IMG/VR virus record: IMGVR_UViG_3300024264_000006
Location: 83,637-147,636 of that record
DNA: 64,000 bases
Reading direction: 5' to 3' (one strand)
DNA from: a virus
Shown piece after piece: positions 1 through 64,000 of the stretch. Each line of letters starts with the position of its first letter. Within the stretch, counting starts at the first letter, position 1. The notes below the pieces were generated by a model, which saw only the letters and a list, made by a program, of their open reading frames with translations, was not told where the DNA came from and did no database searches. The position numbers and the translations under genes were made by a program.

Positions 1-66
1 GAACACCGTAGTCTGAACTCCATTAGCAGTCAACCATGAACCAGCGTCTATTGTTATATCAGCCAT
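1..66 (-). CDS. Partial gene of unknown function, 5' end only
   Basis: The minus strand opens with ATG at 66-64 and stays open to the window edge, giving a 22-residue N-terminus (MADITIDAGSWLTANG...). Its start overlaps the stop of the SprT-like gene by 8 bases, the usual junction in this genome, which supports it as the next gene of that operon. The visible piece is too short to place in a family. Confidence 0.6.
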   Translation of the reverse strand, partial: MADITIDAGSWLTANGVQTTVF

Positions 67-694
67 TTCTTAAATTCTCCATTCTTGCCTTGGAGGCTTT
101 CCACTGTTCAAACCCCATAGGTTTACGAGCTTCTCCGAAAGCGAGTTTACGTTGTTTGAATTCCGCCTTCAACACCTTCTTACAATCGGAACCTAAAAAT
201 GTACCAACCATTTGAAGTAGAGTTTTACGGAACGACCTTCCGTGGTGCATATACCCAAGACAATGAGTTAACTCATGAATCAAAGTGTATGCATCAAATC
301 CACAGTAACTATCTAGGGTGACGGTATATCCGTTAGTGTGACCAGCAGTACCACGTCCGGATGAACGTGCCTTTTGAATCACCTTCGGAGTCGAAGCAAA
401 GATGCGAGTCACATCCCCGTCGATAGATTGAGACCAGAGTTTCTGCCAAGTCTTAGACTTGTAAATCTTCTTGGCGAACTTCTCCGCCTCTTTGATATCC
501 TTGAATTGAGGAATCGGTTTGAAGGCAGTACCCGACTGCCTTTGCATGGCCCATTCCGCTTCGTAACACTTTGAACGTTCAGAGTCCTTAGTCCCGAAAG
601 AACCTTTGTTCTGAGAAACCTTCTGTTTCTTCAGGTAAGCTTTGTAACCGGACACAAACTCATCATTGAACTTTTCGACTTGAGCACTAGGCAT
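59..694 (-). CDS. SprT-like zinc metalloprotease
   Basis: A 211-residue protein with a zincin motif HELTHCLGYMHH at about residues 140-151, followed by GRSFRKT, which matches the HExxH...H/GxxF pattern of SprT/Spartan-type proteins. The two histidines and the glutamate would bind zinc and activate water. Cellular relatives degrade DNA-crosslinked proteins; the phage role is unknown. The N-terminal half is basic and unrecognised. The start overlaps the upstream gene's stop by 8 bases, with GAGGAG upstream. It belongs to the operon running from the promoter at 1274-1302. Confidence 0.8.
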   Translation of the reverse strand: MPSAQVEKFNDEFVSGYKAYLKKQKVSQNKGSFGTKDSERSKCYEAEWAMQRQSGTAFKPIPQFKDIKEAEKFAKKIYKSKTWQKLWSQSIDGDVTRIFASTPKVIQKARSSGRGTAGHTNGYTVTLDSYCGFDAYTLIHELTHCLGYMHHGRSFRKTLLQMVGTFLGSDCKKVLKAEFKQRKLAFGEARKPMGFEQWKASKARMENLRNG

Positions 695-935
695 TCTTCA
701 GAATCTCCTCAATGTATTCGTATCTGACCCTCTCTCTATCGATAGAGTCTCCACCACCCCAAGTGTAGTTGTTGACTTCGACCTTCTTGAGGTATTCAAA
801 GATTGCCTTCTCGACAATGGCGACAGTCAAACCTTCGGTAGGATAGATGCCGTCATAGGCGTAGAAAGACAAAATATAATTCCTAAACTCGACAAATGTA
901 GGATTGTTTCTCAATGCGATGCAATTAGTAATCAT
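687..935 (-). CDS. Hypothetical protein
   Basis: An acidic protein of 82 residues (MITNCIALRNNP...) with no recognised domain. I prefer the ATG at 935 because AGGAG sits just upstream (the plus strand reads ctcct after the start). A longer frame to 971 would overlap the preceding gene and has no ribosome site. It lies between the 99-residue gene and the SprT-like gene in one operon. Confidence 0.65.
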   Translation of the reverse strand: MITNCIALRNNPTFVEFRNYILSFYAYDGIYPTEGLTVAIVEKAIFEYLKKVEVNNYTWGGGDSIDRERVRYEYIEEILKNA

Positions 936-943
936 AACCACTC

Positions 944-1243
944 CTATCTCAAGTACAGTGGGCCAGTCCACTCAACAACATAATCTTCGAACAAGTTCCC
1001 TCTAGGGGCGTTAAGAGCGGGAGCATTCCAGCTTGCAGCCTTAAGAATGTCACCTTTCTTGAACTTAGGATTCGCAAGGTTGATAAAACCCCATGCGCTA
1101 CCACCACTCAAGATTTTGATGTACTTCTTACCGATCTTGTAGTCAAGACCTTCAGCGTACCTTTCTTCCATTTCGGGTCTAAACCCCATTCTTTTGTAAT
1201 CGGCGATGCACGCTTCAAACAACTTTTTGATTTCGTTTTCCAT
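944..1243 (-). CDS. Hypothetical protein, first gene behind an early promoter
   Basis: A 99-residue protein with no family I can name. It has a charged helical N-terminus (MENEIKKLFEACIADYKRMG) and a middle rich in Gly, Lys and aromatics. GAGAGAGG lies 7 bases before the ATG. It is the first gene after the promoter at 1274-1302. The promoter and 26-nt leader are nearly identical to those of the unrelated gene at 29911-30204, so the two genes are probably co-expressed early. Confidence 0.75.
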   Translation of the reverse strand: MENEIKKLFEACIADYKRMGFRPEMEERYAEGLDYKIGKKYIKILSGGSAWGFINLANPKFKKGDILKAASWNAPALNAPRGNLFEDYVVEWTGPLYLR

Positions 1244-1266
1244 AATTTACCTCTCTCATCAATTTA
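1241..1266 (-). repeat. Duplicated 5' leader, copy 1
   Basis: These 26 bases, including the start codon, are identical to 30202-30227. The element carries the GAGAGAGG ribosome site. With the promoter just upstream, it forms a promoter-leader cassette used twice in the window. Confidence 0.85.
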
Positions 1267-1273
1267 CTGTACC

Positions 1274-1302
1274 AGTATAACCTATTCTTGTTATAATGGC
1301 AA
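1274..1302 (-). promoter_or_regulatory. Sigma70-type early promoter (P1)
   Basis: On the minus strand, TTGCCA (1302-1297), a 17-base spacer and TATACT (1279-1274). An A-tract (GAAAAAACGC) lies directly upstream, as at 1529, 2676 and 30235. It drives the 99-residue gene and the operon down to the window start. Confidence 0.8.
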
Positions 1303-1320
1303 GCGTTTTTTCAAACTTTT

Positions 1321-1497
1321 TTAACAAAAACAATACTGAGGAACCTTAAATTCTTCCTCAAACATACCAATTTCATCGAAACCGTACAGGACATAACCGT
1401 CCATAGGGTCACCACCTTTCTCGTAAACCACTAAGTCCGCACCAGCTCGGGGACGTTCAGGGATCACACCATTTATGTCAAAGTCAACGTGTTTCAT
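1321..1497 (-). CDS. Small acidic hypothetical protein, 58 residues
   Basis: An open frame from ATG at 1497 to TAA at 1323-1321, beginning MKHVDFDINGVIPERPRAGA. It is acidic with a cysteine-containing end (PQYCFC). AAAGGAA sits 7 bases before the ATG and a strong promoter lies just upstream at 1529-1556, so it is very likely expressed. No family is recognised. It is a single-gene unit lying before promoter P1. Confidence 0.7.
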   Translation of the reverse strand: MKHVDFDINGVIPERPRAGADLVVYEKGGDPMDGYVLYGFDEIGMFEEEFKVPQYCFC

Positions 1498-1528
1498 ATC
1501 AATTCCTTTCTCTCATTTCTCAGACTAT

Positions 1529-1556
1529 ATTATAACACAGCCACAGCCCGTTACAA
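1529..1556 (-). promoter_or_regulatory. Sigma70-type early promoter (P2)
   Basis: Minus strand TTGTAA (1556-1551), a 16-base spacer and TATAAT (1534-1529). The A/T tract upstream matches that of P1, P3 and P4. The start of the 58-residue gene lies about 30 bases downstream. Confidence 0.8.
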
Positions 1557-1577
1557 GCGGTTTTTGAAAAAAAGATG

Positions 1578-1609
1578 AGTTTTTTTAGAATATTTTGTTA
1601 TAAGGATAT
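1578..1609 (-). repeat. Upstream promoter element, copy 1
   Basis: A 32-base AT-rich block located 22 bases upstream of the P2 -35 box. It matches 30286-30317, which lies 22 bases upstream of the P4 -35 box, at 30 of 32 positions. The identical offset suggests an UP-element or activator site belonging to the promoter. Confidence 0.8.
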
Positions 1610-1625
1610 AACTGGAACGTCTAAA

Positions 1626-1645
1626 CTTCGCCCCGTGAGGCGAAG
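1626..1645 (-). terminator. Hairpin after the DUF932 gene
   Basis: A 7-bp inverted repeat CTTCGCC/GGCGAAG with a 6-base loop lies 16 bases past the stop of the DUF932 gene. Only a short U-run (GTTTA) follows on the minus strand, so it may be a weak terminator or an RNA-stabilising stem. Confidence 0.5.
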
Positions 1646-1661
1646 CAAGACTGTTTGTTCC

Positions 1662-2618
1662 TTACGCTGCAGTCGCAAATTCTACTGCCTTGTTGACAGC
1701 TTTTTCTTTACGAGTTTGGTTAGAACCGAACCAAGCAGAAGCTAAACGGGTATCCGCAGAACGTCCCATCTTGTGATCGGTCAAGTAGGTAACACTGTTA
1801 AGTGCTTGCCACCATGTACCTTCACCGAACTGAGCGCCGGGTTGTGTCTCAAGGAATGAGTACGCAGCCTGACCGTTAGTGGTGAGGTCTTTGAAGTCCT
1901 GAACGGTTACTTCTTTTTTACCTTGGTAGGTACGTGGGAAGACTTCGTTGTAGTAGTTGATCAAAGATTCAACGGTGAACTTCTTAGTTGAGAGGAATTC
2001 AGCCATCTCTTTGTACTTCGCAAACTTCTCGTGTGCGATGCCAAGGGCTTCTTTTACCTTCTCAGGGTTGAACTCTGAACGGTGGTTCAACTTGCAAGAG
2101 TTTGCAACTTGTTGTCCCAACGATAGTGTCAGAGTATTGTTACACACAACACGAATCGGAGTGAATCGAACATCGATTGACTTACCATACATGTGTGGGT
2201 TTGAGAACAACAAGTATGAATCAACTTGGTCACCACCAAGGATGTCAAAAGACTCCTTGATCTTCGCAAGTGCCCAGACCATCTGTCCACCTTTTAAAGA
2301 ACCAGCGGTGTGCATTTCCATGTCACCAGCAGCGCAATACTCTGAGAAGAACTCAAACGCATCTGCGTTCTGAACAGGGTTCCAGTTTGCACCAACTTGA
2401 GTCAGAACCTTGTTATCCGAGGATCGGACAAGGGCTTCTACACCTGTTGGAATTTCTTGATCACCTACTCGTGCGTAGGTAGGGATTTTCTCGACAGACC
2501 AGTCGAGTCCCGCTTTCTCCATCATTTGTTGTGGATGCAGATCATTTGAGACAGCAACACCCAGACCATGCCAAGGGACAGCTCCGGCGTATGCCATTGT
2601 TTCTACTTCATGACTCAT
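1662..2618 (-). CDS. DUF932 / TIGR03299-family protein
   Basis: A 318-residue protein with the family's N-terminal signature (WHGLGVAV near residue 17) and the core RFTPIRVVCNNTLTLSL near residues 150-166. DUF932 proteins are common in phages and plasmids and are often highly expressed, but their biochemical role is not established. The gene is monocistronic: strong promoter P3 upstream, hairpin downstream. GGAGAAATATATT precedes the ATG. Confidence 0.85.
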   Translation of the reverse strand: MSHEVETMAYAGAVPWHGLGVAVSNDLHPQQMMEKAGLDWSVEKIPTYARVGDQEIPTGVEALVRSSDNKVLTQVGANWNPVQNADAFEFFSEYCAAGDMEMHTAGSLKGGQMVWALAKIKESFDILGGDQVDSYLLFSNPHMYGKSIDVRFTPIRVVCNNTLTLSLGQQVANSCKLNHRSEFNPEKVKEALGIAHEKFAKYKEMAEFLSTKKFTVESLINYYNEVFPRTYQGKKEVTVQDFKDLTTNGQAAYSFLETQPGAQFGEGTWWQALNSVTYLTDHKMGRSADTRLASAWFGSNQTRKEKAVNKAVEFATAA

Positions 2619-2675
2619 AATATATTTCTCCGTAAGTTAAGGCGTTTGGGGAACCTCTCCCCAGACAACATACGT

Positions 2676-2705
2676 ATTATCTCATAATAAGAACAAGTTT
2701 GTCAA
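2676..2705 (-). promoter_or_regulatory. Sigma70-type early promoter (P3)
   Basis: Minus strand TTGACA (2705-2700), an 18-base spacer and GATAAT (2681-2676). An A-tract and AAAAAAACTTTA lie further upstream, as at P4. It drives the DUF932 gene. Confidence 0.8.
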
Positions 2706-2723
2706 GCGTTTTCTTCAATTAAT

Positions 2724-2909
2724 TTAAAGTTTTTTTCTACGGACTAGTTCTTTCTTGATCTTTTGTCGTAGTTTAGGGGTGGTACTGGACTTATCCATGG
2801 CTTCAACCAACTCCGGAGTAGGAGTAGATTTCATGTACTTGTGCACTATAGAGACCTTTCCGGTCTCCCTATTGCGTATTACATGTGATTGTCCGAATTT
2901 TACTGGCAT
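2724..2909 (-). CDS. Small basic hypothetical protein
   Basis: A 61-residue lysine/arginine-rich protein beginning MPVKFGQSHVIRNRETGKVS. The charge suggests nucleic-acid binding, but no fold is recognised. I use the ATG at 2909, four bases after the stop of the preceding gene, which implies translational coupling. A TTG-initiated frame to 2942 has no usable ribosome site. Confidence 0.65.
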   Translation of the reverse strand: MPVKFGQSHVIRNRETGKVSIVHKYMKSTPTPELVEAMDKSSTTPKLRQKIKKELVRRKKL

Positions 2910-2913
2910 CTTA

Positions 2914-3171
2914 TTATACGAATTTTGCGAGGGTTTCAACAACCTTTACTAGTTTTTGTTTCATCTGAGTAATCTCTGCTTCTTCCCAGATCAGTTCTGT
3001 GGTGCGAATATCACCAAGTAGTTCGATGTATTCTTCTTCTGTCAGTTCACCTTCACGTCTAGCATGGACTATATCGATGATGACCTCTCCCAGTCTACTG
3101 GCTTCCCAGTCTTCATCTTCGTTATCGATAATCTGTTGAAGAATCCTTTCTTCTTCTGTATATCTAGTCAT
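2914..3171 (-). CDS. Small acidic hypothetical protein
   Basis: An 85-residue, strongly acidic protein, mostly predicted helix (many Glu and Ile, few Gly or Pro), with no recognisable family. The start overlaps the stop of the lipoprotein gene by a base (TAATG-type junction), so it is translated from the same late operon as the secreted-protein module, followed by the small basic gene. Confidence 0.65.
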   Translation of the reverse strand: MTRYTEEERILQQIIDNEDEDWEASRLGEVIIDIVHARREGELTEEEYIELLGDIRTTELIWEEAEITQMKQKLVKVVETLAKFV

Positions 3172-3557
3172 TAGTCATATCTCCCCATAACCGTTAACGC
3201 AATTGCTTCTGATTGTTGCAACAATACACCTTGTTTTAAGGCACAGTATCTTTGCGATACAGTTTCCTTTTCATACATGGGGTCTAGGGTTAAAGACATC
3301 TTATCCAATAGGTATTCAATGTCACTAGTACCCTTAGTTTCCACATAAGTACTTAACCAACCATGCTTCTTATAGATGTCATCTATCATGTGTGTGATTA
3401 ACACCGGATCAAGTTCACAATCTAACCAGATGATTGCCCATCTTAAATCGGTTACACCAGCTGCCTCATTGTCATCCCATTTGGATGGCAACAAACTACA
3501 ACCAGTAATCATTATTCCCAACAGGGAAGCTGTAATTATACTATAAAATTTTCTCAC
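3171..3557 (-). CDS. Lipoprotein, outer-membrane spanin candidate
   Basis: A 128-residue protein with a hydrophobic N-terminus ending in the lipobox I-T-G-C, then SLLPSKWDDNE. I recall similar 'SLLP..WDDN' lipoproteins from marine T4-like phages. I choose the GTG at 3557 because GAGG lies 6 bases upstream; the longer TTG frame to 3569 lacks a site. It follows a membrane-anchored coiled-coil gene, the i-spanin/o-spanin arrangement of Rz/Rz1, but it is not proline-rich like classical Rz1. The late promoter at 6842 fits a lysis or virion role. Confidence 0.6.
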   Translation of the reverse strand: MRKFYSIITASLLGIMITGCSLLPSKWDDNEAAGVTDLRWAIIWLDCELDPVLITHMIDDIYKKHGWLSTYVETKGTSDIEYLLDKMSLTLDPMYEKETVSQRYCALKQGVLLQQSEAIALTVMGRYD

Positions 3558-3565
3558 TGTCAACC

Positions 3566-4045
3566 TCAATCTGATAATGGATTATCTAAAGCTTTCTGCA
3601 ATTTCTCGTCTAGTTTTTCTTCTAGTTCTTCTATCTCTTTTCGCAGTTTAGCATATGCTTGATCATAATCATCGGATAACTTATCTCGACGATTCTCAAA
3701 TCTTTCTTCTGCATTATCTATACTATTCCTAACGTCCACTTCTACGGCCCGTATTTTATCGTCTATACGATCCACGTTCTTTTCAAGAGAAAGTAAATCA
3801 TCACGAAGACCCGACTTGATATCACGAGTATAGTCAATAGCTTCATCTAGTTTAGTTTCGATAATTGCATTACGGGACTCAATCTGATCCACATCAATGT
3901 TTTGAACAACCTCTCTCATGTCCATGTAGTCCTTATAGAACTCAAAACCAGCCCAAGATGCTCCGCCCAATGTAGACAGTGCGGTAAGTAAGATTGCCAT
4001 CTTACCCCCAGTAAATTTCATTCCCGCAAATTCTACCTCTGCCAT
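3566..4045 (-). CDS. Membrane-anchored coiled-coil protein, inner-membrane spanin candidate
   Basis: A 159-residue protein with a short N-terminus, one membrane segment at about residues 16-36, then a long charged coiled coil (about residues 45-150, rich in Glu, Asp, Lys and Arg). A good GAGGAG site precedes the ATG. The lipoprotein gene starts 8 bases after its stop. The topology matches an i-spanin spanning the periplasm, paired with the lipoprotein. It could equally be a structural scaffold of the secreted module. I recall similar sequences in cyano- and pelagi-myophages, without a known function. Confidence 0.6.
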   Translation of the reverse strand: MAEVEFAGMKFTGGKMAILLTALSTLGGASWAGFEFYKDYMDMREVVQNIDVDQIESRNAIIETKLDEAIDYTRDIKSGLRDDLLSLEKNVDRIDDKIRAVEVDVRNSIDNAEERFENRRDKLSDDYDQAYAKLRKEIEELEEKLDEKLQKALDNPLSD

Positions 4046-4047
4046 TC

Positions 4048-4503
4048 TTACTCCTCAAATTTTAGTTTACGTAGGTTGACGATCTCTTGTTGCAACCTCA
4101 TAACTTCTAATCTTTTTTTCTCTAATTCTAATTTGTATAGTGCGTTGCAGTTTAACCTTTCTTTAGGTGCACCGATTGGCACTGTGATCCTTGCGTATAC
4201 ACCAACGTTACGCATAAAGTCATCATTGTAAGGTAATAGTACTCTATTTGGATCGACAAAACTGCCGTTCCCCGTCCTGTATTGATCCCACGGATCGTTT
4301 TGATCCATGATACCGACAACACCAAACTCTAAGTTCGTGGATGAACCGATAGCTGCTGAACACTCAACGTCACCCGCTCTCACTCTATCAGACTGAAAAC
4401 TCTGTGGCGACTGTGGTATTGCCAAGTTCAAAGAACCAGACTGTGCGTTCACCGAGCTCGACCAGAAACTTATTACCAAAACAAATAATAATATTAATCT
4501 CAT
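4048..4503 (-). CDS. Secreted protein of the marine T4-like envelope module
   Basis: A 151-residue protein with a signal peptide (MRLILLFVLVISFWSS, cleavage likely after VNA). A conserved core (ECSAAIGSSTNLEFGVVGI) and a C-terminal coiled coil rich in Leu, Glu and Arg follow. The ATG at 4503 overlaps the previous stop as ATGA; a start at 4518 is possible but puts charged residues before the signal. I know similar proteins from marine T4-like phages, always without function. Two cysteines outside the signal could form a disulphide in the periplasm. Confidence 0.65.
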   Translation of the reverse strand: MRLILLFVLVISFWSSSVNAQSGSLNLAIPQSPQSFQSDRVRAGDVECSAAIGSSTNLEFGVVGIMDQNDPWDQYRTGNGSFVDPNRVLLPYNDDFMRNVGVYARITVPIGAPKERLNCNALYKLELEKKRLEVMRLQQEIVNLRKLKFEE

Positions 4504-4874
4504 TTTATTTTCGAACATATCCTTGAAGCGATTAAGGCCTTTGTGCCAGAATCTTTCACTAATTTAGATTTTGAACAGATATATGTTACTTTTTCACTGT
4601 CCGACTTTCGGACGTAAATGTTAACTGACGCCCTACTCAAATACTTTACTCTTATAATTCTCTGTGCAACCGCAAAGGGGACTGGATTCCAATCACTGTC
4701 CCATACGTTTATCTGGTAGTATTCAACATCTGGTCTACCATTCCACAGTTCCATCTCAGTAACCAAAACCGATTCGACATATGATTGAGTTAGTTCTGGA
4801 TAAGTGGGTGTCCACTCGTGGGCCTTCAGACCCACTGAGCAGAACACCAAACTTAGTATCATAACAAAGCGCAT
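4500..4874 (-). CDS. Secreted hypothetical protein
   Basis: A 124-residue protein with a clear signal peptide (MRFVMILSLVFCSVGLKA) and a short mature domain containing two cysteines near the C-terminus (about residues 100 and 120), probably disulphide-bonded. It starts four bases after the stop of the preceding secreted gene and ends in an ATGA overlap with the next, so all are cotranslated. No function is recognised. Confidence 0.6.
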   Translation of the reverse strand: MRFVMILSLVFCSVGLKAHEWTPTYPELTQSYVESVLVTEMELWNGRPDVEYYQINVWDSDWNPVPFAVAQRIIRVKYLSRASVNIYVRKSDSEKVTYICSKSKLVKDSGTKALIASRICSKIK

Positions 4875-4878
4875 ACTA

Positions 4879-5376
4879 TTATATAGCGATACACTCAGCT
4901 GTTACCACTGAACGATATTGTCCAGCAGGAAAAGCCTTGTCGTAACCATAATTAGCAGTCGATGCGACCTTAAACCATGTGCTTCCAGCAATAGTCAAGT
5001 CGATCTCTGTTATGTTATTGTACTCAATTTTGTTGTTGTCATAAGCAGACATAGCAGCATCAGATACTTCTGATACAGTTACATCACCAACCCAAACCAC
5101 CACATCATTAAGAGTAGGACTCTCTGTGAATTCATTCGGTCTTGAGATGACAGCCTTGTAGTAATCCGCTTGGATTACGTCATACCTAACGACAGGCGGT
5201 ACACCACCGTTCGACAGATTAGTTGTCAACGTATTTGGCGTTGGGTTACCATAGACACCTTGAGTGTCTGTTGTTACTACACACTTAGAATCTACAGAGC
5301 CCATAATTGGGACTTCGGCAGCTACTGCGTTAGACAACGTAAAAATGCCTAGTAAGGCAAATATATTTTTAAACAT
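4879..5376 (-). CDS. Secreted hypothetical protein
   Basis: A 165-residue protein with an N-terminal signal peptide (MFKNIFALLGIFTLSNAVAA) and a beta-rich mature part with two cysteines (about residues 32 and 162), suggesting one disulphide that closes the domain. TAGGAGC lies a few bases before the ATG. It sits in the centre of the secreted-protein operon. I recognise no enzymatic motif; a periplasmic or virion-surface role is inference. Confidence 0.6.
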   Translation of the reverse strand: MFKNIFALLGIFTLSNAVAAEVPIMGSVDSKCVVTTDTQGVYGNPTPNTLTTNLSNGGVPPVVRYDVIQADYYKAVISRPNEFTESPTLNDVVVWVGDVTVSEVSDAAMSAYDNNKIEYNNITEIDLTIAGSTWFKVASTANYGYDKAFPAGQYRSVVTAECIAI

Positions 5377-5403
5377 TATAGTGCTCCTATGTAAAATGTT
5401 TTT

Positions 5404-6270
5404 TTATTTTTTATACTGTAAATTTACTAACTCTTTATGTAATAACTGTTGAGCGAGATTTTGTCTCCGTAACAATCGATTGTCTGGAAGACTTGCATCT
5501 TTCAAAACAACAGTTTCTTCATATTTCGAGTCCGGAAGAACTTCAAAGTAACTAACCGGAATATAATTCTGAGCCATCAATGACGTATGTTTACGTAATG
5601 ATTCAGAGGCCAACAACGAGTTGTTAACCGTACCCAAAATCGCCTCCAGTCTCATATCTTCTATCTCTTCTTCCGACATCATTTTTTGACGATCTTTATC
5701 TTCTTCATCCTCATCACGTGGTTCCCAATCCTTTTCTAGTTCTCTCTGAACCCACTGATCGTTAAGTGGATCATAAAACCCTATCTCCGGAATTACCGGA
5801 ACAGGTGGGATATAGTCGGGACAAGATGGGTCTGTAGTAACACCAAAACACGTATCGTAAGAATAATTGTACAATACGGTGGCGCCCTCTACCGAACCTT
5901 TCCCTTCTACTTCAATCGACCCATCTCCCCAAAACTCTAATGGTATTGTATTGACGGGTACGAGTTTATTGATTGAGTTGCCAGGCAACCCACTCCAGTC
6001 ATCTGCGTTCCTAAAGATATAACCACCATTGATGGCATCTTCGTTTTGAACATAAACAACCATATCATCTTCTGCATTCTTTACCGTAGTATAACGGTAT
6101 ACGATTCCATTGACAGTCAATCCCGCATTCTGAGGCAGGATATTAGTCATAACCCAATTGAGGCCAAATGCGGCCGCATTGGGTGAAGTTTCGTTTACTT
6201 GTTCAGAGTAAGAGTAGGACGAGCAAACTAGCAATGCCAGCGCCGCCCAATAGTGTCTTGTTTTGGTCAC
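5404..6270 (-). CDS. Large secreted protein of the marine T4-like envelope module
   Basis: A 288-residue protein starting at a GTG with AAGGAG seven bases upstream. A signal peptide (MTKTRHYWAALALLVCSS) is followed by a beta-rich domain, a Pro-rich linker with two cysteines, an acidic stretch (EPRDEDEEDKD at about 180-190) and a helical C-terminus. I recall the core 'VNGIVYRYTTVKNAEDDM' from marine T4-like phages; function is unknown. Its first 68 bases overlap the end of the preceding gene in another frame, and both frames are hydrophobic there. Confidence 0.65.
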   Translation of the reverse strand: MTKTRHYWAALALLVCSSYSYSEQVNETSPNAAAFGLNWVMTNILPQNAGLTVNGIVYRYTTVKNAEDDMVVYVQNEDAINGGYIFRNADDWSGLPGNSINKLVPVNTIPLEFWGDGSIEVEGKGSVEGATVLYNYSYDTCFGVTTDPSCPDYIPPVPVIPEIGFYDPLNDQWVQRELEKDWEPRDEDEEDKDRQKMMSEEEIEDMRLEAILGTVNNSLLASESLRKHTSLMAQNYIPVSYFEVLPDSKYEETVVLKDASLPDNRLLRRQNLAQQLLHKELVNLQYKK

Positions 6271-6808
6271 TCATCGGCTCCTTTTTCTTATCTTCATCTT
6301 CAACGGGTAAATCATCAGTATTTACTGACCATGCAGCTTTAGCTTCCTCACCTATTAGTCCATCAAACGGACAAGGTGTACCAGCATTCATCATAGCGTC
6401 AAAAACCCGTGGGTCTTGACACATAAGAGATACTGCTGCAACTTTCATACCCATATCGAATAATGTCTTAGAATTTTTTAATCTTTCACAGTTATCGTCT
6501 GTTACTTGTGTGCCTGTTGAGATACCTAGTATCTGAGTTTGGATTGCACCCGCAACACCAAACGTACATAGGTCTGAGTTGGAGGTATTGATCGTAGGAG
6601 AGATCGCTGAGGCCGGAGGCGACTTCAACGTAGTAGTAGTATTACCATTAGTGGTAACGGTAGACTCAGTTATGATAGGTTCGATTGCAGGCGTTACGGG
6701 TTCATCCGTACCCCCGCCACCATCTTGAGCGTTAGCGTCTTCTGCCAGTAATCCGAAAGAGAACACACAAAGTGCAATCAAGGACAATTTTCTTATTGCG
6801 TTATACAT
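6203..6808 (-). CDS. Secreted, C-terminally anchored protein of the envelope module
   Basis: A 201-residue protein with a signal peptide (about residues 1-27), a Thr/Pro/Gly-rich low-complexity region (about 30-70), a conserved domain with cysteines (SNSDLCTFGVAGAIQTQILG and SLMCQDPRVFDAMM) and a C-terminal membrane segment (about 183-201). It is the first gene of the module; a late box lies 34 bases upstream. The domain is widespread in marine T4-like phages as far as I know, with no assigned function. The topology predicts a periplasmic domain tethered at its C-terminus. Confidence 0.7.
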   Translation of the reverse strand: MYNAIRKLSLIALCVFSFGLLAEDANAQDGGGGTDEPVTPAIEPIITESTVTTNGNTTTTLKSPPASAISPTINTSNSDLCTFGVAGAIQTQILGISTGTQVTDDNCERLKNSKTLFDMGMKVAAVSLMCQDPRVFDAMMNAGTPCPFDGLIGEEAKAAWSVNTDDLPVEDEDKKKEPMSDQNKTLLGGAGIASLLVLLLL

Positions 6809-6841
6809 ATTATACCCATTGAAAATAATTCATATCAAGGG

Positions 6842-6849
6842 TATTTATA
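6842..6849 (-). promoter_or_regulatory. T4-type late promoter box
   Basis: TATAAATA on the minus strand, 34 bases before the start of the first secreted-module gene. It is a perfect match to the T4 late -10 box read by gp55-type sigma. Confidence 0.75.
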
Positions 6850-6890
6850 CTTGAAGTTATCTCAAAGCGTCAATTAATTGACAGCTAAAA

Positions 6891-7184
6891 TCAGATTCTT
6901 TCGGGAACTGAACAGTCCAAATCATCTAGTTCTTTAGTCATACGGTGATACTCTCCACAGACACCTTCGAACTCTTCCCACATTTCTTGGAATCTTAGAT
7001 TAGTCAATTCTTTTGTTCCAAGCAAAAGGTTTCCTATCTTATCCGCATGTTCAGCTGCGATAGGAAGATTATCAAGGTATCGTAAGATGCTATCGATATC
7101 ATCGACTACACTCCAAGTCCTCATAATTTTGTCTTCCAGTGCAATGATATTGCCGGTAATGGGATCAATAAATGGTTTGTTCAT
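6891..7184 (-). CDS. Conserved hypothetical protein of marine T4-like phages
   Basis: A 97-residue, acidic, helical protein (MNKPFIDPITGNIIALEDKI...) with AAGGAA six bases before the ATG. The pattern 'DP.TG..IA.E..I...W.VV.DI', followed by a Leu-rich helix pair, is one I have seen in marine T4-like genomes, without function. It stands between the secreted module and the SGNH-like genes. Confidence 0.6.
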   Translation of the reverse strand: MNKPFIDPITGNIIALEDKIMRTWSVVDDIDSILRYLDNLPIAAEHADKIGNLLLGTKELTNLRFQEMWEEFEGVCGEYHRMTKELDDLDCSVPERI

Positions 7185-7225
7185 GACAATTCCTTAGTTG
7201 GTGATGCGGTAATGTTTTACCGCTT

Positions 7226-7978
7226 TTAGTAGTATTTCTGAAAAAGGTGGTGAAGTAGTTCCGCATAGTATCTGTGCGATTCTGTGCCGGGATGTCCATT
7301 CTCTGCAATGTCTTGAAACTTTTCTCTTGAAAGTGAGTATAGATCATCTCCGACACCCAAACCCAATCTGGAAGATTTCCTTAATCTACTGAACATATTA
7401 GATATCTTGGTAGTGTAATCTTGCCATTCGGGACGATTGGACTTGTATATCATTTTAATATTTTCAAGGTTTCTTTCATGGAAGCCACCCTGAACCAACT
7501 TAATACCTTTAGCGTCACATAGGTCTTGGAGGGCCAACATAAACGCCAATCCGTGAATAACATCGGTCTTGTATGTCTGACATAGATTATACCATTGATG
7601 CATGGCGCCCCATCGTTTAGACGCTAACCAGTGAATCCTATCAGCAGAGAACTGAGTCATACAGTCACTTCTCTGTACCTTCGATTCATATTCGGTATGA
7701 TCAAGTTCGTGTGACCCTTCTGCCAATTCATTTCTTTGCCATGCTGACCAAAGGACAACAACGTGAGTAATATCATCATTAGCAGCAAGAGCCTCAATTG
7801 TGTCACGGAATATCTTCTCGTTTCCGTTACCACAGGCTGCAATGTTCAGAGGTTTAACGCCCAACTTTTTCGCAAGGTGATATGTGAAGGTTAATTTCTG
7901 GTGTGTAGGCGGATCGTTGTAACAGCCGGGAAGTTCATCTCCCCACACAAAACTACATCCACATGTTAATAATTTCAT
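7226..7978 (-). CDS. SGNH-hydrolase-like protein, copy A
   Basis: A 250-residue paralogue of the neighbouring gene. Block I reads CGCSFVWGDELPG, where the Asp of GDS(L) is replaced by Cys but the candidate nucleophile Ser is kept. A GNGNEKI block supplies Gly/Asn, and a C-terminal GHPGTESHRYYAELL gives a candidate catalytic His. The family includes esterases, acyl-esterases and O-acetyltransferases. AGGAG precedes the ATG, inside the end of the upstream copy (ATGA overlap). The substrate is unknown; the surroundings suggest glycan or acyl chemistry. Confidence 0.55.
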   Translation of the reverse strand: MKLLTCGCSFVWGDELPGCYNDPPTHQKLTFTYHLAKKLGVKPLNIAACGNGNEKIFRDTIEALAANDDITHVVVLWSAWQRNELAEGSHELDHTEYESKVQRSDCMTQFSADRIHWLASKRWGAMHQWYNLCQTYKTDVIHGLAFMLALQDLCDAKGIKLVQGGFHERNLENIKMIYKSNRPEWQDYTTKISNMFSRLRKSSRLGLGVGDDLYSLSREKFQDIAENGHPGTESHRYYAELLHHLFQKYY

Positions 7979-8808
7979 GGTGCTCCTGGCGTCATGTTGT
8001 TAAATGTCTCATAAAGCATCTGTGCATAATACGTATGTGTATTTCCACAAGGATGCCCCAGAGGATATAAGAAGCAATCCGGTTTTGATTCAGCAATACT
8101 TGACATGTCTCTGCCGTCACCAAAACCAAGTTTACATTCTGGTCTAAGATACTTTATATAGTGCTTTATTTCTTTTACTGCAAAGGGTAGAACATCTTCT
8201 TCTTTGAGAACACATTTGACATTATTCCACAGATCATAATGTATGACTCCTTGAATCAACTTAATACCTTTAGCATCACACATGTCTTGCATTATGGTCA
8301 TGTAGTTTAGATGATGGAGAACTGGAGTTGCCATGGTGTAGGCATGTTTGAACCAATTTATACAGGCCTGTTCATGTTCTTTTTTCTTTTCGTCTGCCCA
8401 GTGATCGTTCCAACCTCTTAATCCAAAACGTAAACTTCCCTGATAATGATCTGGGATTAATTGATTCATATTGCATTCTTGGAAAATCCAAACCTGTTCG
8501 TCAGTAGGTCTGTGATCCATACTAACAATTTCGGTTCTACCCCAACTAGACCACATGATAACCATATAGTCAACTTGTTTAGAGGTTTTCTGTAAGAAGG
8601 TGGTGCCTCTTCTTAGAATTTTTTGATTGGACGCACCGTTAGCCCCTAAGTTTACATAGTCACGGTCTAAGTGTTCTGCTAGTTTATGAGAGAATGTGAG
8701 ATGATGATGGATAGGCGGCATGGGCCTACCCTTCTCATTGAGTCTTCTAGAGCCAGGCAGTTCATCGCCTTGGGTGAAACTATCACCATTAGTCAGTAGT
8801 ATTCCCAT
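7975..8808 (-). CDS. SGNH-hydrolase-like protein, copy B
   Basis: A 277-residue protein with a better preserved SGNH pattern: NGDSFTQGDELPG (block I, residues 7-19), NLGANGASNQKIL (Gly/Asn blocks) and GHPCGNTHTYYAQML near the C-terminus. It shares the order of motifs with copy A, as well as 'DAKGIKL' and 'GHP', so the two arose by tandem duplication. Probably a serine hydrolase or acyltransferase, or a non-catalytic binding relative; no signal peptide, so cytoplasmic or virion-borne. Confidence 0.6.
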   Translation of the reverse strand: MGILLTNGDSFTQGDELPGSRRLNEKGRPMPPIHHHLTFSHKLAEHLDRDYVNLGANGASNQKILRRGTTFLQKTSKQVDYMVIMWSSWGRTEIVSMDHRPTDEQVWIFQECNMNQLIPDHYQGSLRFGLRGWNDHWADEKKKEHEQACINWFKHAYTMATPVLHHLNYMTIMQDMCDAKGIKLIQGVIHYDLWNNVKCVLKEEDVLPFAVKEIKHYIKYLRPECKLGFGDGRDMSSIAESKPDCFLYPLGHPCGNTHTYYAQMLYETFNNMTPGAP

Positions 8809-9253
8809 GTGTCCTATCGTGCTCGAATAACATCAAAAACCCGTAATGAATAATCTTCATTATATCTTTTCGATGATCTTCTGCTGTTCCCTTTTTTCCG
8901 TAACGTCCATTGTATTTATCAACATTGCCAGAAAAGAAACCCATACCATGACCACGATCAATGATCACTTCAGACGATTGTAGTCCGCCTTGACCATAGT
9001 GTGCACCATAGGTAGAATCGATGTAGTTCTGAAACTCTTCAATAAGTTCACCTTCACGAAATTTATATTCAATTTCTTCCATATCATAATCCAAGTTGTA
9101 GTCACTATCAGTGACCGTAAATATTTCTTCACCGGATGCTCGTTGGGATTCCATTGTTTGTTTTCGTTTGATTTCGCCTAGGTGCATCCGATTCATTTCA
9201 TTCCACTGTTGTGGTGTGATATCATCGATGCTGCCGTTATTTGTTTTCGCCAC
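8789..9253 (-). CDS. DUF3310-like protein
   Basis: A 154-residue protein whose C-terminal half fits DUF3310: YGAHYGQGGLQSSEVI, FFSGNVDKYNGRYGKKG, then AEDHRKDIMKIIHY. DUF3310 proteins are common in phages and sometimes called nucleotide-kinase-like, but the function is unproven. The frame opens with GTG at 9253, overlapping the ANL-like gene by 17 bases with no clear ribosome site. The ATG at 9196 is an alternative start. It links the SGNH-like pair to the ANL-like gene in one operon. Confidence 0.6.
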   Translation of the reverse strand: MAKTNNGSIDDITPQQWNEMNRMHLGEIKRKQTMESQRASGEEIFTVTDSDYNLDYDMEEIEYKFREGELIEEFQNYIDSTYGAHYGQGGLQSSEVIIDRGHGMGFFSGNVDKYNGRYGKKGTAEDHRKDIMKIIHYGFLMLFEHDRTHGNTTD

Positions 9254-10691
9254 TGTTCAAGTACCTCACTCTGTTGACTTCATATTCATCAAATCCATAT
9301 TCAAACTGGTTCTTTAAAGCATGCCAGTCCCTATACCTGCTATTTTCCAAACAGAAGGCCATCTTATCAGAAACACCTATGTCTGTCAAGCCTAAGGTGT
9401 CTAGAAGTTTACTTTGTTGTGGTGTGGGTTCTTCAAACACTGCAAGATAGTTTAGAGCGTTCTTACGCAACAACCAGAAATTATTGTGGCCCAATATTTG
9501 TTCTACACGTTCTTGGAATGGATGTACCTCAACAAAACCCTTGAAGACGTACTCCGCATTATCCAACTTCTCCAACTTAAACGATAGGGGATAATACTTG
9601 GTATCATTATGAGAACGAACAAAGCACACATTCTTCTGTGGACTGTGTACTACCTCATAGTAGTTGTCCGCTATGAACCCTACACTGTCTTCAACATATG
9701 ATCCTCTTATTGGTTTTACAAAAAGAGTCATACATTTGGATCGGGTCTCACCATACATAATTGCACAATTCAATTGTCTCTCATCACACAGGTCATGAAG
9801 TTCTGGTGTGATCACTCCCATAGGGGAAACGAACTCAATTCTCTTTGCTTGTTCAGGCGTAATATTTCTAGTACAAACTTCCAAGGTTTCTAAATTCTTA
9901 AAGAAGATAACCTTTCTATCATCCATCTCAAAGACGTTCTGTAAGGCCTTACCTAGACCACCCATTTGCCACATCTCTATCCTATCCCACCAGTTCACAA
10001 AGTAGTGTTTTGTTGAACCCATGAAAGAGGCACACGTATATGTGATGAAAGACATGCCATGCAACACATTAAAAGAATGGATACCAATAGTGTCCTTCAT
10101 GTTAAACAATTTATAGTGACGATGAGCTAGACCCCAACACTCCTTGTGAGTATAATATTGGTACTCAAATCCGTCTTCGAACTGACCATCCGAATAGGTG
10201 ACCCAAAAAGGATCGTCAGGTAAAACATCTGGATGATGAAACTCAATCGGTTTATTATAGTTTTCAATGTCTACAGTATCGACGTTTATCATTTCAACCT
10301 CGACAGTATCCTCGTAGTACTCTTCCTGAACTCCATCCAACATCTTAAGTGTCAAGGAATCCCAAAATCCAAATGATGCGGGCAAGTCTGTCGCAACCAT
10401 AGGAACCTTTGCTTTCGGGTTCCAAGCCAAATTAGCAGAAAACACTTGTGCACCTAGTTCTGCACACGCCATAACAAGAGCGGTAGTCTTCACATTATTC
10501 TTCGAAACACCAAGACCGACCAATTGACCCTTGCGTAGTCCATACTCATTTGACAGGTATGCTTTCCATTTGTCAATAGTATTCCAGAAACGTTCCTTGT
10601 CATAAGGTGTTGAATCACCCAACATCTGATTCATGACGTTTCTGAGTTGAAGCTGTTCTCTGTTTTGAATTATGTATCGATCAATAATCAT
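9237..10691 (-). CDS. Degenerate adenylate-forming (ANL superfamily) enzyme candidate
   Basis: A 484-residue protein with the layout of an acyl-CoA synthetase N-terminal domain. An early segment GLRKGQLVGLGVSKNNVKTT is followed by ALVMACAELGAQVFSANL. The P-loop site reads VTYSDGQFEDGF, not the usual TSGTTGxPK. HSFNVLHGMSFITY then stands where acyl-CoA synthetases have their HG segment, and MYGETRSKC where they have YGxTE. A C-terminal GD/Lys domain is not evident, so catalysis may be lost or altered. The ATG at 10691 has GAGGAAA upstream; a longer TTG frame is unlikely. Confidence 0.5.
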   Translation of the reverse strand: MIIDRYIIQNREQLQLRNVMNQMLGDSTPYDKERFWNTIDKWKAYLSNEYGLRKGQLVGLGVSKNNVKTTALVMACAELGAQVFSANLAWNPKAKVPMVATDLPASFGFWDSLTLKMLDGVQEEYYEDTVEVEMINVDTVDIENYNKPIEFHHPDVLPDDPFWVTYSDGQFEDGFEYQYYTHKECWGLAHRHYKLFNMKDTIGIHSFNVLHGMSFITYTCASFMGSTKHYFVNWWDRIEMWQMGGLGKALQNVFEMDDRKVIFFKNLETLEVCTRNITPEQAKRIEFVSPMGVITPELHDLCDERQLNCAIMYGETRSKCMTLFVKPIRGSYVEDSVGFIADNYYEVVHSPQKNVCFVRSHNDTKYYPLSFKLEKLDNAEYVFKGFVEVHPFQERVEQILGHNNFWLLRKNALNYLAVFEEPTPQQSKLLDTLGLTDIGVSDKMAFCLENSRYRDWHALKNQFEYGFDEYEVNRVRYLNSGENK

Positions 10692-11352
10692 TTTCAATTT
10701 CCTCAATTAACATATCACGTAACTGTATTGCATTTTCATCACGGGAATCATTTTTACCATATCCGCAGAATTTATATGCGAGAGTAATACGTTCTCCACC
10801 AGCGTAGGCGGCATGCCAAAATATATTTTCAGGTTCTTCTTTTGGCCCAAAGTAATAGTGTCTGCACTGCCAACCTTTGACATCTGGAATAGTGACTACT
10901 TCGTCTTTCTCATTATCATAATAAGTAAAGTAACCATCACCATCTGACCAAGTAAAGAGAACTTGATAGGCAGAGGCATCCCAGTTAGTGTGCCATCCAA
11001 CAAAACCGCCTGGCGGATAATACGACAAAAGGGCACTAGTGTGTGCCCCTATCTCAGCAGCGAATTCAAACTTGACCATGTTCATATATGAAGACCAAAC
11101 ATTCGGGTCTTCACGCACCATCTTTCCAATCGGTTGTGCGAAATGCCTGTCCGGTGGGCCTACCAGTCCACCCTTGAGAGATACGTCTCTAAGGTATTCT
11201 TCACTGGTGTAATACTCACCCTTCTCCATGTCCTCAGTAGAACTGTAAGCGTAGTACTTGGGGTTTCTGTAACCCTCTGTAGAGAACATCTCATCTTTGA
11301 ACTTATCAAGAGTAACAAGAAACGTCTTGTTGCGAATCGTGACTTCGGACAT
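10681..11352 (-). CDS. Double-stranded beta-helix dioxygenase-like protein, copy A
   Basis: A 223-residue protein whose core YYPPGGFVGWHTNWDAS and WHAAYAGGERITLAYKF resembles the metal-binding and 2-oxoglutarate-binding strands of Fe(II) oxygenases. The His-x-Asp pair reads H-T-N, with Asp two further on, so metal binding is uncertain. It is a clear paralogue of the gene at 40166-40813 (shared PP.G..GWH.N.D and FTWS..GDG). The start overlaps the preceding stop as TAATG. Adjacent to the ANL-like gene, it may act in the same pathway. Confidence 0.55.
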   Translation of the reverse strand: MSEVTIRNKTFLVTLDKFKDEMFSTEGYRNPKYYAYSSTEDMEKGEYYTSEEYLRDVSLKGGLVGPPDRHFAQPIGKMVREDPNVWSSYMNMVKFEFAAEIGAHTSALLSYYPPGGFVGWHTNWDASAYQVLFTWSDGDGYFTYYDNEKDEVVTIPDVKGWQCRHYYFGPKEEPENIFWHAAYAGGERITLAYKFCGYGKNDSRDENAIQLRDMLIEEIENDY

Positions 11353-11621
11353 TAGATAATAAGACCGGATACCGCTTGACGATATGAAGAAGCAAAGTCA
11401 TCACTAGTTGCTACCACATACACATAATTTTTAAACTGAGCGCTGGTAGGATTTTCACGGCCGGTCATACAGACACCACGTGCAAATCCAATCTCGTTTT
11501 CGGCCGTTGCAACCAACATACGAGGATCGTTGATCAAAAGAACACCGTCTTTCTCACCATTATATTTACCAACATATTCACCACTCTGTGCTACCACAGA
11601 TACAATATCATTTTTCTTCAT
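11352..11621 (-). CDS. Small Sm-like conserved hypothetical protein
   Basis: An 89-residue beta-rich protein (MKKNDIVSVVAQSGEYVGKY...GVLLINDPRML) that looks like a short Sm/SH3-type barrel: a 'V..Sgey.G....dgv.l.dP' pattern followed by a second strand set. I have seen comparable small proteins in marine T4-like phages. AAGGGAATAAGAA lies before the ATG. Its start overlaps the end of the AbrB-like peptide gene. RNA binding or oligomerisation is only a guess from the fold. Confidence 0.55.
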   Translation of the reverse strand: MKKNDIVSVVAQSGEYVGKYNGEKDGVLLINDPRMLVATAENEIGFARGVCMTGRENPTSAQFKNYVYVVATSDDFASSYRQAVSGLII

Positions 11622-11781
11622 TTCTTATTCCCTTTTTAAAAGACCACTGATCAGTGATATCATTTTTCTCCCAGATAATAGTATCACCGACCTTAAGGTC
11701 AAGTGCATCCATCATCTCATCAGAGAATTCTAAACACTGATAGCCGTCACTATCTTCAATTACGTTACACGTATAAATCAT
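11608..11781 (-). CDS. Small AbrB/MazE-like protein, 57 residues
   Basis: An open frame from ATG at 11781 to TGA at 11610-11608. The segment CLEFSDEMMDALDLKVGDTI followed by IWEK has the 'L..p.e....L.lk.GD.i.w' rhythm of swapped-hairpin AbrB/MazE DNA-binding domains. The start overlaps the thyX stop as ATGA and the end overlaps the next start, so it is tightly embedded in the operon. Possible roles are a transcription factor or a free antitoxin-like protein; no toxin partner is adjacent. Confidence 0.6.
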   Translation of the reverse strand: MIYTCNVIEDSDGYQCLEFSDEMMDALDLKVGDTIIWEKNDITDQWSFKKGIRNEEK

Positions 11782-12530
11782 CCTGTAAACTTACCCGTTT
11801 CAATATCAACACCCGCATCATCTACAAGTCTTTGTTTAGGTTCAGGATCAAATGCCTTCATTACATTCGGGAAGTGCACACCCAATAAATCCCAACAATC
11901 TTTAGCAATCAACATATGTTCTTTCTGTGTACCATTAGCCATTCGCAATTGACAGTAGTGAATCCATGATCGAAGTGTACCAGACACATAAAGAGTTGTC
12001 TCTGTGTTACCTTCAGGTAGGACTGCACGTGCTTGTTCTTTTGCGATACCATTATCTAGTGCCCACTTATAGACTTGTTTTGACTTATTGATAACTTCAG
12101 ACTGTTTCATATTCCAGTTTTCGTACAGGCGTTCTTCTTGAGTTTTATTACCACCCTTACCAAAGTCTTCGATATCTAGGTCAACAGAATTCTGTCGGTT
12201 CTTGGGGTCTTGCAGTCTTGCAGCCCTCTGAGTAAAGTCTTCACTGACCGCATACCTCTGAGAGAATTCTTGAAATGAAAACGAGCGGTGTCGAATAATT
12301 TGTCGAGAAATATCACGAGTCGTTGTAATTTCTATAGTTGCACTAACCATTTCAAAGGGTGACCAGTGTTGTTCACGGATCAAGTATTTCAACAGTTTTG
12401 GGGCCGTTTCTTTGTTCGCCTGATTGCCTGGGTTACTAACTCTAGCTGCATACGCAACAAGTTCTTCAGCAGTATGACAATCAGTGATTGCACTGGGTTG
12501 ACTTAGAGAAATTAATTTAATCTTGCTCAT
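11778..12530 (-). CDS. thyX: Flavin-dependent thymidylate synthase ThyX
   Basis: A 250-residue protein with the ThyX signature RHRSFSFQEFSQRYAV at about residues 79-94 (RHRxxSxNExSxRY, with Gln in place of Asn) and the C-terminal substrate-binding segment with Arg residues (QARAVLPEG, TLYVSGTLRSW). It makes dTMP from dUMP using FADH2 and methylene-tetrahydrofolate, feeding phage DNA synthesis. This is an alternative to T4 Td. It partners functionally with the dCMP deaminase at 25515 and the MazG-like gene at 26186. Overlaps both neighbours. Confidence 0.93.
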   Translation of the reverse strand: MSKIKLISLSQPSAITDCHTAEELVAYAARVSNPGNQANKETAPKLLKYLIREQHWSPFEMVSATIEITTTRDISRQIIRHRSFSFQEFSQRYAVSEDFTQRAARLQDPKNRQNSVDLDIEDFGKGGNKTQEERLYENWNMKQSEVINKSKQVYKWALDNGIAKEQARAVLPEGNTETTLYVSGTLRSWIHYCQLRMANGTQKEHMLIAKDCWDLLGVHFPNVMKAFDPEPKQRLVDDAGVDIETGKFTG

Positions 12531-12711
12531 TTTTTATTTCATTTTCCTTTTCTTCGTCGAACCAGCCCTTCTCCATGAAATATTCAAGGGCTTCTTCGAC
12601 TCCTTCTATTTTGCCTTCTTCTTTTCCAAGATATCTTGCTATATACCATACAGGTACTATAACTAACAAAGAATAGAATAAGTGTTCCCACATTCCAATT
12701 GGTTCAGACAT
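12517..12711 (-). CDS. Small single-pass membrane protein
   Basis: A 64-residue protein with one membrane segment (about residues 8-26, LFYSLLVIVPVWYIARYLG) followed by an acidic cytoplasmic helix (EEGKIEGVEEALEYFMEKG). The start shares TAATG with the gp41 stop and the end overlaps thyX by 14 bases. No family recognised; a membrane anchor or a lysis-related role is possible, but nothing supports a choice. Confidence 0.6.
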   Translation of the reverse strand: MSEPIGMWEHLFYSLLVIVPVWYIARYLGKEEGKIEGVEEALEYFMEKGWFDEEKENEIKNEQD

Positions 12712-14102
12712 TAGATTTTAAATCCTCTGAATTTATTTTCCATGTTCAATCTCTCACCAGAGGCAGAGTTATCAAACGCTGGGCCATTGTCCTCTTCTTC
12801 CTGTTCAGAAGATTGATCACAATCGTATAACCGCATCTTACTACGATCCACACCAAGTACGAAACGTGCATTGTATGTAGGATCATTATATCGGTTCTTA
12901 AGTTGTTTAACCAACATCTTACCTTGTGCTTGTAATTCTTGATTTGATATCAAGGCAAACATAAAGTCAGCAGTTGCGGGAAGTCCGAATGATTCGGAAG
13001 TATCTTCCAGACCGACATCATCATTAGAGTAACCAGAACGTGTTGTCTGCGTGGCAGATACGATTGGTAGATCGAACTCCACAGCAAGTCCACGTAACTC
13101 TTCTGCAATACTCTTGATGTAAGTGTACGAGTTAATTGCACCACCCATAGACTTCATACGTGAAGAGGCACAGATGTTTAGATAGTCAATGTAGATGATA
13201 TCAGGAACAAAGTTCTTTTTCAGTTTCAGTTCATTGAGAAGGGCACGGAAATGACTGGCGTTCGCTTGTCCTGTAGGATACTCCTTGACAATTAACTTGC
13301 CTTGAGTTTTACGGGATATCTCACCCACCCTATCACGGAACATATCCAGAGAGAGGTTCTCAAGTTGATCTATTGGAACATTCAATAGATTAGCATCGAT
13401 ACGTTCAGCAATGCGTTCCTCAGCCATTTCCATAGTGACATATAATACATTCTTACCTTGGGAAAGGTTAGCTCCAGCACAGTGGCACATAAAAAGGGAT
13501 TTACCTACACCCGTACCCGCAAGGGCAATGTTCAGGGTCTTGTTAGGCATTCCACCCTTAGTGATGGAGTTGAAGTATTCTAGATCAAACGGTAGTCGTT
13601 CTTCCTTCTCATGATAGAAGTTGTAACGAGAGTCTACGTTCTCTAGATAGTCATGACCAATGTTGGTATCAAAGGTAACCGCCAATGCCTTGGTCAGAAC
13701 ATCGGGGATAGAACCCTTGGAGAGGGTCTTGTGTTTACCTTCAATAATGTTGATTGATTCCATGACAGCATTGAATACGGCCCGATCTTGGCACCATGAT
13801 TCAGTACGGTCAACTAACCAATCTAAATTAGTGTTTTCTTCTTTCTGAAATAAGTTAGGTAGTATCTCCATTGCATGACGGTACTGTTCATCCGACATAC
13901 GATCACCTTCATCAATCTCAATCTTGAAGGCTTCCATCGTAGGAAGTTTGTTGTACTTGGCAATGAACTTGGTAAACTCTTTGAATAGAGATCGATACAC
14001 ACCATCAAAATAATCTGGTTGTACGAATGCAGCTACTTTACGAGCATACTGATCATTTGTTACTAGGTTTTTGAGTACGGTTTGTTCTAAATTAATTTCC
14101 AC
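12711..14102 (-). CDS. 41: Replicative DNA helicase gp41 (DnaB family)
   Basis: RecA-fold hexameric 5'-3' helicase. Walker A is AGTGVGKS, Walker B is DIIYIDYLN, and the segment VLYVTMEMAEERIAERIDAN and the sensor VSATQTTRS are typical of DnaB/gp41. An N-terminal helical domain precedes the ATPase. I propose the GTG at 14102 (MEINLEQTVLKNLV...), with GAGAG upstream, because it aligns with the short N-termini of gp41 relatives. A frame to 14138 is open but runs through the neighbouring gene. Works with primase, gp43, gp44/62 and gp45. Confidence 0.92.
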   Translation of the reverse strand: MEINLEQTVLKNLVTNDQYARKVAAFVQPDYFDGVYRSLFKEFTKFIAKYNKLPTMEAFKIEIDEGDRMSDEQYRHAMEILPNLFQKEENTNLDWLVDRTESWCQDRAVFNAVMESINIIEGKHKTLSKGSIPDVLTKALAVTFDTNIGHDYLENVDSRYNFYHEKEERLPFDLEYFNSITKGGMPNKTLNIALAGTGVGKSLFMCHCAGANLSQGKNVLYVTMEMAEERIAERIDANLLNVPIDQLENLSLDMFRDRVGEISRKTQGKLIVKEYPTGQANASHFRALLNELKLKKNFVPDIIYIDYLNICASSRMKSMGGAINSYTYIKSIAEELRGLAVEFDLPIVSATQTTRSGYSNDDVGLEDTSESFGLPATADFMFALISNQELQAQGKMLVKQLKNRYNDPTYNARFVLGVDRSKMRLYDCDQSSEQEEEDNGPAFDNSASGERLNMENKFRGFKI

Positions 14103-14418
14103 TAGTTCTCTCTTTTGCGACAAGCCAACCTTCAGCATGAGCAGTCTCTAAAATATCTTCTAGAATATCTGCAGCATGTTCCTGAAGGTCAGTGTCTTCA
14201 GTTGTTATGTCAGGGTCAGGGGTATATACTATCACAAAATTGAACGTAAGGCAATCCCTTTTTCCATCAAACGCAACATTACCATAACGAATAACAGTTT
14301 CCACAAAATCTCCACGTAGGATGCGAACATCCCACGCTTGATCATTTGGAGAGTCTTCTACGGGGATAAGATCATAATCCAACCCCACACAAACTTTGTC
14401 TACATTAAGCTTCGGCAT
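14092..14418 (-). CDS. Conserved hypothetical protein between uvsX and gp41
   Basis: A protein of about 108 residues with the stretch EDSPNDQAWDVRILRGDFVE and DCLTFNFVIVYTPDPD, a pattern I associate with marine T4-like phages. It is beta-rich then acidic-helical at the C-terminus. The start is uncertain (ATG 14418 or 14433). It overlaps the end of uvsX and the beginning of gp41, so it is cotranslated with the replication-recombination operon. Function unknown. Confidence 0.65.
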   Translation of the reverse strand: MPKLNVDKVCVGLDYDLIPVEDSPNDQAWDVRILRGDFVETVIRYGNVAFDGKRDCLTFNFVIVYTPDPDITTEDTDLQEHAADILEDILETAHAEGWLVAKERTSGN

Positions 14419-15460
14419 ACTCAGCAATCTCATCCATGTCTACTTGAGTAGGAAGACCAATCTGGTATTGCTTTTTCAGGAACTCAGCGAAGTCGGTGAA
14501 TTCAAAGATTGGTGTCCAGAATTCTTCTTTGAGAGTTTCTGCTAACCGTACTTTCGGTTCAGAGACCTCTCCGCTTTCCCTATCAACACGAGCATACCAA
14601 CCATTGGAAGGTTTAATACAATAACCACCAGCAAGAGCAGCGTCCAACAAACCACTAAAACGCTCCACGCCACCATCCCAAGAAACAGAGATAGGGATTT
14701 TACTTTTCTCTTTAACATATCGAGACTTTTCAACATTAATGATGAAATCATATCCAGTAACCTCCGTACCAGTTTTATTCTGTCTGCGTCCAAGAATCCA
14801 GATGTTGTCTGCACTGTAGTAAATACCAGTACCACCACCTACGACATCTTTCGGAAACAAACCAATTTCTTTATATGTATGGTTTACGGCCAACAAAGGA
14901 ATATTTTTCATTGCAAGGTATGGAGTTGTCATACGGAACAGACCTTTCAGTGCCTTCGCACGTGACATGTCTGCAACAGACTTCTCGTTGATTGCATCTT
15001 CAAGTTCTTTCTTAGATGCGAGGTTACCAATAGAATCAATAACCACAATAACATTGTCAGTTCTTTCCATAGATTCAAGTTGACTGATTAGGTCAAACTT
15101 AAGTTCTTCTACGTTTGTGATAGGAGTATGTAGAACCCGACTAGTGTCAATTCCAAACTGTGTGAAATAAGACTGGGGTGAACCAAACTCACTATCGTAA
15201 AATAGCATGACCGCATCTTTTTTCTCCCGTAGATAAGCACCCGCCATCAATAGGGCGAATGACGTTTTAAAGTGTTTACTAGGGCCTGCTAGTACAGTCA
15301 GGCCAGGCGTAACACCACCATCGATTGATCCCGACAATGCCACATTAACCATTGGCACATCGGTGGTCACCATATCTTTTTCAGTAAAGAATTTACTCTC
15401 CGACAGTACTTCCGTTGCCTTGATCTTTGAGTTCTTCCTCAGTTTGTCCATCACGCTCAT
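14405..15460 (-). CDS. uvsX: UvsX RecA-like recombinase
   Basis: Strand-exchange protein of about 351 residues. The Walker A variant GPSKHFKTS is characteristic of UvsX, Walker B is NVIVVIDSIG, and the loop around NHTYKEIGLFPKDVVGGGTG matches the DNA-binding L2 region. It catalyses homologous pairing in recombination-dependent replication, with UvsY (39717) as mediator. I choose ATG 15460, six bases after GGAG; longer frames to 15502 run back into the dehydrogenase gene. Confidence 0.93.
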   Translation of the reverse strand: MSVMDKLRKNSKIKATEVLSESKFFTEKDMVTTDVPMVNVALSGSIDGGVTPGLTVLAGPSKHFKTSFALLMAGAYLREKKDAVMLFYDSEFGSPQSYFTQFGIDTSRVLHTPITNVEELKFDLISQLESMERTDNVIVVIDSIGNLASKKELEDAINEKSVADMSRAKALKGLFRMTTPYLAMKNIPLLAVNHTYKEIGLFPKDVVGGGTGIYYSADNIWILGRRQNKTGTEVTGYDFIINVEKSRYVKEKSKIPISVSWDGGVERFSGLLDAALAGGYCIKPSNGWYARVDRESGEVSEPKVRLAETLKEEFWTPIFEFTDFAEFLKKQYQIGLPTQVDMDEIAEYAEA

Positions 15461-16424
15461 TATCATCTCCAAATGTAATATTATTAACTTTCTCTCTTTC
15501 ATCCAACTCGTAGTGTCTACGATATCCAGAATTGATATCTAGAACTTTCTCTAACAAGTCAAACGAAATAGTCTCACCAGCTTCATTCTTAAACTCAGAG
15601 AATTTAAGAAAAGCCATTGTGTCTTTAGGTAGACACGCACCACCAAACCCACGCTTCCTGTCATAGCCAGGCACACGAGTGTGTCCAATACCTACACGAG
15701 GGTCATTACCCATTACACGTGTAATAATATTGTAACTACAACCAAACGCATTCACCAGATCAAAGAACTGGTTGAAAAACGTTACCTTGGTCGAAAGGTA
15801 TGAATTGATTCCGTACTTCACAAAGGATGCCTCTGCGGCTGACATACGGTAATATTGATCCGACTTACACAAACTGAAGATATCATAAATCTCTGTCAGT
15901 TCACCAGTGGCGTTTGGTGCACCACCCAATACATGGAACTCCGCATTCACGAATTGTTCCTCTGCGTTCTTCTCTGTGAGGAACTCAGGATTGTATACGA
16001 GTCTTTCCACACCATCTTCAAACATAGAGTTGTATAGTCTATCGATGATGTCTGGTGTGATTGTTGATTTAATAACAACCAACGCTTCGGTGTGTTCTAT
16101 TAGTTTGAGTACCGCATCTTCTACAATAGACGCATCAACAAATCCAGATTCAGGATTCATTGGTGTTGGTGCACATACAAAAACACACATAGGACTGAAC
16201 TCAACCATTGAGTCAATGTCCGTATCATACTTCGGGTCAACAATATGTAAGTCAACTAAAGGATGACAGAATGCATACTCTACTGCACGACCAACAAAAC
16301 CATGCCCTACAATACCCAAACGAAATGGGTTTGTTGGACTGATCGGTTTCTGTTTGTCCGCTGTTGTCAAACCATCGGTGTCGGTTAACCCCTTCGGTTT
16401 ATATTGATCAAAATCATCTGCCAT
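15393..16424 (-). CDS. UDP-glucose/GDP-mannose dehydrogenase family protein
   Basis: About 343 residues. The Rossmann motif GIVGHGFVG (near residue 37) binds NAD. VIKSTITP and NPEFLTEKNA are family blocks, and the catalytic Cys is in FGGACLPKDT (near residue 261). The protein stops soon after the central helical domain, so the C-terminal sugar-binding domain of full-length enzymes (over 400 residues) is missing or much reduced. It would oxidise a nucleotide sugar to a uronic acid, feeding the epimerase next door. ATG 16424 follows AGGAG at 9 bases. Confidence 0.85.
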   Translation of the reverse strand: MADDFDQYKPKGLTDTDGLTTADKQKPISPTNPFRLGIVGHGFVGRAVEYAFCHPLVDLHIVDPKYDTDIDSMVEFSPMCVFVCAPTPMNPESGFVDASIVEDAVLKLIEHTEALVVIKSTITPDIIDRLYNSMFEDGVERLVYNPEFLTEKNAEEQFVNAEFHVLGGAPNATGELTEIYDIFSLCKSDQYYRMSAAEASFVKYGINSYLSTKVTFFNQFFDLVNAFGCSYNIITRVMGNDPRVGIGHTRVPGYDRKRGFGGACLPKDTMAFLKFSEFKNEAGETISFDLLEKVLDINSGYRRHYELDEREKVNNITFGDDNERDGQTEEELKDQGNGSTVGE

Positions 16425-17454
16425 TTGTAACATCTCCTATTTTCGGTATCCATTCGGCATACCATTGATAAAAATTAGTAACACCGTGTTCTATTGACAC
16501 CTTCGGTTTGTACCCGAATGCCTGAAGCTTTTCGGTGTTACTCCAAGTCTCTGTTGTATCAGCTGGGTGTTTAGGCACCATATTCATTATAGCTTTCTTG
16601 CCACAATTCTGTTCTATTGAATTAATAAAGTCCAATAGATTTACCTGTTCACCCCGTCCGATATTGAATATTTCATTTGATTCAATTTTACCAGAGTCAA
16701 AGTTCTCCAACACAATCTCAATACCATCTAGGATATCTTCGATGTATGTGAAGTCTCGCTTCATATCCCCATAATTATACACGTCAATTGGTTCTCCGGC
16801 AAGTATTTTTTTCGTAAATTGAAAAAGAGCCATGTCCGGTCTGCCCCAAGGGCCGTATACAGTGAAGAATCTTAACCCAACATTTTCAATTCCGGATATC
16901 TTGAATTGACATTCATTTACATACTTGGTATAAGCATAAGCGTTGAGTTGGTGTGCCTGTACATTATCTTCTTTCCATCCGTCTTCAGTGATAGGTGTAC
17001 CACCATACACAGAACTAGTAGAGGCGTAAATTACTTTGGGTCTATCTTCGGGTTTCAACTGATTAATAAAATCGATCATACACTGAGTACCGTTGATATT
17101 GTTAGAGTGGTACTCACCCTCTTTACCAAAAGAATCCCTTACACCCGCATGAGCGGCTAGGTGAATTATATAATCAAACCCATACTTGGTATCATCCGCT
17201 CTTCTATCGGGGTCTGCGATTGCTTGGTCTGAGTTAGTGAACACGTGATCCCACAGAGAATTACTTCTGATATCAATCTCTGTCCAAGTTGGTAGTTTGA
17301 AATAATCTCTTCGTCTGACTTTAAGTCTATTTTTGTAAAGATGGTTGTTGAAGTTGTCAATCATAATAACATCATGATTTGCCATAAGGCGATTGTGAAG
17401 TTGTGATCCAATAAACCCCGCTCCACCAGTTACTAATATTCTTTTTCTATCCAT
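16414..17454 (-). CDS. NAD-dependent sugar epimerase (UDP-glucuronate 4-epimerase type)
   Basis: A 346-residue extended SDR: VTGGAGFIGSQL at residues 7-18 binds NAD; ASTSSVYGG and AYAYTKYVNE give the catalytic Ser/Tyr/Lys (YxxxK); VYGPWGRPDMALF is the C-terminal signature of UDP-glucuronate epimerases. With the dehydrogenase it could turn UDP-glucose into UDP-glucuronate and UDP-galacturonate, precursors for host surface-glycan remodelling or DNA glycosylation. AGGA lies 8 bases before the ATG. The start overlaps the primase-like stop as TAATG. Confidence 0.87.
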   Translation of the reverse strand: MDRKRILVTGGAGFIGSQLHNRLMANHDVIMIDNFNNHLYKNRLKVRRRDYFKLPTWTEIDIRSNSLWDHVFTNSDQAIADPDRRADDTKYGFDYIIHLAAHAGVRDSFGKEGEYHSNNINGTQCMIDFINQLKPEDRPKVIYASTSSVYGGTPITEDGWKEDNVQAHQLNAYAYTKYVNECQFKISGIENVGLRFFTVYGPWGRPDMALFQFTKKILAGEPIDVYNYGDMKRDFTYIEDILDGIEIVLENFDSGKIESNEIFNIGRGEQVNLLDFINSIEQNCGKKAIMNMVPKHPADTTETWSNTEKLQAFGYKPKVSIEHGVTNFYQWYAEWIPKIGDVTNGR

Positions 17455-18395
17455 TATCCATTCCTATAAATGTATTCTAACGCTCTATCAGCCTCAACTG
17501 TAAGAGGTCTGTTCTCATACCAATTACCCGTGGAACTATCAAACTGTTTACACATGTTAGCAATCTGTGTTGCTGTGATCGGGTATCCACTTTCCACTGC
17601 TCTGCCTGCTATAGCGACCATGATCTGATACATCTTGTGATACCAACCCGTACCAGTTATTTGTATATATTCTGCCGCCAAAGATTTAGGCCAGAAGGGA
17701 CAGTCGGAGTATCCAACCCAATTATAATTGATGTTTGTGAGTTGACTCTTTCGGTGTTCAATGACTGCCTTTTGTAATTCTGGTGGTAATCTATCTAGGA
17801 AAGAATTACCTGTCTTCTCCACGTAGGGATTTTTTGCCATTAGTTCCGATACGTTAAGAGCATTACCGCCATCATGGTTAAAGATAAAGTTGTTGGAATT
17901 AGGATATAAAGCTGGTACATAATACATTCTCGCAAGGTCTTTAGTCTGCGGGTCTCCAATCTCTCCAAGTTCTGTATTAAGGGAGTGCCAGAATGCTTTG
18001 ATATTATCTCGTGCGATAGGTTCATCAGTTCTGAATACAATACGGAACTTAGCCATATCGTCCCTAGAACTAGCAGTACTATACACAACAAAATCCAACC
18101 CATGAAACTGATCAATTAGGGTCTCCTTTAAAAGTGATATGTCGTTAGGATATGCATGGTCATCCACATCAACAGCACACCAAGAACCCCAATGCAAAGT
18201 AGATCGATTACTACGAGTCGAACCGTCTTCGAAAACAGCAGGAGTAATAAGAGGACTAGAATTATTTCCACCTTTCTCACCTTTTTGTTTAGACAAACCA
18301 TATAACAAACTTACAAACTTGTCCCATGTATCTAGAGAGACACGCTTGTGAGTTTTGTTATCAAACTGGTTTTTAAATATAGTTAATTCATACAT
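17454..18395 (-). CDS. AEP-type primase candidate
   Basis: About 313 residues. The segments WCAVDVDDHAYPND, DFVVYSTASSRDDMAKFRIV and DPQTKDLARMYYVP resemble archaeo-eukaryotic primase/prim-pol motifs (acidic motif I, motif II strand, 'D.....aR..y.P'). It lacks the zinc ribbon and Toprim fold of T4 gp61, so if it is the primase the phage has a non-homologous one. It sits just after gp43 and endonuclease VII. The ATG at 18395 lies 7 bases past a -10 box (possible leaderless start); a start at 18416 overlaps the previous stop. Confidence 0.5.
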   Translation of the reverse strand: MYELTIFKNQFDNKTHKRVSLDTWDKFVSLLYGLSKQKGEKGGNNSSPLITPAVFEDGSTRSNRSTLHWGSWCAVDVDDHAYPNDISLLKETLIDQFHGLDFVVYSTASSRDDMAKFRIVFRTDEPIARDNIKAFWHSLNTELGEIGDPQTKDLARMYYVPALYPNSNNFIFNHDGGNALNVSELMAKNPYVEKTGNSFLDRLPPELQKAVIEHRKSQLTNINYNWVGYSDCPFWPKSLAAEYIQITGTGWYHKMYQIMVAIAGRAVESGYPITATQIANMCKQFDSSTGNWYENRPLTVEADRALEYIYRNG

Positions 18396-18402
18396 GGGGT
18401 GT

Positions 18403-18432
18403 ATCATATCATACATCTAGTGTGCCTGTCAA
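18403..18432 (-). promoter_or_regulatory. Sigma70-type promoter for the primase-like gene
   Basis: Minus strand TTGACA (18432-18427), an 18-base spacer and TATGAT (18408-18403), inside the 3' end of the endonuclease VII gene. A start site at the usual distance would fall on the ATG at 18395. Confidence 0.6.
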
Positions 18433-18804
18433 GTACTTATGCATACGCATTACAATGTCGGGGTCTTCCTTAAGATTACTTACTCCGGTGTTACACAAAT
18501 GACACAACCAGCCTCTAAATTCTCCGGACTCATGATCATGATCCAAACACCAAGAAGTTCTGACATAACCACGTTCAACCTGAGACTGTATAGTGTCACC
18601 ACATACCGGACAACTATAATCGTCGGGTGGAGAACTGTGTTGTCGTTTTAAAAACGAGAGTTGCTTGGTATGTCTTGACTTGCAAGACTTACACTTACTC
18701 CGGACATAGGTAGTGTCCATTGCAAACTCAGTGAGTGCCTTTACTTCTCTACACTCACTACACGTTCTTGTCTCCACCCATTCATCACCCCAAAGTGTGT
18801 TCAT
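18409..18804 (-). CDS. 49: Recombination endonuclease VII (gp49-like)
   Basis: A 131-residue protein with an N-terminal zinc pair CSEC and CKSC, a second CPVC, and the His-Me nuclease core [20 protein letters not shown] (about residues 87-106), matching endonuclease VII. These enzymes cut Holliday junctions and branched DNA before packaging. T4 gp49 is 157 residues, so this is slightly shorter. It begins in an ATGA overlap with the gp43 stop. Confidence 0.85.
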
Positions 18805-21284
18805 GCAAAGAAGTCATCCAAGTTGGCCTTGGGTTCTGCACTCCAACCTACCGCATCAAGGATAGGCGTTAACGGGTCAAGGAAAGTCTTATCAAACATC
18901 TTGTCGTAGTCTACGTATTCACCCAGACCCAGTTCCTTCGGTAGATTCAGGGGAAACGCAATGACGTTTTCTGATAGACGGTTGGGCATCTTCAGGTAGA
19001 CAAACTTGATCTTCTCACCATTCTGCACCAATACGTAACGTCTTTCCAGTGCATTCTTCTTGATCGCATTGTTGTAAACAATCGCACCACGAACATGAAT
19101 CGGTGTACCCTTCTTATAGACGGTGTATCGATCAACCCACTTGATTACGTCCGACACGCCACGTGGAAATGAGATATCCTCGACGGGTAGTCTGCGGAAG
19201 TCAGTACGGAACTCACGAATAAACTGTTGAGTATCATCCTCGCTTTTCTCCACGATCACACGGAAGATTTCTTGGAACTTGTCACGAACGATCTGTGGTG
19301 TGGATGACTTGATCGCTTCGATACCCATCATCTTGAGTTTGGGTTTTGCGTACTGGACACCCTCATTATTGTGGACATTCAAGATGTATCGTTTCTTCGC
19401 CATCCAGATACCACGGTCTGCGATTACCTCACGTCCCATCTCCATACGATTGGTGTAAGCACAAGTCATGTCCGCAAGTTGTTGGTACGCCTTGTCAAGT
19501 ACAGGTTCGAAATGTTCAGAACAAATCTTGTCCAGAAACTTTACAGGATTCTTGGGAGAAAAATGATCAACGAGATTCCCCATCCTAATATAAACAGAAT
19601 CGGTGTCAATTGCCACAACATAGTCTTCGTCTGTGTTGAGAAGTTTTTGCATCTCATTGTTAACGGCCCTCTCCGCCCACTTGATTGCGAGTTGTCCCGC
19701 AAGAGTAATAGACTCTGCAACACGTTGGTCAAAGTATCGAAACCATCGATTACCCAACGCACCGTAGAGTGAGTTCATTAGAATCTTGATCGCCATCTGT
19801 TGGTTATTCAGGGCGGTGATCTTGTTGTCCAGTTCCTTGGTGTCACCGGATTGTTGTTCTTGTTGCAAGCGCAACATCTCTTTCTTGATGATTTTACGTT
19901 CATCATAGTACTGTCGAATCACACTAGGAATCACACCCTCTTTCTCGTGCGAGAATTTGATTCCGGTAGGTGCGACAGAGAAACCACTGTTCTCTACATT
20001 CACACTACCATCCAAGTACCCGTCAACACTTATATCGTTGTAGAACCCATCTAGGACGGTCTCAGGGGACATATTGTACTGTACAATGATGTTTGGGTAC
20101 AGACTGTTCAAGTCGAATGATGTAACCCAATCATGGGAACCTACTTGAGGTTCCTTGACGTAACCGCCAGGATATGAGGTCTTAGGTTTCTCTACCCTCG
20201 GTGGTGGACATATCTTACGTTCATTCAGGATACGATAGATGATTGTGTCCCAGATGTTTGTGGTTCCAAGTGTGTCGTTGTAGTTCACACCACCACGATA
20301 GGCCATGGTCAACACGAGAGATATCAGGTCGAGTTTCTCATCCAGTTTCTCTACGAGTTGTACGTCCTTGATATTGTAGTCGATGAACTTTTGGAAGTCA
20401 GACTTGTACAGGGTGTACAGTGAACCATGTTCCTCGTAGGAAAGTTTACCTTCACCCAATACCACGTGACCAATATGATCCAGTCGGTAGGACTCTTGTT
20501 GACCCAAGGTGTTGTACGTAAACTTCCGGAAGATTTCTAGGTAGTCGAGTTGTTCGATGCCTTCCAGTTTGTATTCTTGTTGTTTCTTGCCGTTAATGGT
20601 GGCGTTACCTTCACGTATCAGACCCCACGGTGATAGTTTCTTGGCCATGTCTGCACCGATAGTCTTACTGATACGGTTGACCAAGTACGGGATATCGAAG
20701 AACCTCGTGTTCCATCCGGTCACAATGTCAGGTTGATTGCGAGACCAGTGATCAACAAACTTCATCAACAGTGATGCTTCGGATTCACACTTCTCGTAGA
20801 TGGTGTCTTCACGTGGTTCATAGTCGTACAGACCCCAGACCCGATACGGGCCGTTGGGTGACTTGAGACTGATAGAGATTACTGGATGGTCTGCCTTGTC
20901 AGGTACAGGGAACCCCTCATCGGATGCCACCTCAATGTCAATGGTGCAGACATCCACCCACTCACGTTTGAATTGAATAGGAGTTGGGAACATCTCCGCA
21001 ATGAACTGAGACACAAAGTTGTTCATGCCGTAGATTTTGAAGTTGGGGATATCGTCGTATCGCTTCTGGAACTCAGTCGCCTCTTTCATGGAGTCAAACT
21101 TCATAGGTTCTACGGACACACCATCGATGCCCTTCCACTCCGAAATGTTTTTGTCGGACTGGACAAACAACGTAGGTTTGTAGGGAATTTTGGTTTGGAT
21201 TTTCTTGCCGTTCTCGGCATATCCACGGAAGAGGATATTGTTACCGTAACGAACAACAGAAGTGTAAAACATTGGTTGATTCAT
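18801..21284 (-). CDS. 43: DNA polymerase gp43 (family B)
   Basis: An 827-residue family B polymerase, a little shorter than T4 gp43 (898). Exonuclease motifs are [26 protein letters not shown] and [12 protein letters not shown]. Polymerase motifs are [16 protein letters not shown] (A), [13 protein letters not shown] (B) and AIDTDSVYI (C). All catalytic carboxylates are present, so both synthesis and proofreading are expected. The C-terminal DDFFA ending resembles a clamp-binding peptide for gp45. AAGG lies 7 bases upstream of the ATG; a consensus promoter precedes it. Confidence 0.97.
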
Positions 21285-21310
21285 ATATGCGCCTTTTTCA
21301 GTATCCGTGT

Positions 21311-21339
21311 ATTATACATGGATCAGAACGGGTTGTCAA
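21311..21339 (-). promoter_or_regulatory. Consensus sigma70 promoter for gp43
   Basis: Minus strand TTGACA (21339-21334), a 17-base spacer and TATAAT (21316-21311): a perfect bacterial promoter. Its -35 box overlaps the stop of the glycosyltransferase-like gene. Confidence 0.9.
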
Positions 21340-22139
21340 GTTAAAATTTTGAAGTTGCGAGATCGTGTCCAAGGTTCCTTAATGTATTTTTCTGGGTATC
21401 CATGATGGTCTTGAGTGACCGCCAACTCTTTAGATACTACTTGAGTAGTTGGGTTCTTGACGGAGTCATCCGGATTTGGGTCGGGATAATTGTAGGCCGT
21501 GAAGATATCTCTCCCAAAATAAAGAGTACTACAATTGGCATAAGGATGAATGCAGATATTTTCTTTTCCAAAGTAATCACGTTTGCTCAGGTAGTGTGTT
21601 ATGTAATTTTTAAAAAGTCTTTCCATGATACCGTATGGGCCACCGTTGATCCAGAATGCTTGTTCTGATAACAACTGATACATCCACTTAGCACAATGTG
21701 GAGATAACTGATAACATCCCATAAACAAACCTATGTTTGCGTAGTCAATGTTCTTATCAACAATATACTTTAGTAGCTTACGAAATTCATTTGAATGATG
21801 TGAACCTTCCCAAAGATACGAGTCATGTTCCATAACCAAGAATCTTTCTTCCGACTCTCCCTGTTGTCTCATCAACTCCCAGTGAGAACACATACCAGCT
21901 TTCTCTGTTGGGGAATGATCGTCGGGTTGACTACCTGCCAAATCGACTTTTGCCAAAGAAGGTAACCAATTATACCTCGCACTTATTTGTGTGAATTCAG
22001 GATGGTCGGGTGTTATCGCATCGAAGGTTTCAAACTCAATAGTCTCATCATCTATTAATCGTTGAAAAGACAGTCTAGAAATTTCTGCATACGACTCTGA
22101 ACGATCATCATCTTTTATAACAATTTGTTTTACTTTCAT
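21336..22139 (-). CDS. Glycosyltransferase family 25-like protein
   Basis: About 267 residues with the GT25 layout. The N-terminal strand is followed by a 'Ser..R......' helix. A conserved patch TEKAGMCSHWELMRQ resembles 'GxxGCxxSHxxxW'. ERFLVMEHDSYL then stands where GT25 enzymes have LVLEDDxxF, here with His in place of an Asp. GT25 enzymes transfer hexoses to LPS or collagen; here the acceptor is unknown, with host LPS, virion protein or DNA all possible. A GTG frame to 22148 is open but ATG 22139 is preferred. Confidence 0.5.
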   Translation of the reverse strand: MKVKQIVIKDDDRSESYAEISRLSFQRLIDDETIEFETFDAITPDHPEFTQISARYNWLPSLAKVDLAGSQPDDHSPTEKAGMCSHWELMRQQGESEERFLVMEHDSYLWEGSHHSNEFRKLLKYIVDKNIDYANIGLFMGCYQLSPHCAKWMYQLLSEQAFWINGGPYGIMERLFKNYITHYLSKRDYFGKENICIHPYANCSTLYFGRDIFTAYNYPDPNPDDSVKNPTTQVVSKELAVTQDHHGYPEKYIKEPWTRSRNFKILT

Positions 22140-22154
22140 ATCACACACTAATAT

Positions 22155-22174
22155 GGGGGTGGCGAACCACCCCC
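22155..22174 (-). terminator. Strong GC-rich hairpin
   Basis: GGGGGTGG/CCACCCCC with a CGAA loop (TTCG on the minus strand, an ultra-stable tetraloop). It lies 10 bases past the stop of the 30-residue peptide gene. No U-run follows, so it may terminate weakly or protect the upstream mRNA 3' end. Confidence 0.6.
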
Positions 22175-22184
22175 AATAGGTAGT

Positions 22185-22277
22185 TTAGAGTAATGGTAAG
22201 AATGCGAACCACACACATGTTGCAAACATGCCCGTGACTACAAACTCACCAACCCGTTCAAATAGGTCAGTTTTCAT
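22185..22277 (-). CDS. 30-residue membrane peptide
   Basis: ATG at 22277 is preceded by an excellent ribosome site (GAGGAG, 6 bases away), and the frame ends at TAA 22187-22185. The peptide MKTDLFERVGEFVVTGMFAT then continues with a hydrophobic run (CVWFAFLPLL): a short amphipathic head and one membrane segment. It lies between Hsp20 and a strong hairpin, so it is the last translated frame of that transcript. Possible small membrane effector or holin-like peptide; unrecognised. Confidence 0.55.
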   Translation of the reverse strand: MKTDLFERVGEFVVTGMFATCVWFAFLPLL

Positions 22278-22296
22278 GATCTTCTCCTCGTTAGAT

Positions 22297-22725
22297 TTAT
22301 AAAATATCGATCTTACGAGGTCTCTTCTCTTCCGGAAGTTCAAACTTCAACTGAACGGACAGAATTCCATCCTTGAGAGAAGCACCGTCAACATAGACGT
22401 ACTCTGACAGTCGGAACACCCTCTTGAACTTCTTCTGCGAGATACCTTTATGAATGTACGTAACATCATCTCCATCTTCCCCAGACTTTGATTTTTCACC
22501 TTTTACAGTGAGAGTACGTTCATCCTGTTCGATCTCCAGATCGTCCAGAGTAAATCCAGCTACTGCGATTTCGATTTGATAATCGTCCTCAGTAACCTTC
22601 ACAACATTGTGTGGAGGATATGTATCAGTGGCGTGTTTGGCAACCCAATCAAGTTCTTGAAACAGGTGGTCAAAACCCACAAACGAAGAGCGTGGAAATA
22701 GTGTATTAGCTTTAAGATTAGTCAT
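22297..22725 (-). CDS. Hsp20 small heat-shock protein
   Basis: A 142-residue IbpA-type chaperone. The alpha-crystallin domain covers about residues 38-130, with YQIEIAVAGFTLDDLEIE, LTVKGEKSKS and VDGASLKDGILSVQLKF; it lacks a long C-terminal tail (ends KIDIL, an IxI motif). It holds unfolding proteins, perhaps assisting virion assembly; Hsp20 genes are common in marine T4-like phages. AAAGGAG lies 7 bases before the ATG. Divergent from the plus-strand gene at 22842. Confidence 0.92.
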   Translation of the reverse strand: MTNLKANTLFPRSSFVGFDHLFQELDWVAKHATDTYPPHNVVKVTEDDYQIEIAVAGFTLDDLEIEQDERTLTVKGEKSKSGEDGDDVTYIHKGISQKKFKRVFRLSEYVYVDGASLKDGILSVQLKFELPEEKRPRKIDIL

Positions 22726-22796
22726 TTGTTTTCTCCTTTTTTAAAGCAAGATTAAATATGAACCGGAACCATTCCGCATTCACGTTACTATATATA

Positions 22797-22803
22797 CTAA
22801 ATA
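22797..22803 (+). promoter_or_regulatory. Late promoter box, CTAAATA type
   Basis: CTAAATA preceded by TATATA on the plus strand, 39 bases upstream of the fibre-like ATG. This is the variant late box described in marine T4-like phages, and it supports a late virion role for the downstream gene. Confidence 0.55.
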
Positions 22804-22841
22804 GTATTGCAAACTATAACACATTTAAGGATTATTTGGCA

Positions 22842-23180
22842 ATGACTGATTATAAATTTGATCAAGACACAGCACCTAGTAACGGTGATGTATTGACGTG
22901 GAATGCAACTGCAAATCGCATTAAGTGGACTTCTCTTCCTTCCGACTCGACACTGGCATCTACCATTATAAAAATTCCAAATGGTGCGGGGGAGGGTGGA
23001 ACTCCGGTAATATATAGTACCCCAGCTGGTTCTTATATTGGTGGCCACGGCACCTTGTCTGGTGGTGGATTATCTACTGTTACTATGGCTGAAGGTGTGA
23101 TTTATGGCCCTACCAGCGGCGCTGATATTTCAATAAGCGGAACAGAAGGCGAATACTTTATTCTGTCTAAACCCGTCTAG
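22842..23180 (+). CDS. Fibre-like structural protein candidate on the opposite strand
   Basis: 112 residues from ATG 22842 (AAGG ten bases upstream). A frame from 22758 is open but has no ribosome site and runs over the late box. The N-terminus NGDVLTWNATANRIKWTSLP shares the 'G.VL.(W/Y)N....(W/F)' unit found twice in the fibre gene at 63769-64000. The rest is Gly/Ser/Thr-rich and beta-like. It is one of only three plus-strand genes here. Its stop overlaps the end of the oppositely oriented oxygenase gene. A small tail appendage or tip protein is my inference. Confidence 0.6.
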   Translation: MTDYKFDQDTAPSNGDVLTWNATANRIKWTSLPSDSTLASTIIKIPNGAGEGGTPVIYSTPAGSYIGGHGTLSGGGLSTVTMAEGVIYGPTSGADISISGTEGEYFILSKPV

Positions 23181-23716
23181 AAATAGACTGAAGGGTCTGG
23201 GTCTCCCTCAACACCGAAACTAAATGTCGCACGTGATATACGTGGGAATATTTGGTGGTGTGTGCCACGTGGTAGGTAAACATAATCGCCGGGATGGAAG
23301 TCGAATTCTTCGTTGTTATTCACTCCCTCAACACGTATACCGATAGTAGAGATTACCTGTACCAAGAAAACATCCATACTGTCTTTATGCCATGGGTAAC
23401 TATCAGATTCTTGGCCAAACCCAGTAAATGCAATGTTGGTTATGCTTCTTTTGTTACCATGCAGTGAAAAGAAGTCTTCAATCTGTTCTTGAATTTCTTT
23501 CGCAAAATCAGGTGCGGAAGGTCTGCCATGAAAGACATTGAGTCCGATCCTAAACTTACTTGAGTTAGAGTCAACCTTTTCTAGTGGATGAGTATCCAAC
23601 ATATCCATATGTCGGTTCCAGTCGTAATTCTCAACAACGTCCTTTGGTAAACTACCAAAGAAAGGCGTCTTGGAGGCTACATTGTCTTCTTGTCCTTCAA
23701 ATAGTTTTGGTATCAT
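23177..23716 (-). CDS. JmjC/cupin-type oxygenase candidate
   Basis: 179 residues from ATG 23716 (AAAGAGA site; ATGA overlap with the previous stop). The core YPWHKDSMDVFLVQV gives an H-x-D, and GDYVYLPRGTHHQIF gives the distal His, the arrangement of JmjC/RoxA-type 2-oxoglutarate oxygenases. ISRATFSFGVEG closes the barrel. Cellular relatives hydroxylate ribosomal proteins or other polypeptides; the phage substrate is unknown. One of six oxygenase-fold genes in the window. Confidence 0.65.
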   Translation of the reverse strand: MIPKLFEGQEDNVASKTPFFGSLPKDVVENYDWNRHMDMLDTHPLEKVDSNSSKFRIGLNVFHGRPSAPDFAKEIQEQIEDFFSLHGNKRSITNIAFTGFGQESDSYPWHKDSMDVFLVQVISTIGIRVEGVNNNEEFDFHPGDYVYLPRGTHHQIFPRISRATFSFGVEGDPDPSVYF

Positions 23717-24000
23717 GAAAATCTCTTTTGTAGCCATTTAAACAGAGCGTATATACTCAATCCATAAAAGGCCAACACACTCATAGGTAAAGCGATATAG
23801 GCAAGTTCCCACGGACTTAGGAACAATACCTGCCATGTAAAATCTGCGATTGCCTGTCCGTCACCGGATAACTCAGGCACAACATCTACGTTTTCGGAAA
23901 ATTCTTGTTGAAGGTCTAATTCATATTCACGTATGAATAGACTCCACTCCTGTTCGGAAAAGCATATATGGTTTTCTTTACACCACTCCTTTTCCACCAC
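23713..24000 (-). CDS. Small C-terminally anchored membrane protein
   Basis: 95 residues: an acidic N-terminal domain with two cysteines (WCKENHICFSE) and one strong membrane segment at about residues 60-88. The frame opens with GTG just after the regA stop, without a good ribosome site, so the start is unsure. No family recognised. Confidence 0.5.
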   Translation of the reverse strand: MVEKEWCKENHICFSEQEWSLFIREYELDLQQEFSENVDVVPELSGDGQAIADFTWQVLFLSPWELAYIALPMSVLAFYGLSIYALFKWLQKRFS

Positions 24001-24002
24001 GG

Positions 24003-24374
24003 TTACTTGTTTCCGATATTATATTTTGGACAAAGTTCCCATTGATCCTTATCCTTAAATCCAATAATTTTAATTTGACGCATAGGCGCACAGTCTTCTG
24101 CAACTTCCTTGTTATGGATTTCTACCAGACCCCAGTCTGCTAATAGAGTTGCGATAGTGTTGCGTCTTTGTACATCCGATAATTCTAAGTTAGACTTCTT
24201 ACCGTCCAACATGAATAGTTCTTTGAAGTGTACAATGAAGTATCTTCCTTGTTTATGCAAGATATGACAAGATTGAAATAACTTGTTCTCTTTACGAGAA
24301 GCTACTCCGATTCTTGTTAGGGTTTCTCTCACTTTCAAAAAATCATCTGGTTCTGCCAGAATGACTTCCAACAT
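24003..24374 (-). CDS. regA: RegA translational repressor
   Basis: About 123 residues, close to the 122 of T4 RegA. The N-terminus EPDDFLKVRETLTRIGVASR and the motif SCHILHKQGRYFIVHFKELF match T4 RegA nearly residue for residue, as does the C-terminal WELCPKYNIGN. It binds start regions of early mRNAs and blocks their translation. I prefer ATG 24374 because it aligns with the T4 start; a GTG at 24413, 7 bases after AAGGTG, would add 13 residues. Operon with gp62, as in T4. Confidence 0.92.
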   Translation of the reverse strand: MLEVILAEPDDFLKVRETLTRIGVASRKENKLFQSCHILHKQGRYFIVHFKELFMLDGKKSNLELSDVQRRNTIATLLADWGLVEIHNKEVAEDCAPMRQIKIIGFKDKDQWELCPKYNIGNK

Positions 24375-24399
24375 CTTTGCCGGATTCCATTCAACAATA

Positions 24400-24792
24400 T
24401 TATTTTCTTCCACCTTTATTCACCTTATTTTTTATAAATTCAATTTGTTCGGAAGATAGTAGAGATACCACTTGGCGGGCTTTTTCATTGCTATAGCCAT
24501 AATACTCTTTTATCACTTCCACGTTCTTTTCAACATCAGGTTTTACCCATTTGGAGAAACGTTTCCGTTTCCTAATGATATTTATAAAAAAATCATATTG
24601 TAGACGGTTGTCTATATAGTGGTGAATATTCATGGCATTCGCCAATGAAACTGTGTCTTGGAAGTAAGATAGGGTACGATTTACCACAAAGGGTACGTAC
24701 TGTTTTTCTTCGTCTGTTCCTTCCATGAGGTTTTTCTTGTTAGTGTTGATACTATTCAAGAAATCAAATGGACTAATTTTCTGTCCAGCCAT
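24400..24792 (-). CDS. 62: Clamp-loader small subunit gp62
   Basis: About 130 residues with SPFDFLNSINTNKKNLMEG, FVVNRTLSYFQDTVSLANAM and KRFSKWVK, the pattern of gp62 in marine T4-like phages, which is shorter than T4 gp62 (187). It forms the clamp loader with gp44 to place gp45 on DNA. ATG 24792 has AGAGGA 8 bases upstream; ATG 24810 is also open, only 8 bases past a -10 box. The gp44 gene is not adjacent but about 2.6 kb away. Confidence 0.85.
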   Translation of the reverse strand: MAGQKISPFDFLNSINTNKKNLMEGTDEEKQYVPFVVNRTLSYFQDTVSLANAMNIHHYIDNRLQYDFFINIIRKRKRFSKWVKPDVEKNVEVIKEYYGYSNEKARQVVSLLSSEQIEFIKNKVNKGGRK

Positions 24793-25531
24793 AATCATAA
24801 TCCTCTTCATAAATACGCATTATACGCTTTTTTTGTCCGCCTGTCAATTGTTCGACACTTGGATAGTTTGTGTAACTACTTTTGTTACGTACCTTGGTCA
24901 GAGACTCAGTACCAGTGTATTCGTTGTGGTACTTCAGGAAGACCAATATATCCCCAAACCTATTCATTGGGTATATCTGGTGATACTGTCCTCTATTGCC
25001 TAGGTAGTGAGTTTGAGTAAAGAAGTGTGAGTTCTGTATCTCCCCATTCCACACACCATTTATAACATCGTCAATGTTTTTTGGGAGTCTCTGTACGTCC
25101 GACAACTTGTGTAATTCATACAGTTCATTTTCGTTTAAATCATCCTTTCCGGTAATATCTCTTTGTCGGTTATATTCGTCCTTTAGATACTCACAGGCGG
25201 ATAAGAACCTCTTTATCGGATCACGTGAAACAGTGACCCTGTAACTATTCCTTCGAAAAGGCAAGTCCGGTTGGTAACCATACTTTTCAATTTCTTCCAT
25301 ACGGTGAACTTTAGTGGCGTATTGACGGTCACGCAATGTCTGACCAAGATTTGCACCGTCCACAAGAACCTTAAACATCTTCAGACTAGAGATACCGTTC
25401 TTAGGACACAGACGCACATCAATGTTGTTCTTAAAATAAAGAACGTTCTCTGTAGGCCACATAATACCACGCAGTCTTTTTCTAAGAATCTTGCGTAGTT
25501 CCTCTTGATAAATTTTATCTATCTGGGACAT
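24773..25531 (-). CDS. Sulfotransferase family protein
   Basis: 252 residues. LCPKNGISSLKMFKVL (about residues 41-56) fits the 5'-phosphosulfate loop of carbohydrate sulfotransferases, and VTVSRDPIKRFLSACEYL (about 98-115) fits the 3'-phosphate motif (RDPxxRxxS). A C-terminal KKRIMRIYEEDYDYGW resembles the 'i..lY..Dy..f' ending of Sulfotransfer_2. It would move sulfate from PAPS to a glycan or other acceptor. No membrane anchor. Overlaps dCMP deaminase upstream and gp62 downstream. Confidence 0.75.
   Translation of the reverse strand: MSQIDKIYQEELRKILRKRLRGIMWPTENVLYFKNNIDVRLCPKNGISSLKMFKVLVDGANLGQTLRDRQYATKVHRMEEIEKYGYQPDLPFRRNSYRVTVSRDPIKRFLSACEYLKDEYNRQRDITGKDDLNENELYELHKLSDVQRLPKNIDDVINGVWNGEIQNSHFFTQTHYLGNRGQYHQIYPMNRFGDILVFLKYHNEYTGTESLTKVRNKSSYTNYPSVEQLTGGQKKRIMRIYEEDYDYGWTEN
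24819..24847 (-). promoter_or_regulatory. Consensus sigma70 promoter for gp62-regA
   Basis: Minus strand TTGACA (24847-24842), a 17-base spacer and TATAAT (24824-24819), lying within the 3' end of the sulfotransferase-like gene. Confidence 0.85.
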
Positions 25532-25988
25532 GGATAACTTCTATGCCACATTTCTCAAGAAAAGAAATACCAGCATCACCTTTGTGATATGTGTTGTTAT
25601 AGAAAACCCTTGATATGCCAGATTGATGTATGAGTTTAGCGCAATCCATACATGGTGCCATAGTCACGTATAGACTAGAACCTTCGGACGATTCTCCAGA
25701 CCTAGCAACCTTAGCGATTGCATTTGTCTCTGCATGTAAAACTTCAGGTTTAGTTTTGAGTTTCACATAGATCGGATCAACAGTTTTTTCGTGTTGGGCC
25801 CAGATAGGCCAGTCTTCATCTTCACAGTTATTATCCCAACCAGAGGGCATACCATTGTATCCAATGGAGATGATCCGGTTATCCTTTACAATAACACATC
25901 CAACTTTTGCTCTGCGACCATGTGAAAGATTGGCATACACATGAGCTGCATCCATGTGAGCATAGTCCCACTTAGTCAATGATTCCAT
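25515..25988 (-). CDS. cd: dCMP deaminase
   Basis: 157 residues with both zinc motifs of the cytidine/deoxycytidylate deaminase family: HAETNAIAKVA (about residues 85-95) and APCMDCAKLIHQSG (about 111-124). The N-terminal segment AKVGCVIVKDNRIISIGYNG is typical. It turns dCMP into dUMP, which ThyX converts to dTMP. The start overlaps the DUF2061 gene by 17 bases. Confidence 0.93.
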   Translation of the reverse strand: MESLTKWDYAHMDAAHVYANLSHGRRAKVGCVIVKDNRIISIGYNGMPSGWDNNCEDEDWPIWAQHEKTVDPIYVKLKTKPEVLHAETNAIAKVARSGESSEGSSLYVTMAPCMDCAKLIHQSGISRVFYNNTYHKGDAGISFLEKCGIEVIHVPDR

Positions 25989-26193
25989 CTTTCTTCACCC
26001 CAAAACGAATGACGTTGTACCAAAGCCTTTCGTGATAATAATATAATACAAACTTAATTACCATATCCGCAATGAATACAGCTCCGATTGCTTTTGCAGG
26101 CATTCCAAATGCCCATGCGATTAATGCTGTTGTTGTTGAAGCAATAATTCTCCAAGTAACAGCCTTCATCAAATGTCTTTTCTTACTAATCAA
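25972..26193 (-). CDS. DUF2061 membrane protein
   Basis: 73 residues with two membrane segments and the DUF2061 signature: RHLMKAVTWRIIASTTTALI near the start, then FVLYYYHERLWYNVIRFG. Function unknown; present in many bacteria and phages. Starts in an 8-base overlap with the MazG-like gene. Confidence 0.82.
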   Translation of the reverse strand: MISKKRHLMKAVTWRIIASTTTALIAWAFGMPAKAIGAVFIADMVIKFVLYYYHERLWYNVIRFGVKKDGIID

Positions 26194-26605
26194 TATCTAA
26201 CGCTTCCTTAATTTTTGGCGGGAAGTATGCATCGGGTTTCATGACCTTTCCGGTATCAGGATTTTTCATCAACTGTCCATCCTGTACTTTACTCATGTTG
26301 GATTCCCATACGGCATCCCACACTTTATAGAAGTCAATACCTAGTGTACTACTTAGTCCCATGATAACCCACACCATATCAGCAATACCGTCAGCAACTC
26401 CTACAACATCTTTATCTGCGAACGCTTCCTTGGTTTCTAGGAACTCTTCTTCAACCAAGTCCATATACAATTTTGATTGATCTTCATCAAACATGATTGT
26501 AGGATCGTCCGGTATAACATACCTCAATGGTTGATCCGCAGCCACCATAAAGATGTCAACATCTTCTTGAGGTGAGAACCCTTTACTTTGTTGTTTATCT
26601 GTCAT
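26186..26605 (-). CDS. MazG-like nucleotide pyrophosphohydrolase
   Basis: About 139 residues. LVEEEFLETKEAFAD and VADGIADMVWVIMG form the EExxE...ExxD metal-binding pattern of the all-alpha NTP-PPase fold, followed by VWESNMSK typical of phage relatives. It probably hydrolyses a nucleotide triphosphate, either dUTP or another (d)NTP, or a signalling nucleotide. ATG 26605 with AAGGA 7 bases upstream is preferred over the longer frame to 26665, which overlaps a small membrane gene. Confidence 0.8.
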   Translation of the reverse strand: MTDKQQSKGFSPQEDVDIFMVAADQPLRYVIPDDPTIMFDEDQSKLYMDLVEEEFLETKEAFADKDVVGVADGIADMVWVIMGLSSTLGIDFYKVWDAVWESNMSKVQDGQLMKNPDTGKVMKPDAYFPPKIKEALDID

Positions 26606-26622
26606 AACATATCCTTGTCTAG

Positions 26623-26790
26623 TTACCAGTTCCTCAAAACATTTGCCATAATCATCATAGCACACAGTAGGTTGATACCGACAATAAATGTGCGGATAGT
26701 GGCCACGATGTTATCGTTTGCGGGATCGTATCCGTCTTGTTCTGAATATGATCCCAGTGCATGTTTCCATATAGTCCAAAGTTTATTCAT
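26623..26790 (-). CDS. Small membrane protein, 55 residues
   Basis: ATG 26790 directly follows the previous stop and TAA lies at 26625-26623. The sequence begins MNKLWTIWKHALGSYSEQDG and ends with a membrane helix (FIVGINLLCAMMIMANVL). Similar short 'W..W....GS' peptides with one membrane segment occur in marine T4-like phages as I recall. Function unknown. A promoter lies about 50 bases upstream within the preceding gene. Confidence 0.6.
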   Translation of the reverse strand: MNKLWTIWKHALGSYSEQDGYDPANDNIVATIRTFIVGINLLCAMMIMANVLRNW

Positions 26791-26967
26791 TTAGTGTTCT
26801 CTTGATGCCTCCGTTTTCCCGACCTTTCTGAATCTCTTATTATACTTTCTTTTGATACTCTTGGCAACCCCACTTCGTGCTAGGTAACAATACATTTGTC
26901 TACCATAACCAAATGCATCGTATTCATCACCATCGTTCGTTGGTATTTTTGGGTTCTTCTTAGCCAT
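26791..26967 (-). CDS. Small basic hypothetical protein
   Basis: 58 residues, highly basic in the C-terminal half (KSIKRKYNKRFRKVGK), suggesting nucleic-acid or ribosome contact. ATG 26967 has GGAG 8 bases upstream. No recognised family. Its coding sequence contains a perfect promoter. Confidence 0.65.
   Translation of the reverse strand: MAKKNPKIPTNDGDEYDAFGYGRQMYCYLARSGVAKSIKRKYNKRFRKVGKTEASREH
26839..26867 (-). promoter_or_regulatory. Sigma70-type promoter inside a small gene
   Basis: Minus strand TTGCCA (26867-26862), a 17-base spacer and TATAAT (26844-26839). It would drive the 55-residue membrane gene, the MazG-like gene, DUF2061 and dCMP deaminase. Confidence 0.65.
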
Positions 26968-26986
26968 AAACAATCTCCGAAAGTAT

Positions 26987-27376
26987 TTACAACAACCTCA
27001 GTCTTAACTCTTCTTTCATACAAGCACGTCTGATAGGACATACACCACCCATCTCAATAACTGATTGAAGGTGTTCCGTTTCCATCTCTGCAATAGTCTT
27101 GTACTGCAATGGTTGTTTACCATCTTTGCCGTATGTTCCCCACGTGAGTACCTCACTTTGTACCTTATGGGGTTCATTGTCATACAGACACATATCAATT
27201 TGGTCTGCATGAAAAGACCGTCTTACATAATCAAGACCACCATCGACCATATAGGTCTTACCAGACAGAGCGTCTACATGGGTCACATAGTCGTGTCGAG
27301 TTTTAGATTCTATTATAGTACCGTCAGGCGTTTGTAACGCATTACGAATAAGTCTTGGGAATTCCCTTGGAACCAT
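26987..27376 (-). CDS. Conserved hypothetical protein next to gp44
   Basis: 129 residues. The segment LQTPDGTIIESKTRHDYVTH and the blocks YMVDGGLDYVRR and WGTYGKDGKQP form a pattern I associate with T4-like marine phages. It has no known fold; a beta-rich N-terminal half is followed by a helical end with cysteines. The start shares TAATG with the gp44 stop, so it is cotranslated with the clamp loader. Confidence 0.7.
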   Translation of the reverse strand: MVPREFPRLIRNALQTPDGTIIESKTRHDYVTHVDALSGKTYMVDGGLDYVRRSFHADQIDMCLYDNEPHKVQSEVLTWGTYGKDGKQPLQYKTIAEMETEHLQSVIEMGGVCPIRRACMKEELRLRLL

Positions 27377-28314
27377 TATTTAATCTCCACGTTTGCCATG
27401 ACCTCAGTCATGCAAGCTACTAGGTTAAGTTCATGGTCAGCAACAAACGCATTCTTGTATTGATAATCAGCGAGGATCAACACGAGTTGTGGAATTGATT
27501 GTGGTTGTACATGGTCTTGCATTACGTCATAGATGCCACGGAATACCGTTGCTGGTTCTACGTCCATGTTGTTGACCACCCAACTACGCATCTTCTTGAA
27601 GTCCTTGTCTTTGAGAGACTTGAAAAGAACATTGTAGTTATCATTTGCGTCATTCAAGATAACGCCGGTTTCTAATTGACCACCAATGGAGTGACGTTGT
27701 AACTCATTGAGTACACGCCTCCAGTCAGGTGAGTAACGCATGATTAGCTGTGCGAGTGTATCCTTGTTATAATTCACCCCCTCGGCAACAAGGATACTAC
27801 TCGCACGCTCCATGAATTGTGCACACAAACCTGCCTGCACTTTCTTGTTAAAGTTAAACTCATAATTAGAACAACGAGAATGTAGTGGTTCAATCACACG
27901 ATTCTTGAAGTTACAAGTTAAAATGAATCGACAGTTCTGAGAGAACTCTTCGATAAACCCACGCAAGGCGGGTTGAGTTGATTGGGGATTAAGGTAGTCC
28001 GCTTCGTCTAGAATGACTACTTTGTAGCCCCCTGAGAGAGAGATAGACGAAGCGAACTGTTTGATCTTGCCACGTAACGTGTCGATGTTACCCTCTTCAG
28101 ACCCATTAATGACAATGTAGTCAAGTCCAAGGGTGTCACAGATCGCACGAGCGACTGTTGTTTTACCAGTACCAGCAGTACCAGAAAAAAGCATGTTAGG
28201 AATCTCACCGCCATTTACAATCTTTCGAAAGGTGTCTTTCAGTGTATCGGGGAGAATTGTATCCTCGACAGTGCGAGGGCGATACTTCTCGACCCATAAA
28301 AATTCATCACGCAT
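27376..28314 (-). CDS. 44: Clamp-loader large subunit gp44
   Basis: 312-residue AAA+ ATPase (T4 gp44: 319). Walker A is FSGTAGTGKTTVARAI (about residues 43-58), Walker B is KVVILDEADYL, sensor 1 is FILTCNF and the arginine-finger region is LHSRCSNYEF. With gp62 it opens gp45 and loads it at primer ends, and it supports late transcription through loaded clamps. GGAG lies 9 bases before the ATG. Confidence 0.95.
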   Translation of the reverse strand: MRDEFLWVEKYRPRTVEDTILPDTLKDTFRKIVNGGEIPNMLFSGTAGTGKTTVARAICDTLGLDYIVINGSEEGNIDTLRGKIKQFASSISLSGGYKVVILDEADYLNPQSTQPALRGFIEEFSQNCRFILTCNFKNRVIEPLHSRCSNYEFNFNKKVQAGLCAQFMERASSILVAEGVNYNKDTLAQLIMRYSPDWRRVLNELQRHSIGGQLETGVILNDANDNYNVLFKSLKDKDFKKMRSWVVNNMDVEPATVFRGIYDVMQDHVQPQSIPQLVLILADYQYKNAFVADHELNLVACMTEVMANVEIK

Positions 28315-28327
28315 AATATAAACTCCA

Positions 28328-28555
28328 TCATTTAATTTTTGATTTTTCAGTTAGGTATCTTACCACATATATACGGGTGAAGGCAATACAAAAGAATCCG
28401 ATAGTAGAAATTGTTGCAAACTTTACTGGATCGGTGATACCCCATTCATGTATAAAAAGCCAAGCAAAGAAGATACTCACGGGGTAGTTTATTACTGTCC
28501 CCATGAATACATGTATCGACGTTTCCTTGGCAATTGCCTTATCCCAGAACTCCAC
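28328..28555 (-). CDS. Small two-helix membrane protein (DUF7220-like)
   Basis: 75 residues with two membrane segments (about 15-35 and 43-65) and a basic tail (IYVVRYLTEKSKIK). The pattern 'E......G..INYP.S...' and 'FT..Y..R' resembles the phage family DUF7220. The previous and next genes lie within a few bases. Function unknown. Confidence 0.6.
   Translation of the reverse strand: MEFWDKAIAKETSIHVFMGTVINYPVSIFFAWLFIHEWGITDPVKFATISTIGFFCIAFTRIYVVRYLTEKSKIK
28357..28386 (-). promoter_or_regulatory. Possible promoter for gp44
   Basis: Minus strand TTGCCT (28386-28381), an 18-base spacer and TAAGAT (28362-28357), within the end of the small membrane gene. Weaker match than the other promoters. 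Confidence 0.35.
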
Positions 28556-28556
28556 T

Positions 28557-28820
28557 CTATAGAAGTTTTGAGATGATCTCTGCCTTTTTCATACGAGCAG
28601 ATACTAGAACGTCTTTGGATTCTGCGAGGGCAATCAATTCCTTCTTGGTCATTCCGTTAAGGTCATGAGCTTCCTCAATCTCGTCACGAACTTTATCCAT
28701 TTCGGTTTTGATAACACCAGCGTCATCCATAACGGTAATGCTAGGTGTCTTATTCATAAGATACACAGCACCAACCAAAGCGACTAGTAAACCTAGTCCG
28801 ATCAATAGTTCTAATTCCAT
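28557..28820 (-). CDS. Membrane-anchored protein with SAP/Rho-N-like end
   Basis: 87 residues from ATG 28820 (GAGGAA upstream). A membrane segment (ELLIGLGLLVALVGAVYLMN) is followed by a charged linker and LNGMTKKELIALAESKDVLV, with a Leu/Lys-rich end like a SAP or Rho N-terminal helix-extended-loop motif. The motif binds nucleic acid in other proteins, so a role tethering DNA or RNA to the membrane is conceivable. Confidence 0.6.
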   Translation of the reverse strand: MELELLIGLGLLVALVGAVYLMNKTPSITVMDDAGVIKTEMDKVRDEIEEAHDLNGMTKKELIALAESKDVLVSARMKKAEIISKLL

Positions 28821-28835
28821 AATTTCCTCCAACGG

Positions 28836-29441
28836 TTATTTAGAATTACGATCAACATAAAAAATATGTCGATCAATTTTGGTAACCATCTCAAAAGATG
28901 GCGCCCAATACGGTGTTACATAATCCGCATGATAGTACAAACTACCCTCAGTTATGTCCACAGTATCTAGGTACAGAATATCTGTAACTAAATCTAGTAT
29001 AGAATGGTAAGTACGAACATCAACGGGAATGTCACTCTTCCCATCACACCACCAACTAAAGTGGCATTGGTTCAATACAGGTACTACATTACCCTTCCAG
29101 TTAATTCTCGTTTTTCCGTGTTGTATCACTTCACATATAGTGTTGGGATACTGAGTACTCTTAACACGATTCATTACTACTTGAGCTACTGCAACTTGAC
29201 CAGCTACACTTTCACTACGAGCTTCGTAGTATGAGTTTAGTGCAAGACATTCAATATCTCTTTCTGAGTATAAGAGTTTTTCTTGTAACGGTTCTGGTGG
29301 GCCTACTAATTCAATTTCAATCGGGACTACAACAGGATCAGGTTCTACAGTTTCTTGTTTTGGATACAAGAAGAGTCCCATGAGAAGACCAAAGGATAAG
29401 ACGATCCCTACCCATAATTGCCAACATACTTGAACCCTCAT
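28836..29441 (-). CDS. SleB-type cell-wall hydrolase (endolysin candidate)
   Basis: 201 residues: an N-terminal membrane or signal-anchor segment (about 8-26), a Pro/Glu linker, then a Hydrolase_2/SleB catalytic domain with CLALNSYYEARSES (catalytic Glu), QVAVAQVVMNRV, YPNTICEVI and CHFSWWCDGKSD. These enzymes cleave peptidoglycan glycan strands. An anchored form is typical of SAR-type or membrane-released endolysins. It starts in an ATGA overlap with the previous gene. No holin is obvious beside it. Confidence 0.82.
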   Translation of the reverse strand: MRVQVCWQLWVGIVLSFGLLMGLFLYPKQETVEPDPVVVPIEIELVGPPEPLQEKLLYSERDIECLALNSYYEARSESVAGQVAVAQVVMNRVKSTQYPNTICEVIQHGKTRINWKGNVVPVLNQCHFSWWCDGKSDIPVDVRTYHSILDLVTDILYLDTVDITEGSLYYHADYVTPYWAPSFEMVTKIDRHIFYVDRNSK

Positions 29442-29911
29442 GATGCCTCATCAAACTTATAGTATGAAACGATCTCGTCCATCTGTTCGAATGTAATGAG
29501 ACGTTGATTAGAACAACCATCTTCGGTCTGAGACCAAGAACGCTCACCATAAGGCGTAGCTTCCATGTCGTACTTACGTGCAACAGACTTACACAGAAGT
29601 TCGTCACGGTCAGACAACTTAATGCAGTAGATGGGAGATTCCCAGTGCTCTACATGATCCGACTCTTTGAAGTCGATCTCGTCTATGAGATCACCCAAAC
29701 CAAGAATGAACTCTTCTGAGTAGTCAGACTTGTGCTCAATGCACTTCTGTACCGACTCATAGAAAGCCACGTCTTGCGCTTCCTGAAGATTCACCTCAAC
29801 GATGTAGGTGCTACCACCCTTACACTTCCAGTACTGCGGGCATTCACCCTTACCGTCCCAATCATGGGCACCATAGTTCTCTCTGAACTGAGTTTGAATA
29901 ACTAATTTCAT
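29438..29911 (-). CDS. Conserved hypothetical protein
   Basis: 157 residues from ATG 29911 (TAATG overlap with the preceding stop). The N-terminal block VIQTQFRENYGAHDWDGKGE and CPQYWKCKGG recur in several phages as I recall, without function. Three cysteines occur in the N-terminal third and the rest is acidic and helical. It stands in the early operon driven from promoter P4. Confidence 0.65.
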   Translation of the reverse strand: MKLVIQTQFRENYGAHDWDGKGECPQYWKCKGGSTYIVEVNLQEAQDVAFYESVQKCIEHKSDYSEEFILGLGDLIDEIDFKESDHVEHWESPIYCIKLSDRDELLCKSVARKYDMEATPYGERSWSQTEDGCSNQRLITFEQMDEIVSYYKFDEAS

Positions 29912-30204
29912 TAACACTTTCCTCCATAACCTAAAGCTCTCATTGCACCCACCGGATGCTCTGCAGCTGCCAACTCAAGATACTGTTCAACAGTTACATT
30001 CTTCACCAAGAAGTTAACCCACGCCTTCCAAGGCTTATAGTTCCCATACTTGAATCTCGCAATGAATTCAGGTCTGGGTTTACCAATCCAAGATGGGTGA
30101 CAGTCAGGTCTGACCTCTTCCATGTTCTTAGAACCAGTATGTTTACCTCTATACATGAGATACATACCGTCCCAAGTGAATTGTTCTTTATCAAATTTCG
30201 TCAT
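29911..30204 (-). CDS. Hypothetical protein, first gene behind promoter P4
   Basis: 97 residues, Trp- and Lys-rich (MTKFDKEQFTWDGMYLMYRG...KPWKAWVNFLVK), no recognised family. GAGAGAGG precedes the ATG. The promoter and leader are shared with the gene at 944-1243, although the proteins are unrelated. Confidence 0.7.
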   Translation of the reverse strand: MTKFDKEQFTWDGMYLMYRGKHTGSKNMEEVRPDCHPSWIGKPRPEFIARFKYGNYKPWKAWVNFLVKNVTVEQYLELAAAEHPVGAMRALGYGGKC

Positions 30205-30227
30205 AATTTACCTCTCTCATCAATTTA
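30202..30227 (-). repeat. Duplicated 5' leader, copy 2
   Basis: Identical over 26 bases to 1241-1266, including start codon and ribosome site. Confidence 0.85.
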
Positions 30228-30234
30228 TGTACCC

Positions 30235-30263
30235 ATTATAGGACATTCTTGTTCTAAAGGCAA
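30235..30263 (-). promoter_or_regulatory. Sigma70-type early promoter (P4)
   Basis: Minus strand TTGCCT (30263-30258), a 17-base spacer and TATAAT (30240-30235), with CGAAAAACGC directly upstream as in P1 and P2. The spacer shares AACAAGAAT with P1. Confidence 0.85.
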
Positions 30264-30285
30264 GCGTTTTTCGAAAAAAAGTTAA

Positions 30286-30317
30286 AGTTTTTTTAGATCA
30301 TTTTGTTATAAGGATAT
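30286..30317 (-). repeat. Upstream promoter element, copy 2
   Basis: Matches 1578-1609 at 30 of 32 positions. It lies 22 bases upstream of the -35 box and directly behind the stop of the 60-residue gene. Confidence 0.8.
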
Positions 30318-30318
30318 G

Positions 30319-30501
30319 CTATTCTGATATATCTTCGATCTTGACTACTGTGGATTTTAGAATATCTTCCCATGTTCCATCGGAACACTTCATTATCCAT
30401 CTGTCGTTGTCCGGACTTCTGTTCATGTTAGTGGGTAGAATTCCTTCTCTCACCAATATGACCTCAGGCTTCTTCCAGTGTTTGTACGTTATCTTTTTCA
30501 T
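30319..30501 (-). CDS. Small hypothetical protein
   Basis: 60 residues (MKKITYKHWKKPEVILVREG...), basic N-terminus and acidic end, beta-like pattern with 'MKCSDGTWEDI' near the middle. It follows the prolyl-hydroxylase-like gene by 7 bases, with AGGAC upstream of its ATG. No family recognised. Confidence 0.6.
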   Translation of the reverse strand: MKKITYKHWKKPEVILVREGILPTNMNRSPDNDRWIMKCSDGTWEDILKSTVVKIEDISE

Positions 30502-30508
30502 TCACGTC

Positions 30509-31060
30509 CTATGTGTAATGAAGACAAGTCATCATGATGTATTTATCATGATTCGTCGGTTCCAATCCAGCATGTGGAAACATCCAGTTTGGTGGAAAGA
30601 TAACTACTCTACCTCGTTTAGCCTCGACCTTCATACCAATAGTAGGGAATACTGTCGCACCATCATTATCGTTTAAATACACAATAGCGACAGCGTATCT
30701 TCTAGCGGTTGCATGGTCAACGACATCTACATGAGTCTTGAACTGTTCACCACTATTCTTTTTATACTTCTTGATCCTTAAAGCTTCGACGCTTGGTTTA
30801 TCCAAGTGTACATAATCAGAACATTCTAACTCTTCGAAGTAGTCTTGATACCTTGGAATTAAAGTCCGATAAATGGGATCAGCAACATCCTTTATAGTAG
30901 GTGTAGTGTTGATCTCCAGTTGATTAAAAATATAACCATCGGTCTTGTGCGTTTGCACGTGGTTAAGGTTTTCTTTGTAAGCAAGGATAAGGTCTTCACA
31001 AACTTCCTTTGGAAAGACCTCATCGTAAACTTTTATGTAGTCGGTAAGACTATGCGCCAT
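30509..31060 (-). CDS. 2-oxoglutarate/Fe(II) oxygenase, prolyl-4-hydroxylase type
   Basis: 183 residues with the P4Hc core. FKTHVDVVDHATARRYAVAI supplies H-x-D, GATVFPTIGMKVEAKRGR is the 'GG.t.FP' strand, and VVIFPPNWMFPHAGLEP supplies the distal His, followed by a Lys for 2-oxoglutarate. All catalytic residues are present. It would hydroxylate a prolyl or related residue, or a nucleotide; the substrate is unknown. Overlaps the cupin gene start by 11 bases. Confidence 0.85.
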   Translation of the reverse strand: MAHSLTDYIKVYDEVFPKEVCEDLILAYKENLNHVQTHKTDGYIFNQLEINTTPTIKDVADPIYRTLIPRYQDYFEELECSDYVHLDKPSVEALRIKKYKKNSGEQFKTHVDVVDHATARRYAVAIVYLNDNDGATVFPTIGMKVEAKRGRVVIFPPNWMFPHAGLEPTNHDKYIMMTCLHYT

Positions 31061-31478
31061 CGTGATTTAAATCTATGAGTGGATTGCCAATATGGCCATC
31101 TGTTGGATGTTTTTCCAGTGCACGTCCTTGTGTTCTTCGGACAATATCATCTCCGTCAAACTCAGACCAATACAACTCAAATGCAACACCATCGGTAACA
31201 CCGACGAATTGATGCCACTTGCCAGGTTCTACTTTATAGTACTCACCGGCCTTGAGAACGGTTTGGTCACAAATGACAGGTCTACTGTCGTTTGGTTCTT
31301 CATTATCTGGCCATGTTCTAATTAACATTCTACCAGACTCAACAAAGAAACCATTCCACTTAGTTTTGTGGTAATGTTCTGAACAACAGTGATTCGCCTT
31401 GAATTCAATTCTATGAAATTCAAACGAAGACGTATGTTCAATAAGTTCTGTATGTCCCCATACTTTCCCTGATTTCAT
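31050..31478 (-). CDS. Cupin-domain protein
   Basis: 142-residue single cupin: CCSEHYHKTKWNGFFVESGR gives the first metal motif (H-x-H...E/G) and GEYYKVEPGKWHQFVG the second with its His. Related to the cupin half of mannose-6-phosphate isomerase and sugar-epimerase-like cupins. It may bind a sugar or act as a small metalloenzyme. AAGGGA lies before the ATG. It follows two tRNA genes directly. Confidence 0.75.
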   Translation of the reverse strand: MKSGKVWGHTELIEHTSSFEFHRIEFKANHCCSEHYHKTKWNGFFVESGRMLIRTWPDNEEPNDSRPVICDQTVLKAGEYYKVEPGKWHQFVGVTDGVAFELYWSEFDGDDIVRRTQGRALEKHPTDGHIGNPLIDLNHDGA

Positions 31479-31497
31479 ATCATGTCCCTTTTAAAAT

Positions 31498-31571
31498 TGG
31501 AGCGGAGTGGTGGAATCGAACCACCCTCTGAAGGTTGGAAACCTTCGGTAATACCACTATACGAACTCCGC
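31498..31571 (-). tRNA. tRNA-Gly (TCC)
   Basis: Full cloverleaf on the minus strand: acceptor GCGGAGT/ACTCCGC, anticodon stem GAAGG/CCTTC around loop TTTCCAA (anticodon TCC), T-arm GTGG-TTCGATT-CCAC, then T and an encoded CCA. It decodes GGA/GGG. Confidence 0.93.
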
Positions 31572-31581
31572 ATTAAAATGT

Positions 31582-31658
31582 TGGCACGCCTGACAGGAAT
31601 CGAACCTGTAACCTACAGCTTAGAAGGCTGTTGCTCTATCCTATTGAGCTACAGGCGC
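31582..31658 (-). tRNA. tRNA-Arg (TCT)
   Basis: Acceptor GCGCCTG/CAGGCGT (first pair G-T), D-arm GCTC...GAGC, anticodon stem ACAGC/GCTGT around CTTCTAA (anticodon TCT), T-arm ACAGG-TTCGATT-CCTGT, discriminator G and encoded CCA. It decodes AGA/AGG. Confidence 0.93.
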
Positions 31659-31665
31659 ACTGATA

Positions 31666-31899
31666 TTACTCAGTGTCGCCAGCCTCTTCAGATTGAAAAC
31701 CTTCAGCAAGTTGAACAAACTGCATTGCTTGATCACGCAATTGTCCAATAGTAGAAAGTTCCTCGCCTTTGAAACCACCACGTTGTACTACAGTATCAAT
31801 AACTGCAATAGTAGATCGTGATACACGGTTTCCGAGTTCATATGCCTGAGAGTGGTCTTGTGCTGTCTCAGTCGTTACAGCTTCGTTTGCTTTTGCCAT
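31666..31899 (-). CDS. Small conserved hypothetical protein after gp45
   Basis: 77 residues, Ala/Gln/Glu-rich and mostly helical (QAYELGNRVSRSTIAVIDTV...). It starts right after the gp45 stop and precedes the tRNAs, so it shares the gp45 transcript. No family recognised; a four-helix or oligomerising peptide is likely. Confidence 0.65.
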   Translation of the reverse strand: MAKANEAVTTETAQDHSQAYELGNRVSRSTIAVIDTVVQRGGFKGEELSTIGQLRDQAMQFVQLAEGFQSEEAGDTE

Positions 31900-31901
31900 C
31901 G

Positions 31902-32579
31902 TTATACTCCAAATGTTGATGATTTTTCAAGTGCAATAAAATACTCAATGTCAGATTGTACAGACTTGAACTGAGAGATCAACTTCTTAGAGATGTTGAC
32001 TTCAAAGTCCTCGTTGACAATCTTGAGATTGTTCACATTCAATACGAAGTTGAAATCAACTTCATTGTCATACGAACCATCTACGTCAATAGTAAACGCA
32101 TTTGACGTTGCATCCTTAGTATCTAGTACAGAGATTTGAATCGATCCATTATTTGGACGGATACTAATCTCGTTATGTCCTAGTGCCTGAGCTGCACGTT
32201 TAATGCGTCCCAACGTACCATTATCTAGTACGAATTTAACTTCGAATTCCGGTAAGTTTATATCCTTAGACGGAGAAGTTAACATGTCCGGATCAGAGTA
32301 AAAATACTTGACCTTAGAACGTCCAGTAGCATCACCCACAACAACATAATCTTTCTCAAATGAAAGAACAGGTTTATCAACCAGACCTAAAACATTTAAG
32401 AATTCATTGAGATCGTAGATGCCGAACCCTGCTGGAAATTGTTCTGACACAGTAGTACGTGAAAACACGTTACGTGCGACAGATACGGTTCGAACATTGC
32501 TGCCTTCTTCGAAGACGATGTTCGGGTTAATGTTTGCATAGTTCTTAAGAACTGCGAGAGTACGATCAGATAATTCCAT
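31902..32579 (-). CDS. 45: Sliding clamp gp45
   Basis: 225 residues (T4 gp45: 228) with the family's beginning MELSDRTLAVLKNYANINPN and the pattern of two clamp domains (GIYDLNEFLNVLGL; VKFVLDNGTLGRIKRAAQAL). It forms the trimeric ring that tethers gp43 and also activates late transcription with gp55. The ATG at 32579 has AAAAAGG upstream; a GTG at 32588 is less likely. Confidence 0.93.
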   Translation of the reverse strand: MELSDRTLAVLKNYANINPNIVFEEGSNVRTVSVARNVFSRTTVSEQFPAGFGIYDLNEFLNVLGLVDKPVLSFEKDYVVVGDATGRSKVKYFYSDPDMLTSPSKDINLPEFEVKFVLDNGTLGRIKRAAQALGHNEISIRPNNGSIQISVLDTKDATSNAFTIDVDGSYDNEVDFNFVLNVNNLKIVNEDFEVNISKKLISQFKSVQSDIEYFIALEKSSTFGV

Positions 32580-32615
32580 AATATTCACCTTTTTGTTTAT
32601 TTACAAATTACGCAT

Positions 32616-32644
32616 ATGATAACACAATAGACCCTTTGTGTCAA
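32616..32644 (-). promoter_or_regulatory. Sigma70 promoter for gp45
   Basis: Minus strand TTGACA (32644-32639), a 17-base spacer and TATCAT (32621-32616). The -35 box contains the gp46 stop codon. Confidence 0.85.
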
Positions 32645-34365
32645 GCCGCTTCTTTTATTTTACTAAAGTTTTTTTCTTTGACGAACTCAATTCGACGTTG
32701 GAAAGCCGCATCTTCTAGTTCCGCCTTATGAGAAATCACAAACACATTAGTCTCTTCACCAAGTGTGTGTATGATCTTCATCAGGTTGTCCACCCCATCA
32801 TCATCCAGAGATGAATCAAATGTCTCATCAAGGATTAGTAGGTTGGTTGCAACACTGTTCTTCATCTTTGCAATCTGTCTCCATGTAAACAGTAGGGACA
32901 AATCAATACGTTGTTTCTCACCCTCAGAGAATGAGTCATACGAAAAGTTGTCACGGAACCTTGATCGGATAGTCTCATTGAAACTCTCATCCAAATCAAA
33001 GTGTACAAAGAAATCTAGAATCTGTAAGTACTGATTAGTCAGTTGGTTGATGACCGGAAGGTACTGTTTAATAATCTTGGTCTTGATACCAGTGTCACGA
33101 AGTAACTCCGAACTCACCTGTTGGTAAGAATAGTTTTCGTGTAGTTTATATTTCTGATCCTGTTTGGTATCTAATTCTTTATTCAGTCTCATTAGATCGT
33201 CGTTGGCTTCTGCGAGATCACCAGTGTTCTCTGCCATACTCTCTATCTCATTGCGGATACGATCTATGTTACGATTGATTCGTGTGATCGTTTGGTTGTT
33301 GTTGTTTACCACGTTTTGTAATTCGTTGACATCAGTCAACTCCGTGTTTAACTCTTTAAGTTGTGCCTCAAACTCTTCCATCTTACTATGAGATTCGTTC
33401 ATGACATCATTAAGTTCTTTTGCACGTGTCTGTGCATCGGTCTTCTTGGTATCACGTAAGTCCTCATCGATGTCTTGATCGCACGTAGGACATATAGCAT
33501 TGTCCTCAAAGAACTTGGCCTGTTTGACCACAGACTTAATCTCACTCTTAAACGAAGACTGATAGTTGAGTAACTTCTCACGTGACGTGGCGACTTTTTC
33601 TAGTTTCTTCGACAGGTCTTGTTGACGTGTCGTTGCGGTAGACATATTCTCAGTGTTGAAGTCTTGGAGTTCCGCAATCTCCGTGAGTAATACGGTGATC
33701 TCAGATTCTTTCTCCTTACGGTGTGCAGTGTTTAAGGCTGATAAGTCCCGCAAGTATTTCTTCTGTGAATTGATCTTAGTCTTGACAACTTCTATCTTAT
33801 GTGAGTTGTCCTTGATGTCCTCTTTAAGTATAGACATTTTTTCTTTTAATAAGGCATTCATCTTACTGAACATGTTGATGTCAAGTAAGTCTTCGATAAC
33901 CTCACGCCTTGCACCACTACCCAATTGCATAAACGGTACAAAAGAACTTGATCCAAGAACAACAATTTGATGAAACGACTTGTGAGTCAACTTCAGAATG
34001 TTGCGTTCTAGAATCTGTTGATATTCTTTTGCATGAGAGTTCTGATTAATCATGTTGTCATTGGCCCATATCTCAAACACGTTAGGTTTGATACCACGGA
34101 CAATTTTATAATTAACCCCATTAACAGAAAAAAGAACCTCGACCAGTGTGCCTTTCTGATTGACAGAATTGACTAACTGAGACTTGGATATCTTACGATG
34201 GGACTTACCAAAGAGTCCAAACGACAAAGCGTCCAACATCGTAGACTTGCCTGCACCATTGTCTCCCACCACCAACGTGGTAGGTTTTTGGGTCAGGTCA
34301 ATCTCTGTAAAGTTGTTACCAGTGGATAGAAAGTTCTTCCACCTAATCTTCTCAAATTTGATCAT
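32641..34365 (-). CDS. 46: Recombination endonuclease subunit gp46 (SbcC/Rad50-like)
   Basis: 574 residues (T4: 560). Walker A is VVGDNGAGKSTMLDALSFGL (about residues 33-52), then a long coiled coil with a central CPTCDQD zinc hook (about residue 290), then the signature FSEGEKQRIDLSLLF and Walker B NLLILDETFDSSLD. With gp47 it resects ends for recombination-dependent replication and degrades host DNA. No ribosome site is evident; the ATG lies 7 bases past a -10 box. Confidence 0.95.
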   Translation of the reverse strand: MIKFEKIRWKNFLSTGNNFTEIDLTQKPTTLVVGDNGAGKSTMLDALSFGLFGKSHRKISKSQLVNSVNQKGTLVEVLFSVNGVNYKIVRGIKPNVFEIWANDNMINQNSHAKEYQQILERNILKLTHKSFHQIVVLGSSSFVPFMQLGSGARREVIEDLLDINMFSKMNALLKEKMSILKEDIKDNSHKIEVVKTKINSQKKYLRDLSALNTAHRKEKESEITVLLTEIAELQDFNTENMSTATTRQQDLSKKLEKVATSREKLLNYQSSFKSEIKSVVKQAKFFEDNAICPTCDQDIDEDLRDTKKTDAQTRAKELNDVMNESHSKMEEFEAQLKELNTELTDVNELQNVVNNNNQTITRINRNIDRIRNEIESMAENTGDLAEANDDLMRLNKELDTKQDQKYKLHENYSYQQVSSELLRDTGIKTKIIKQYLPVINQLTNQYLQILDFFVHFDLDESFNETIRSRFRDNFSYDSFSEGEKQRIDLSLLFTWRQIAKMKNSVATNLLILDETFDSSLDDDGVDNLMKIIHTLGEETNVFVISHKAELEDAAFQRRIEFVKEKNFSKIKEAA

Positions 34366-34372
34366 AGCGAGT

Positions 34373-34402
34373 ATGTTACCATATTTTATTCATCGTTGTC
34401 AA
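34373..34402 (-). promoter_or_regulatory. Sigma70-type promoter for gp46
   Basis: Minus strand TTGACA (34402-34397), an 18-base spacer and TAACAT (34378-34373). The expected transcription start falls at the gp46 ATG (34365), implying a leaderless or near-leaderless message. Confidence 0.65.
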
Positions 34403-34640
34403 GCTCAAAGTCTTCTTCCATTTTACCACACCAATTACATGGGAAATCTTTTTCTACACCCATCAAGGCATCTTCTACCTTACAGTAGTGTTCCCAAAAT
34501 CCCTTGGGGGCATTGAATCCATCATTAAAACCTAGTCCCACATCCTTCTCCTTTCGAAAAATTTTGTCGTAGTTATCACGATACTTTTCACTTGTTTTAG
34601 AAACAATAGCATCACCAGTAATGTCGTTTTTTGCAGCCAT
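34386..34640 (-). CDS. Conserved hypothetical protein between gp47 and gp46
   Basis: 84 residues: KNDITGDAIVSKTSEKYRDN..IF near the start, a pattern I associate with marine T4-like phages, and a single CNWCGK zinc-knuckle-like pair with FPC before it at the C-terminus. It begins in a TAATG overlap with the gp47 stop, so it is cotranslated with the nuclease complex. Could be a small accessory; function unknown. Confidence 0.7.
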   Translation of the reverse strand: MAAKNDITGDAIVSKTSEKYRDNYDKIFRKEKDVGLGFNDGFNAPKGFWEHYCKVEDALMGVEKDFPCNWCGKMEEDFELDNDE

Positions 34641-35704
34641 TACATTACCTCCAGTTGTTGCGCCTCAACCATGAGGGTAGAGATTTCTTGTTTGATTCGA
34701 GCTTTGTCTAGGTCAGTTTGTACTGCATCAATATAGTCCATGACTAGAGTCTCTGTGTCTTCTACAGAAACGGCTTGGTCATCTACACTAGAACCTAAGA
34801 AGTCTTTGAAGTCTTCTACAATCTTCAGTTCATGTATGTTACAGTTCTGTACACGATCAACGAAACGTTCAAACTCATATGCATCACCCTTGTTAACAAC
34901 AACGATCTTAACGAACTTGTTGTCTAGGTATCGCATGTCCTTGAACTTGAAGTTACCCATCTGTTCATGATCATAATAAATCTTCTCGTAGATTTTGATA
35001 GGATTTTGTACAGGTGTCAGTTCTCTTGTTTCAGTATCAAGAATATGGAAGTACTTATTATCACCACAGTCGTTCCAAAAGAACTCCATCTGTGCACCAA
35101 GGTAATGTATGTTATCCTTACTAGACCTTGTGTGGAAGTGTCCGGTCAGAACCATATCAAAGTTCTCAAAGTGTTTTGGTGACATACCATCATGACAGAA
35201 CAAACCACGATCCATCTCAAATCCAGCCAACTCTAAGTGTGCGCCAACCACGGACGCCTTGCATGACTTAAGGAATTCTAAAGTGTCACTTTCGTTTTCC
35301 TGATTTATCCAAGGAACCAAGGCAACATCTAGTTCACCATACTTGACAACCTTTGGTTCCATAACAAGATTCACTTCGTTCATGTAGTGACCCTGTAGTT
35401 CCTTCAGTGCGTTAAGTTCGTTAGTGTTCTTGAAATAAGTGTCATGGTTGCCAGGAATAATGTCCATAGTGATACCATATTGACGCAACCTCTCTAAAAA
35501 GATTTTACGGTTGTGACTCAAGGCCTTGAAGTTGATTGTCTTACGGTTGTCGTAGTAATCACCAAGGTGTAGTATGTGTTTGATGTCATTCTCTAACAAA
35601 TATGGAAAGAACACGTCCCGATAGAAACGTTCCTGATAGTCCATAAAAATGTCAGACGAATTACGACACCCACAGTGAGTGTCATTAAGTATTGCTATCT
35701 TCAT
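34640..35704 (-). CDS. 47: Recombination endonuclease subunit gp47 (Mre11/SbcD-like)
   Basis: 354 residues (T4: 339). Phosphoesterase motifs in order: NDTHCG (about 7-12), LHLGDYYDNR, IPGNHDTYFKN, VGAHLE and LTGHFHTR. All metal-binding His, Asp and Asn are present. It is the nuclease partner of gp46. The promoter is 31 bases upstream and the leader lacks a strong ribosome site. Confidence 0.95.
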   Translation of the reverse strand: MKIAILNDTHCGCRNSSDIFMDYQERFYRDVFFPYLLENDIKHILHLGDYYDNRKTINFKALSHNRKIFLERLRQYGITMDIIPGNHDTYFKNTNELNALKELQGHYMNEVNLVMEPKVVKYGELDVALVPWINQENESDTLEFLKSCKASVVGAHLELAGFEMDRGLFCHDGMSPKHFENFDMVLTGHFHTRSSKDNIHYLGAQMEFFWNDCGDNKYFHILDTETRELTPVQNPIKIYEKIYYDHEQMGNFKFKDMRYLDNKFVKIVVVNKGDAYEFERFVDRVQNCNIHELKIVEDFKDFLGSSVDDQAVSVEDTETLVMDYIDAVQTDLDKARIKQEISTLMVEAQQLEVM

Positions 35705-35734
35705 AAATTAAACCGAATTTATATAAATGCACCC

Positions 35735-35763
35735 ATGATACCAGATGCGGAAGGAGTTGTCAA
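35735..35763 (-). promoter_or_regulatory. Sigma70 promoter for gp47
   Basis: Minus strand TTGACA (35763-35758), a 17-base spacer and TATCAT (35740-35735). The -35 overlaps the stop of the preceding oxygenase gene. Confidence 0.85.
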
Positions 35764-36317
35764 GCCCTTTCTAAATTACCTGAAACAGTGACACGAAGTT
35801 CATCACTAGTGTAAAATGGATAGACACAATGTTTTAGTTTAGATGGAAACATAAACATCTTATTGTTATACAACTTGTCTACCGGAATAAATTTCTCACA
35901 CAGATCACCATACATGTTGGCAAACTGAAAAGAAAAGTGTCCAGAACAAGATGCACTAGTGTCCGGATACATGTTAAGTTCGTCCTCAATATCATACGGG
36001 ACATCCACAAACATTACAAATGATAGATCGCCTCCGTGTCGGTGTGGCGGATTGAACTCATGTTTAGCCATAAGGTTAACCCACAAGTCCACCATGTTCC
36101 ACTTACCTTTTTGCCACCCGTGGGCGGTCTGTTCCACGTAGTTCCTAACATTACTACGGCAACTTTCTAGTAGATACTCTCGTTTTATATTACCCGCAAG
36201 TGCACTGTTATAAGGTTTTAAATCTTCGTAGTGTGCGGATTCCAATTTGACTGCATTCATTACATCCTTGGGAACAACAGTCTCTACATATTCACTATCA
36301 ACTAGGGTCTTTATCAT
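35760..36317 (-). CDS. 2-oxoglutarate/Fe(II) oxygenase, TIGR02466-like
   Basis: 185 residues. WVNLMAKHEFNPPHRHGGDLS contains the H-x-H/D-type metal site, and MFMFPSKLKHCVYPFYTSDE contains the distal His followed by LRVTVSGN, the pattern of the phage and marine 2OG-FeII_Oxy_5 proteins. Substrate unknown. Overlaps the gp55 stop by 20 bases. Confidence 0.75.
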   Translation of the reverse strand: MIKTLVDSEYVETVVPKDVMNAVKLESAHYEDLKPYNSALAGNIKREYLLESCRSNVRNYVEQTAHGWQKGKWNMVDLWVNLMAKHEFNPPHRHGGDLSFVMFVDVPYDIEDELNMYPDTSASCSGHFSFQFANMYGDLCEKFIPVDKLYNNKMFMFPSKLKHCVYPFYTSDELRVTVSGNLERA

Positions 36318-36924
36318 CTACTAAAAAATCCGTTAGGTCTGAGTCTACTTTGACAGTTCTGCGTTTGCGCTTCTTCTGTTCATTTACATATTCTTTGAAT
36401 TCCGCATCAGCACCTTTCACTTGATCAATGCGATAACGTAAAGTTTCTACGAATGGAATAATATTAGAGTAATCTCTTTCCTGATTGCTAGCATGACCAT
36501 CAAGGAATGACTCTACACCAGCTTCAGTGATATACTTCATCTTGATGTCTTGTTGTTTCTTTTCCTTCTGTATCCTACGCAAGAATGCATACCATGATAT
36601 CTGTGTAAAGTAAGCAAACGCATTGGGTAGTCCGGTACGTGTTGCAGTCTTGATATCATAGTTCTCAATTGCCTTGAGACAGTTCTCTACCGCATCCATC
36701 ACCATCTCTTCACGATAAGTGTACCGGACGAAGTTTGCTTTATGGGATAACCCCTGACAAATCTTCAGAAAACATTCTGCGATATAGTTTGGCACAACAG
36801 GTTTGGGGTCTCCTTTCTTTTCACACCATTCTACTCGTTGACAGTATTCAACAACAGCTTCAGAAAATTGTCTGTTGTTAACGTAATGTGGTTTATCTTT
36901 TGGTTTGATTTTTTGCTTAGTCAC
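36298..36924 (-). CDS. 55: Late-transcription sigma factor gp55
   Basis: 208 residues (T4: 185). The region from HYVNNRQFSEAVVEYC and the sigma-2-like helices (YREEMVMDAVENCLKAIENY, NAFAYFTQISWYAFLRRIQK) match gp55. It directs RNA polymerase to TATAAATA boxes, several of which are present here, with loaded gp45 as activator. It starts at GTG 36924, six bases after AGGAG. Confidence 0.9.
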   Translation of the reverse strand: MTKQKIKPKDKPHYVNNRQFSEAVVEYCQRVEWCEKKGDPKPVVPNYIAECFLKICQGLSHKANFVRYTYREEMVMDAVENCLKAIENYDIKTATRTGLPNAFAYFTQISWYAFLRRIQKEKKQQDIKMKYITEAGVESFLDGHASNQERDYSNIIPFVETLRYRIDQVKGADAEFKEYVNEQKKRKRRTVKVDSDLTDFLVDDKDPS

Positions 36925-36946
36925 AAAGTACTCCTAAATTTCACGT

Positions 36947-36976
36947 ATTATACCTTATTGGGGGTAGGTATGGCAA
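36947..36976 (-). promoter_or_regulatory. Sigma70-type promoter for gp55
   Basis: Minus strand TTGCCA (36976-36971), an 18-base spacer and TATAAT (36952-36947), within the last codons and stop of the cytidylyltransferase-like gene. Confidence 0.75.
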
Positions 36977-37379
36977 GTGAAGAAACCCTTCGGCGTAGGT
37001 CAGATGTTGAAAACCTATGGTCTCTTCGGTTAAAATAAATTTCAATACCACGAGCAGCACACGTTGCACGGCCTGTGAATTTCTTATCCTTATATTCCGC
37101 ACCTATAATTCTTACATCAAAGTCAAACATTTTAAGGATATCTTCCAAGTCCTGTTCTGTTTGATAGGGAATAATTTCGTCAACATATTTAATCGCCTGT
37201 AGTTGCGTCCATCTTTCAACTAACGTTTGTACGGGTGGATTCTTTTCAGGTCTATCTGAGGAAGGGTCAACTTGTAGGGCACAAACCAAATAATCACATT
37301 GACCTTTGGCTTCTCTCAACATAGAGACATGACCAGCATGAAGTAAATCAAACGTGCTCGCAGTAAATCCTGTAATCAT
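36948..37379 (-). CDS. Cytidylyltransferase-like protein
   Basis: 143 residues with GFTASTFDLLHAGHVSMLRE (HxGH nucleotide-binding motif at about residues 14-17) and FSTSDLRRRV, which stands for the family's 'iSTT.I..R'. The closest type is glycerol-3-phosphate cytidylyltransferase. It would activate a small phosphorylated alcohol with CTP, possibly for glycan or lipid remodelling, in line with the sugar genes at 15393-17454. Confidence 0.82.
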   Translation of the reverse strand: MITGFTASTFDLLHAGHVSMLREAKGQCDYLVCALQVDPSSDRPEKNPPVQTLVERWTQLQAIKYVDEIIPYQTEQDLEDILKMFDFDVRIIGAEYKDKKFTGRATCAARGIEIYFNRRDHRFSTSDLRRRVSSLAIPTPNKV

Positions 37380-37386
37380 AATATCC

Positions 37387-37806
37387 TCAACAAAAAAATG
37401 TAACTACCAATCTATCTATAGGGAAGCCTTCGGGTCTGTGTAAGTCGTTCCCATTGTACTGAATCAGTTTCCCAGTCTTGTACTCATGGACAACACCATC
37501 TACCTCAGTACCACATCCCCTTGCACCACGTAGATATATAACTCCAGCGTGATCGTATTTATCTCTATGTACTATAGGTTCCCAATCTGGGTCACCATCG
37601 TGTTTATGAAAGTAGAGAGAGTTAGGTCTCTTTCCAATGGCGTCATGTATATCTTCGGTCAATTCACTCATTTCGGCCACATTGAGTGTCCGGAGTCCCT
37701 TGAACCTTCCCGCCTGAGGAACTTCTTCACAAGTGTAGTATGGTAAACTATCTGCAAACTCAAGAACTTCATCTAGGTCTTTTATAAAATTTTCAACAAT
37801 TATCAT
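37387..37806 (-). CDS. 2-oxoglutarate/Fe(II) oxygenase-like protein, short
   Basis: 139 residues. PIVHRDKYDHAGVIYLRGAR gives H-x-D at the start of the barrel, and GKLIQYNGNDLHRPEGFPID gives the distal His with an Arg two residues after PID (IDRLVVTFF). This is a compact oxygenase fold resembling DUF6445-type proteins. Substrate unknown. A plus-strand promoter begins 8 bases outside its start. Confidence 0.65.
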   Translation of the reverse strand: MIIVENFIKDLDEVLEFADSLPYYTCEEVPQAGRFKGLRTLNVAEMSELTEDIHDAIGKRPNSLYFHKHDGDPDWEPIVHRDKYDHAGVIYLRGARGCGTEVDGVVHEYKTGKLIQYNGNDLHRPEGFPIDRLVVTFFC

Positions 37807-37813
37807 TTAGTGC

Positions 37814-37842
37814 TTGCCAGATTTTAAAATCCATGATATAAT
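37814..37842 (+). promoter_or_regulatory. Plus-strand sigma70-type promoter, antisense to the uvsW operon
   Basis: TTGCCA (37814-37819), a 17-base spacer and TATAAT (37837-37842) on the plus strand, preceded by GTGC as the other promoters are by CGC. Transcripts would run antisense to 37875-40163. No plus-strand gene of meaningful length follows. Confidence 0.55.
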
Positions 37843-37874
37843 AAGAGCTCCTCTGCGGGAAAGTGAATATATAC

Positions 37875-38237
37875 CTAATGAATTTGAGGATTCTTCGGAA
37901 AATTAACTACATTAGAACCTGAGTCACGCATCTCCATCTCATGTTCATGTGACAGTCTTGAAGTCTCGGCATACATTTCTTCTAGAGCCTTCTCCCATTC
38001 AAGTTGTAAATCTTCTGGAGGGTTCGCATACGAAACAATATGTTCCGCACGAATAACACTTACGGATTCTGGACGGTCTTGATAGACCATAAAATTCTTA
38101 AACGTGTAGTATTTGTATCCGTCTTGTTCCTTAGAAATTAGACGTAACGCATTGCGTACAGGAATTTCGAATTCATTGTCCTCTAAAACTTCACATACTA
38201 CTTCATCGCCAGTTGTCAACTTAAGTTGTTTAATCAT
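37875..38237 (-). CDS. Sm-like conserved hypothetical protein next to uvsW
   Basis: 120 residues: LKLTTGDEVVCEVLEDNEFE followed by VRNALRLI and YYTFKNFMVYQ, a short Sm-type barrel that I associate with T4-like phages beside uvsY/uvsW, then a charged C-terminal helix. RNA or protein binding is inferred from the fold only. It overlaps the uvsW stop in an ATGA junction. Confidence 0.65.
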   Translation of the reverse strand: MIKQLKLTTGDEVVCEVLEDNEFEIPVRNALRLISKEQDGYKYYTFKNFMVYQDRPESVSVIRAEHIVSYANPPEDLQLEWEKALEEMYAETSRLSHEHEMEMRDSGSNVVNFPKNPQIH

Positions 38238-39733
38238 GACTTATCCTTTAGATTAATTGGGAAAATTTTATATTTAAAACCTTCTCTACTATATATCTTT
38301 ATTCTTTCAGCAGAATGTTTCAGGGTGAAATTCCGATAACCTCTACAATGTAGATCATCTGATATATCATAAAGGTTAGTAGCAACCCCATTGTCACTTT
38401 TTCGTAACCCTCTACCGATAGACTGAAGTACCTTAACTTGTGATTTACTTGGAGAAGCAAAGACAATATTATGGAGATTCCTAATATTAATCCCAGTAGA
38501 AAAAGTTCCAAGGCTTGCAACGATGATAGCATTTTTTTGACCCTCTACGATACCACGTATCTGTTCTCTATCTGAAGCATCAACTTCACCGGACACATAA
38601 AATACTTTTCGATTTTCCTCAGATTCTCTTTTTATTAGATCATATAAAACTTTACCGTGTTTTTCTACAAACTGAAACAGCACCAGAGTGTTGCCTTCTT
38701 GATCCAAAGTAAGTCTCTTTATGAATTGATTTCTTCTCTCATTAGTTACTATATATTCAATTTCTTCTTGATAGGTTTTGCCTTTCATTTTGACGCATTC
38801 GTCATTGTGATATCTTAGTAACAATACTTTGATATCTAAGTCTGCGAGTTGATTGTCCTCTTGTAGTTTTACTGTGGTAGTGACCTTGAACACGGGCCCG
38901 AAAAGACCTTCAAGTACAAGTTTGTTCGTTTCAGTACCATCAAGTGTACCTGTAGTACCGATACGATATCTAGCATTGACACACTTATCCATGAGAGTGC
39001 CTAAAGATTTGGCTTTAAATAGATGTACCTCATCCCCAAAAACACAATGGAAATCTTCAAACCATTCTCTACCAAATTTGTAGATAGATTGCCACGTAGA
39101 TATAATTATCCTCTTGTCGGTAGTCTTGTCCTTACCTGAGTAGATCATGTGGCACTGATTCTCTACGTCATATCCGTAGTCTCTGAAGTCTTTATACATC
39201 TGTTCTACTAAAGAGGTTGTTGGTACTACAACAAGAATCTTTCCATTCTCGTTCTTCTCAATCCATCTCATTACATTATAAATGATAAATGATTTACCGG
39301 AACCCGTAGGTGATAGAAGAATTGCACGTTTGTTCTCAATGCTGTGAGATACGGCCTCGTACTGATAGTCGTAAGGTTCGAAAGGCGCTTTGAGGTTTCC
39401 AAGGAACTTCACCAAGTCTGGGTGGGATATCTTGTTCTTTGCGTTTGGTGTTCCCCACTCATAGGAGTCTATGATTTGTAGGGGATAGAATCGGTCTCCG
39501 CAAAATTTACGTAGTTGGGTATACAGACCGACATGAATCTGTTTGGTGACTTGATTATAGAGTTTGATCTTACCATCCCACTGGCGTCTCTTAAAGGCAG
39601 GCATAAACTTATGGCCCGGCACAAAGAAAGAGAAGTACTCACGTAACTCTTGTTCCTGTGAAGGGTTAGATTCTACTGCCATGTAAGAGTTGCTAAGCAT
39701 CTTAACTCTTATAGTGTTATCCGCCGGATTCAA
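38234..39733 (-). CDS. uvsW: UvsW helicase
   Basis: 499 residues (T4: 503). Superfamily 2 helicase: Walker A LLSPTGSGKSF (about residue 138), VVVPTTSLVEQ, DEVH box in CVFGDEVHLF, motif VSGEVDASDREQ, then FSTGINIRNLH and SIGRGLRKS. It unwinds R-loops and branched DNA and reverses forks. The start appears to be TTG 39733, with GGAG 5 bases upstream: the residues IRVKM at 8-12 align with IKVHF near the T4 start. Overlaps uvsY by 17 bases. Confidence 0.95.
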   Translation of the reverse strand: MNPADNTIRVKMLSNSYMAVESNPSQEQELREYFSFFVPGHKFMPAFKRRQWDGKIKLYNQVTKQIHVGLYTQLRKFCGDRFYPLQIIDSYEWGTPNAKNKISHPDLVKFLGNLKAPFEPYDYQYEAVSHSIENKRAILLSPTGSGKSFIIYNVMRWIEKNENGKILVVVPTTSLVEQMYKDFRDYGYDVENQCHMIYSGKDKTTDKRIIISTWQSIYKFGREWFEDFHCVFGDEVHLFKAKSLGTLMDKCVNARYRIGTTGTLDGTETNKLVLEGLFGPVFKVTTTVKLQEDNQLADLDIKVLLLRYHNDECVKMKGKTYQEEIEYIVTNERRNQFIKRLTLDQEGNTLVLFQFVEKHGKVLYDLIKRESEENRKVFYVSGEVDASDREQIRGIVEGQKNAIIVASLGTFSTGINIRNLHNIVFASPSKSQVKVLQSIGRGLRKSDNGVATNLYDISDDLHCRGYRNFTLKHSAERIKIYSREGFKYKIFPINLKDKS

Positions 39734-40163
39734 GTCTTCTCCAATCTATAATGTTCTTGATGGTAGAGTGTCTCCATCTCAAAGTCTGAATGATTTCTTC
39801 TAGAGTACTTATAGTAACTTTAAGGTACTCTACTTTCTCTTCTGACTTCTGGATGTCTGTGTCCGCATCAGCCATTTTCTCTTTCATGGCTTTAGTCGGT
39901 AGGTTACCCTCAAAGGGATCATACTGCCAGTTTTTAGTGTTGATATCCTCTTGGGACATCTTACCTTCGTAATACATAAACTTATCTTTGAACAGATTCC
40001 GTTGGGAATGTTCAGCACGTTTTAGTTGTAACTTGGTAAGAGATAGGTACTGCAAATATTTTGCATGTAACTTCGATGTCGCTATAGAGGTATCATCTAG
40101 TTTATATCTGTCAATTTCCGCATCGGTTTTCCATTCATTCAAAATAGACTCAAGGTCTAACAT
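39717..40163 (-). CDS. uvsY: UvsY recombination mediator
   Basis: 148 residues (T4: 137). All-helical with LHAKYLQYLSLTKLQLKRAE, YYEGKMSQED and C-terminal ETISTL..I..LRWR-type helix (WRHSTIKNIIDWRR), matching UvsY in T4-like phages. It loads UvsX onto SSB-covered DNA. Immediately upstream of uvsW, as in T4. Confidence 0.9.
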   Translation of the reverse strand: MLDLESILNEWKTDAEIDRYKLDDTSIATSKLHAKYLQYLSLTKLQLKRAEHSQRNLFKDKFMYYEGKMSQEDINTKNWQYDPFEGNLPTKAMKEKMADADTDIQKSEEKVEYLKVTISTLEEIIQTLRWRHSTIKNIIDWRRLESGG

Positions 40164-40165
40164 AA

Positions 40166-40813
40166 TTATTCTCCATTAATAAAATCTATACAATCCTTCC
40201 AGTAATCATAATGAGTTCTGTTAAAGACGTAACTCAAGGTCATTCTCCAACACTCAGTTTTTGCACAATGATATACTAATTTATCATCATCATAATTACC
40301 AAAATATCCGGCCTTTAAAGACCATCCTTTTTTATCTTTCAGTATGTCATTACGTTTTGCTTCTCTGTCATACTGTATGAACTGACCATCTCCTGTCTCC
40401 GACCAAGTAAAGACTAGGTTGTAGGAACAAACGTCTGCATTGTTATGCCATCCAATCCATCCCTTGGGTGGATACAATGAACTCAATGCACTAAATCTTG
40501 ATCCAAGCAGAGTATTGATCTCGGCGTCCAGTGTTCTCCATGCATTTTTATATCGGTCTGCATACTCACCTTCGACAACAAGTTTATCGGGTTTCATAAA
40601 ATGAAGAAACCCTCTATCAGCAGCACCGGAATGGTCTCTACCCTGATTGATAATCTTATCCCTAAAAACATCAGACAGATAGTAATCACGATCCATCTCT
40701 TGGCCACGTCCTTCAACTAGGTGTTTAGTCGGGAGTTCATCTATAAAAGTATACCTGAATTTTTCCAAGATGGCAAGAACTTCTTCGTTCTTAATATCGT
40801 AAAAAGTCAACAT
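40166..40813 (-). CDS. Double-stranded beta-helix dioxygenase-like protein, copy B
   Basis: 215 residues, paralogue of 10681-11352. The shared core is YPPKGWIGWHNNADVCSYNL, then FTWSETGDGQF, GWSLKAGYFG and YHCAKTECWRMTLSY. As in copy A, the H-x-D position reads H-N-N with Asp two residues later, and the distal His and Arg are kept. Either a variant metal site or a non-iron binding protein. Directly follows the tail-tube-like gene by one base. Confidence 0.6.
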   Translation of the reverse strand: MLTFYDIKNEEVLAILEKFRYTFIDELPTKHLVEGRGQEMDRDYYLSDVFRDKIINQGRDHSGAADRGFLHFMKPDKLVVEGEYADRYKNAWRTLDAEINTLLGSRFSALSSLYPPKGWIGWHNNADVCSYNLVFTWSETGDGQFIQYDREAKRNDILKDKKGWSLKAGYFGNYDDDKLVYHCAKTECWRMTLSYVFNRTHYDYWKDCIDFINGE

Positions 40814-40814
40814 A

Positions 40815-41315
40815 TTAAACTATCTCAAATGTGTCAAACCTAAAACTTGAAGTGTATGTTATATAGGTCTGGTTTTGACTGGCGTTCATCTCAAAAGAAC
40901 CTACGTTTGTCGGGATACAGTTTTTATACTTGATCCTTTTATTGGCGTTGTTGTGACTAGTTAGGATAGTGACCGTGATGTCTGCGAAGGTTGCTATTAG
41001 ACCGTTTTGCAATGCGTGTGCAGTTGATACGTTTCCGTCATTGACCATTCTTTCCAACCAGTTTTGCATCTCTAAGTAAGACACCATATCCTCATCAAGG
41101 ATAAAGTCCACTTGCAGTTCACCATAGGTGATCTTGTCACCCGCAAAAGGCAGGGACGTTATTCTACGGCCAGGCAGTTCAATAGGGTTGACGGAAGCGC
41201 CAGGATGTGTTATACTCTGTGCAAAATATTGTAGATTAGGGTAGTTGGTTCTTTCAATAGAAACCGAAAACCCACTAGGTTGTAAGTAGTTTTTGTTAGT
41301 CGTAACAGTCGCCAT
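40815..41315 (-). CDS. Tail-tube-fold structural protein (gp19-like)
   Basis: 166 residues with the tube-type layout: N-terminal SGFSVSIERTNYPNLQYFAQ, LPGRRITSLPFAGDKITYGE (like the GR...AGD..t strand of gp19) and WLERMVNDG, then a C-terminal beta sheet ending FRFDTFEIV. It is a distant relative of the gp19 at 49758, so it may be a baseplate-tube or tail-tip tube protein (gp54/gp48-like position). A late box lies 25 bases upstream. Confidence 0.65.
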   Translation of the reverse strand: MATVTTNKNYLQPSGFSVSIERTNYPNLQYFAQSITHPGASVNPIELPGRRITSLPFAGDKITYGELQVDFILDEDMVSYLEMQNWLERMVNDGNVSTAHALQNGLIATFADITVTILTSHNNANKRIKYKNCIPTNVGSFEMNASQNQTYITYTSSFRFDTFEIV

Positions 41316-41339
41316 AATTATCTCCTGTGGTCACTCTTC

Positions 41340-41347
41340 TATTTATA
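41340..41347 (-). promoter_or_regulatory. T4-type late promoter box
   Basis: TATAAATA on the minus strand, 24 bases upstream of the tail-tube-like gene. It is back to back with the plus-strand early promoter at 41351. Confidence 0.75.
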
Positions 41348-41350
41348 CGC

Positions 41351-41380
41351 TTGACAACCCCTATGTAAATGTTATATAAT
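41351..41380 (+). promoter_or_regulatory. Consensus sigma70 promoter for the plus-strand cassette
   Basis: TTGACA (41351-41356), an 18-base spacer and TATAAT (41375-41380) on the plus strand. The DUF4338-like ATG follows at 41402 with GAGAGGA between. Confidence 0.85.
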
Positions 41381-41401
41381 ACGTAGTAATGAGAGGAACT
41401 T

Positions 41402-42532
41402 ATGATTTTATCTAGACAAGATGCATGTTACGCCGCTGGTGTATTCACAGACTTCTTTGCGAACTTTGATCGCATTGATGACTACATGCGTAAAATAAAG
41501 TTAGAACGTATGGAGACTTTTCCATATGCATTGCCTGGCATGGGGCCTGAGACTGATCTCTTTGACAAGTTTGACATGCACCCGAATGATATGGAGTTTG
41601 TTGTATCCCCGTGTAAACAGGATCAGTTCATGTCATATATGGAGATTACTACGTCTGCACCTGTAGAGTCTTCAATCCCCGGCAAACAAATGTTGTGGTT
41701 AGTTAAAGAAAAGAACACGGGCATGGTTATGGGTATGATTCGATTTGGATCACCAACCATTAACTCACGTCCACGTAATGAATGGTTGGGTAAACCACTA
41801 GACACCATGAGTCCTGAAGTAATGTCAAGGTTCAACAAGTCAGTGATTATGGGTTTCAACATTGTACCCACTCAACCATTTGGGTTCAACTATCTTGGCG
41901 GTAAGTTACTTGCAGCCATCTGTTGTTCCCACACAGTGCGTGAAGCACTGAACAAGAAGTACGATGCGAACATCTGTATGTTCGAAACTACTTCTCTGTA
42001 TGGGTCATCCAAGTCATCGTCTATGTACGATGGCATGAAACCCATTTTGAGGTTTAACGGTCTGACAGACTCAAACTTCGCACCGCTTATTAATGATGAT
42101 AACTTCCGTAAACTTAATGATTGGTTTAGGGAAAGGAACGGCGGAGAATTCTTAGTACCAGCTGACGCATCTTCACGCAAGTTGAAGACTCAGACTAAGA
42201 TGGCATCTATCATCAAATCCTCTCTCAAACAACATGATGAGGGTGCATATGCGAAGTTCTGTCAGACCTTTTTAGATGCAAAGGGACTTACTGAAAAGAA
42301 ACGTTCCTTCTATTCAACATACGGGTATGAGAATGTACCCGACTTTCTTAACCTCAAGACTGATACTCTTGTTAAGAAAGATAACTTTGATCGTTTCGAA
42401 CTTGAGAACCTCACCGAATGGTGGCGTAAGAAAGCAGGTAAACGATACGAGTCTTTGAAGTCAGACGGTAGACTGCGTTCCGTTGTGGAGACTTGGAACA
42501 CTAACGCAGAAGATATCGATATTATTCGATAA
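41402..42532 (+). CDS. DUF4338 (DruA-like) protein candidate
   Basis: 376 residues. GKQMLWLVKEKNTGMVMGMI, the following IRFGSP and RPRNEWLG, the strand FNIVPTQPFGFNYLGGKLLA and NICMFETTSLYG follow the order of DUF4338 blocks (G..l.Y, Rd.wiGw, RFLilP..nLas, P.l.ETF..). DUF4338 is the DruA component of the Druantia anti-phage system; its molecular role is unknown. C-terminal third is basic. GAGAGGA lies 5 bases before the ATG. Own early promoter; cotranscribed with the ParB-like gene. Confidence 0.55.
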   Translation: MILSRQDACYAAGVFTDFFANFDRIDDYMRKIKLERMETFPYALPGMGPETDLFDKFDMHPNDMEFVVSPCKQDQFMSYMEITTSAPVESSIPGKQMLWLVKEKNTGMVMGMIRFGSPTINSRPRNEWLGKPLDTMSPEVMSRFNKSVIMGFNIVPTQPFGFNYLGGKLLAAICCSHTVREALNKKYDANICMFETTSLYGSSKSSSMYDGMKPILRFNGLTDSNFAPLINDDNFRKLNDWFRERNGGEFLVPADASSRKLKTQTKMASIIKSSLKQHDEGAYAKFCQTFLDAKGLTEKKRSFYSTYGYENVPDFLNLKTDTLVKKDNFDRFELENLTEWWRKKAGKRYESLKSDGRLRSVVETWNTNAEDIDIIR

Positions 42533-42613
42533 AAGTATTATATATACTATTGTGTTTTAGGATTCTCTATGAGTCTTCTACTTCACTTAATTTAATCCAA
42601 TAGGAGAAATCAT

Positions 42614-43684
42614 ATGGCTATTATAGCACTGGCAGATTATGCCAATTCAAACCCTGACGCAATTGCGTTACCCGACTACACCGACCTTGGTGTAACATCC
42701 GTAAAAAATATAAAACTTAACTTCAACGATGTTCATATTGATGATATCGAAGGCAACGTTGGTAAAGTAGAGACTCACACTGCCGCTGAGATTGAACAAC
42801 TTAGAATGTCCTTCGCAGACGGTGTGGATACTCTGGAGTTTCCGCCTGGTGTTTACTTTCGTGGTGATTCATACGAGAAACCTTATGTTCTCGTATATGG
42901 ATATGGTCGTTCTGAAGCGATTCGTGCTTTAGGACAAAAAGACTGGATATTCACTTTGTTCGCTGGTACACCAGAACAGATGGAAGATGTACAAGCAAGA
43001 GAGAACGAGGGATATCCCAAACGTCTCAATAAAGAAGTTGACATGCGTAAACACTTGAGTCGTAAGATTGCGAATGGTCGTATCAAGAATAATGAGAAAG
43101 CAATTAATGCCGAGTTCGTTCGTATCTACGGTAAGACCCGTGATAAAACTTGTCGAAACCGTGTGGTAAAAATGGTTATGGAAGAGGCAGGAACTCCTCA
43201 ACCATACATTCTATACACATCTGTTCCTAAAATACAGGACTGGATTGACAACCATTCATCGATAGAACATAAAATTGGTGGTGAGTTTAACCCAGAAACC
43301 GATACCTATGGTGTGTGTATTGGTGAAGGTTACCAGTATCGTGTTATCATGCAAGCTATTACACGTTACGTAGAAACAGGTAAGTATACTGATTTGATTG
43401 GACACGTAGGTGCTCCAACGGCAAAGGCGACTCTAGAAACTAAAAGACAGAAGTTCATGACACAGTTGGAACAACACAAACATGAATTGAAAATGTGTGG
43501 ATTAAAAGTCTTTCCTTTGAACGTGATTGGGTTTCTACCACAAGAACGTGGAACAGAAAATTTGAAAGAATTGGTGACGGGTACGGGTATTACTTCGCCC
43601 GTGAAGTTGACTCATACACCTTATGGCCATAAGGCATCCTTTAACTATAAAGAGGTATTAAAGGACTTGCCTTTAACTGTATAA
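42614..43684 (+). CDS. ParB/sulfiredoxin-like domain protein
   Basis: 356 residues. VLVYGYGRSEAIRALGQKDW followed by DVQARENEGYPKR (about residues 92-140) corresponds to the ParB 'G.rR..A...lg' and 'd.q..EN' motifs, with an N-terminal strand set before it. A central basic helical region (KHLSRKIANGRIKNNEKA) could bind DNA. Such domains can have CTPase or nuclease activity. AGGAG lies before the ATG. It is the second gene of the plus-strand cassette and ends at a strong terminator. Confidence 0.6.
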   Translation: MAIIALADYANSNPDAIALPDYTDLGVTSVKNIKLNFNDVHIDDIEGNVGKVETHTAAEIEQLRMSFADGVDTLEFPPGVYFRGDSYEKPYVLVYGYGRSEAIRALGQKDWIFTLFAGTPEQMEDVQARENEGYPKRLNKEVDMRKHLSRKIANGRIKNNEKAINAEFVRIYGKTRDKTCRNRVVKMVMEEAGTPQPYILYTSVPKIQDWIDNHSSIEHKIGGEFNPETDTYGVCIGEGYQYRVIMQAITRYVETGKYTDLIGHVGAPTAKATLETKRQKFMTQLEQHKHELKMCGLKVFPLNVIGFLPQERGTENLKELVTGTGITSPVKLTHTPYGHKASFNYKEVLKDLPLTV

Positions 43685-43712
43685 AAAAAGGGGGGTGTTA
43701 CCCCCCTTTTTT
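43683..43712. terminator. Bidirectional intrinsic terminator
   Basis: GGGGGG (43690-43695), loop TGTTA, CCCCCC (43701-43706), flanked by an A-run on the left and T-run on the right, so it works in both directions. It separates the plus-strand cassette from the convergent secreted-protein gene. Confidence 0.93.
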
Positions 43713-44154
43713 ATTCCTCACACTCTTCAGCGTACCGATCATCATTCTCGTTCGGTTGTGAATAACCAAATGCTAGTTGCTGAGAACTAGGTGTATAGTC
43801 ATCACAGAATACATATGTACCATCGTTGTTGGTATCACATGCACGTTGCCAAGAGATCATATCGAAAGTCAACCCTTCACTCCAAGGGACATATGATTCA
43901 CACCACGCAACCGTACCGATTGCATACGGGTCTTGTGGTTGTGGTACATAGTCTCTTTTAGTCCAAGGTTTTTGTACACGAAAATATGTATCTTTGTTTT
44001 GCATCAATTGACGTTTGAACAAAGAACTATTTGGTGTACTGATATAAATCTCTTGATTATCTGCGAGAGTATACGTAGAACCATCATCATAGTTAATTAC
44101 CGTTTCTGCTTGAGCCAAAAACGGAACCAGTAGTAAGAACAGAACTGCTCTCAT
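43711..44154 (-). CDS. Secreted conserved hypothetical protein
   Basis: 147 residues with a signal peptide (MRAVLFLLLVPFLAQA) and a mature domain with three or more cysteines around WCESYVPWSEGLTFDMISWQ and ACDTNNDGTYVFCDD. I associate the 'WC.SYVPW.EG..FDM' pattern with marine T4-like phages. It ends at the bidirectional terminator. Likely periplasmic or secreted; functionally it may belong with the module at 3171-6808. Confidence 0.65.
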   Translation of the reverse strand: MRAVLFLLLVPFLAQAETVINYDDGSTYTLADNQEIYISTPNSSLFKRQLMQNKDTYFRVQKPWTKRDYVPQPQDPYAIGTVAWCESYVPWSEGLTFDMISWQRACDTNNDGTYVFCDDYTPSSQQLAFGYSQPNENDDRYAEECEE

Positions 44155-44225
44155 ATCATAATCCTCGTGTTGAGGTGTGCGCTTCCATTCGTTTATTGAC
44201 TACCCTGTCCCTTTTATATATACTC

Positions 44226-44393
44226 CTACCACCCTGATTTAATTCTCGTATCAAAGTGATATTGTTTGCATTCACGTACTGTCTCTGCAACACCTTCTTC
44301 TACTTCTTTCTTACACATTTTGTTCAACTCAATAGTACCATTGGTTGCACTAAGTGTGCCAAAAACGACAATCGCCCAAAAAACTATAGTCAT
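44226..44393 (-). CDS. Small secreted or membrane peptide, 55 residues
   Basis: ATG 44393 preceded by AGGAG at 6 bases, TAG at 44228-44226. Hydrophobic N-terminus (MTIVFWAIVVFGTLSA) then a charged part with two cysteines (MCKKE and ECKQY). It lies just after the gp23 terminator. No family recognised; signal peptide or membrane anchor. Confidence 0.6.
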   Translation of the reverse strand: MTIVFWAIVVFGTLSATNGTIELNKMCKKEVEEGVAETVRECKQYHFDTRIKSGW

Positions 44394-44416
44394 GTTCTAC
44401 TCCTGATTTTTAAAAT

Positions 44417-44440
44417 AAAAAAAAGGGCACCGAAGTGCCC
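44417..44440 (-). terminator. Intrinsic terminator of gp23
   Basis: On the minus strand GGGCAC-TTCG-GTGCCC followed by eight Ts (44424-44417). A typical strong terminator directly after the major capsid gene. Confidence 0.92.
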
Positions 44441-44474
44441 TTTAAAAGTGTCCCTTAAGGGATTCTTTTTATCC

Positions 44475-45803
44475 TTATGTGAGGATGTTGTCCACACGGA
44501 AGATACGGTAGTACTGGTTAGACTTAGCAGATGCCAATCCATCAGCTGGAGTTGATCCAACAAATGGGTTAGAAGCCATGCCGTAACGAGTCTTGAAACC
44601 GATCTTAGGCTGGAAAGTGTCTTCCGAAACGGCTTTAACCATTTGCAGAGGAACGTAAGGACAGTAGAACAGACCAGCGTCATAAGGGTTAGTACCCTTG
44701 TAGCCGATTGTTACGTAATCTGTCTGTGCATACGGATCGATGTATACACGTAAACGTCCATTTAACACACCAGCGAAGGTGTTACCTGTGTCATCAACTT
44801 GCAAGTTGGTGTTCATAGCAGGAGTATAGTCCAACATACCAGAAGCAGCCAATGCAGTAGCAACGTCAGAAGAACAGATAACTACGTTACCTTTTCCACG
44901 TCTTGTTTCTTTTGCAATAACGTTTGCTTCACGATCAAGTTGTACAACCAGACCTTTGAACTTCTCAGCAGACCAACGACCATCAGCGTCACTAGAAAGG
45001 TCAAAAATACCGTTCTTAGTTACGTTTGCCTGAAGGGCACCTGTCTTAGCTTGAGAGTTAATAGTTCTGATAACTTCTCTGTTGATCTCAGCAAGAATCT
45101 CAGTAGACAAAATGTTTGCCAACTCAGTTTCAGCATCAAGACCGTGAATTGCTTTAAGGTCTTGAGCGAGTTCAAGAGAGTACTCAGCTTTCAGCGCACG
45201 AGACTTTGCAGTCACGGTTGCTTTCTCAATGGTGAATCCCATTTCTTCGAAAGTGCCAGAACCAGAAGAACCAAGTGCTTCTGCGTCAGCAGTAGACATT
45301 GGGCGACCAGTTAGGTTAGTACCACGCATGTCATTAGCAGAGTCACCAGAAGGTGCGATTCCGTTAAATCCAGATACGTTGTCACTATCGTGAGCAGCTG
45401 CGCCAGAAGAGTCACCACTGAAAGTAGTTTCTGCTTCGTTGAACAATGCTTCACGGTTAGATGTAGAACCACCACCATATCTTGCCTTCATAGCGAAGAT
45501 AAGACCAGTAGGGCCAGACATCGGTTGAACACCACATACATCGTATGCCATTAAGTTAGGCATTGCACGGCGTACAAGTGAGATTAAAATCGGATCCCAT
45601 GTACCGATAGCAGAAGTTGCGTTAGCAGGAGCTGCTTCAGTCATGAAACCTGAATGTTGTGCACGTTCTTCAGAAAGAGCACGTTCTTGGTTTTCTAAAA
45701 TGGCTGCAGTGACGGCCTTTCTGTGGTGATCAGTGATCGCACCAGCAGACTCTTCGTTCAATACAGGACTCCATTTTTCGATAAGATTATCGTAAGAATT
45801 CAT
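44475..45803 (-). CDS. 23: Major capsid protein gp23
   Basis: 442 residues (T4: 521; marine relatives about 440-470). N-terminus MNSYDNLIEKWSPVLNEESA leads into a propeptide that ends near the FMTEAAP region, then GTWDPILISLVRRAMPNLMA and GVQPMSGPTGLIFAMKARY, diagnostic of gp23. The inserted domain of T4 gp23 is reduced. AAGGAAA precedes the ATG. It is the last gene of the head operon and is followed by a strong terminator. Confidence 0.97.
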   Translation of the reverse strand: MNSYDNLIEKWSPVLNEESAGAITDHHRKAVTAAILENQERALSEERAQHSGFMTEAAPANATSAIGTWDPILISLVRRAMPNLMAYDVCGVQPMSGPTGLIFAMKARYGGGSTSNREALFNEAETTFSGDSSGAAAHDSDNVSGFNGIAPSGDSANDMRGTNLTGRPMSTADAEALGSSGSGTFEEMGFTIEKATVTAKSRALKAEYSLELAQDLKAIHGLDAETELANILSTEILAEINREVIRTINSQAKTGALQANVTKNGIFDLSSDADGRWSAEKFKGLVVQLDREANVIAKETRRGKGNVVICSSDVATALAASGMLDYTPAMNTNLQVDDTGNTFAGVLNGRLRVYIDPYAQTDYVTIGYKGTNPYDAGLFYCPYVPLQMVKAVSEDTFQPKIGFKTRYGMASNPFVGSTPADGLASAKSNQYYRIFRVDNILT

Positions 45804-45814
45804 AATGGTTTTCC

Positions 45815-46870
45815 TTATTTATTAGCGGTTTGTCTAATAGTTTGGATGTACTGTTCCATTACAGAAGACACTTCGACAGTTGTCTCAGGTTCTTCAGCAG
45901 TAATTTCATCAGTTACATCAGTTTTTTCAGCCTTAAAGAAAGACTCACGGATTGTTTCGACCTTAGACTTAAACGACTCTTCGTCATCAAAATCTACGTT
46001 CTCAACCAAACCACGAAGTTTCTCTACTTGAGTTTCTGCCATACCACGTGCAGCTTCAATAATAATTGAATCACGCTTGTATGTTTCAAGTTCTTCGGCA
46101 AGTTTAATTGCGTCACCTGTTGTTGCGTTGAGTTTAGTTTCCAACTCTTCAACAGATTCAGCTAGTTCGTCAACTAGGTCAACTTTGGACTCAGGAACTT
46201 CAATGTAAGATTCTACAAAGACATCTTTCATTTTGTTCATGAACGTCTCAGCGATTTCAGTACGGAGACCGTTCTGAACTGCTAACTTGTTCTCTTCCAT
46301 CCAAGATTCAACTACATAGTTAAGGTAGCTATCTACTTTCTCTACAAGATCAGATTTAACTTCAGATACTTCTTCAGCTAATTGTTCTTGATACTGTGTT
46401 TCAATTCTGTCTACTTCTTCAGACAGTTTTGTTTTCACAGCTGCTTCAAAAATTATAGCAGTTTTGGCTTTAAACTCATCACTGAGTGTTGCCTCAGACT
46501 CTACCAGTGCGTCTATTTCAGCAGTAGTATCAATTTGTGTCTCAGCGACAACACTTGATTCTTCTACTTCCACTTCTTCGCCCATTACCTTACTGTACGA
46601 TGCTTGAAGGTCAGCTTTTTTCATGCTGTTCAATTTACCGTACATGGCACTGATCATACCTGCTTTTGTTTTTGGAACAGGAGCTTGTTTTGTTGCGCCT
46701 GCAGCTTTGTCCACACTTGCGATTGACTCAGGTTCAGTTACTTCACCTTCGTCGCCCTTCGGTGCTGACTTAACAGCAGGAGCTGTTTCGTCGAGAGTCT
46801 CTTCCACGATATCGTTAATATCTTCATCGTGGAGTTCGACAGCTTCGACTTCTTTATTGACATCAGTCAT
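45815..46870 (-). CDS. 22: Prohead core scaffold gp22
   Basis: 351 residues, acidic, largely coiled coil, with AGMISAMYGKLNSMKKADLQ near residues 70-90 and a long Glu-rich helical array. Position between gp21 and gp23 and composition match gp22 (T4: 269). It forms the assembly core of the prohead and is cleaved by gp21. Confidence 0.88.
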   Translation of the reverse strand: MTDVNKEVEAVELHDEDINDIVEETLDETAPAVKSAPKGDEGEVTEPESIASVDKAAGATKQAPVPKTKAGMISAMYGKLNSMKKADLQASYSKVMGEEVEVEESSVVAETQIDTTAEIDALVESEATLSDEFKAKTAIIFEAAVKTKLSEEVDRIETQYQEQLAEEVSEVKSDLVEKVDSYLNYVVESWMEENKLAVQNGLRTEIAETFMNKMKDVFVESYIEVPESKVDLVDELAESVEELETKLNATTGDAIKLAEELETYKRDSIIIEAARGMAETQVEKLRGLVENVDFDDEESFKSKVETIRESFFKAEKTDVTDEITAEEPETTVEVSSVMEQYIQTIRQTANK

Positions 46871-46881
46871 AATCGACTCCT

Positions 46882-47541
46882 TTATAATTGCGATTTTATT
46901 AACGAGAGGAAATTTTTAAACTCTCGAATTTGCACTTCTGGACGAAATGCTTTCGGAGTAGTTTTAATTTCAGTCTCCATTTTCTCAATTACCTGAGGCT
47001 CTAAAATGCCGTTATTCCAGACCCAGTCTACACCTTCCATAATTCCATTAACGAAAGCTTCTGGTGCGCTAGGGTCTTGTACTATGTCAACAGTACTAAG
47101 AATAAAGTCGTCTTTAACGACCATGGCGCCATTTCGATTCTCAAGGCTACCCATACCACGAGTTGACACGCCTAGTTGAACACCGCCTTCTAGGAGACCT
47201 TTTACGATCTTACCCATTGGAGTATCCAATACTTGTGCCTTTCCTACCACATCATTTCCCTCAAACTTGAGGTCTGTGATGAGGTGTGAAACTTTGTCTA
47301 AGTTGACTGTCGGCCCTTCAGGGTGGTTTAGTTCCCCTACTGCCCGTCTCTTAGAAACTTGTTCTTGTACGTACTTACCTACCGCCCTTTCCATAATTGG
47401 TTTGGGGTAGATACGTCCGTTTCTGTTCTTTTTGTCGGCCTGTGCGAACACACCTTCAATGGTGTACTTCTTTTCACCATCTTCTTTTTTCTCTACGATG
47501 CATTGAACATCGTTTTCTAAGTATTCGCTTATCAGCTTCAT
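46882..47541 (-). CDS. 21: Prohead maturation protease gp21
   Basis: 219 residues (T4: 212). Catalytic His in VGELNHPEGPTV and Ser in LGVSTRGMGS, with DIVQDPSAPEAFV, the signature of the gp21 serine protease. It cleaves capsid and core proteins after head assembly. Overlaps the previous gene in an ATGA junction. Confidence 0.95.
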   Translation of the reverse strand: MKLISEYLENDVQCIVEKKEDGEKKYTIEGVFAQADKKNRNGRIYPKPIMERAVGKYVQEQVSKRRAVGELNHPEGPTVNLDKVSHLITDLKFEGNDVVGKAQVLDTPMGKIVKGLLEGGVQLGVSTRGMGSLENRNGAMVVKDDFILSTVDIVQDPSAPEAFVNGIMEGVDWVWNNGILEPQVIEKMETEIKTTPKAFRPEVQIREFKNFLSLIKSQL

Positions 47542-47756
47542 CTTGCTAAATCCTTTAAAATAGCTTGTGCGCCTTTAACGGCGTCTTTTTCGGACTTGAA
47601 TGTGTCCAGCATATCTCCATCGACATATGCGGTATACCCCTTACTGTCTTTCCAGACTTCGTAAGGGATTTTCTTTCCACGGACTTTCTCTGTTCCGGAA
47701 TGAACCTTTTTCCCTTGAGGTTTTTTTGCCTCTCTGATTTGTTCAAACGTTTTCAA
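47538..47756 (-). CDS. Small basic protein in the gp68 position
   Basis: 72 residues (MKTFEQIREAKKPQGKKVHS...), basic N-terminus and a compact 'W.ds.GytAYvDGd' beta-hairpin followed by a helix. It stands where T4 has gp68, between gp67 and gp21, but is half the length with no clear similarity. A late box lies 26 bases upstream. Possibly a prohead core component. Confidence 0.65.
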   Translation of the reverse strand: MKTFEQIREAKKPQGKKVHSGTEKVRGKKIPYEVWKDSKGYTAYVDGDMLDTFKSEKDAVKGAQAILKDLAR

Positions 47757-47781
47757 AGTAAGTTTTCTCCGTTGTACCTAT

Positions 47782-47789
47782 TATTTATA
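47782..47789 (-). promoter_or_regulatory. T4-type late promoter box
   Basis: TATAAATA on the minus strand, 26 bases upstream of the 72-residue gene, in the 94-base gap after gp67. It feeds gp21, gp22 and gp23. A GAAGTC/GACTTC hairpin at 47828-47844 lies between the gp67 stop and this box. Confidence 0.75.
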
Positions 47790-47850
47790 CAATTTATGTT
47801 TTTAAAAACAAATGTTTGTGACTTTATGAAGTCTCCCCGACTTCATCATC

Positions 47851-48180
47851 CTATGAAACTTCTTCCACTTCGTCTTCAACCACATCTTCGGTTGTTTCAT
47901 CATCATCAATACCTTCCTCGTCGATCTCATCATCGACCATATTTTCTATTTCTTGGTCAGTGAGGTCTTCGTCTTCAATGTCGCCATCCGCATCATTAAA
48001 GATGGAACCAGCCACTGCCACTTTCTCTGCATCCAATCTGGCTTGCAGTTTGTCGTTCAACATAGAATTGAATGTGGTCTGTGCAGCATTATAATTCTGC
48101 TGTTGCAAAGCATCAATGAACTGTTGTGCTTGACCGATTTCTTCTTGTTGTTCGACTTCTTGATTTTCTACTTCACTCAT
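47851..48180 (-). CDS. 67: Prohead core protein gp67
   Basis: 109 residues (T4: 80). The helical stretch NYNAAQTTFNSMLNDKLQAR and AEKVAVAGSIF correspond to 'DLVAARKLFAEAM' and 'EEKIALAKNF' of T4 gp67, followed by a very acidic tail. Its position between gp20 and gp21 agrees. It shapes the prohead core and yields internal peptides after cleavage. Confidence 0.82.
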   Translation of the reverse strand: MSEVENQEVEQQEEIGQAQQFIDALQQQNYNAAQTTFNSMLNDKLQARLDAEKVAVAGSIFNDADGDIEDEDLTDQEIENMVDDEIDEEGIDDDETTEDVVEDEVEEVS

Positions 48181-48182
48181 GA

Positions 48183-49694
48183 TTATACTCCTAAATCATC
48201 TTCGTCATCGTCACCCTTTGAATTCTCAGACTCGACTTCATCTTTCATTTGATCGATGGATTCGTCTGACATCATCATGACGTTCTTCATTACCCACTCA
48301 CGTGAGAAATATTCACCAACATAATTAGTGATCCTATCCATTGTGTCCAGTCTCTCTCTTAAGAGTTCTGCGTTTTTAAGTTCAGTAAAGTGGTTGTCAC
48401 GAATAAAGTCAATGACGATATTGTTTTTCCACACTTCCCAATCATCCTCAGTAATAATACCTTTGAGGATTAGTTGCTTCTTGAGAATACCCAAGAACAA
48501 CATAGAGAATCTTCTACGCAGTCTGTCCACAAACTTTTGAAACTTAACTTCGTCTCGACTGATCTCTGTTGATCTACCAAGACTAAACTGAGCTTCTTGT
48601 TCCAGTCTATTTATTGGAACGTTAAGTGATCGATACAATCTCTTTTGGAAGTAGATAATATCATCAATCTGACCAAGGTTCTCACCGCCAGGCAGTGTAG
48701 AAATCTCAGTCCCTTTGCCACCTTCTCTACGAGGTAACCAAAAGTCTTCTAACATAGACATGTGTTTACGATCATCTTTGATCTGTCCAGTACTTGCATC
48801 ATAGACTAACTTGTTTCTATAACGAGTCATGATGTCTTTCATGTGTTGTTCAGCCTTACCAGTAGGTAAGTTACCAACATCTATGTAAAAAATTCTTCTC
48901 TCTGGTGCACGTGCAAGACGATAGATTACCAAAGAGTCTTCCATCATACGCAATTGGTTGATGGGTTTAATTGACTTGTGTAGGTAGGATATTACACGCT
49001 TTCTTTGTGCGTCTAACAATCCAGAAGTTACATACGAAACAGAATCAGTAGACATCTTGACGCCTGTTCTTGTTCCTTGTTTCTCTTGGAAAACATAAAA
49101 CTCGTTGACCTTATCAACGATCTTGGCGTCAGTCTTTGTATCTTTTTTGTATTTAACCTCTTTTACTTTACGAACCTTGGAGGCATCGATAGGACGAATT
49201 TCCTGAATACCAGCCTTCATATTAGATTCGTTTACTACGAGGTGGTGAACCAAACGTCCATCCACATACCATGACCTAAAGATGTCATGTGCGTTATCAT
49301 TGAAGTTCAACATCGAACAGATGTTATCAAACTCTTCAACAATAATCTTTTTAATCTTGTCGGACGCATCTACTTTGTCCAGACTAATTTCTACAGAGGA
49401 TTCTAAATCAGATGCACTGATAGACTCATTGATGATGTCTTCAACAGCTGCATCGACTTCAGGGTGTTCTGCAACACCACGATACTTCTTAATTAATTCT
49501 GCATTATCTTTTGCGCCATCACCTTCAATGTCAATAAATTGACCGAAGTGGGCCCCAGAGGCAGTAACGTACCCCGCACCATCTTCATCCGCTTTCGGAA
49601 CGATGGACGGTAATTTCTCAGGTTTCTTATCTTGATTCGCTCTTTTTATTTCGAATCCGAAAAGTTTAATGATGCTATTACTTTCTTCTGCCAT
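48183..49694 (-). CDS. 20: Portal protein gp20
   Basis: 503 residues (T4: 524). The order of blocks is typical: VAEHPEVDAAVEDIINESI near residues 72-90, SWYVDGRLVHHLV, RMMEDSLVIYRLARAPERRI, EISTLPGGENLGQIDDIIYF and LNVPINRLEQEAQFSLGRST. It forms the dodecameric DNA gate to which terminase and neck attach. Operon with gp67. Confidence 0.97.
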   Translation of the reverse strand: MAEESNSIIKLFGFEIKRANQDKKPEKLPSIVPKADEDGAGYVTASGAHFGQFIDIEGDGAKDNAELIKKYRGVAEHPEVDAAVEDIINESISASDLESSVEISLDKVDASDKIKKIIVEEFDNICSMLNFNDNAHDIFRSWYVDGRLVHHLVVNESNMKAGIQEIRPIDASKVRKVKEVKYKKDTKTDAKIVDKVNEFYVFQEKQGTRTGVKMSTDSVSYVTSGLLDAQRKRVISYLHKSIKPINQLRMMEDSLVIYRLARAPERRIFYIDVGNLPTGKAEQHMKDIMTRYRNKLVYDASTGQIKDDRKHMSMLEDFWLPRREGGKGTEISTLPGGENLGQIDDIIYFQKRLYRSLNVPINRLEQEAQFSLGRSTEISRDEVKFQKFVDRLRRRFSMLFLGILKKQLILKGIITEDDWEVWKNNIVIDFIRDNHFTELKNAELLRERLDTMDRITNYVGEYFSREWVMKNVMMMSDESIDQMKDEVESENSKGDDDEDDLGV

Positions 49695-49717
49695 ATCTCG
49701 CTTCTTTTGATAAAGTG

Positions 49718-49736
49718 CGGGGGCTAATTGCCCCCG
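49718..49736 (-). terminator. Hairpin after gp19
   Basis: CGGGGGC/GCCCCCG with a 5-base loop, 21 bases past the gp19 stop. No clear U-run follows, so it may stabilise the tail mRNA rather than terminate. Confidence 0.55.
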
Positions 49737-49757
49737 ACTCTATTACTTATACTAGTC

Positions 49758-50285
49758 TTAACTAGTTGTGTCAGATTCCCAGTATTGGACTTGGAACTCA
49801 ACCGTAAACTCTTCGATCTGATCTACTGTTTCGTAGTTAACATCGATTGCAGCTACGTTGGTTGGGAAACAACCACGGAACTGATAAGTTTTAATGGTCT
49901 CGCCATCTTTGTCCAATTGCTCAACAATTAAATCTGCTTCATATTCAACAGGGTTGGTCAGACCAGTATTAGCACTGTGTGCATTGATACCGTTCATCCA
50001 TCGTTCCATTGCGTTTCTAACATTGAAGTCTGTATCGTTGATAATAGTCGTTGTCCATGTTTCAAACGTTCTATCACCAGCAATCTTCAATTGTCGTCCA
50101 CGGAAAGGAACTTCAACCACGTTCATTACTGAAGCGGGTAATTGTGCAGCCTTACATAGGAAGGATGTCAATTCGACATCGCCTCCAGCGTAAGCGGGAA
50201 AGTTGACAGTCGCTTTAAAAAGATTGGGACGTGCGCCCCCGCCTCTTAGCTTCGACTTAAAGTCATCTACGCCTAAAATTGCCAT
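49758..50285 (-). CDS. 19: Tail tube protein gp19
   Basis: 175 residues (T4: 163). ARPNLFKATVNFPAY at the N-terminus, LPASVMNVVEVPFRGRQLKI and FETWTTTIINDTDFNVRNAM match the gp19 tube fold, ending in YQFRGCFPTNVAAIDVNYET and a final strand. It stacks as hexamers inside the sheath. Directly after gp18, as in T4. Confidence 0.95.
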   Translation of the reverse strand: MAILGVDDFKSKLRGGGARPNLFKATVNFPAYAGGDVELTSFLCKAAQLPASVMNVVEVPFRGRQLKIAGDRTFETWTTTIINDTDFNVRNAMERWMNGINAHSANTGLTNPVEYEADLIVEQLDKDGETIKTYQFRGCFPTNVAAIDVNYETVDQIEEFTVEFQVQYWESDTTS

Positions 50286-50298
50286 CTTTCTCTACTCC

Positions 50299-52092
50299 TT
50301 AAACTGTGCCAACGACTTCTTCAAAGTCTACACCACTACGAACTGCGACAAAATTCAATGTCACGAAGTTAATAGAACGTGCAGGCTTAATGAAGATAGA
50401 AGCGACAAATTCGTTTCTGTCAATCACAGCCGGTGTGTTGTTTGTTTCATCACAAACAACCTTAAAGTCTGTAATACCTCTTCGACCCTTGATCTCACGA
50501 AGTAAAGGTTCTACAACATTCACAAACTCAGCACGAGTAAACTCGTCATTGAATTCGAAGAGAATGTTCTTAGCAGCTTGTGCGATTGACTTCTCAACAC
50601 CGATAAACAATCTTCGGACGTTGATTCTGTCAAATGCAGAAGGTCTAAGTTCATGAGTCTTGTCACCATACAATACAATACCTACGCCTGGGATATTAGC
50701 CACAGGGTTGACATTTGCTTTATATAGTGCGTCTCTCTGCGCTTTATTTGGAGAGTGTGCAATATCTGTTACTGCCAGATAGCTACCACGTCTCTGCCCA
50801 GCTGGAGAGAACCAAGGAGCAGCAACAAAGTCTGTTGCAGCCATGATTCCAGCAGTTGAGGAGTTAGCAGGAATATAAATGTATTGATCGTTATATTTAT
50901 CAAACACCTTGAGGTAGTTATTATCTACGATCAAGTATGAACTGTTTGATAGTGAATTTGCAAACGAAATGGCATTCGTATTTGCAGCACTGGTTGTTAC
51001 ACCAATGATTCCATCTCTGTTAGGAGAAACTGGAACCACACAGTCCTTGCGGTCTTTTGCAATTGCGTTACAATAGTTTGCGATTGTTACAGCGTCAGAG
51101 TCATTAGATGACTGAGGCGGAATCAGGAAGTCTACCTGAAGAGCTTCTGCGTCATCAAACAGATCGAATCCTGTTGTAACTTGACTATTAGTCAAATCAG
51201 CAGAGTTTGATCCACCGCCCAATTTAATTTGAGAGATGTCGTTTGTCCATGCAGATACGCCTGTAGAGTAATCTACTGCGCTGTCCACTGAAGGGGTCTT
51301 ACCCCAGTTTTGCCCGATATTTGCATGAGAAGAACCAAATGCAGAGTCATCTGCAAAGATGTTGTTCCATACATATCCCGATTGCGTGTTGATTACATCG
51401 GAAATATAGTTCGGAGAACCATCCGGTGTAACAGCACCTTTAGCAACAGACAGGTGAGGGAATGTTTCCAACACTGTGCCTGGCGTTCCAGTGAATGACC
51501 CAGTTCGGTCAATAACCGCTACGTGTACTTCGTCTTTAGATGCACCGTTTTCGGTTGCATAAGCAGAAGTAGTTGGTTCACGATCAAATGAACCTTTGTA
51601 TGACCAACCACCAAAAAAGTCGTTGCCATCGGAATCGCTTGCTGGACAGAATGCTACTGTCAATGCATTACCCAGTGAGCCTGGATATTTTGCAATGAAC
51701 GATCCTGTATTTAGCGTTCCCGCCTTGACAGAAGAAGAAACATTAGTTTCCCAATCTTGAAGGTTCTCAACGGTTGCTGAGTCGCTGGTTAGTTTTGTAA
51801 CAGCACTGTGTGCGTTAGTGCCTCCATTGTTACCACGAACAATGTAGAGGCTGTTTGTGTACTTCAAGAAGTACGATGCGCTATGGAAATCCACAGCATT
51901 ATCTTCGTTAGGCGCTGCGAACGCTCTCACCAGTCCAGATTCGTCTGCCACTAGTGTTTGCGAGTTTACAGGCCCCCAACGAAAGTTCCCAACAAATGCG
52001 CCTACAGAAGTCGATACATTGGGCGCTACACCCGAAAGATCGATTTCTCTGATCGTAATTGCTGGAGACAGAGACGGTGATAGTAATGCCAT
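50299..52092 (-). CDS. 18: Tail sheath protein gp18
   Basis: 597 residues (T4: 659). It starts with SLSPAITIREIDLSGVAPNV, includes GAFVGNFRWGPVN, and ends with the conserved sheath C-terminal domain (INVRRLFIGVEKSIAQAAKN, ADIKGRRGITDFKVVCD-type strand, SINFVTLNFVAVRSGVDFEE). It contracts to drive the tube. Variable outer domains lie in the middle. A late box precedes it by 66 bases. Confidence 0.97.
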   Translation of the reverse strand: MALLSPSLSPAITIREIDLSGVAPNVSTSVGAFVGNFRWGPVNSQTLVADESGLVRAFAAPNEDNAVDFHSASYFLKYTNSLYIVRGNNGGTNAHSAVTKLTSDSATVENLQDWETNVSSSVKAGTLNTGSFIAKYPGSLGNALTVAFCPASDSDGNDFFGGWSYKGSFDREPTTSAYATENGASKDEVHVAVIDRTGSFTGTPGTVLETFPHLSVAKGAVTPDGSPNYISDVINTQSGYVWNNIFADDSAFGSSHANIGQNWGKTPSVDSAVDYSTGVSAWTNDISQIKLGGGSNSADLTNSQVTTGFDLFDDAEALQVDFLIPPQSSNDSDAVTIANYCNAIAKDRKDCVVPVSPNRDGIIGVTTSAANTNAISFANSLSNSSYLIVDNNYLKVFDKYNDQYIYIPANSSTAGIMAATDFVAAPWFSPAGQRRGSYLAVTDIAHSPNKAQRDALYKANVNPVANIPGVGIVLYGDKTHELRPSAFDRINVRRLFIGVEKSIAQAAKNILFEFNDEFTRAEFVNVVEPLLREIKGRRGITDFKVVCDETNNTPAVIDRNEFVASIFIKPARSINFVTLNFVAVRSGVDFEEVVGTV

Positions 52093-52157
52093 AACTGTTA
52101 TCCTTTTCGTTTACAAATTATAAGTGAGTTCATAATACGGTTTTTATCAATCAGTAT

Positions 52158-52165
52158 TATTTATA
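52158..52165 (-). promoter_or_regulatory. T4-type late promoter box
   Basis: TATAAATA on the minus strand in the gap between gp17 and gp18, 66 bases before the gp18 ATG. Confidence 0.75.
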
Positions 52166-52177
52166 ATTTTTAAGTTT

Positions 52178-53791
52178 CTACCAATCATCTTGACGCCATA
52201 CCTGCCATTCATTTGCGAGGTTACTCTCTTCAGCTTCGATGGCTGCGATAGCGTCACTACCATCATCAATAAACCCAAAAGCGGGTACATCATTTGCAAT
52301 TGACTGCATTTTTTCATCAAATAACATTTGTTTAAGGTTTATATCGGTCATGTCCCCAAAGAATTGTGTTGATGCAAAGTATCCAAACATCACGAGATTC
52401 ATCATTAAATCATCGTGGTTACCGTCTGAGGCCTCGTAGGACTGTCCTCTTGCGGTAAATGTAGACACCTCTAAGATTGTATTCTCATCTACAATTTCAA
52501 GCTTGCCATTTTCAAGAATATCCTTTATACTAGAACATCCAAGTCTTTTGACCTTACGGTTCATTTCAATACCAAGGCCAGAGGACTTTACGGAAGAGGT
52601 CACATGTAGGTGTTCGTATTCTAAATCGTGATATAGTCCATTACACACCACACCACCCTGATCATTTGCCTCTACGACCACATATGCGTCATTGTAGAGA
52701 ATCGCATACTTATAGATAATATTTGGAAAGAGTATTGGAGATATAGTATTACAGCGATACACCGCAACTTGTTTGAAAGGTTGGACTGCAATATCGATAA
52801 CCGTAAAGGTAGAATAATCCTGACCTCTTCCTTTTGATACGTCCACAGTAAAGATGTAATCATGATCTTTAACTGGATGGTCATATACAATTAGATCGCC
52901 ACCCTCAAGAAATTCTTTTGGTGGCTTCGACCTCAATGAGAGTAAAGTCTCTGCATTGATTAGGGTATCGCCGGTTCCAAAAAAGGTGTTACCGAATTCT
53001 TGGTCGAACTGTAACTGTGATGTGTTGGAAACAGTCTGTTCCTTCCACTTCTCATCACGGCCAGGCACGTCCCACCAATCTACTTGAAAAGACTTGTACT
53101 CATTGATTCCTTGAACTGCACCTTCCCAAACCTTGTGGAATGTATTTCCTATACCGTTGGCTGTTGACGTGATAATAACTTTCGTGTCTTTACCAGCAGA
53201 GACAACAGGGTAGGTAGAAGTATAGAATTCATTAGCACGTTCAACGAAAGCAAACTCATCAAGAAACAGTAGGTTAACAGACATACCACGAATAGAACTA
53301 CCGCTAGTGGCAGCAGCAATAATCCGACTATTGTTGGAAAATTCGATACTACCTTTGTTGAGTGCTTTGCAGCCCGGCTGCAAAAAGAACGGTAGGTTTT
53401 CGAGAGCAAGAGTAACACGTCCTAACATCTCCCTTGCGGTTGCACCTTTATTGGCAAGGATTGCAATCGTCTTTTCTGTATGAAAAATGGCATACCATAA
53501 AAGATATACTACACTGGAAATCGATTTACCACTCTGTCTACATGCAAGAACAATAGAGAATCTATTATCATTGAAATGTTCAAACATCTTTTCTTGGTAT
53601 GGATACAAGTCAAAGTTGACAAGACCCTTATCCAATGATATAATCTTCACATAGGTTCGAGCAAAGTATGCGGGGTCGTTCATACACTTCGCATACTCTT
53701 TAATTTTTGTTTCATCCCATTCTTCATTAACCCCGTCTTTCTTTACGTTAGGGTTACCAAGGTAGGATTCTTTATTCAGGAGGGGGTTCAA
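52178..53791 (-). CDS. 17: Terminase large subunit gp17
   Basis: 537 residues (T4: 610). ATPase: Walker A variant LACRQSGKSISS (about residues 82-93) and Walker B NLLFLDEFAF (about 173-182). Nuclease: FTVDVSKGRGQDYSTF (about 315) with further acidic residues near DGNHDDLMMNL. It pumps DNA into the prohead and cuts concatemers. Overlaps gp16 by 20 bases. Confidence 0.97.
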   Translation of the reverse strand: MNPLLNKESYLGNPNVKKDGVNEEWDETKIKEYAKCMNDPAYFARTYVKIISLDKGLVNFDLYPYQEKMFEHFNDNRFSIVLACRQSGKSISSVVYLLWYAIFHTEKTIAILANKGATAREMLGRVTLALENLPFFLQPGCKALNKGSIEFSNNSRIIAAATSGSSIRGMSVNLLFLDEFAFVERANEFYTSTYPVVSAGKDTKVIITSTANGIGNTFHKVWEGAVQGINEYKSFQVDWWDVPGRDEKWKEQTVSNTSQLQFDQEFGNTFFGTGDTLINAETLLSLRSKPPKEFLEGGDLIVYDHPVKDHDYIFTVDVSKGRGQDYSTFTVIDIAVQPFKQVAVYRCNTISPILFPNIIYKYAILYNDAYVVVEANDQGGVVCNGLYHDLEYEHLHVTSSVKSSGLGIEMNRKVKRLGCSSIKDILENGKLEIVDENTILEVSTFTARGQSYEASDGNHDDLMMNLVMFGYFASTQFFGDMTDINLKQMLFDEKMQSIANDVPAFGFIDDGSDAIAAIEAEESNLANEWQVWRQDDW

Positions 53792-54125
53792 CGTCTATCA
53801 CCTTAGCTTTTTCATTCTGTAGAAGTCGTTGTAAGTCGCTTGTTGATCCAAGAAATAAATTATTATTGGTTGTGTTCCCAAGTTTTTTGGGATCATCTTC
53901 ACGATCTATTTCTTTCTTTTGTTTATTCAGAGCCATGAGTTTGTCGTTGATGTCTGCCATGTTTTTCATCATACCAGACAATACTTCAAACGCACGAGGA
54001 TGTTCGCTTTCACGTGCTACCTCAATCATGAGTTCCATACTCTCTCTACCTTTTTCTAGTAGATCGTAGTATGTCTCTCTTGAGTATTGGTAATCATTAT
54101 CTACATTATCATTACGTTTTGTCAT
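53772..54125 (-). CDS. 16: Terminase small subunit gp16
   Basis: 117 residues (T4: 164; marine relatives are shorter). The core ESEHPRAFEVLSGMMKNMAD and INDKLMALNKQKKE is diagnostic. It recognises DNA and stimulates gp17. Its start overlaps the gp15 stop. Confidence 0.9.
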   Translation of the reverse strand: MTKRNDNVDNDYQYSRETYYDLLEKGRESMELMIEVARESEHPRAFEVLSGMMKNMADINDKLMALNKQKKEIDREDDPKKLGNTTNNNLFLGSTSDLQRLLQNEKAKVIDVEPPPE

Positions 54126-54892
54126 GCACTGCTATCCAAATATTGAATCAAAAATCCATAGTCGCTGTCGGGACTCACTCCTACAGGCGTTGGAGTTATG
54201 TTTATGTTCGTATAGAACGTATCACTGTCTCCCATAATATATAGATTATTATTAACTTCACGTATAATGCCTTGTTCAACATTAGGCCCATAGAATGCAA
54301 TTTTCATTGTAAAATCAAGATTATATATAATGGTTCTTCTCTGTTCTAGTGCACCCTCAAAAGTATCTTCGAAAGAAACCCCTTCAAGTACTACAGGCAC
54401 ATCTTCTTTGACATCTGGGAGATCAGAGAATGGTTTTATCGTCACCGTATATTGTGGTGCGAAATACGGTATAATTTGTTCTACTATTTGTAACGCATCA
54501 TCCTGAGACTTTGCGTAAATACTTAATTGAAATGATACGTCATAAGGTACAGACGTAAACATTTTGTACCTTTTAGTAATGTCATTTTCAAATTCGTTTT
54601 GAACACGGTTTACTTTAGGTAATTGTCTTGCTGGGTCATAGGTCATCTGAGTAATTTCAAATGACATACGAGGAAGTTTCATCGCAACTTTACGTTCTGC
54701 TTCCTCTCCCTTTGACATCTCTGCCAGTCTTTGGATAAAGTTTCTCTTAGGCGCATAAGATAAAGGCACCTTTACCTGAGAAATAATCTCACCGCCAGCA
54801 TTTGCTCTGAGGACGTGCAAGTCGTTAAACAACGATCCGAATACAGATACCGCTGTTCTAACTCTCTTGTGATAAAAATGTGTTCCAAACAT
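54122..54892 (-). CDS. 15: Tail completion/sheath stabiliser gp15
   Basis: 256 residues (T4: 272). Begins MFGTHFYHKRVRTAVSVFGS, with VPLSYAPKRNFIQRLAEM and PRMSFEITQMTYDPARQLPK, characteristic of gp15. It caps the tail and joins it to the neck. Order gp13-gp14-gp15-gp16-gp17 follows T4. Confidence 0.95.
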   Translation of the reverse strand: MFGTHFYHKRVRTAVSVFGSLFNDLHVLRANAGGEIISQVKVPLSYAPKRNFIQRLAEMSKGEEAERKVAMKLPRMSFEITQMTYDPARQLPKVNRVQNEFENDITKRYKMFTSVPYDVSFQLSIYAKSQDDALQIVEQIIPYFAPQYTVTIKPFSDLPDVKEDVPVVLEGVSFEDTFEGALEQRRTIIYNLDFTMKIAFYGPNVEQGIIREVNNNLYIMGDSDTFYTNINITPTPVGVSPDSDYGFLIQYLDSSA

Positions 54893-56601
54893 TATTCCAT
54901 GTCTCCAAAGGGATTAGATTCGGAGAAGTCTAGGAAGTCACCCTCAAAATCATCAAATATCGTGTTCTGAGATTCCTGTTGAATCTCTTGTAATTCTTCT
55001 ACCAGACTGGGAACCCAACTTGCATTCGCACCTGATATAGGACGATTAACATTGAACTGTCGGTATTCTCCATCTGTAGAACCACAGTGAGCCAATTGAA
55101 GAACTCTATCAGAGTCACTCCAGTCTGTAACCTCACCCTTCATAGTATATGTAGAGTTTACTTGAGATACTACTTCCCCAATAATAAAGTTACCACCCGA
55201 ATCTGGGGCAGAGAATATTGGAGATGGTGCATTTGAATACAAGAATCCTGACGTAACTAATGTTAGTCCGGTTACACTACCTGTTGTTGCATCAATCGTA
55301 GCAGTAGCAGTAGCTGGTGTTCCGTCCGCATGTTCTAGTGTTATTGTATTAGAACCACTATCGTTCACTGAGGTTGGTACTGTAAAGTCTGAGTCTCCTA
55401 CTAGAGTACTTACACTACCAGCTCGGAAATGAATCTCATCTAGGTTACCCGCAGTAACTTTCCAGTCTGTACCACCGAAGGTTCTACTAGAAAATGCACC
55501 CAACGAGTATCCTGAAGACGTTGCAAATGGATCAGTATAACCAATAGCAGAGTCCATTTCCTTTGTACCATTTACCCACACATGAACATCACCTGAATCT
55601 AAAGCAAACGCAATATGTTCAAATGAACCACGAGTAAGAGTAGAAGTACTTGCAACTCTAGGGGTTGCCATTCCACTTCCCCTTTGGTATACTAATGCAC
55701 CAGATGAGTTTATACCCCACATGGTTTGATTGCCGGCACTATCACCACCGTGTAACAATATAGAAGAGAATTCTCCAGCAGATGGATACTCACTAACACG
55801 GATAAACATGTCTACCACACCGTTATCGGATGGAAACAAGAAAGAGTCTTCTACGCCCAGAGCCTGTGACATGTCGATACTGTTCCTACCAAAATAAGAT
55901 ATGTCACCTGAATCGGGTTGTGGGAAGGTTACCGTTGGCGCAGTTGTATAACCACGTCCAGCTGTAGACAGAGATATGGTGTCCACACCACCGGCTTGGT
56001 TGATTGTTGAACCAGCAGTAGGTAAACTACCAAAACTATCTCTTGTTCTCATAGTAAGTTTATACTGGAAGGCACCTTCGTACTCAATATCGTCTATGGT
56101 ATCAATACCAGTATCAAAGTCTTCATCGTTGTATTCGAACAATTCAGCTTGTAGTCTAAACGTAGGCAGATTACTTAGTTGATAGAATGGCGTCTCAGTT
56201 TCTACTTTGTTAATTTGGAAGATAGATTTGGAGAGAGACAGATAAATGACATCGCCTTCTCTTGGTCGAAACTTGTTTGAATCTAAGTAGTTACCGATAA
56301 GTTGTTTCCAACGTTTACGAGCAACTACGAATGTGGCTTGATCTCTTAGTTCAATACCAAATTTTGTGAACAGGTCACCCTCACCTTCGAATCCTTCAGT
56401 GTTCTCAATGTACATCTCTATTTTGTAGGCGTCAGAGAAACGTGAGGGTACATCATCAAGGAATACTTTATCCTTGTTGACTATTTCTCTTGGTATGTAG
56501 TAAACGTCCTGACCGTAGAACTTTAAAGACTCAATTACGATGTCTTCATAAAGGTTTTGTTCCGATCTGACTGTTTGACTGATATATGGATTTGTTGCCA
56601 C
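54892..56601 (-). CDS. 14: Neck protein gp14 with inserted lectin-like (LamG) domain
   Basis: 569 residues, over twice T4 gp14 (256). Residues 1-190 are gp14 (NPYISQTVRSEQNLYEDIVI, LKFYGQDVYYIPREIVNKD), and the end (about 475-569) is the gp14 C-terminus. Between them are two 'GxGYt.APtvtF'-type beta units (about 203-230 and 425-465). A LamG/concanavalin-like sandwich lies at about 232-398, with VDMFIRVSEYPSAGEFSSIL, FEHIAFALDSGDVHVWVNG and NLDEIHF. This would decorate the neck with a carbohydrate-binding module. Confidence 0.85.
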   Translation of the reverse strand: MATNPYISQTVRSEQNLYEDIVIESLKFYGQDVYYIPREIVNKDKVFLDDVPSRFSDAYKIEMYIENTEGFEGEGDLFTKFGIELRDQATFVVARKRWKQLIGNYLDSNKFRPREGDVIYLSLSKSIFQINKVETETPFYQLSNLPTFRLQAELFEYNDEDFDTGIDTIDDIEYEGAFQYKLTMRTRDSFGSLPTAGSTINQAGGVDTISLSTAGRGYTTAPTVTFPQPDSGDISYFGRNSIDMSQALGVEDSFLFPSDNGVVDMFIRVSEYPSAGEFSSILLHGGDSAGNQTMWGINSSGALVYQRGSGMATPRVASTSTLTRGSFEHIAFALDSGDVHVWVNGTKEMDSAIGYTDPFATSSGYSLGAFSSRTFGGTDWKVTAGNLDEIHFRAGSVSTLVGDSDFTVPTSVNDSGSNTITLEHADGTPATATATIDATTGSVTGLTLVTSGFLYSNAPSPIFSAPDSGGNFIIGEVVSQVNSTYTMKGEVTDWSDSDRVLQLAHCGSTDGEYRQFNVNRPISGANASWVPSLVEELQEIQQESQNTIFDDFEGDFLDFSESNPFGDME

Positions 56602-56607
56602 GTCTTA

Positions 56608-57384
56608 TCACCCTATGAAGAAGACAGGGCCTACATCCTCTTCATCCCTAAACTTTTGCATTAATCTTTCCATGTCATTGAGAGCATCTTCATAGATTTG
56701 TCTCCCACTGATCGTCACTCCGCCGGGCAGTTGCATTCCTTCGAATTTTAAGAGGTTTATACCCCATTGTTTTTTGATCAAACACACAGTATATTCTTTA
56801 AGGAAAGCGTGGTTCCAAAGAGAATGGTTTATGGTCGTTGTCGTTGAGTTTGTTGATAGTTCTTTGAATCCATATCCTTCGATAACAATAAAATCTCCCA
56901 CGCTCAATTTTTCTTTATTTAAATAAAAGTGAAGTCTACCTTCCTGTCTATCGAAAGTGATTTCTGGTTGACCATTCAATTTCATGTCCAACAAAGATAA
57001 GTGTTGTTGCATCTGTTCGTAGTATGCTATGTCACCCGCAAAATTATTTAGGTCGGTAATATCATTCAACATCATTTGATATTTCACATCAAAAAAGTTG
57101 GTTGTCTGGGACATCGTGTTTACAGGAAACATTCTAACAATGGTCTGAATACGAGGAGCTGATTCATGAAGATCGATAAATCCATTGGTAATATCATCTT
57201 GAGTTACAGCGTGACTTACATAAAGGCGTCGAGTTCCATCTGGATGATGTTCACGAAACCATTGAATTGCTTCATCAACGTTATCTTCAAGCTGTTCGTC
57301 ATCTACATTAATTTCAACTACAGGAGCTCCTAACCTACGTAGGCACCAATCGGTGAACTCATCTCTACTATTTGGTATTGCCAT
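56608..57384 (-). CDS. 13: Neck protein gp13
   Basis: 258 residues (T4: 309). Begins with RDEFTDWCLRRLGAPVVEIN and VDEAIQWFREHHPDGTRRLY, and includes NHSLWNHAFLKEYTVCLIKK and MQLPGGVTISGRQIYEDALN, the gp13 core. It connects the portal to gp14 and the tail. Sits 12 bases after the large fibre gene. Confidence 0.95.
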   Translation of the reverse strand: MAIPNSRDEFTDWCLRRLGAPVVEINVDDEQLEDNVDEAIQWFREHHPDGTRRLYVSHAVTQDDITNGFIDLHESAPRIQTIVRMFPVNTMSQTTNFFDVKYQMMLNDITDLNNFAGDIAYYEQMQQHLSLLDMKLNGQPEITFDRQEGRLHFYLNKEKLSVGDFIVIEGYGFKELSTNSTTTTINHSLWNHAFLKEYTVCLIKKQWGINLLKFEGMQLPGGVTISGRQIYEDALNDMERLMQKFRDEEDVGPVFFIG

Positions 57385-57396
57385 TATACTGTCCTA

Positions 57397-60276
57397 TTAG
57401 TTTTGTAGTGTTCCACTAGCATCGTATACGTTGATTCTATAGTAAGCTCCGTGTTGTCCGTCAAGTAAGTCGGCATCCAATCCTGAAGTTGCTCCGTCCA
57501 CTGTCTTAATCGCAGTTAAGAGTTCAGCAGCAGTTGAGTATGTTTCACTGAATGAGAATGCACCTGTTCCTGAGTTGTAACCTAAGTCACCGGATGCACT
57601 GAACATTCCTTTAACGTTTGCAGAGTCAAGGTTGAATTCTCCATTAGTAACAGAAAGTCCCTTGTTTGCAGTTAAGTGTGCTCTTACTTCAGCAGCACTA
57701 GGCCCTGTATAGGTAATAACACCTGTTGAACTATTGTATGATGCACTTCCATCTCCACCCGCATCGGTTACCGATATAGCACCTCTTGCACGTGCAGTGG
57801 TATGATAGAGGTTAGACCCTTCTGGTAGATCATCCGTCTTGAGATGATTGATACCATCACTATCAATAACAGTTGTTAATGCGACTGCGCCTGTTCCATC
57901 AAAAGAAACGGCACTTGCAGTCACATCACCTGTTAAGGAGAAGTTTTGACTACTTGCAAGAGCAGTTGCAGTGTCAGCGTTACCTGTTACCGCACCAGTT
58001 ACATTACCGTAGAAGTTTGCTGCTTGAACGTTTGCGTTTGTAAGTGTCAAGTCACCAGTTGATGCACCTGTAGCAGTTGTAGTTGCAAATACTACTCTGT
58101 CTATACTTTCATCCCAACCCATGAACACATTGTCACCAGTTGTTCCTCTTTCGAGAACAAGACCAAGGTCATTAGCGTTTGCACCTGAGTTGCCTGAACC
58201 AAGTTCAATCAACGCATCTTCGATTGTTGTGTTGGTTGCACTGTTAGTTACAGTACTACCATTGACAGTCAAATTGCCTGTGATTACTACGTTACCACTC
58301 GCATCAACATCTGCGAACTGTACGTTGTCAGAAGTTCCTACTGCTTGACCAATACTGATTGCACCGTCATTATACGTTACACCAGTACCACCACTAAACA
58401 GACCTTTAATCTGTGTCGCAGTTCTATCTGAATCAGTGTAAGAGAATACGCCATCCGAATATGATAGGTCGCCACCCGCACTAAACATTCCCTTGACATT
58501 TGCAGAGTCAATATTAAACTCACCATTAGAAACGGAGAGTCCTTTGTTTGCGGTTAAATGCGCTCTTACTTCAGCAGCACTAGGCCCTGTAAATGTAAAT
58601 CTGCCTGTTCCAGAATCATATGAGAGCGAACCATCTCCACCAACATCGGATAGACCAATTGCATTTCTTGCTCTTGCGTCTGTATAGTAAAGATTTGTAT
58701 TTTCTGTTAAGTCGGCTGTGGTGAAAGGGTCGAGTGATATGACATCCGTAAAGTTTCCACCAGTTGTTTGTATTGTAATAGTTGCGTCTGAACTATCAAA
58801 GTCAACCCCTGTAACACCCGCAATAGTAATGTTCTTTGCAGAGTCGATTTGACCCTGTGCATTTACTGAGAACTGTGGTACTTGTGTAGAAGAACCGAAT
58901 GTTCCCGCACTGACCCCAGAATTAGTAATGCTGATCGCACCACTACTCAAGGTTATACCAGTGCTACCACTAAAGTGTGCTCTTGCTTCTGCAGCAGAAG
59001 GCCCTGTGTATGAGAATCTACCGGAAGCAGAGTCATATGTCAGAGACCCGTCACCACCCTGATCATGAAGACCAATGGCATTACGTGCACGTGTATCTGT
59101 GTAATAGAGGTTGGATGACCCTTCACTCAAATCGTCGGTTGAACCTGAGTCAATCGCAACGTTAAAGTCGGAATCAAAGTTTGCTTTAGTGTAGACTTGT
59201 TCTACATCAAATGAGAATACACCAGTAGAAGAATCGTAAGATAGATCACCTGTTGCACTAAACATTCTACGTACATTTTCTGAGTCAATATTAAACTCAC
59301 CACTACCAGTATCATAACTGAGACCTTTGTTACCTGATACGGCCGCTCTCGCTCTAGCATCGGTATAATACTGATTTGTCCCTTCAGATAAGTCGGATGT
59401 AGATTTTTGACTTAAGTCTAAATTAGCACCAACTTGTAATGCGATTCTAGCATCAGCTCTTGCATTTGTATAATACTGATTTGACCCTTCAGATAAGTCG
59501 GTGGTAGTATACGGGTCTAGCGTGATTGTGTCGAGGAATGTTTGACCATCAGCAGTATTGATTGTGAAGTTACCGTTGGAAGAATCGAAGTTGATGCTTG
59601 AAACACCAGCTACACTTACTGTACCAATACTATCGATTTGTCCTTGTGCATTGACAGTGAATACGGGAACGAGAGACGCACTGCCATATGTACCGGCTGT
59701 TACCCCAGTATTTGTTATAGAGATAGTACCACTAGCACTATCATAAGTAAGACCTGTACCTTGAACCATTGAAGCTCTGGCACGTGCTTCGGTAAAGTAT
59801 TTGTTTATGCCTTCTGTTAAATCAGTAGTAGTTGAGGATGATTCGTCTAATAGTTTGTGCCATGCACCACCATGTGCAAAGTAACCTTTGCCTGTTCCGT
59901 GTACGTGTGCGAACATACCATGATAAGATGAAGCATTTGGTAGGTCGCTGTCCGAACTGTAGACGTTAGCAAAGAGAACCTTATTACCACCCATATCAAG
60001 GTCTTGACGTGTGACATCCGAATCAACACGTGCAGTGGTATAATACTGCCTCGTACCTTCAGCGATATTGGTTGTCGTAAGGTCTTGACTATCACCCAGC
60101 GAAACAGTCAAATCGTTTATAGTGATTCCACTGTGAGCCAACATTGCATTTGCGATGACGGGTAACGATGCTGAATCGATACTACCGTCAGAACCGGCAA
60201 GTTGTGATCTGTCGTCTTTTACGAAACCAGATGTTGTCAACAGACTTGACAGAAATCTAGCTTTTGATTGTGCCAT
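57397..60276 (-). CDS. Repetitive tail fibre or appendage protein
   Basis: 959 residues built of repeats. At least seven units fit '[18 protein letters not shown]', and several fit '[33 protein letters not shown]' (quoted in part). One block, [20 protein letters not shown], is the common fibre 'nltV.Gt.t...t.t.i.D' unit. The shape is a long trimeric beta-fibre. The repeats are also visible in the DNA and are likely sites of recombination. The end ([10 protein letters not shown]) shows no chaperone domain. Late box 48 bases upstream. Confidence 0.8.
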
Positions 60277-60323
60277 TAGACGTTCCCTTTTATTCCTCGT
60301 TTCATGCTAAGCATGTTCTCTCT

Positions 60324-60331
60324 TATTTATA
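60324..60331 (-). promoter_or_regulatory. T4-type late promoter box
   Basis: TATAAATA on the minus strand, 48 bases before the large fibre gene and just past the stop of the next fibre gene; it would also feed gp13 to gp17. Confidence 0.75.
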
Positions 60332-60335
60332 AGTT

Positions 60336-61700
60336 TTAATCTATGAAGTATGTACCTGTTACAAGAATTCTTCCTGATCCATTGTCGGCCATTCCAACGT
60401 TAGCATAATTTCCTGCTCCGTCTTCGGTCTGAACCAATAGTGTTGAAGAATTTTTCTCTAATCTGGTCAACAAAGTATCATAATCAGTATAAGTTAGTTG
60501 TCCATTTGTTGATGCTGGGAAAACATATTCCAATCCAGTCTCATTCATAGACGCAAAAGGCAATCCAGATACTCTCAAATTACCCGTTCCTGTGTGTGTA
60601 CTCCATACCAGTTGTAAAGAAAAGGTAATCATGTTACCCATTCTAGTATAGAACCCAATCTGAGAACTATAGTTCCCTGTCCCTGCTGAACTTGATCCAA
60701 CAACAACAGGAGTAAATTGTTGTTTTTGTGTGTACTCCTTGATGAGATAATCACTAGAAGTACCGCCAATGTAAATACCTGCCGTTACCTTCACATCTTC
60801 ATACGAAGGACGTTGTGAAGATTGTTCAAAGGCCTGAATCTCTACCCTGTCGGAAGAGTCCAGTGCAGTTGTAAAGTTTACATTCTCACCGTCAATGGCA
60901 CTATAGTCCGTATCTGGACTCATCAAAACACCATTGTTAAATACCTTAAGTGCACCAACTTTATAATCTAAAGTGTTGCCATCTGAGTCATTACCTGTTA
61001 TAGTAGAGACTCCACCATTACCCACAAAGGAATAATGATAATCTTTATATGATTGACTTGTGCTTAAGAAGTCTGGAAGTGCGATGACCTGTAGTAGATC
61101 GTTTACAGCCGCCGGTATCGTAAGTACAATTGTCGTACCATTTGTTGCAGTATAGTCAAGCTTGGGGTCTAGGATAACACCGTTAAGATATACCTCTACT
61201 TTTCCTGTAGCATATCTTAAAGTACGGTTATTGTTATCTAGTCCAATAAACGTGGTCTGTGCTGCCGTTGCAGTGTAGTTGTATTCTGCAACCTGAAGAC
61301 CTTGTGTAAAACTTTGAACCTGAAGGATGTCACCGGAATTTGCTCCAGTGTTTAATGTGATCGTAGTCCCGTCATTTGACACAAAGTCATTTGCGGAGTC
61401 TAAAAGTACTCCGTTCATATAGACATTAACAAGACTAGGGATATACCCTAGAATGTCGCTATCTAAATCTGCTCCGGTAAATACCGTCTGGTTGCTATCT
61501 GCTGAGAAATAAAATTCCTCATAAGTAGCACCAGTCTGTTCACCAATCTCAACAATTGATTCAGTACCATTAACACTCTTCTTGATGAACATAAGTCCAT
61601 CGTAAGTGTTGATCGCAACTTCACCAAGATCAAGTTGGCCAATAGTCGGTATCTTTCCGGCTACAGAACTACGTTTAAGCCGAAATTTTGTTGTTGACAT
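60336..61700 (-). CDS. Tail fibre/appendage protein with RSSVAGKIP N-terminus
   Basis: 454 residues. The N-terminal MSTTKFRLKRSSVAGKIPTI and LGEVAINTYDGLMFIKK form the attachment module found on many phage fibres. Four repeated beta units follow ('Y...a.q..f.g.D.....l.Y..g.v.VylNGv.Ld...Dy...nG..i.l' and so on, about residues 60-285). The C-terminal receptor-type domain includes YTRMGNMITFSLQLVW. GGGGAT precedes the ATG. Confidence 0.8.
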   Translation of the reverse strand: MSTTKFRLKRSSVAGKIPTIGQLDLGEVAINTYDGLMFIKKSVNGTESIVEIGEQTGATYEEFYFSADSNQTVFTGADLDSDILGYIPSLVNVYMNGVLLDSANDFVSNDGTTITLNTGANSGDILQVQSFTQGLQVAEYNYTATAAQTTFIGLDNNNRTLRYATGKVEVYLNGVILDPKLDYTATNGTTIVLTIPAAVNDLLQVIALPDFLSTSQSYKDYHYSFVGNGGVSTITGNDSDGNTLDYKVGALKVFNNGVLMSPDTDYSAIDGENVNFTTALDSSDRVEIQAFEQSSQRPSYEDVKVTAGIYIGGTSSDYLIKEYTQKQQFTPVVVGSSSAGTGNYSSQIGFYTRMGNMITFSLQLVWSTHTGTGNLRVSGLPFASMNETGLEYVFPASTNGQLTYTDYDTLLTRLEKNSSTLLVQTEDGAGNYANVGMADNGSGRILVTGTYFID

Positions 61701-61735
61701 TTGTCATCCCCAAGTCCAATATTGGAATTACACAA

Positions 61736-61749
61736 CCCTTATATAAGGG
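61736..61749. repeat. Perfect 14-bp palindrome between fibre genes
   Basis: CCCTTATATAAGGG, with a second palindrome TCCAATATTGGA at 61715-61726 in the same 59-base gap. They may be RNA stems or a protein site; there is no recognised late box here. Confidence 0.5.
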
Positions 61750-61759
61750 AAACTTACTT

Positions 61760-63769
61760 TTAGTAAGTACCTCCGTCCATTTGATAAATAGTTACCGCAC
61801 CACTTGTTACAGTAAATTGATCAGAGTCGAAGGAAGCTACGCCTGGATTACTCTTTGTAGCAAGTTCTGCTGCGATGAGTAATTCATTTGTGTTGTCTGT
61901 ATAGGTTAAATCTATACCTTCTCCAGCGGTCAGAAGGTTTGCAACTTCACTATCAACTAATTGTTCGAATGCGACACCGTTGATAGTTAAAGAACCAGCT
62001 TCTACATTTGCTGAAGATGTTATTGCGCCCGTTACATCGAGCGGTTTGTTTATTGTCCACTTGTCACCAGTTGCGGAATACGAGAACGTTGCACTTGCAC
62101 CGTTTACAGTAAGACCCGCACCATCAGCCTCAGCTGCGTTGGTGGCACTATCTGCGAGGACAATATTTAAATCGTTAATTGACAACTCAGTTGAGTTGAT
62201 GGTTGTTGTAGTGCCTTGGACGGTTAAGTTGCCAAGGATATAAAGGTCACCAGAATCTCCAACAGGATTTGGATCAATATACAAGATTCCATTTGTATCC
62301 GTATTACTGATCGTGTTTCCGGTTAATCTTAAGTTACCTACTTCTACCTGAGTAAGACCAGCGATAGTACTAGAAGAATCTCCTAGAGATACTGTGGTAC
62401 TACCAAACTTGACTGTACTATTGGTTAGTTGTCCATTGCCAACCGCATTGGCTTTAATGGTGACATCACCACTAGTAACATCAAAGTCTGCACTATTAAA
62501 TGATGCGACACCTTTGTTGCTGGTAGATGCGTCTTCACCTTTAACAGTAATGACAGCACCTGTGTGATTTACATCAATGCCCTCACCACCAAGAAGAGAA
62601 ACAGAATGACCTGAAGGTGTTACAGCACCATCGTCTGTAGTTACTCCCTTGAGAACTACATCCGCTAAACTAACATTGCCGTTTGAGGCAACGAAGTCGG
62701 TATTATCAAACTGAGCCACACCCTTCTGGTTTGAATCAGCATTCTCAATTGTTGCGGTAATTGTATCTGTAGAAGCAGAGAAAGAAATTCCTCTGTTAGA
62801 TGTACCCAATAAGTTAATACCATGAGCACTAGGGTCAACCGTTCCGGTGTCTGTTGTAACAGTCTTGATAACATTATCATCAAGAGTTACTACACCAGAT
62901 GCAACACCAAAGTCATTCGCATCAAACTGAGCGGCACCTTTTGATGAAGTAGATGCGTCTACCAATCCATATGTGAATGAGTTAGTAGAAGAATCTTGTG
63001 TTAGGGTTAAGTTACCACTGGCCGCTAATGTTACATCTGAATCAAGAAGACTTATTGCATCTCCATTGATTGTAAGATTAGTTGCAACGGGTACTGTTCC
63101 AGCACTGTCTAGTTGACCTTGTGCGTTTACTGTGAATACTGGGATTGCAGTTTGCGACCCGTAAGTTCCAGTTGTTACACCTGTTGCATCAACAGAATAT
63201 GTTATAGTGTCGTTTGTTACATTTGAAGTAAGACCAGTTCCACCCGCAAAGGTTAGTACACCTGATACAGATGAGAATGAGTCTGAGTCTGCCTGATCGT
63301 CTGCGATAGAGAAACTAACGTTAGATATCTGAGCGTCTACATAGGCTTTGTTCGCAGCATCACTATCATCGACGGGAGCAATGAGATTGATTAATCTATT
63401 ACCATTTACGTCAATATGAGATGTTGGTGCGAAAACAAGATTGCCTGTGGTCGTAGAAATATTATTGCCATTGAAGTCAATGTTGTCTACAATAAGGTGG
63501 TCTAGTTTAGAATTCGAATCTGCAATTAATGCTGTGTTTGCTGTAAGGACACCGAATGGGGCGTTTCCGGTTCCTCCAAGAAGATCGACGTAATACTTAC
63601 CACCGATAACTTCATGGTTAGCAGCATCGCCAGCTGTCTCTGTACCAGTACCAACATATAGTCGATCACCACCGGCACCATTGAAATACGAATACGCAAA
63701 CTCACCTTGAGCAAGCGTAGTGGGATTGCCCGTAGTCCCACTTCGTTTTATTCTAATTATTGATGCCAT
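61760..63769 (-). CDS. Tail fibre/appendage protein, large repetitive
   Basis: 669 residues. N-terminus RIKRSGTTGNPTTLAQGEFA is the same attachment module as in the preceding fibre. The body repeats 'GVAqFD...F....G.v.l.d..ik.vt.d.G.v.pS.H' units (about residues 270-440), and LTVQGTTTTINSTELSINDL is the common fibre unit. It ends YQMDGGTY, echoing INGGQY at the end of the next gene. It starts in a TAATG overlap. Confidence 0.8.
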   Translation of the reverse strand: MASIIRIKRSGTTGNPTTLAQGEFAYSYFNGAGGDRLYVGTGTETAGDAANHEVIGGKYYVDLLGGTGNAPFGVLTANTALIADSNSKLDHLIVDNIDFNGNNISTTTGNLVFAPTSHIDVNGNRLINLIAPVDDSDAANKAYVDAQISNVSFSIADDQADSDSFSSVSGVLTFAGGTGLTSNVTNDTITYSVDATGVTTGTYGSQTAIPVFTVNAQGQLDSAGTVPVATNLTINGDAISLLDSDVTLAASGNLTLTQDSSTNSFTYGLVDASTSSKGAAQFDANDFGVASGVVTLDDNVIKTVTTDTGTVDPSAHGINLLGTSNRGISFSASTDTITATIENADSNQKGVAQFDNTDFVASNGNVSLADVVLKGVTTDDGAVTPSGHSVSLLGGEGIDVNHTGAVITVKGEDASTSNKGVASFNSADFDVTSGDVTIKANAVGNGQLTNSTVKFGSTTVSLGDSSSTIAGLTQVEVGNLRLTGNTISNTDTNGILYIDPNPVGDSGDLYILGNLTVQGTTTTINSTELSINDLNIVLADSATNAAEADGAGLTVNGASATFSYSATGDKWTINKPLDVTGAITSSANVEAGSLTINGVAFEQLVDSEVANLLTAGEGIDLTYTDNTNELLIAAELATKSNPGVASFDSDQFTVTSGAVTIYQMDGGTY

Positions 63770-64000
63770 TAGTACTGGCCTCCGTTTATTGTTTGTTCTG
63801 TTAATTCTGTGGTCGTTTCAAATACTTCACTCGTTGAATTATAAACTAAGACGGAACCATTTACCTTGGTGCTGACATCAATACCTTCCAAGGTATTAAT
63901 ATTACCCCCAGACTGAGTTGAGGTTTGCCATTCATTTGCTTCCGCATTGTAAACTAAAATATGTTCGTCTTGAGCACCAGAAGCATTCACGCCCTGAATG
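63769..64000 (-). CDS. Fibre-type structural protein, partial (5' end beyond window)
   Basis: The frame is open to the window edge; the visible 77 C-terminal residues contain two 'G..LVYN....(W/F)' units (DEHILVYNAEANEW; GSVLVYNSTSEVFETT) and end TINGGQY. The GTG at 63990 is open, but the reading continues upstream, so the gene most likely begins outside. Same unit as the plus-strand gene at 22842. Confidence 0.7.
   Translation of the reverse strand, partial: IQGVNASGAQDEHILVYNAEANEWQTSTQSGGNINTLEGIDVSTKVNGSVLVYNSTSEVFETTTELTEQTINGGQY

Follow-up and report, generated by a model that had tools for sequence, protein, structure and literature searches.

The gp14 gene and its neighbours

The window analysed here is a stretch of 64,000 nucleotides from the record of an uncultured marine T4-like virus (IMG/VR IMGVR_UViG_3300024264_000006, positions 83,637 to 147,636), in which the neck genes keep the order found in T4: gp13, gp14, gp15 and small terminase. 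The features of the locus are collected in Table 1. Judged from its sequence, the 569-aa ORF is a member of the T4-type gp14 family: the Pfam family T4_neck-protein (PF11649) matches residues 4-173 (3.7e-32), T4 gp14 chains in the PDB align to residues 3-167 (1.2e-25), and phrog_460 (Hc2) covers residues 1-568 (1.1e-85). The gene is single-copy: the 147,636-base record contains no other T4_neck-protein match. The predicted model of an insert-free relative (locus L058) matches gp14 in the portal-neck-tail complex 9mkb (1.2e-10, 164 columns). The capsid proteins nearest to those of this virus come from C48C1 (for which no host is given) and from Methylophilales and Pelagibacter phages.

Table 1. 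Features of the gp14 locus. Positions refer to the window and residues to gp14.
Feature	Position	Strand	Basis
gp14 neck / head-closure (Hc2) protein	54892..56601	-	569 aa, GTG start, single uninterrupted ORF
T4-type gp14 core, residues 1-185	56047..56601	-	Pfam PF11649, 3.7e-32; T4 gp14 in PDB 9mkb/9lu4, 1.2e-25
First GxGY beta unit, residues 189-233; outer insert, first half	55903..56037	-	alignment with insert-free and 372-aa relatives; AF2 pLDDT ~90 or more
Beta-sandwich of LamG / concanavalin-like type, residues 234-400, flanked by the GxGY units	55402..55902	-	Pfam, Foldseek, held-out profile
Linker with second GxGY beta unit, residues 401-469; outer insert, second half	55195..55401	-	same alignments; AF2
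gp14 C-terminal beta arm, residues 470-537; its first strand (~178-188) precedes the insert	54991..55194	-	present in insert-free relatives; AF2
Conserved C-terminal tail FDDFEGDFLDFSESNPFGD	54895..54990	-	T4 gp14 end FESSPFDNDFMD similar by eye only
gp13 neck adaptor, 258 aa, lacking domain III, the fibritin-binding part of T4 gp13	56608..57384	-	alignment to T4 gp13
gp15 tail terminator	54122..54892	-	Pfam T4-gp15_tss, 2.3e-67; T4 gp15 in PDB, 2.2e-24

Upstream of gp13, at the place that wac occupies in T4, lies the gene of a 959-aa repeat-rich, fibre-like protein (window 57397-60276, minus strand), with matches to phrog_697 (structural) and to tail-fibre families.

A LamG domain nested within an insert

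At 569 residues the protein is far longer than T4 gp14 (256 aa) and than its marine insert-free relatives, which mostly have 272-300 residues (about 290). When it is aligned with the closest of these relatives, the whole insert comprises residues ~189-469, or ~281 residues. It enters the C-terminal arm of gp14 at the arm's first loop, between the strand FQYKLTM and GNFIIGEVV, where it replaces a few residues, and both the core and the tail of gp14 are kept despite the insertion. Within the insert, the LamG domain is preceded by the GxGY unit GRGYTTAPTVTF and followed by the unit SGFLYSNAPSPIF. The arm itself, whose strands are predicted at residues 178-183, 476-480, 485-494, 499-507 and 530-536, is present in insert-free relatives and absent from T4 gp14; the profile of the insert-free relatives aligns with T4 gp14 only as far as residue 194.

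Pfam Laminin_G_3 matches residues 258-391 with 28.6 bits, just above the cut-off of 27.6, and the LamG-form relatives that were scanned score 30.2-49.5 bits, except for one (L021) with no listed match. We also built a LamG profile from which the window sequence and its three nearest relatives were held out. The window domain scores 125 bits with this profile, while none of 1,000 shuffles exceeds 10.2 bits. By this comparison, together with the stronger matches of the relatives, a chance or weak LamG call is ruled out.

In an AlphaFold model (AF2; 49 relatives), pLDDT reaches ~90 or more for almost every part of residues 190-530 and exceeds 90 for most of the LamG domain; block means are mostly above 90 between about residues 180 and 530. 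Confidence is low for the N-terminal core in this model of the 569-aa protein, and the core and the insert are therefore not placed relative to each other. In Foldseek searches the insert matches the LamG domains of perlecan, agrin and neurexin, as well as PAPP-A, pentraxins, the CBM40 of sialidase and domain 4 of the arabinanase AbnA, with E-values of ~1e-5 to 1e-7 for LamG, pentraxin, CBM40 and AbnA domain 4. TM-scores are ~0.5 when normalised by single-domain targets, and the rmsd of many alignments is large because the query is multi-domain. Among viral proteins, Foldseek returns many LamG/concanavalin proteins and one cyanophage neck protein. The model and these searches support a LamG domain built into gp14, with an autonomous fold that is predicted confidently.

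These results agree with most of a preliminary description of the locus, made from sequence alone. It had called the length of gp14 abnormal and had read a LamG/concanavalin sandwich at about 55404-55908, set between two GxGY units; the LamG domain lies at 55402-55902, and both units are present. The AF2 model and Foldseek give the middle of gp14 a LamG-like fold, as opposed to a neck or whisker fold unrelated to lectins. The description needs correction at one point. The LamG domain does form the middle of the extra part, but it is not by itself the insert, which consists of the GxGY units together with LamG. T4-like gp14 was expected on both sides of the domain; it is found on the N-terminal side, whereas on the C-terminal side only a short tail resembles T4, as judged by eye. 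Apart from its LamG insert, which is real, the gp14 of this virus is ordinary.

Architectures of gp14 among relatives

We collected 158 complete gp14 genes from scans of viral contigs and from annotated phages. No recognised insert is found in 92 of them (mostly 289-315 aa), two GxGY units in 10 (~372 aa), GxGY units with LamG in 43 (559-592 aa), LamG with a cupredoxin-like domain in 7 (678-872 aa), arrays of GxGY units in 4, all from cyanophages, and a cupredoxin-like domain in a neighbouring loop in 2 (422 aa); these counts are not frequencies, because the loci of the first scan were ordered by how closely they resemble the window protein. When the gp14 core alone is used for the scan, LamG occurs in 4 of 80 loci (L093, L096, L098 and L139), and the last of these represents a second gp14 lineage with LamG at the same position. 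The gp14 proteins of Pelagibacter and Methylophilales phages have 272-290 residues. Those of the cyanophages S-CAM9, ACG-2014f, P-TIM68, S-MbCM25 and S-B05 carry GxGY units at the same place, and Pfam finds no LamG in any of these five.

The cupredoxin-like call is weak: Copper-bind falls under its cut-off, auracyanin A is matched at 3.7e-4 and blue-copper proteins at higher E-values, and an H...C..H..M pattern is read by eye. In the two 422-aa proteins (L168 1814-3079 and L170 2057-3322) the cupredoxin-like stretch lies in the neighbouring arm loop. This version has no relevant match among PDB sequences, and the phage families that it does match consist of fibre and baseplate proteins; gp13 at these two loci has 321 residues, compared with the usual ~251. 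The 872-aa gp14 of L096 (2998-5613) has a cupredoxin-like domain after LamG and, apparently inside that domain, a further stretch of ~150 residues, a beta domain by eye, with no PHROG match. A single loop holds a nested series: empty, GxGY, GxGY with LamG, the same with a cupredoxin-like domain, and finally a stretch apparently inside the cupredoxin.

These mixed architectures rule out an extension common to all relatives; in particular, the relatives do not have one non-lectin extension in common, and such sharing would have spoken against the preliminary description. In marine T4-like phages, insertions recur at the arm loop of gp14. At five loci (L126, L147, L151, L157 and L159) the gp14 ORF has only 197-201 residues from the start of the core, the arm being missing or in another frame.

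Search for LamG outside gp14

We searched 24 records for Laminin_G_3. In 15 of them gp14 is long, and every one of these gives a single match; the open frames at these matches have 565-680 codons, which is the length of gp14; the 9 records with an insert-free or GxGY-only gp14 have none. Queries with LamG alone, which reach close relatives only, return 43 loci (L174-L216), of which 40 lie in an ORF with a gp14 core and 3 in an ORF cut at the contig start. Against 50,697 phage records, the window LamG has no match at E <= 1, and no record covers 80% of the 569-aa protein. The LamG of L052 has weak matches among phage records (E 0.3-8), a good part of which fall in tail or structural proteins. 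We found no papers on gp14 inserts in the open-access literature.

One exception among the fetched loci is that of the cyanophage metaG-MbCM1 (L091), with a 2,521-codon frame that weakly matches the LamG profile (22.8 bits). The same phage has a 2,409-aa protein (L091 20957-28186; NC_019443.1 80956-88185) annotated as 'gp14 neck protein' (T4-GC_117), and its gp14 core lies in a 308-aa 'head closure Hc2' protein (95845-96771). The label of the larger protein possibly arose through shared GxGY units, a case in which repeats of this type mislead annotation. In Melnitz-2, a protein with an F5/8 type C domain is encoded between the small and large terminase genes, near the neck genes (L086 5011-7044; MZ577096.1 117010-119043).

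Gain, loss and divergence of the insert

On a tree of the gp14 core (187 columns, 106 rows), the presence of LamG, with or without cupredoxin, requires at least 6 changes, the presence of any insert 10, and all six architectures 13, compared with ~34 for shuffled labels. Even if only the starred branches are counted, 6 changes are required for the group with LamG but without cupredoxin and 8 for the insert-free group; the exact numbers of changes are uncertain, since in places long branches meet and forks are open.

Among the LamG forms, the median pairwise identity is 0.34 for LamG and 0.79 for the core. For 112 pairs of moderate core divergence, which are not independent of one another and whose pS is near saturation, LamG has a median pN of 0.25, the core 0.07, gp13 0.13 and gp15 0.15, and the corresponding medians of pS are 0.69, 0.74, 0.67 and 0.69. 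The pN/pS of LamG is ~0.37, and its residues change ~3.5 times faster than those of the core. Since pN is high in LamG while pS is about equal to that of its neighbours, we conclude that LamG evolves faster at the protein level and is still constrained by purifying selection, not decaying. Recent swapping of LamG alone is rejected as the main source of divergence, because its pS resembles that of the neighbouring genes; the divergence is therefore mostly descent with fast change. In one pair (L010 and L014), identity jumps from 61-79% to 100% at about nucleotide 300 of gp14 and stays there, which may reflect recombination or an assembly chimera.

Function of the insert

Our best explanation as a whole, to which we give a probability of roughly 55%, is that a permissive loop of the gp14 arm displays passenger domains on the neck, with binding to glycans or surfaces as the proposed role. 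The gp14 core would keep its role in T4, forming a ring under gp13, a gate and a dock for the tail, and the C-terminal beta arm would have one permissive loop that accepts self-folding passenger domains. These would be displayed on the exterior of the neck, in the present case as two GxGY units bearing LamG; six LamG domains would ring the head-tail junction if gp14 is hexameric as in T4, the source of the copy number; the T4 hexamer has stopper loops in the channel (PMC12270204). LamG would bind, weakly and reversibly, to sugars on the host surface, to exopolysaccharide or to particles, and its binding would add to that of the tail fibres without replacing them. By analogy with T4 gp14, we think it probable that LamG is displayed on the exterior of the neck. 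Region 178-256 of gp14 docks gp15 in the virion of T4 (PMC12270204), although the comparison holds only in part, because the beta arm is missing from T4 at this point.

Adhesion to glycans or surfaces would be the likeliest single role to have been selected, with RB43 fibritin and the Milano collar as precedents, and we hold it at somewhat under even odds. In favour of the whole explanation we count an insertion that spares core and tail, the confidently predicted fold, the single LamG match in a frame of gp14 length in each of 15 records, the 40 of 43 LamG loci that lie in gp14 ORFs, the second lineage with LamG at the same position, the repeated gain and loss of LamG, and its constrained but fast change. 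Against adhesion we count the carbohydrate-binding module of the A-1(L) neck fibre, which showed no host binding (PMC10966104). Many close relatives are without LamG, so infection does not generally depend on it.

LamG folds also act as protein-binding or purely structural domains, and the GxGY and LamG sandwiches could pack on gp13, gp15, the sheath or each other and stiffen the neck, with no ligand. Such a role would have a precedent in the Milano collar, which has a glycan-binding-like domain and is proposed to strengthen the neck (PMC10491603); it would also suit the T4 counterpart region, which adjoins the gp15 dock (PMC12270204), and the GxGY-only forms and cyanophage arrays, which have no lectin domain and from which it follows that the site also takes plain beta repeats. 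However, divergence as strong as that of LamG is unlike a tight packing surface, the lengths of gp13 and gp15 are about equal with and without LamG, and LamG has been gained or lost repeatedly, so that we regard a purely structural role as unlikely. The loop might also simply tolerate insertions spread by recombination, with little function. The many architectures in one loop, their repeated gain and loss, and the relatives of the cupredoxin-like domain in other virion proteins all fit a near-neutral passenger; the pN/pS of LamG, the intact ORFs and the retention of LamG in many lineages argue against one, and we judge it improbable.

It is important, finally, to consider the whisker, since a whisker-like device had been among the suggestions for this insert. 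T4 fibritin binds domain III of gp13, residues 190-239 (PMC12270204), and acts on the long tail fibres (PMC3797505). In the alignment of the window gp13 with that of T4, residues 4-181 correspond to T4 6-197 and residues 185-244 to T4 237-296, such that T4 residues 198-236 are represented by only 3 residues; no Fibritin_C match at E <= 1 occurs in the 147,636-base, possibly incomplete record. Given a gp13 without the fibritin-binding segment and no Fibritin_C match, the sequences make a T4-type whisker unlikely. The same two observations, together with the action of T4 fibritin on long tail fibres, would favour an insert that holds or senses those fibres in place of fibritin, without touching the host. 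Yet the gp13 of insert-free relatives is of about the same length (median 251-253 aa), and LamG therefore does not appear as compensation; nor is a LamG sandwich a coiled-coil fibre, and a diverged whisker could be present despite the missing Pfam match. We consequently give a whisker substitute a low probability.

Neck proteins are usually treated as conserved plumbing. In these phages the neck looks like a place where displayed domains can be exchanged, and a ring protein with a permissive loop that repeatedly takes up lectin-type and other beta domains would give marine phages a variable surface at the neck. A bolder version, which we advance only tentatively and consider rather doubtful, is that evolution has made the arm loop of marine T4-like phages a dedicated socket for binding modules carried on the neck, in which domains are added within domains (arm, GxGY, LamG, cupredoxin-like domain, further stretch) to give a third fast-changing contact surface beside the tail fibres and the baseplate. 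The gp14 insert offers a concrete site at which neck-borne adhesion is testable.

Comparison with known systems

The window gp14 resembles T4 gp14 (PDB 9mkb, 9lu4-9lu7; PMC12270204) in the fold and sequence of its core, in the gene order 13-14-15-16-17 and in having its C-terminal region next to gp15, but T4 gp14, at 256 aa, has neither the beta arm nor an insert. The gp14 proteins with GxGY arrays from Kyanoviridae cyanophages (S-CAM9, 657 aa; ACG-2014f, 492; P-TIM68, 471; S-MbCM25, 486) share the insertion point and the kind of beta unit, although they contain beta units only (~2-8) and no LamG by Pfam. LamG/concanavalin folds do occur on the virions of marine phages (BFVD matches; pelagimyophages, PMC7029224), mostly in other virion proteins such as those of the baseplate and fibres, and not in gp14.

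The neck fibre gp80 of A-1(L) likewise mounts a carbohydrate-binding module on the neck, at the fibre tip (PMC10966104); unlike the gp14 insert, it is a separate trimeric fibre, and its module did not bind the host. Precedents for glycan-binding-like or adhesive-type domains on phage necks are the Milano collar and RB43 fibritin. The collar protein gp13 of Milano places round the neck a beta-rich domain (the D domain) that resembles glycan-interacting proteins (PMC10491603), but it is a separate protein, arranged in stacked 15-mers, in a different type of phage. The Ig-like domains of RB43 fibritin represent a possible adhesive domain shown from the neck of a T4-like phage (PMC3797505); there the carrier is a separate whisker protein, and its domains are Ig-like instead of LamG.
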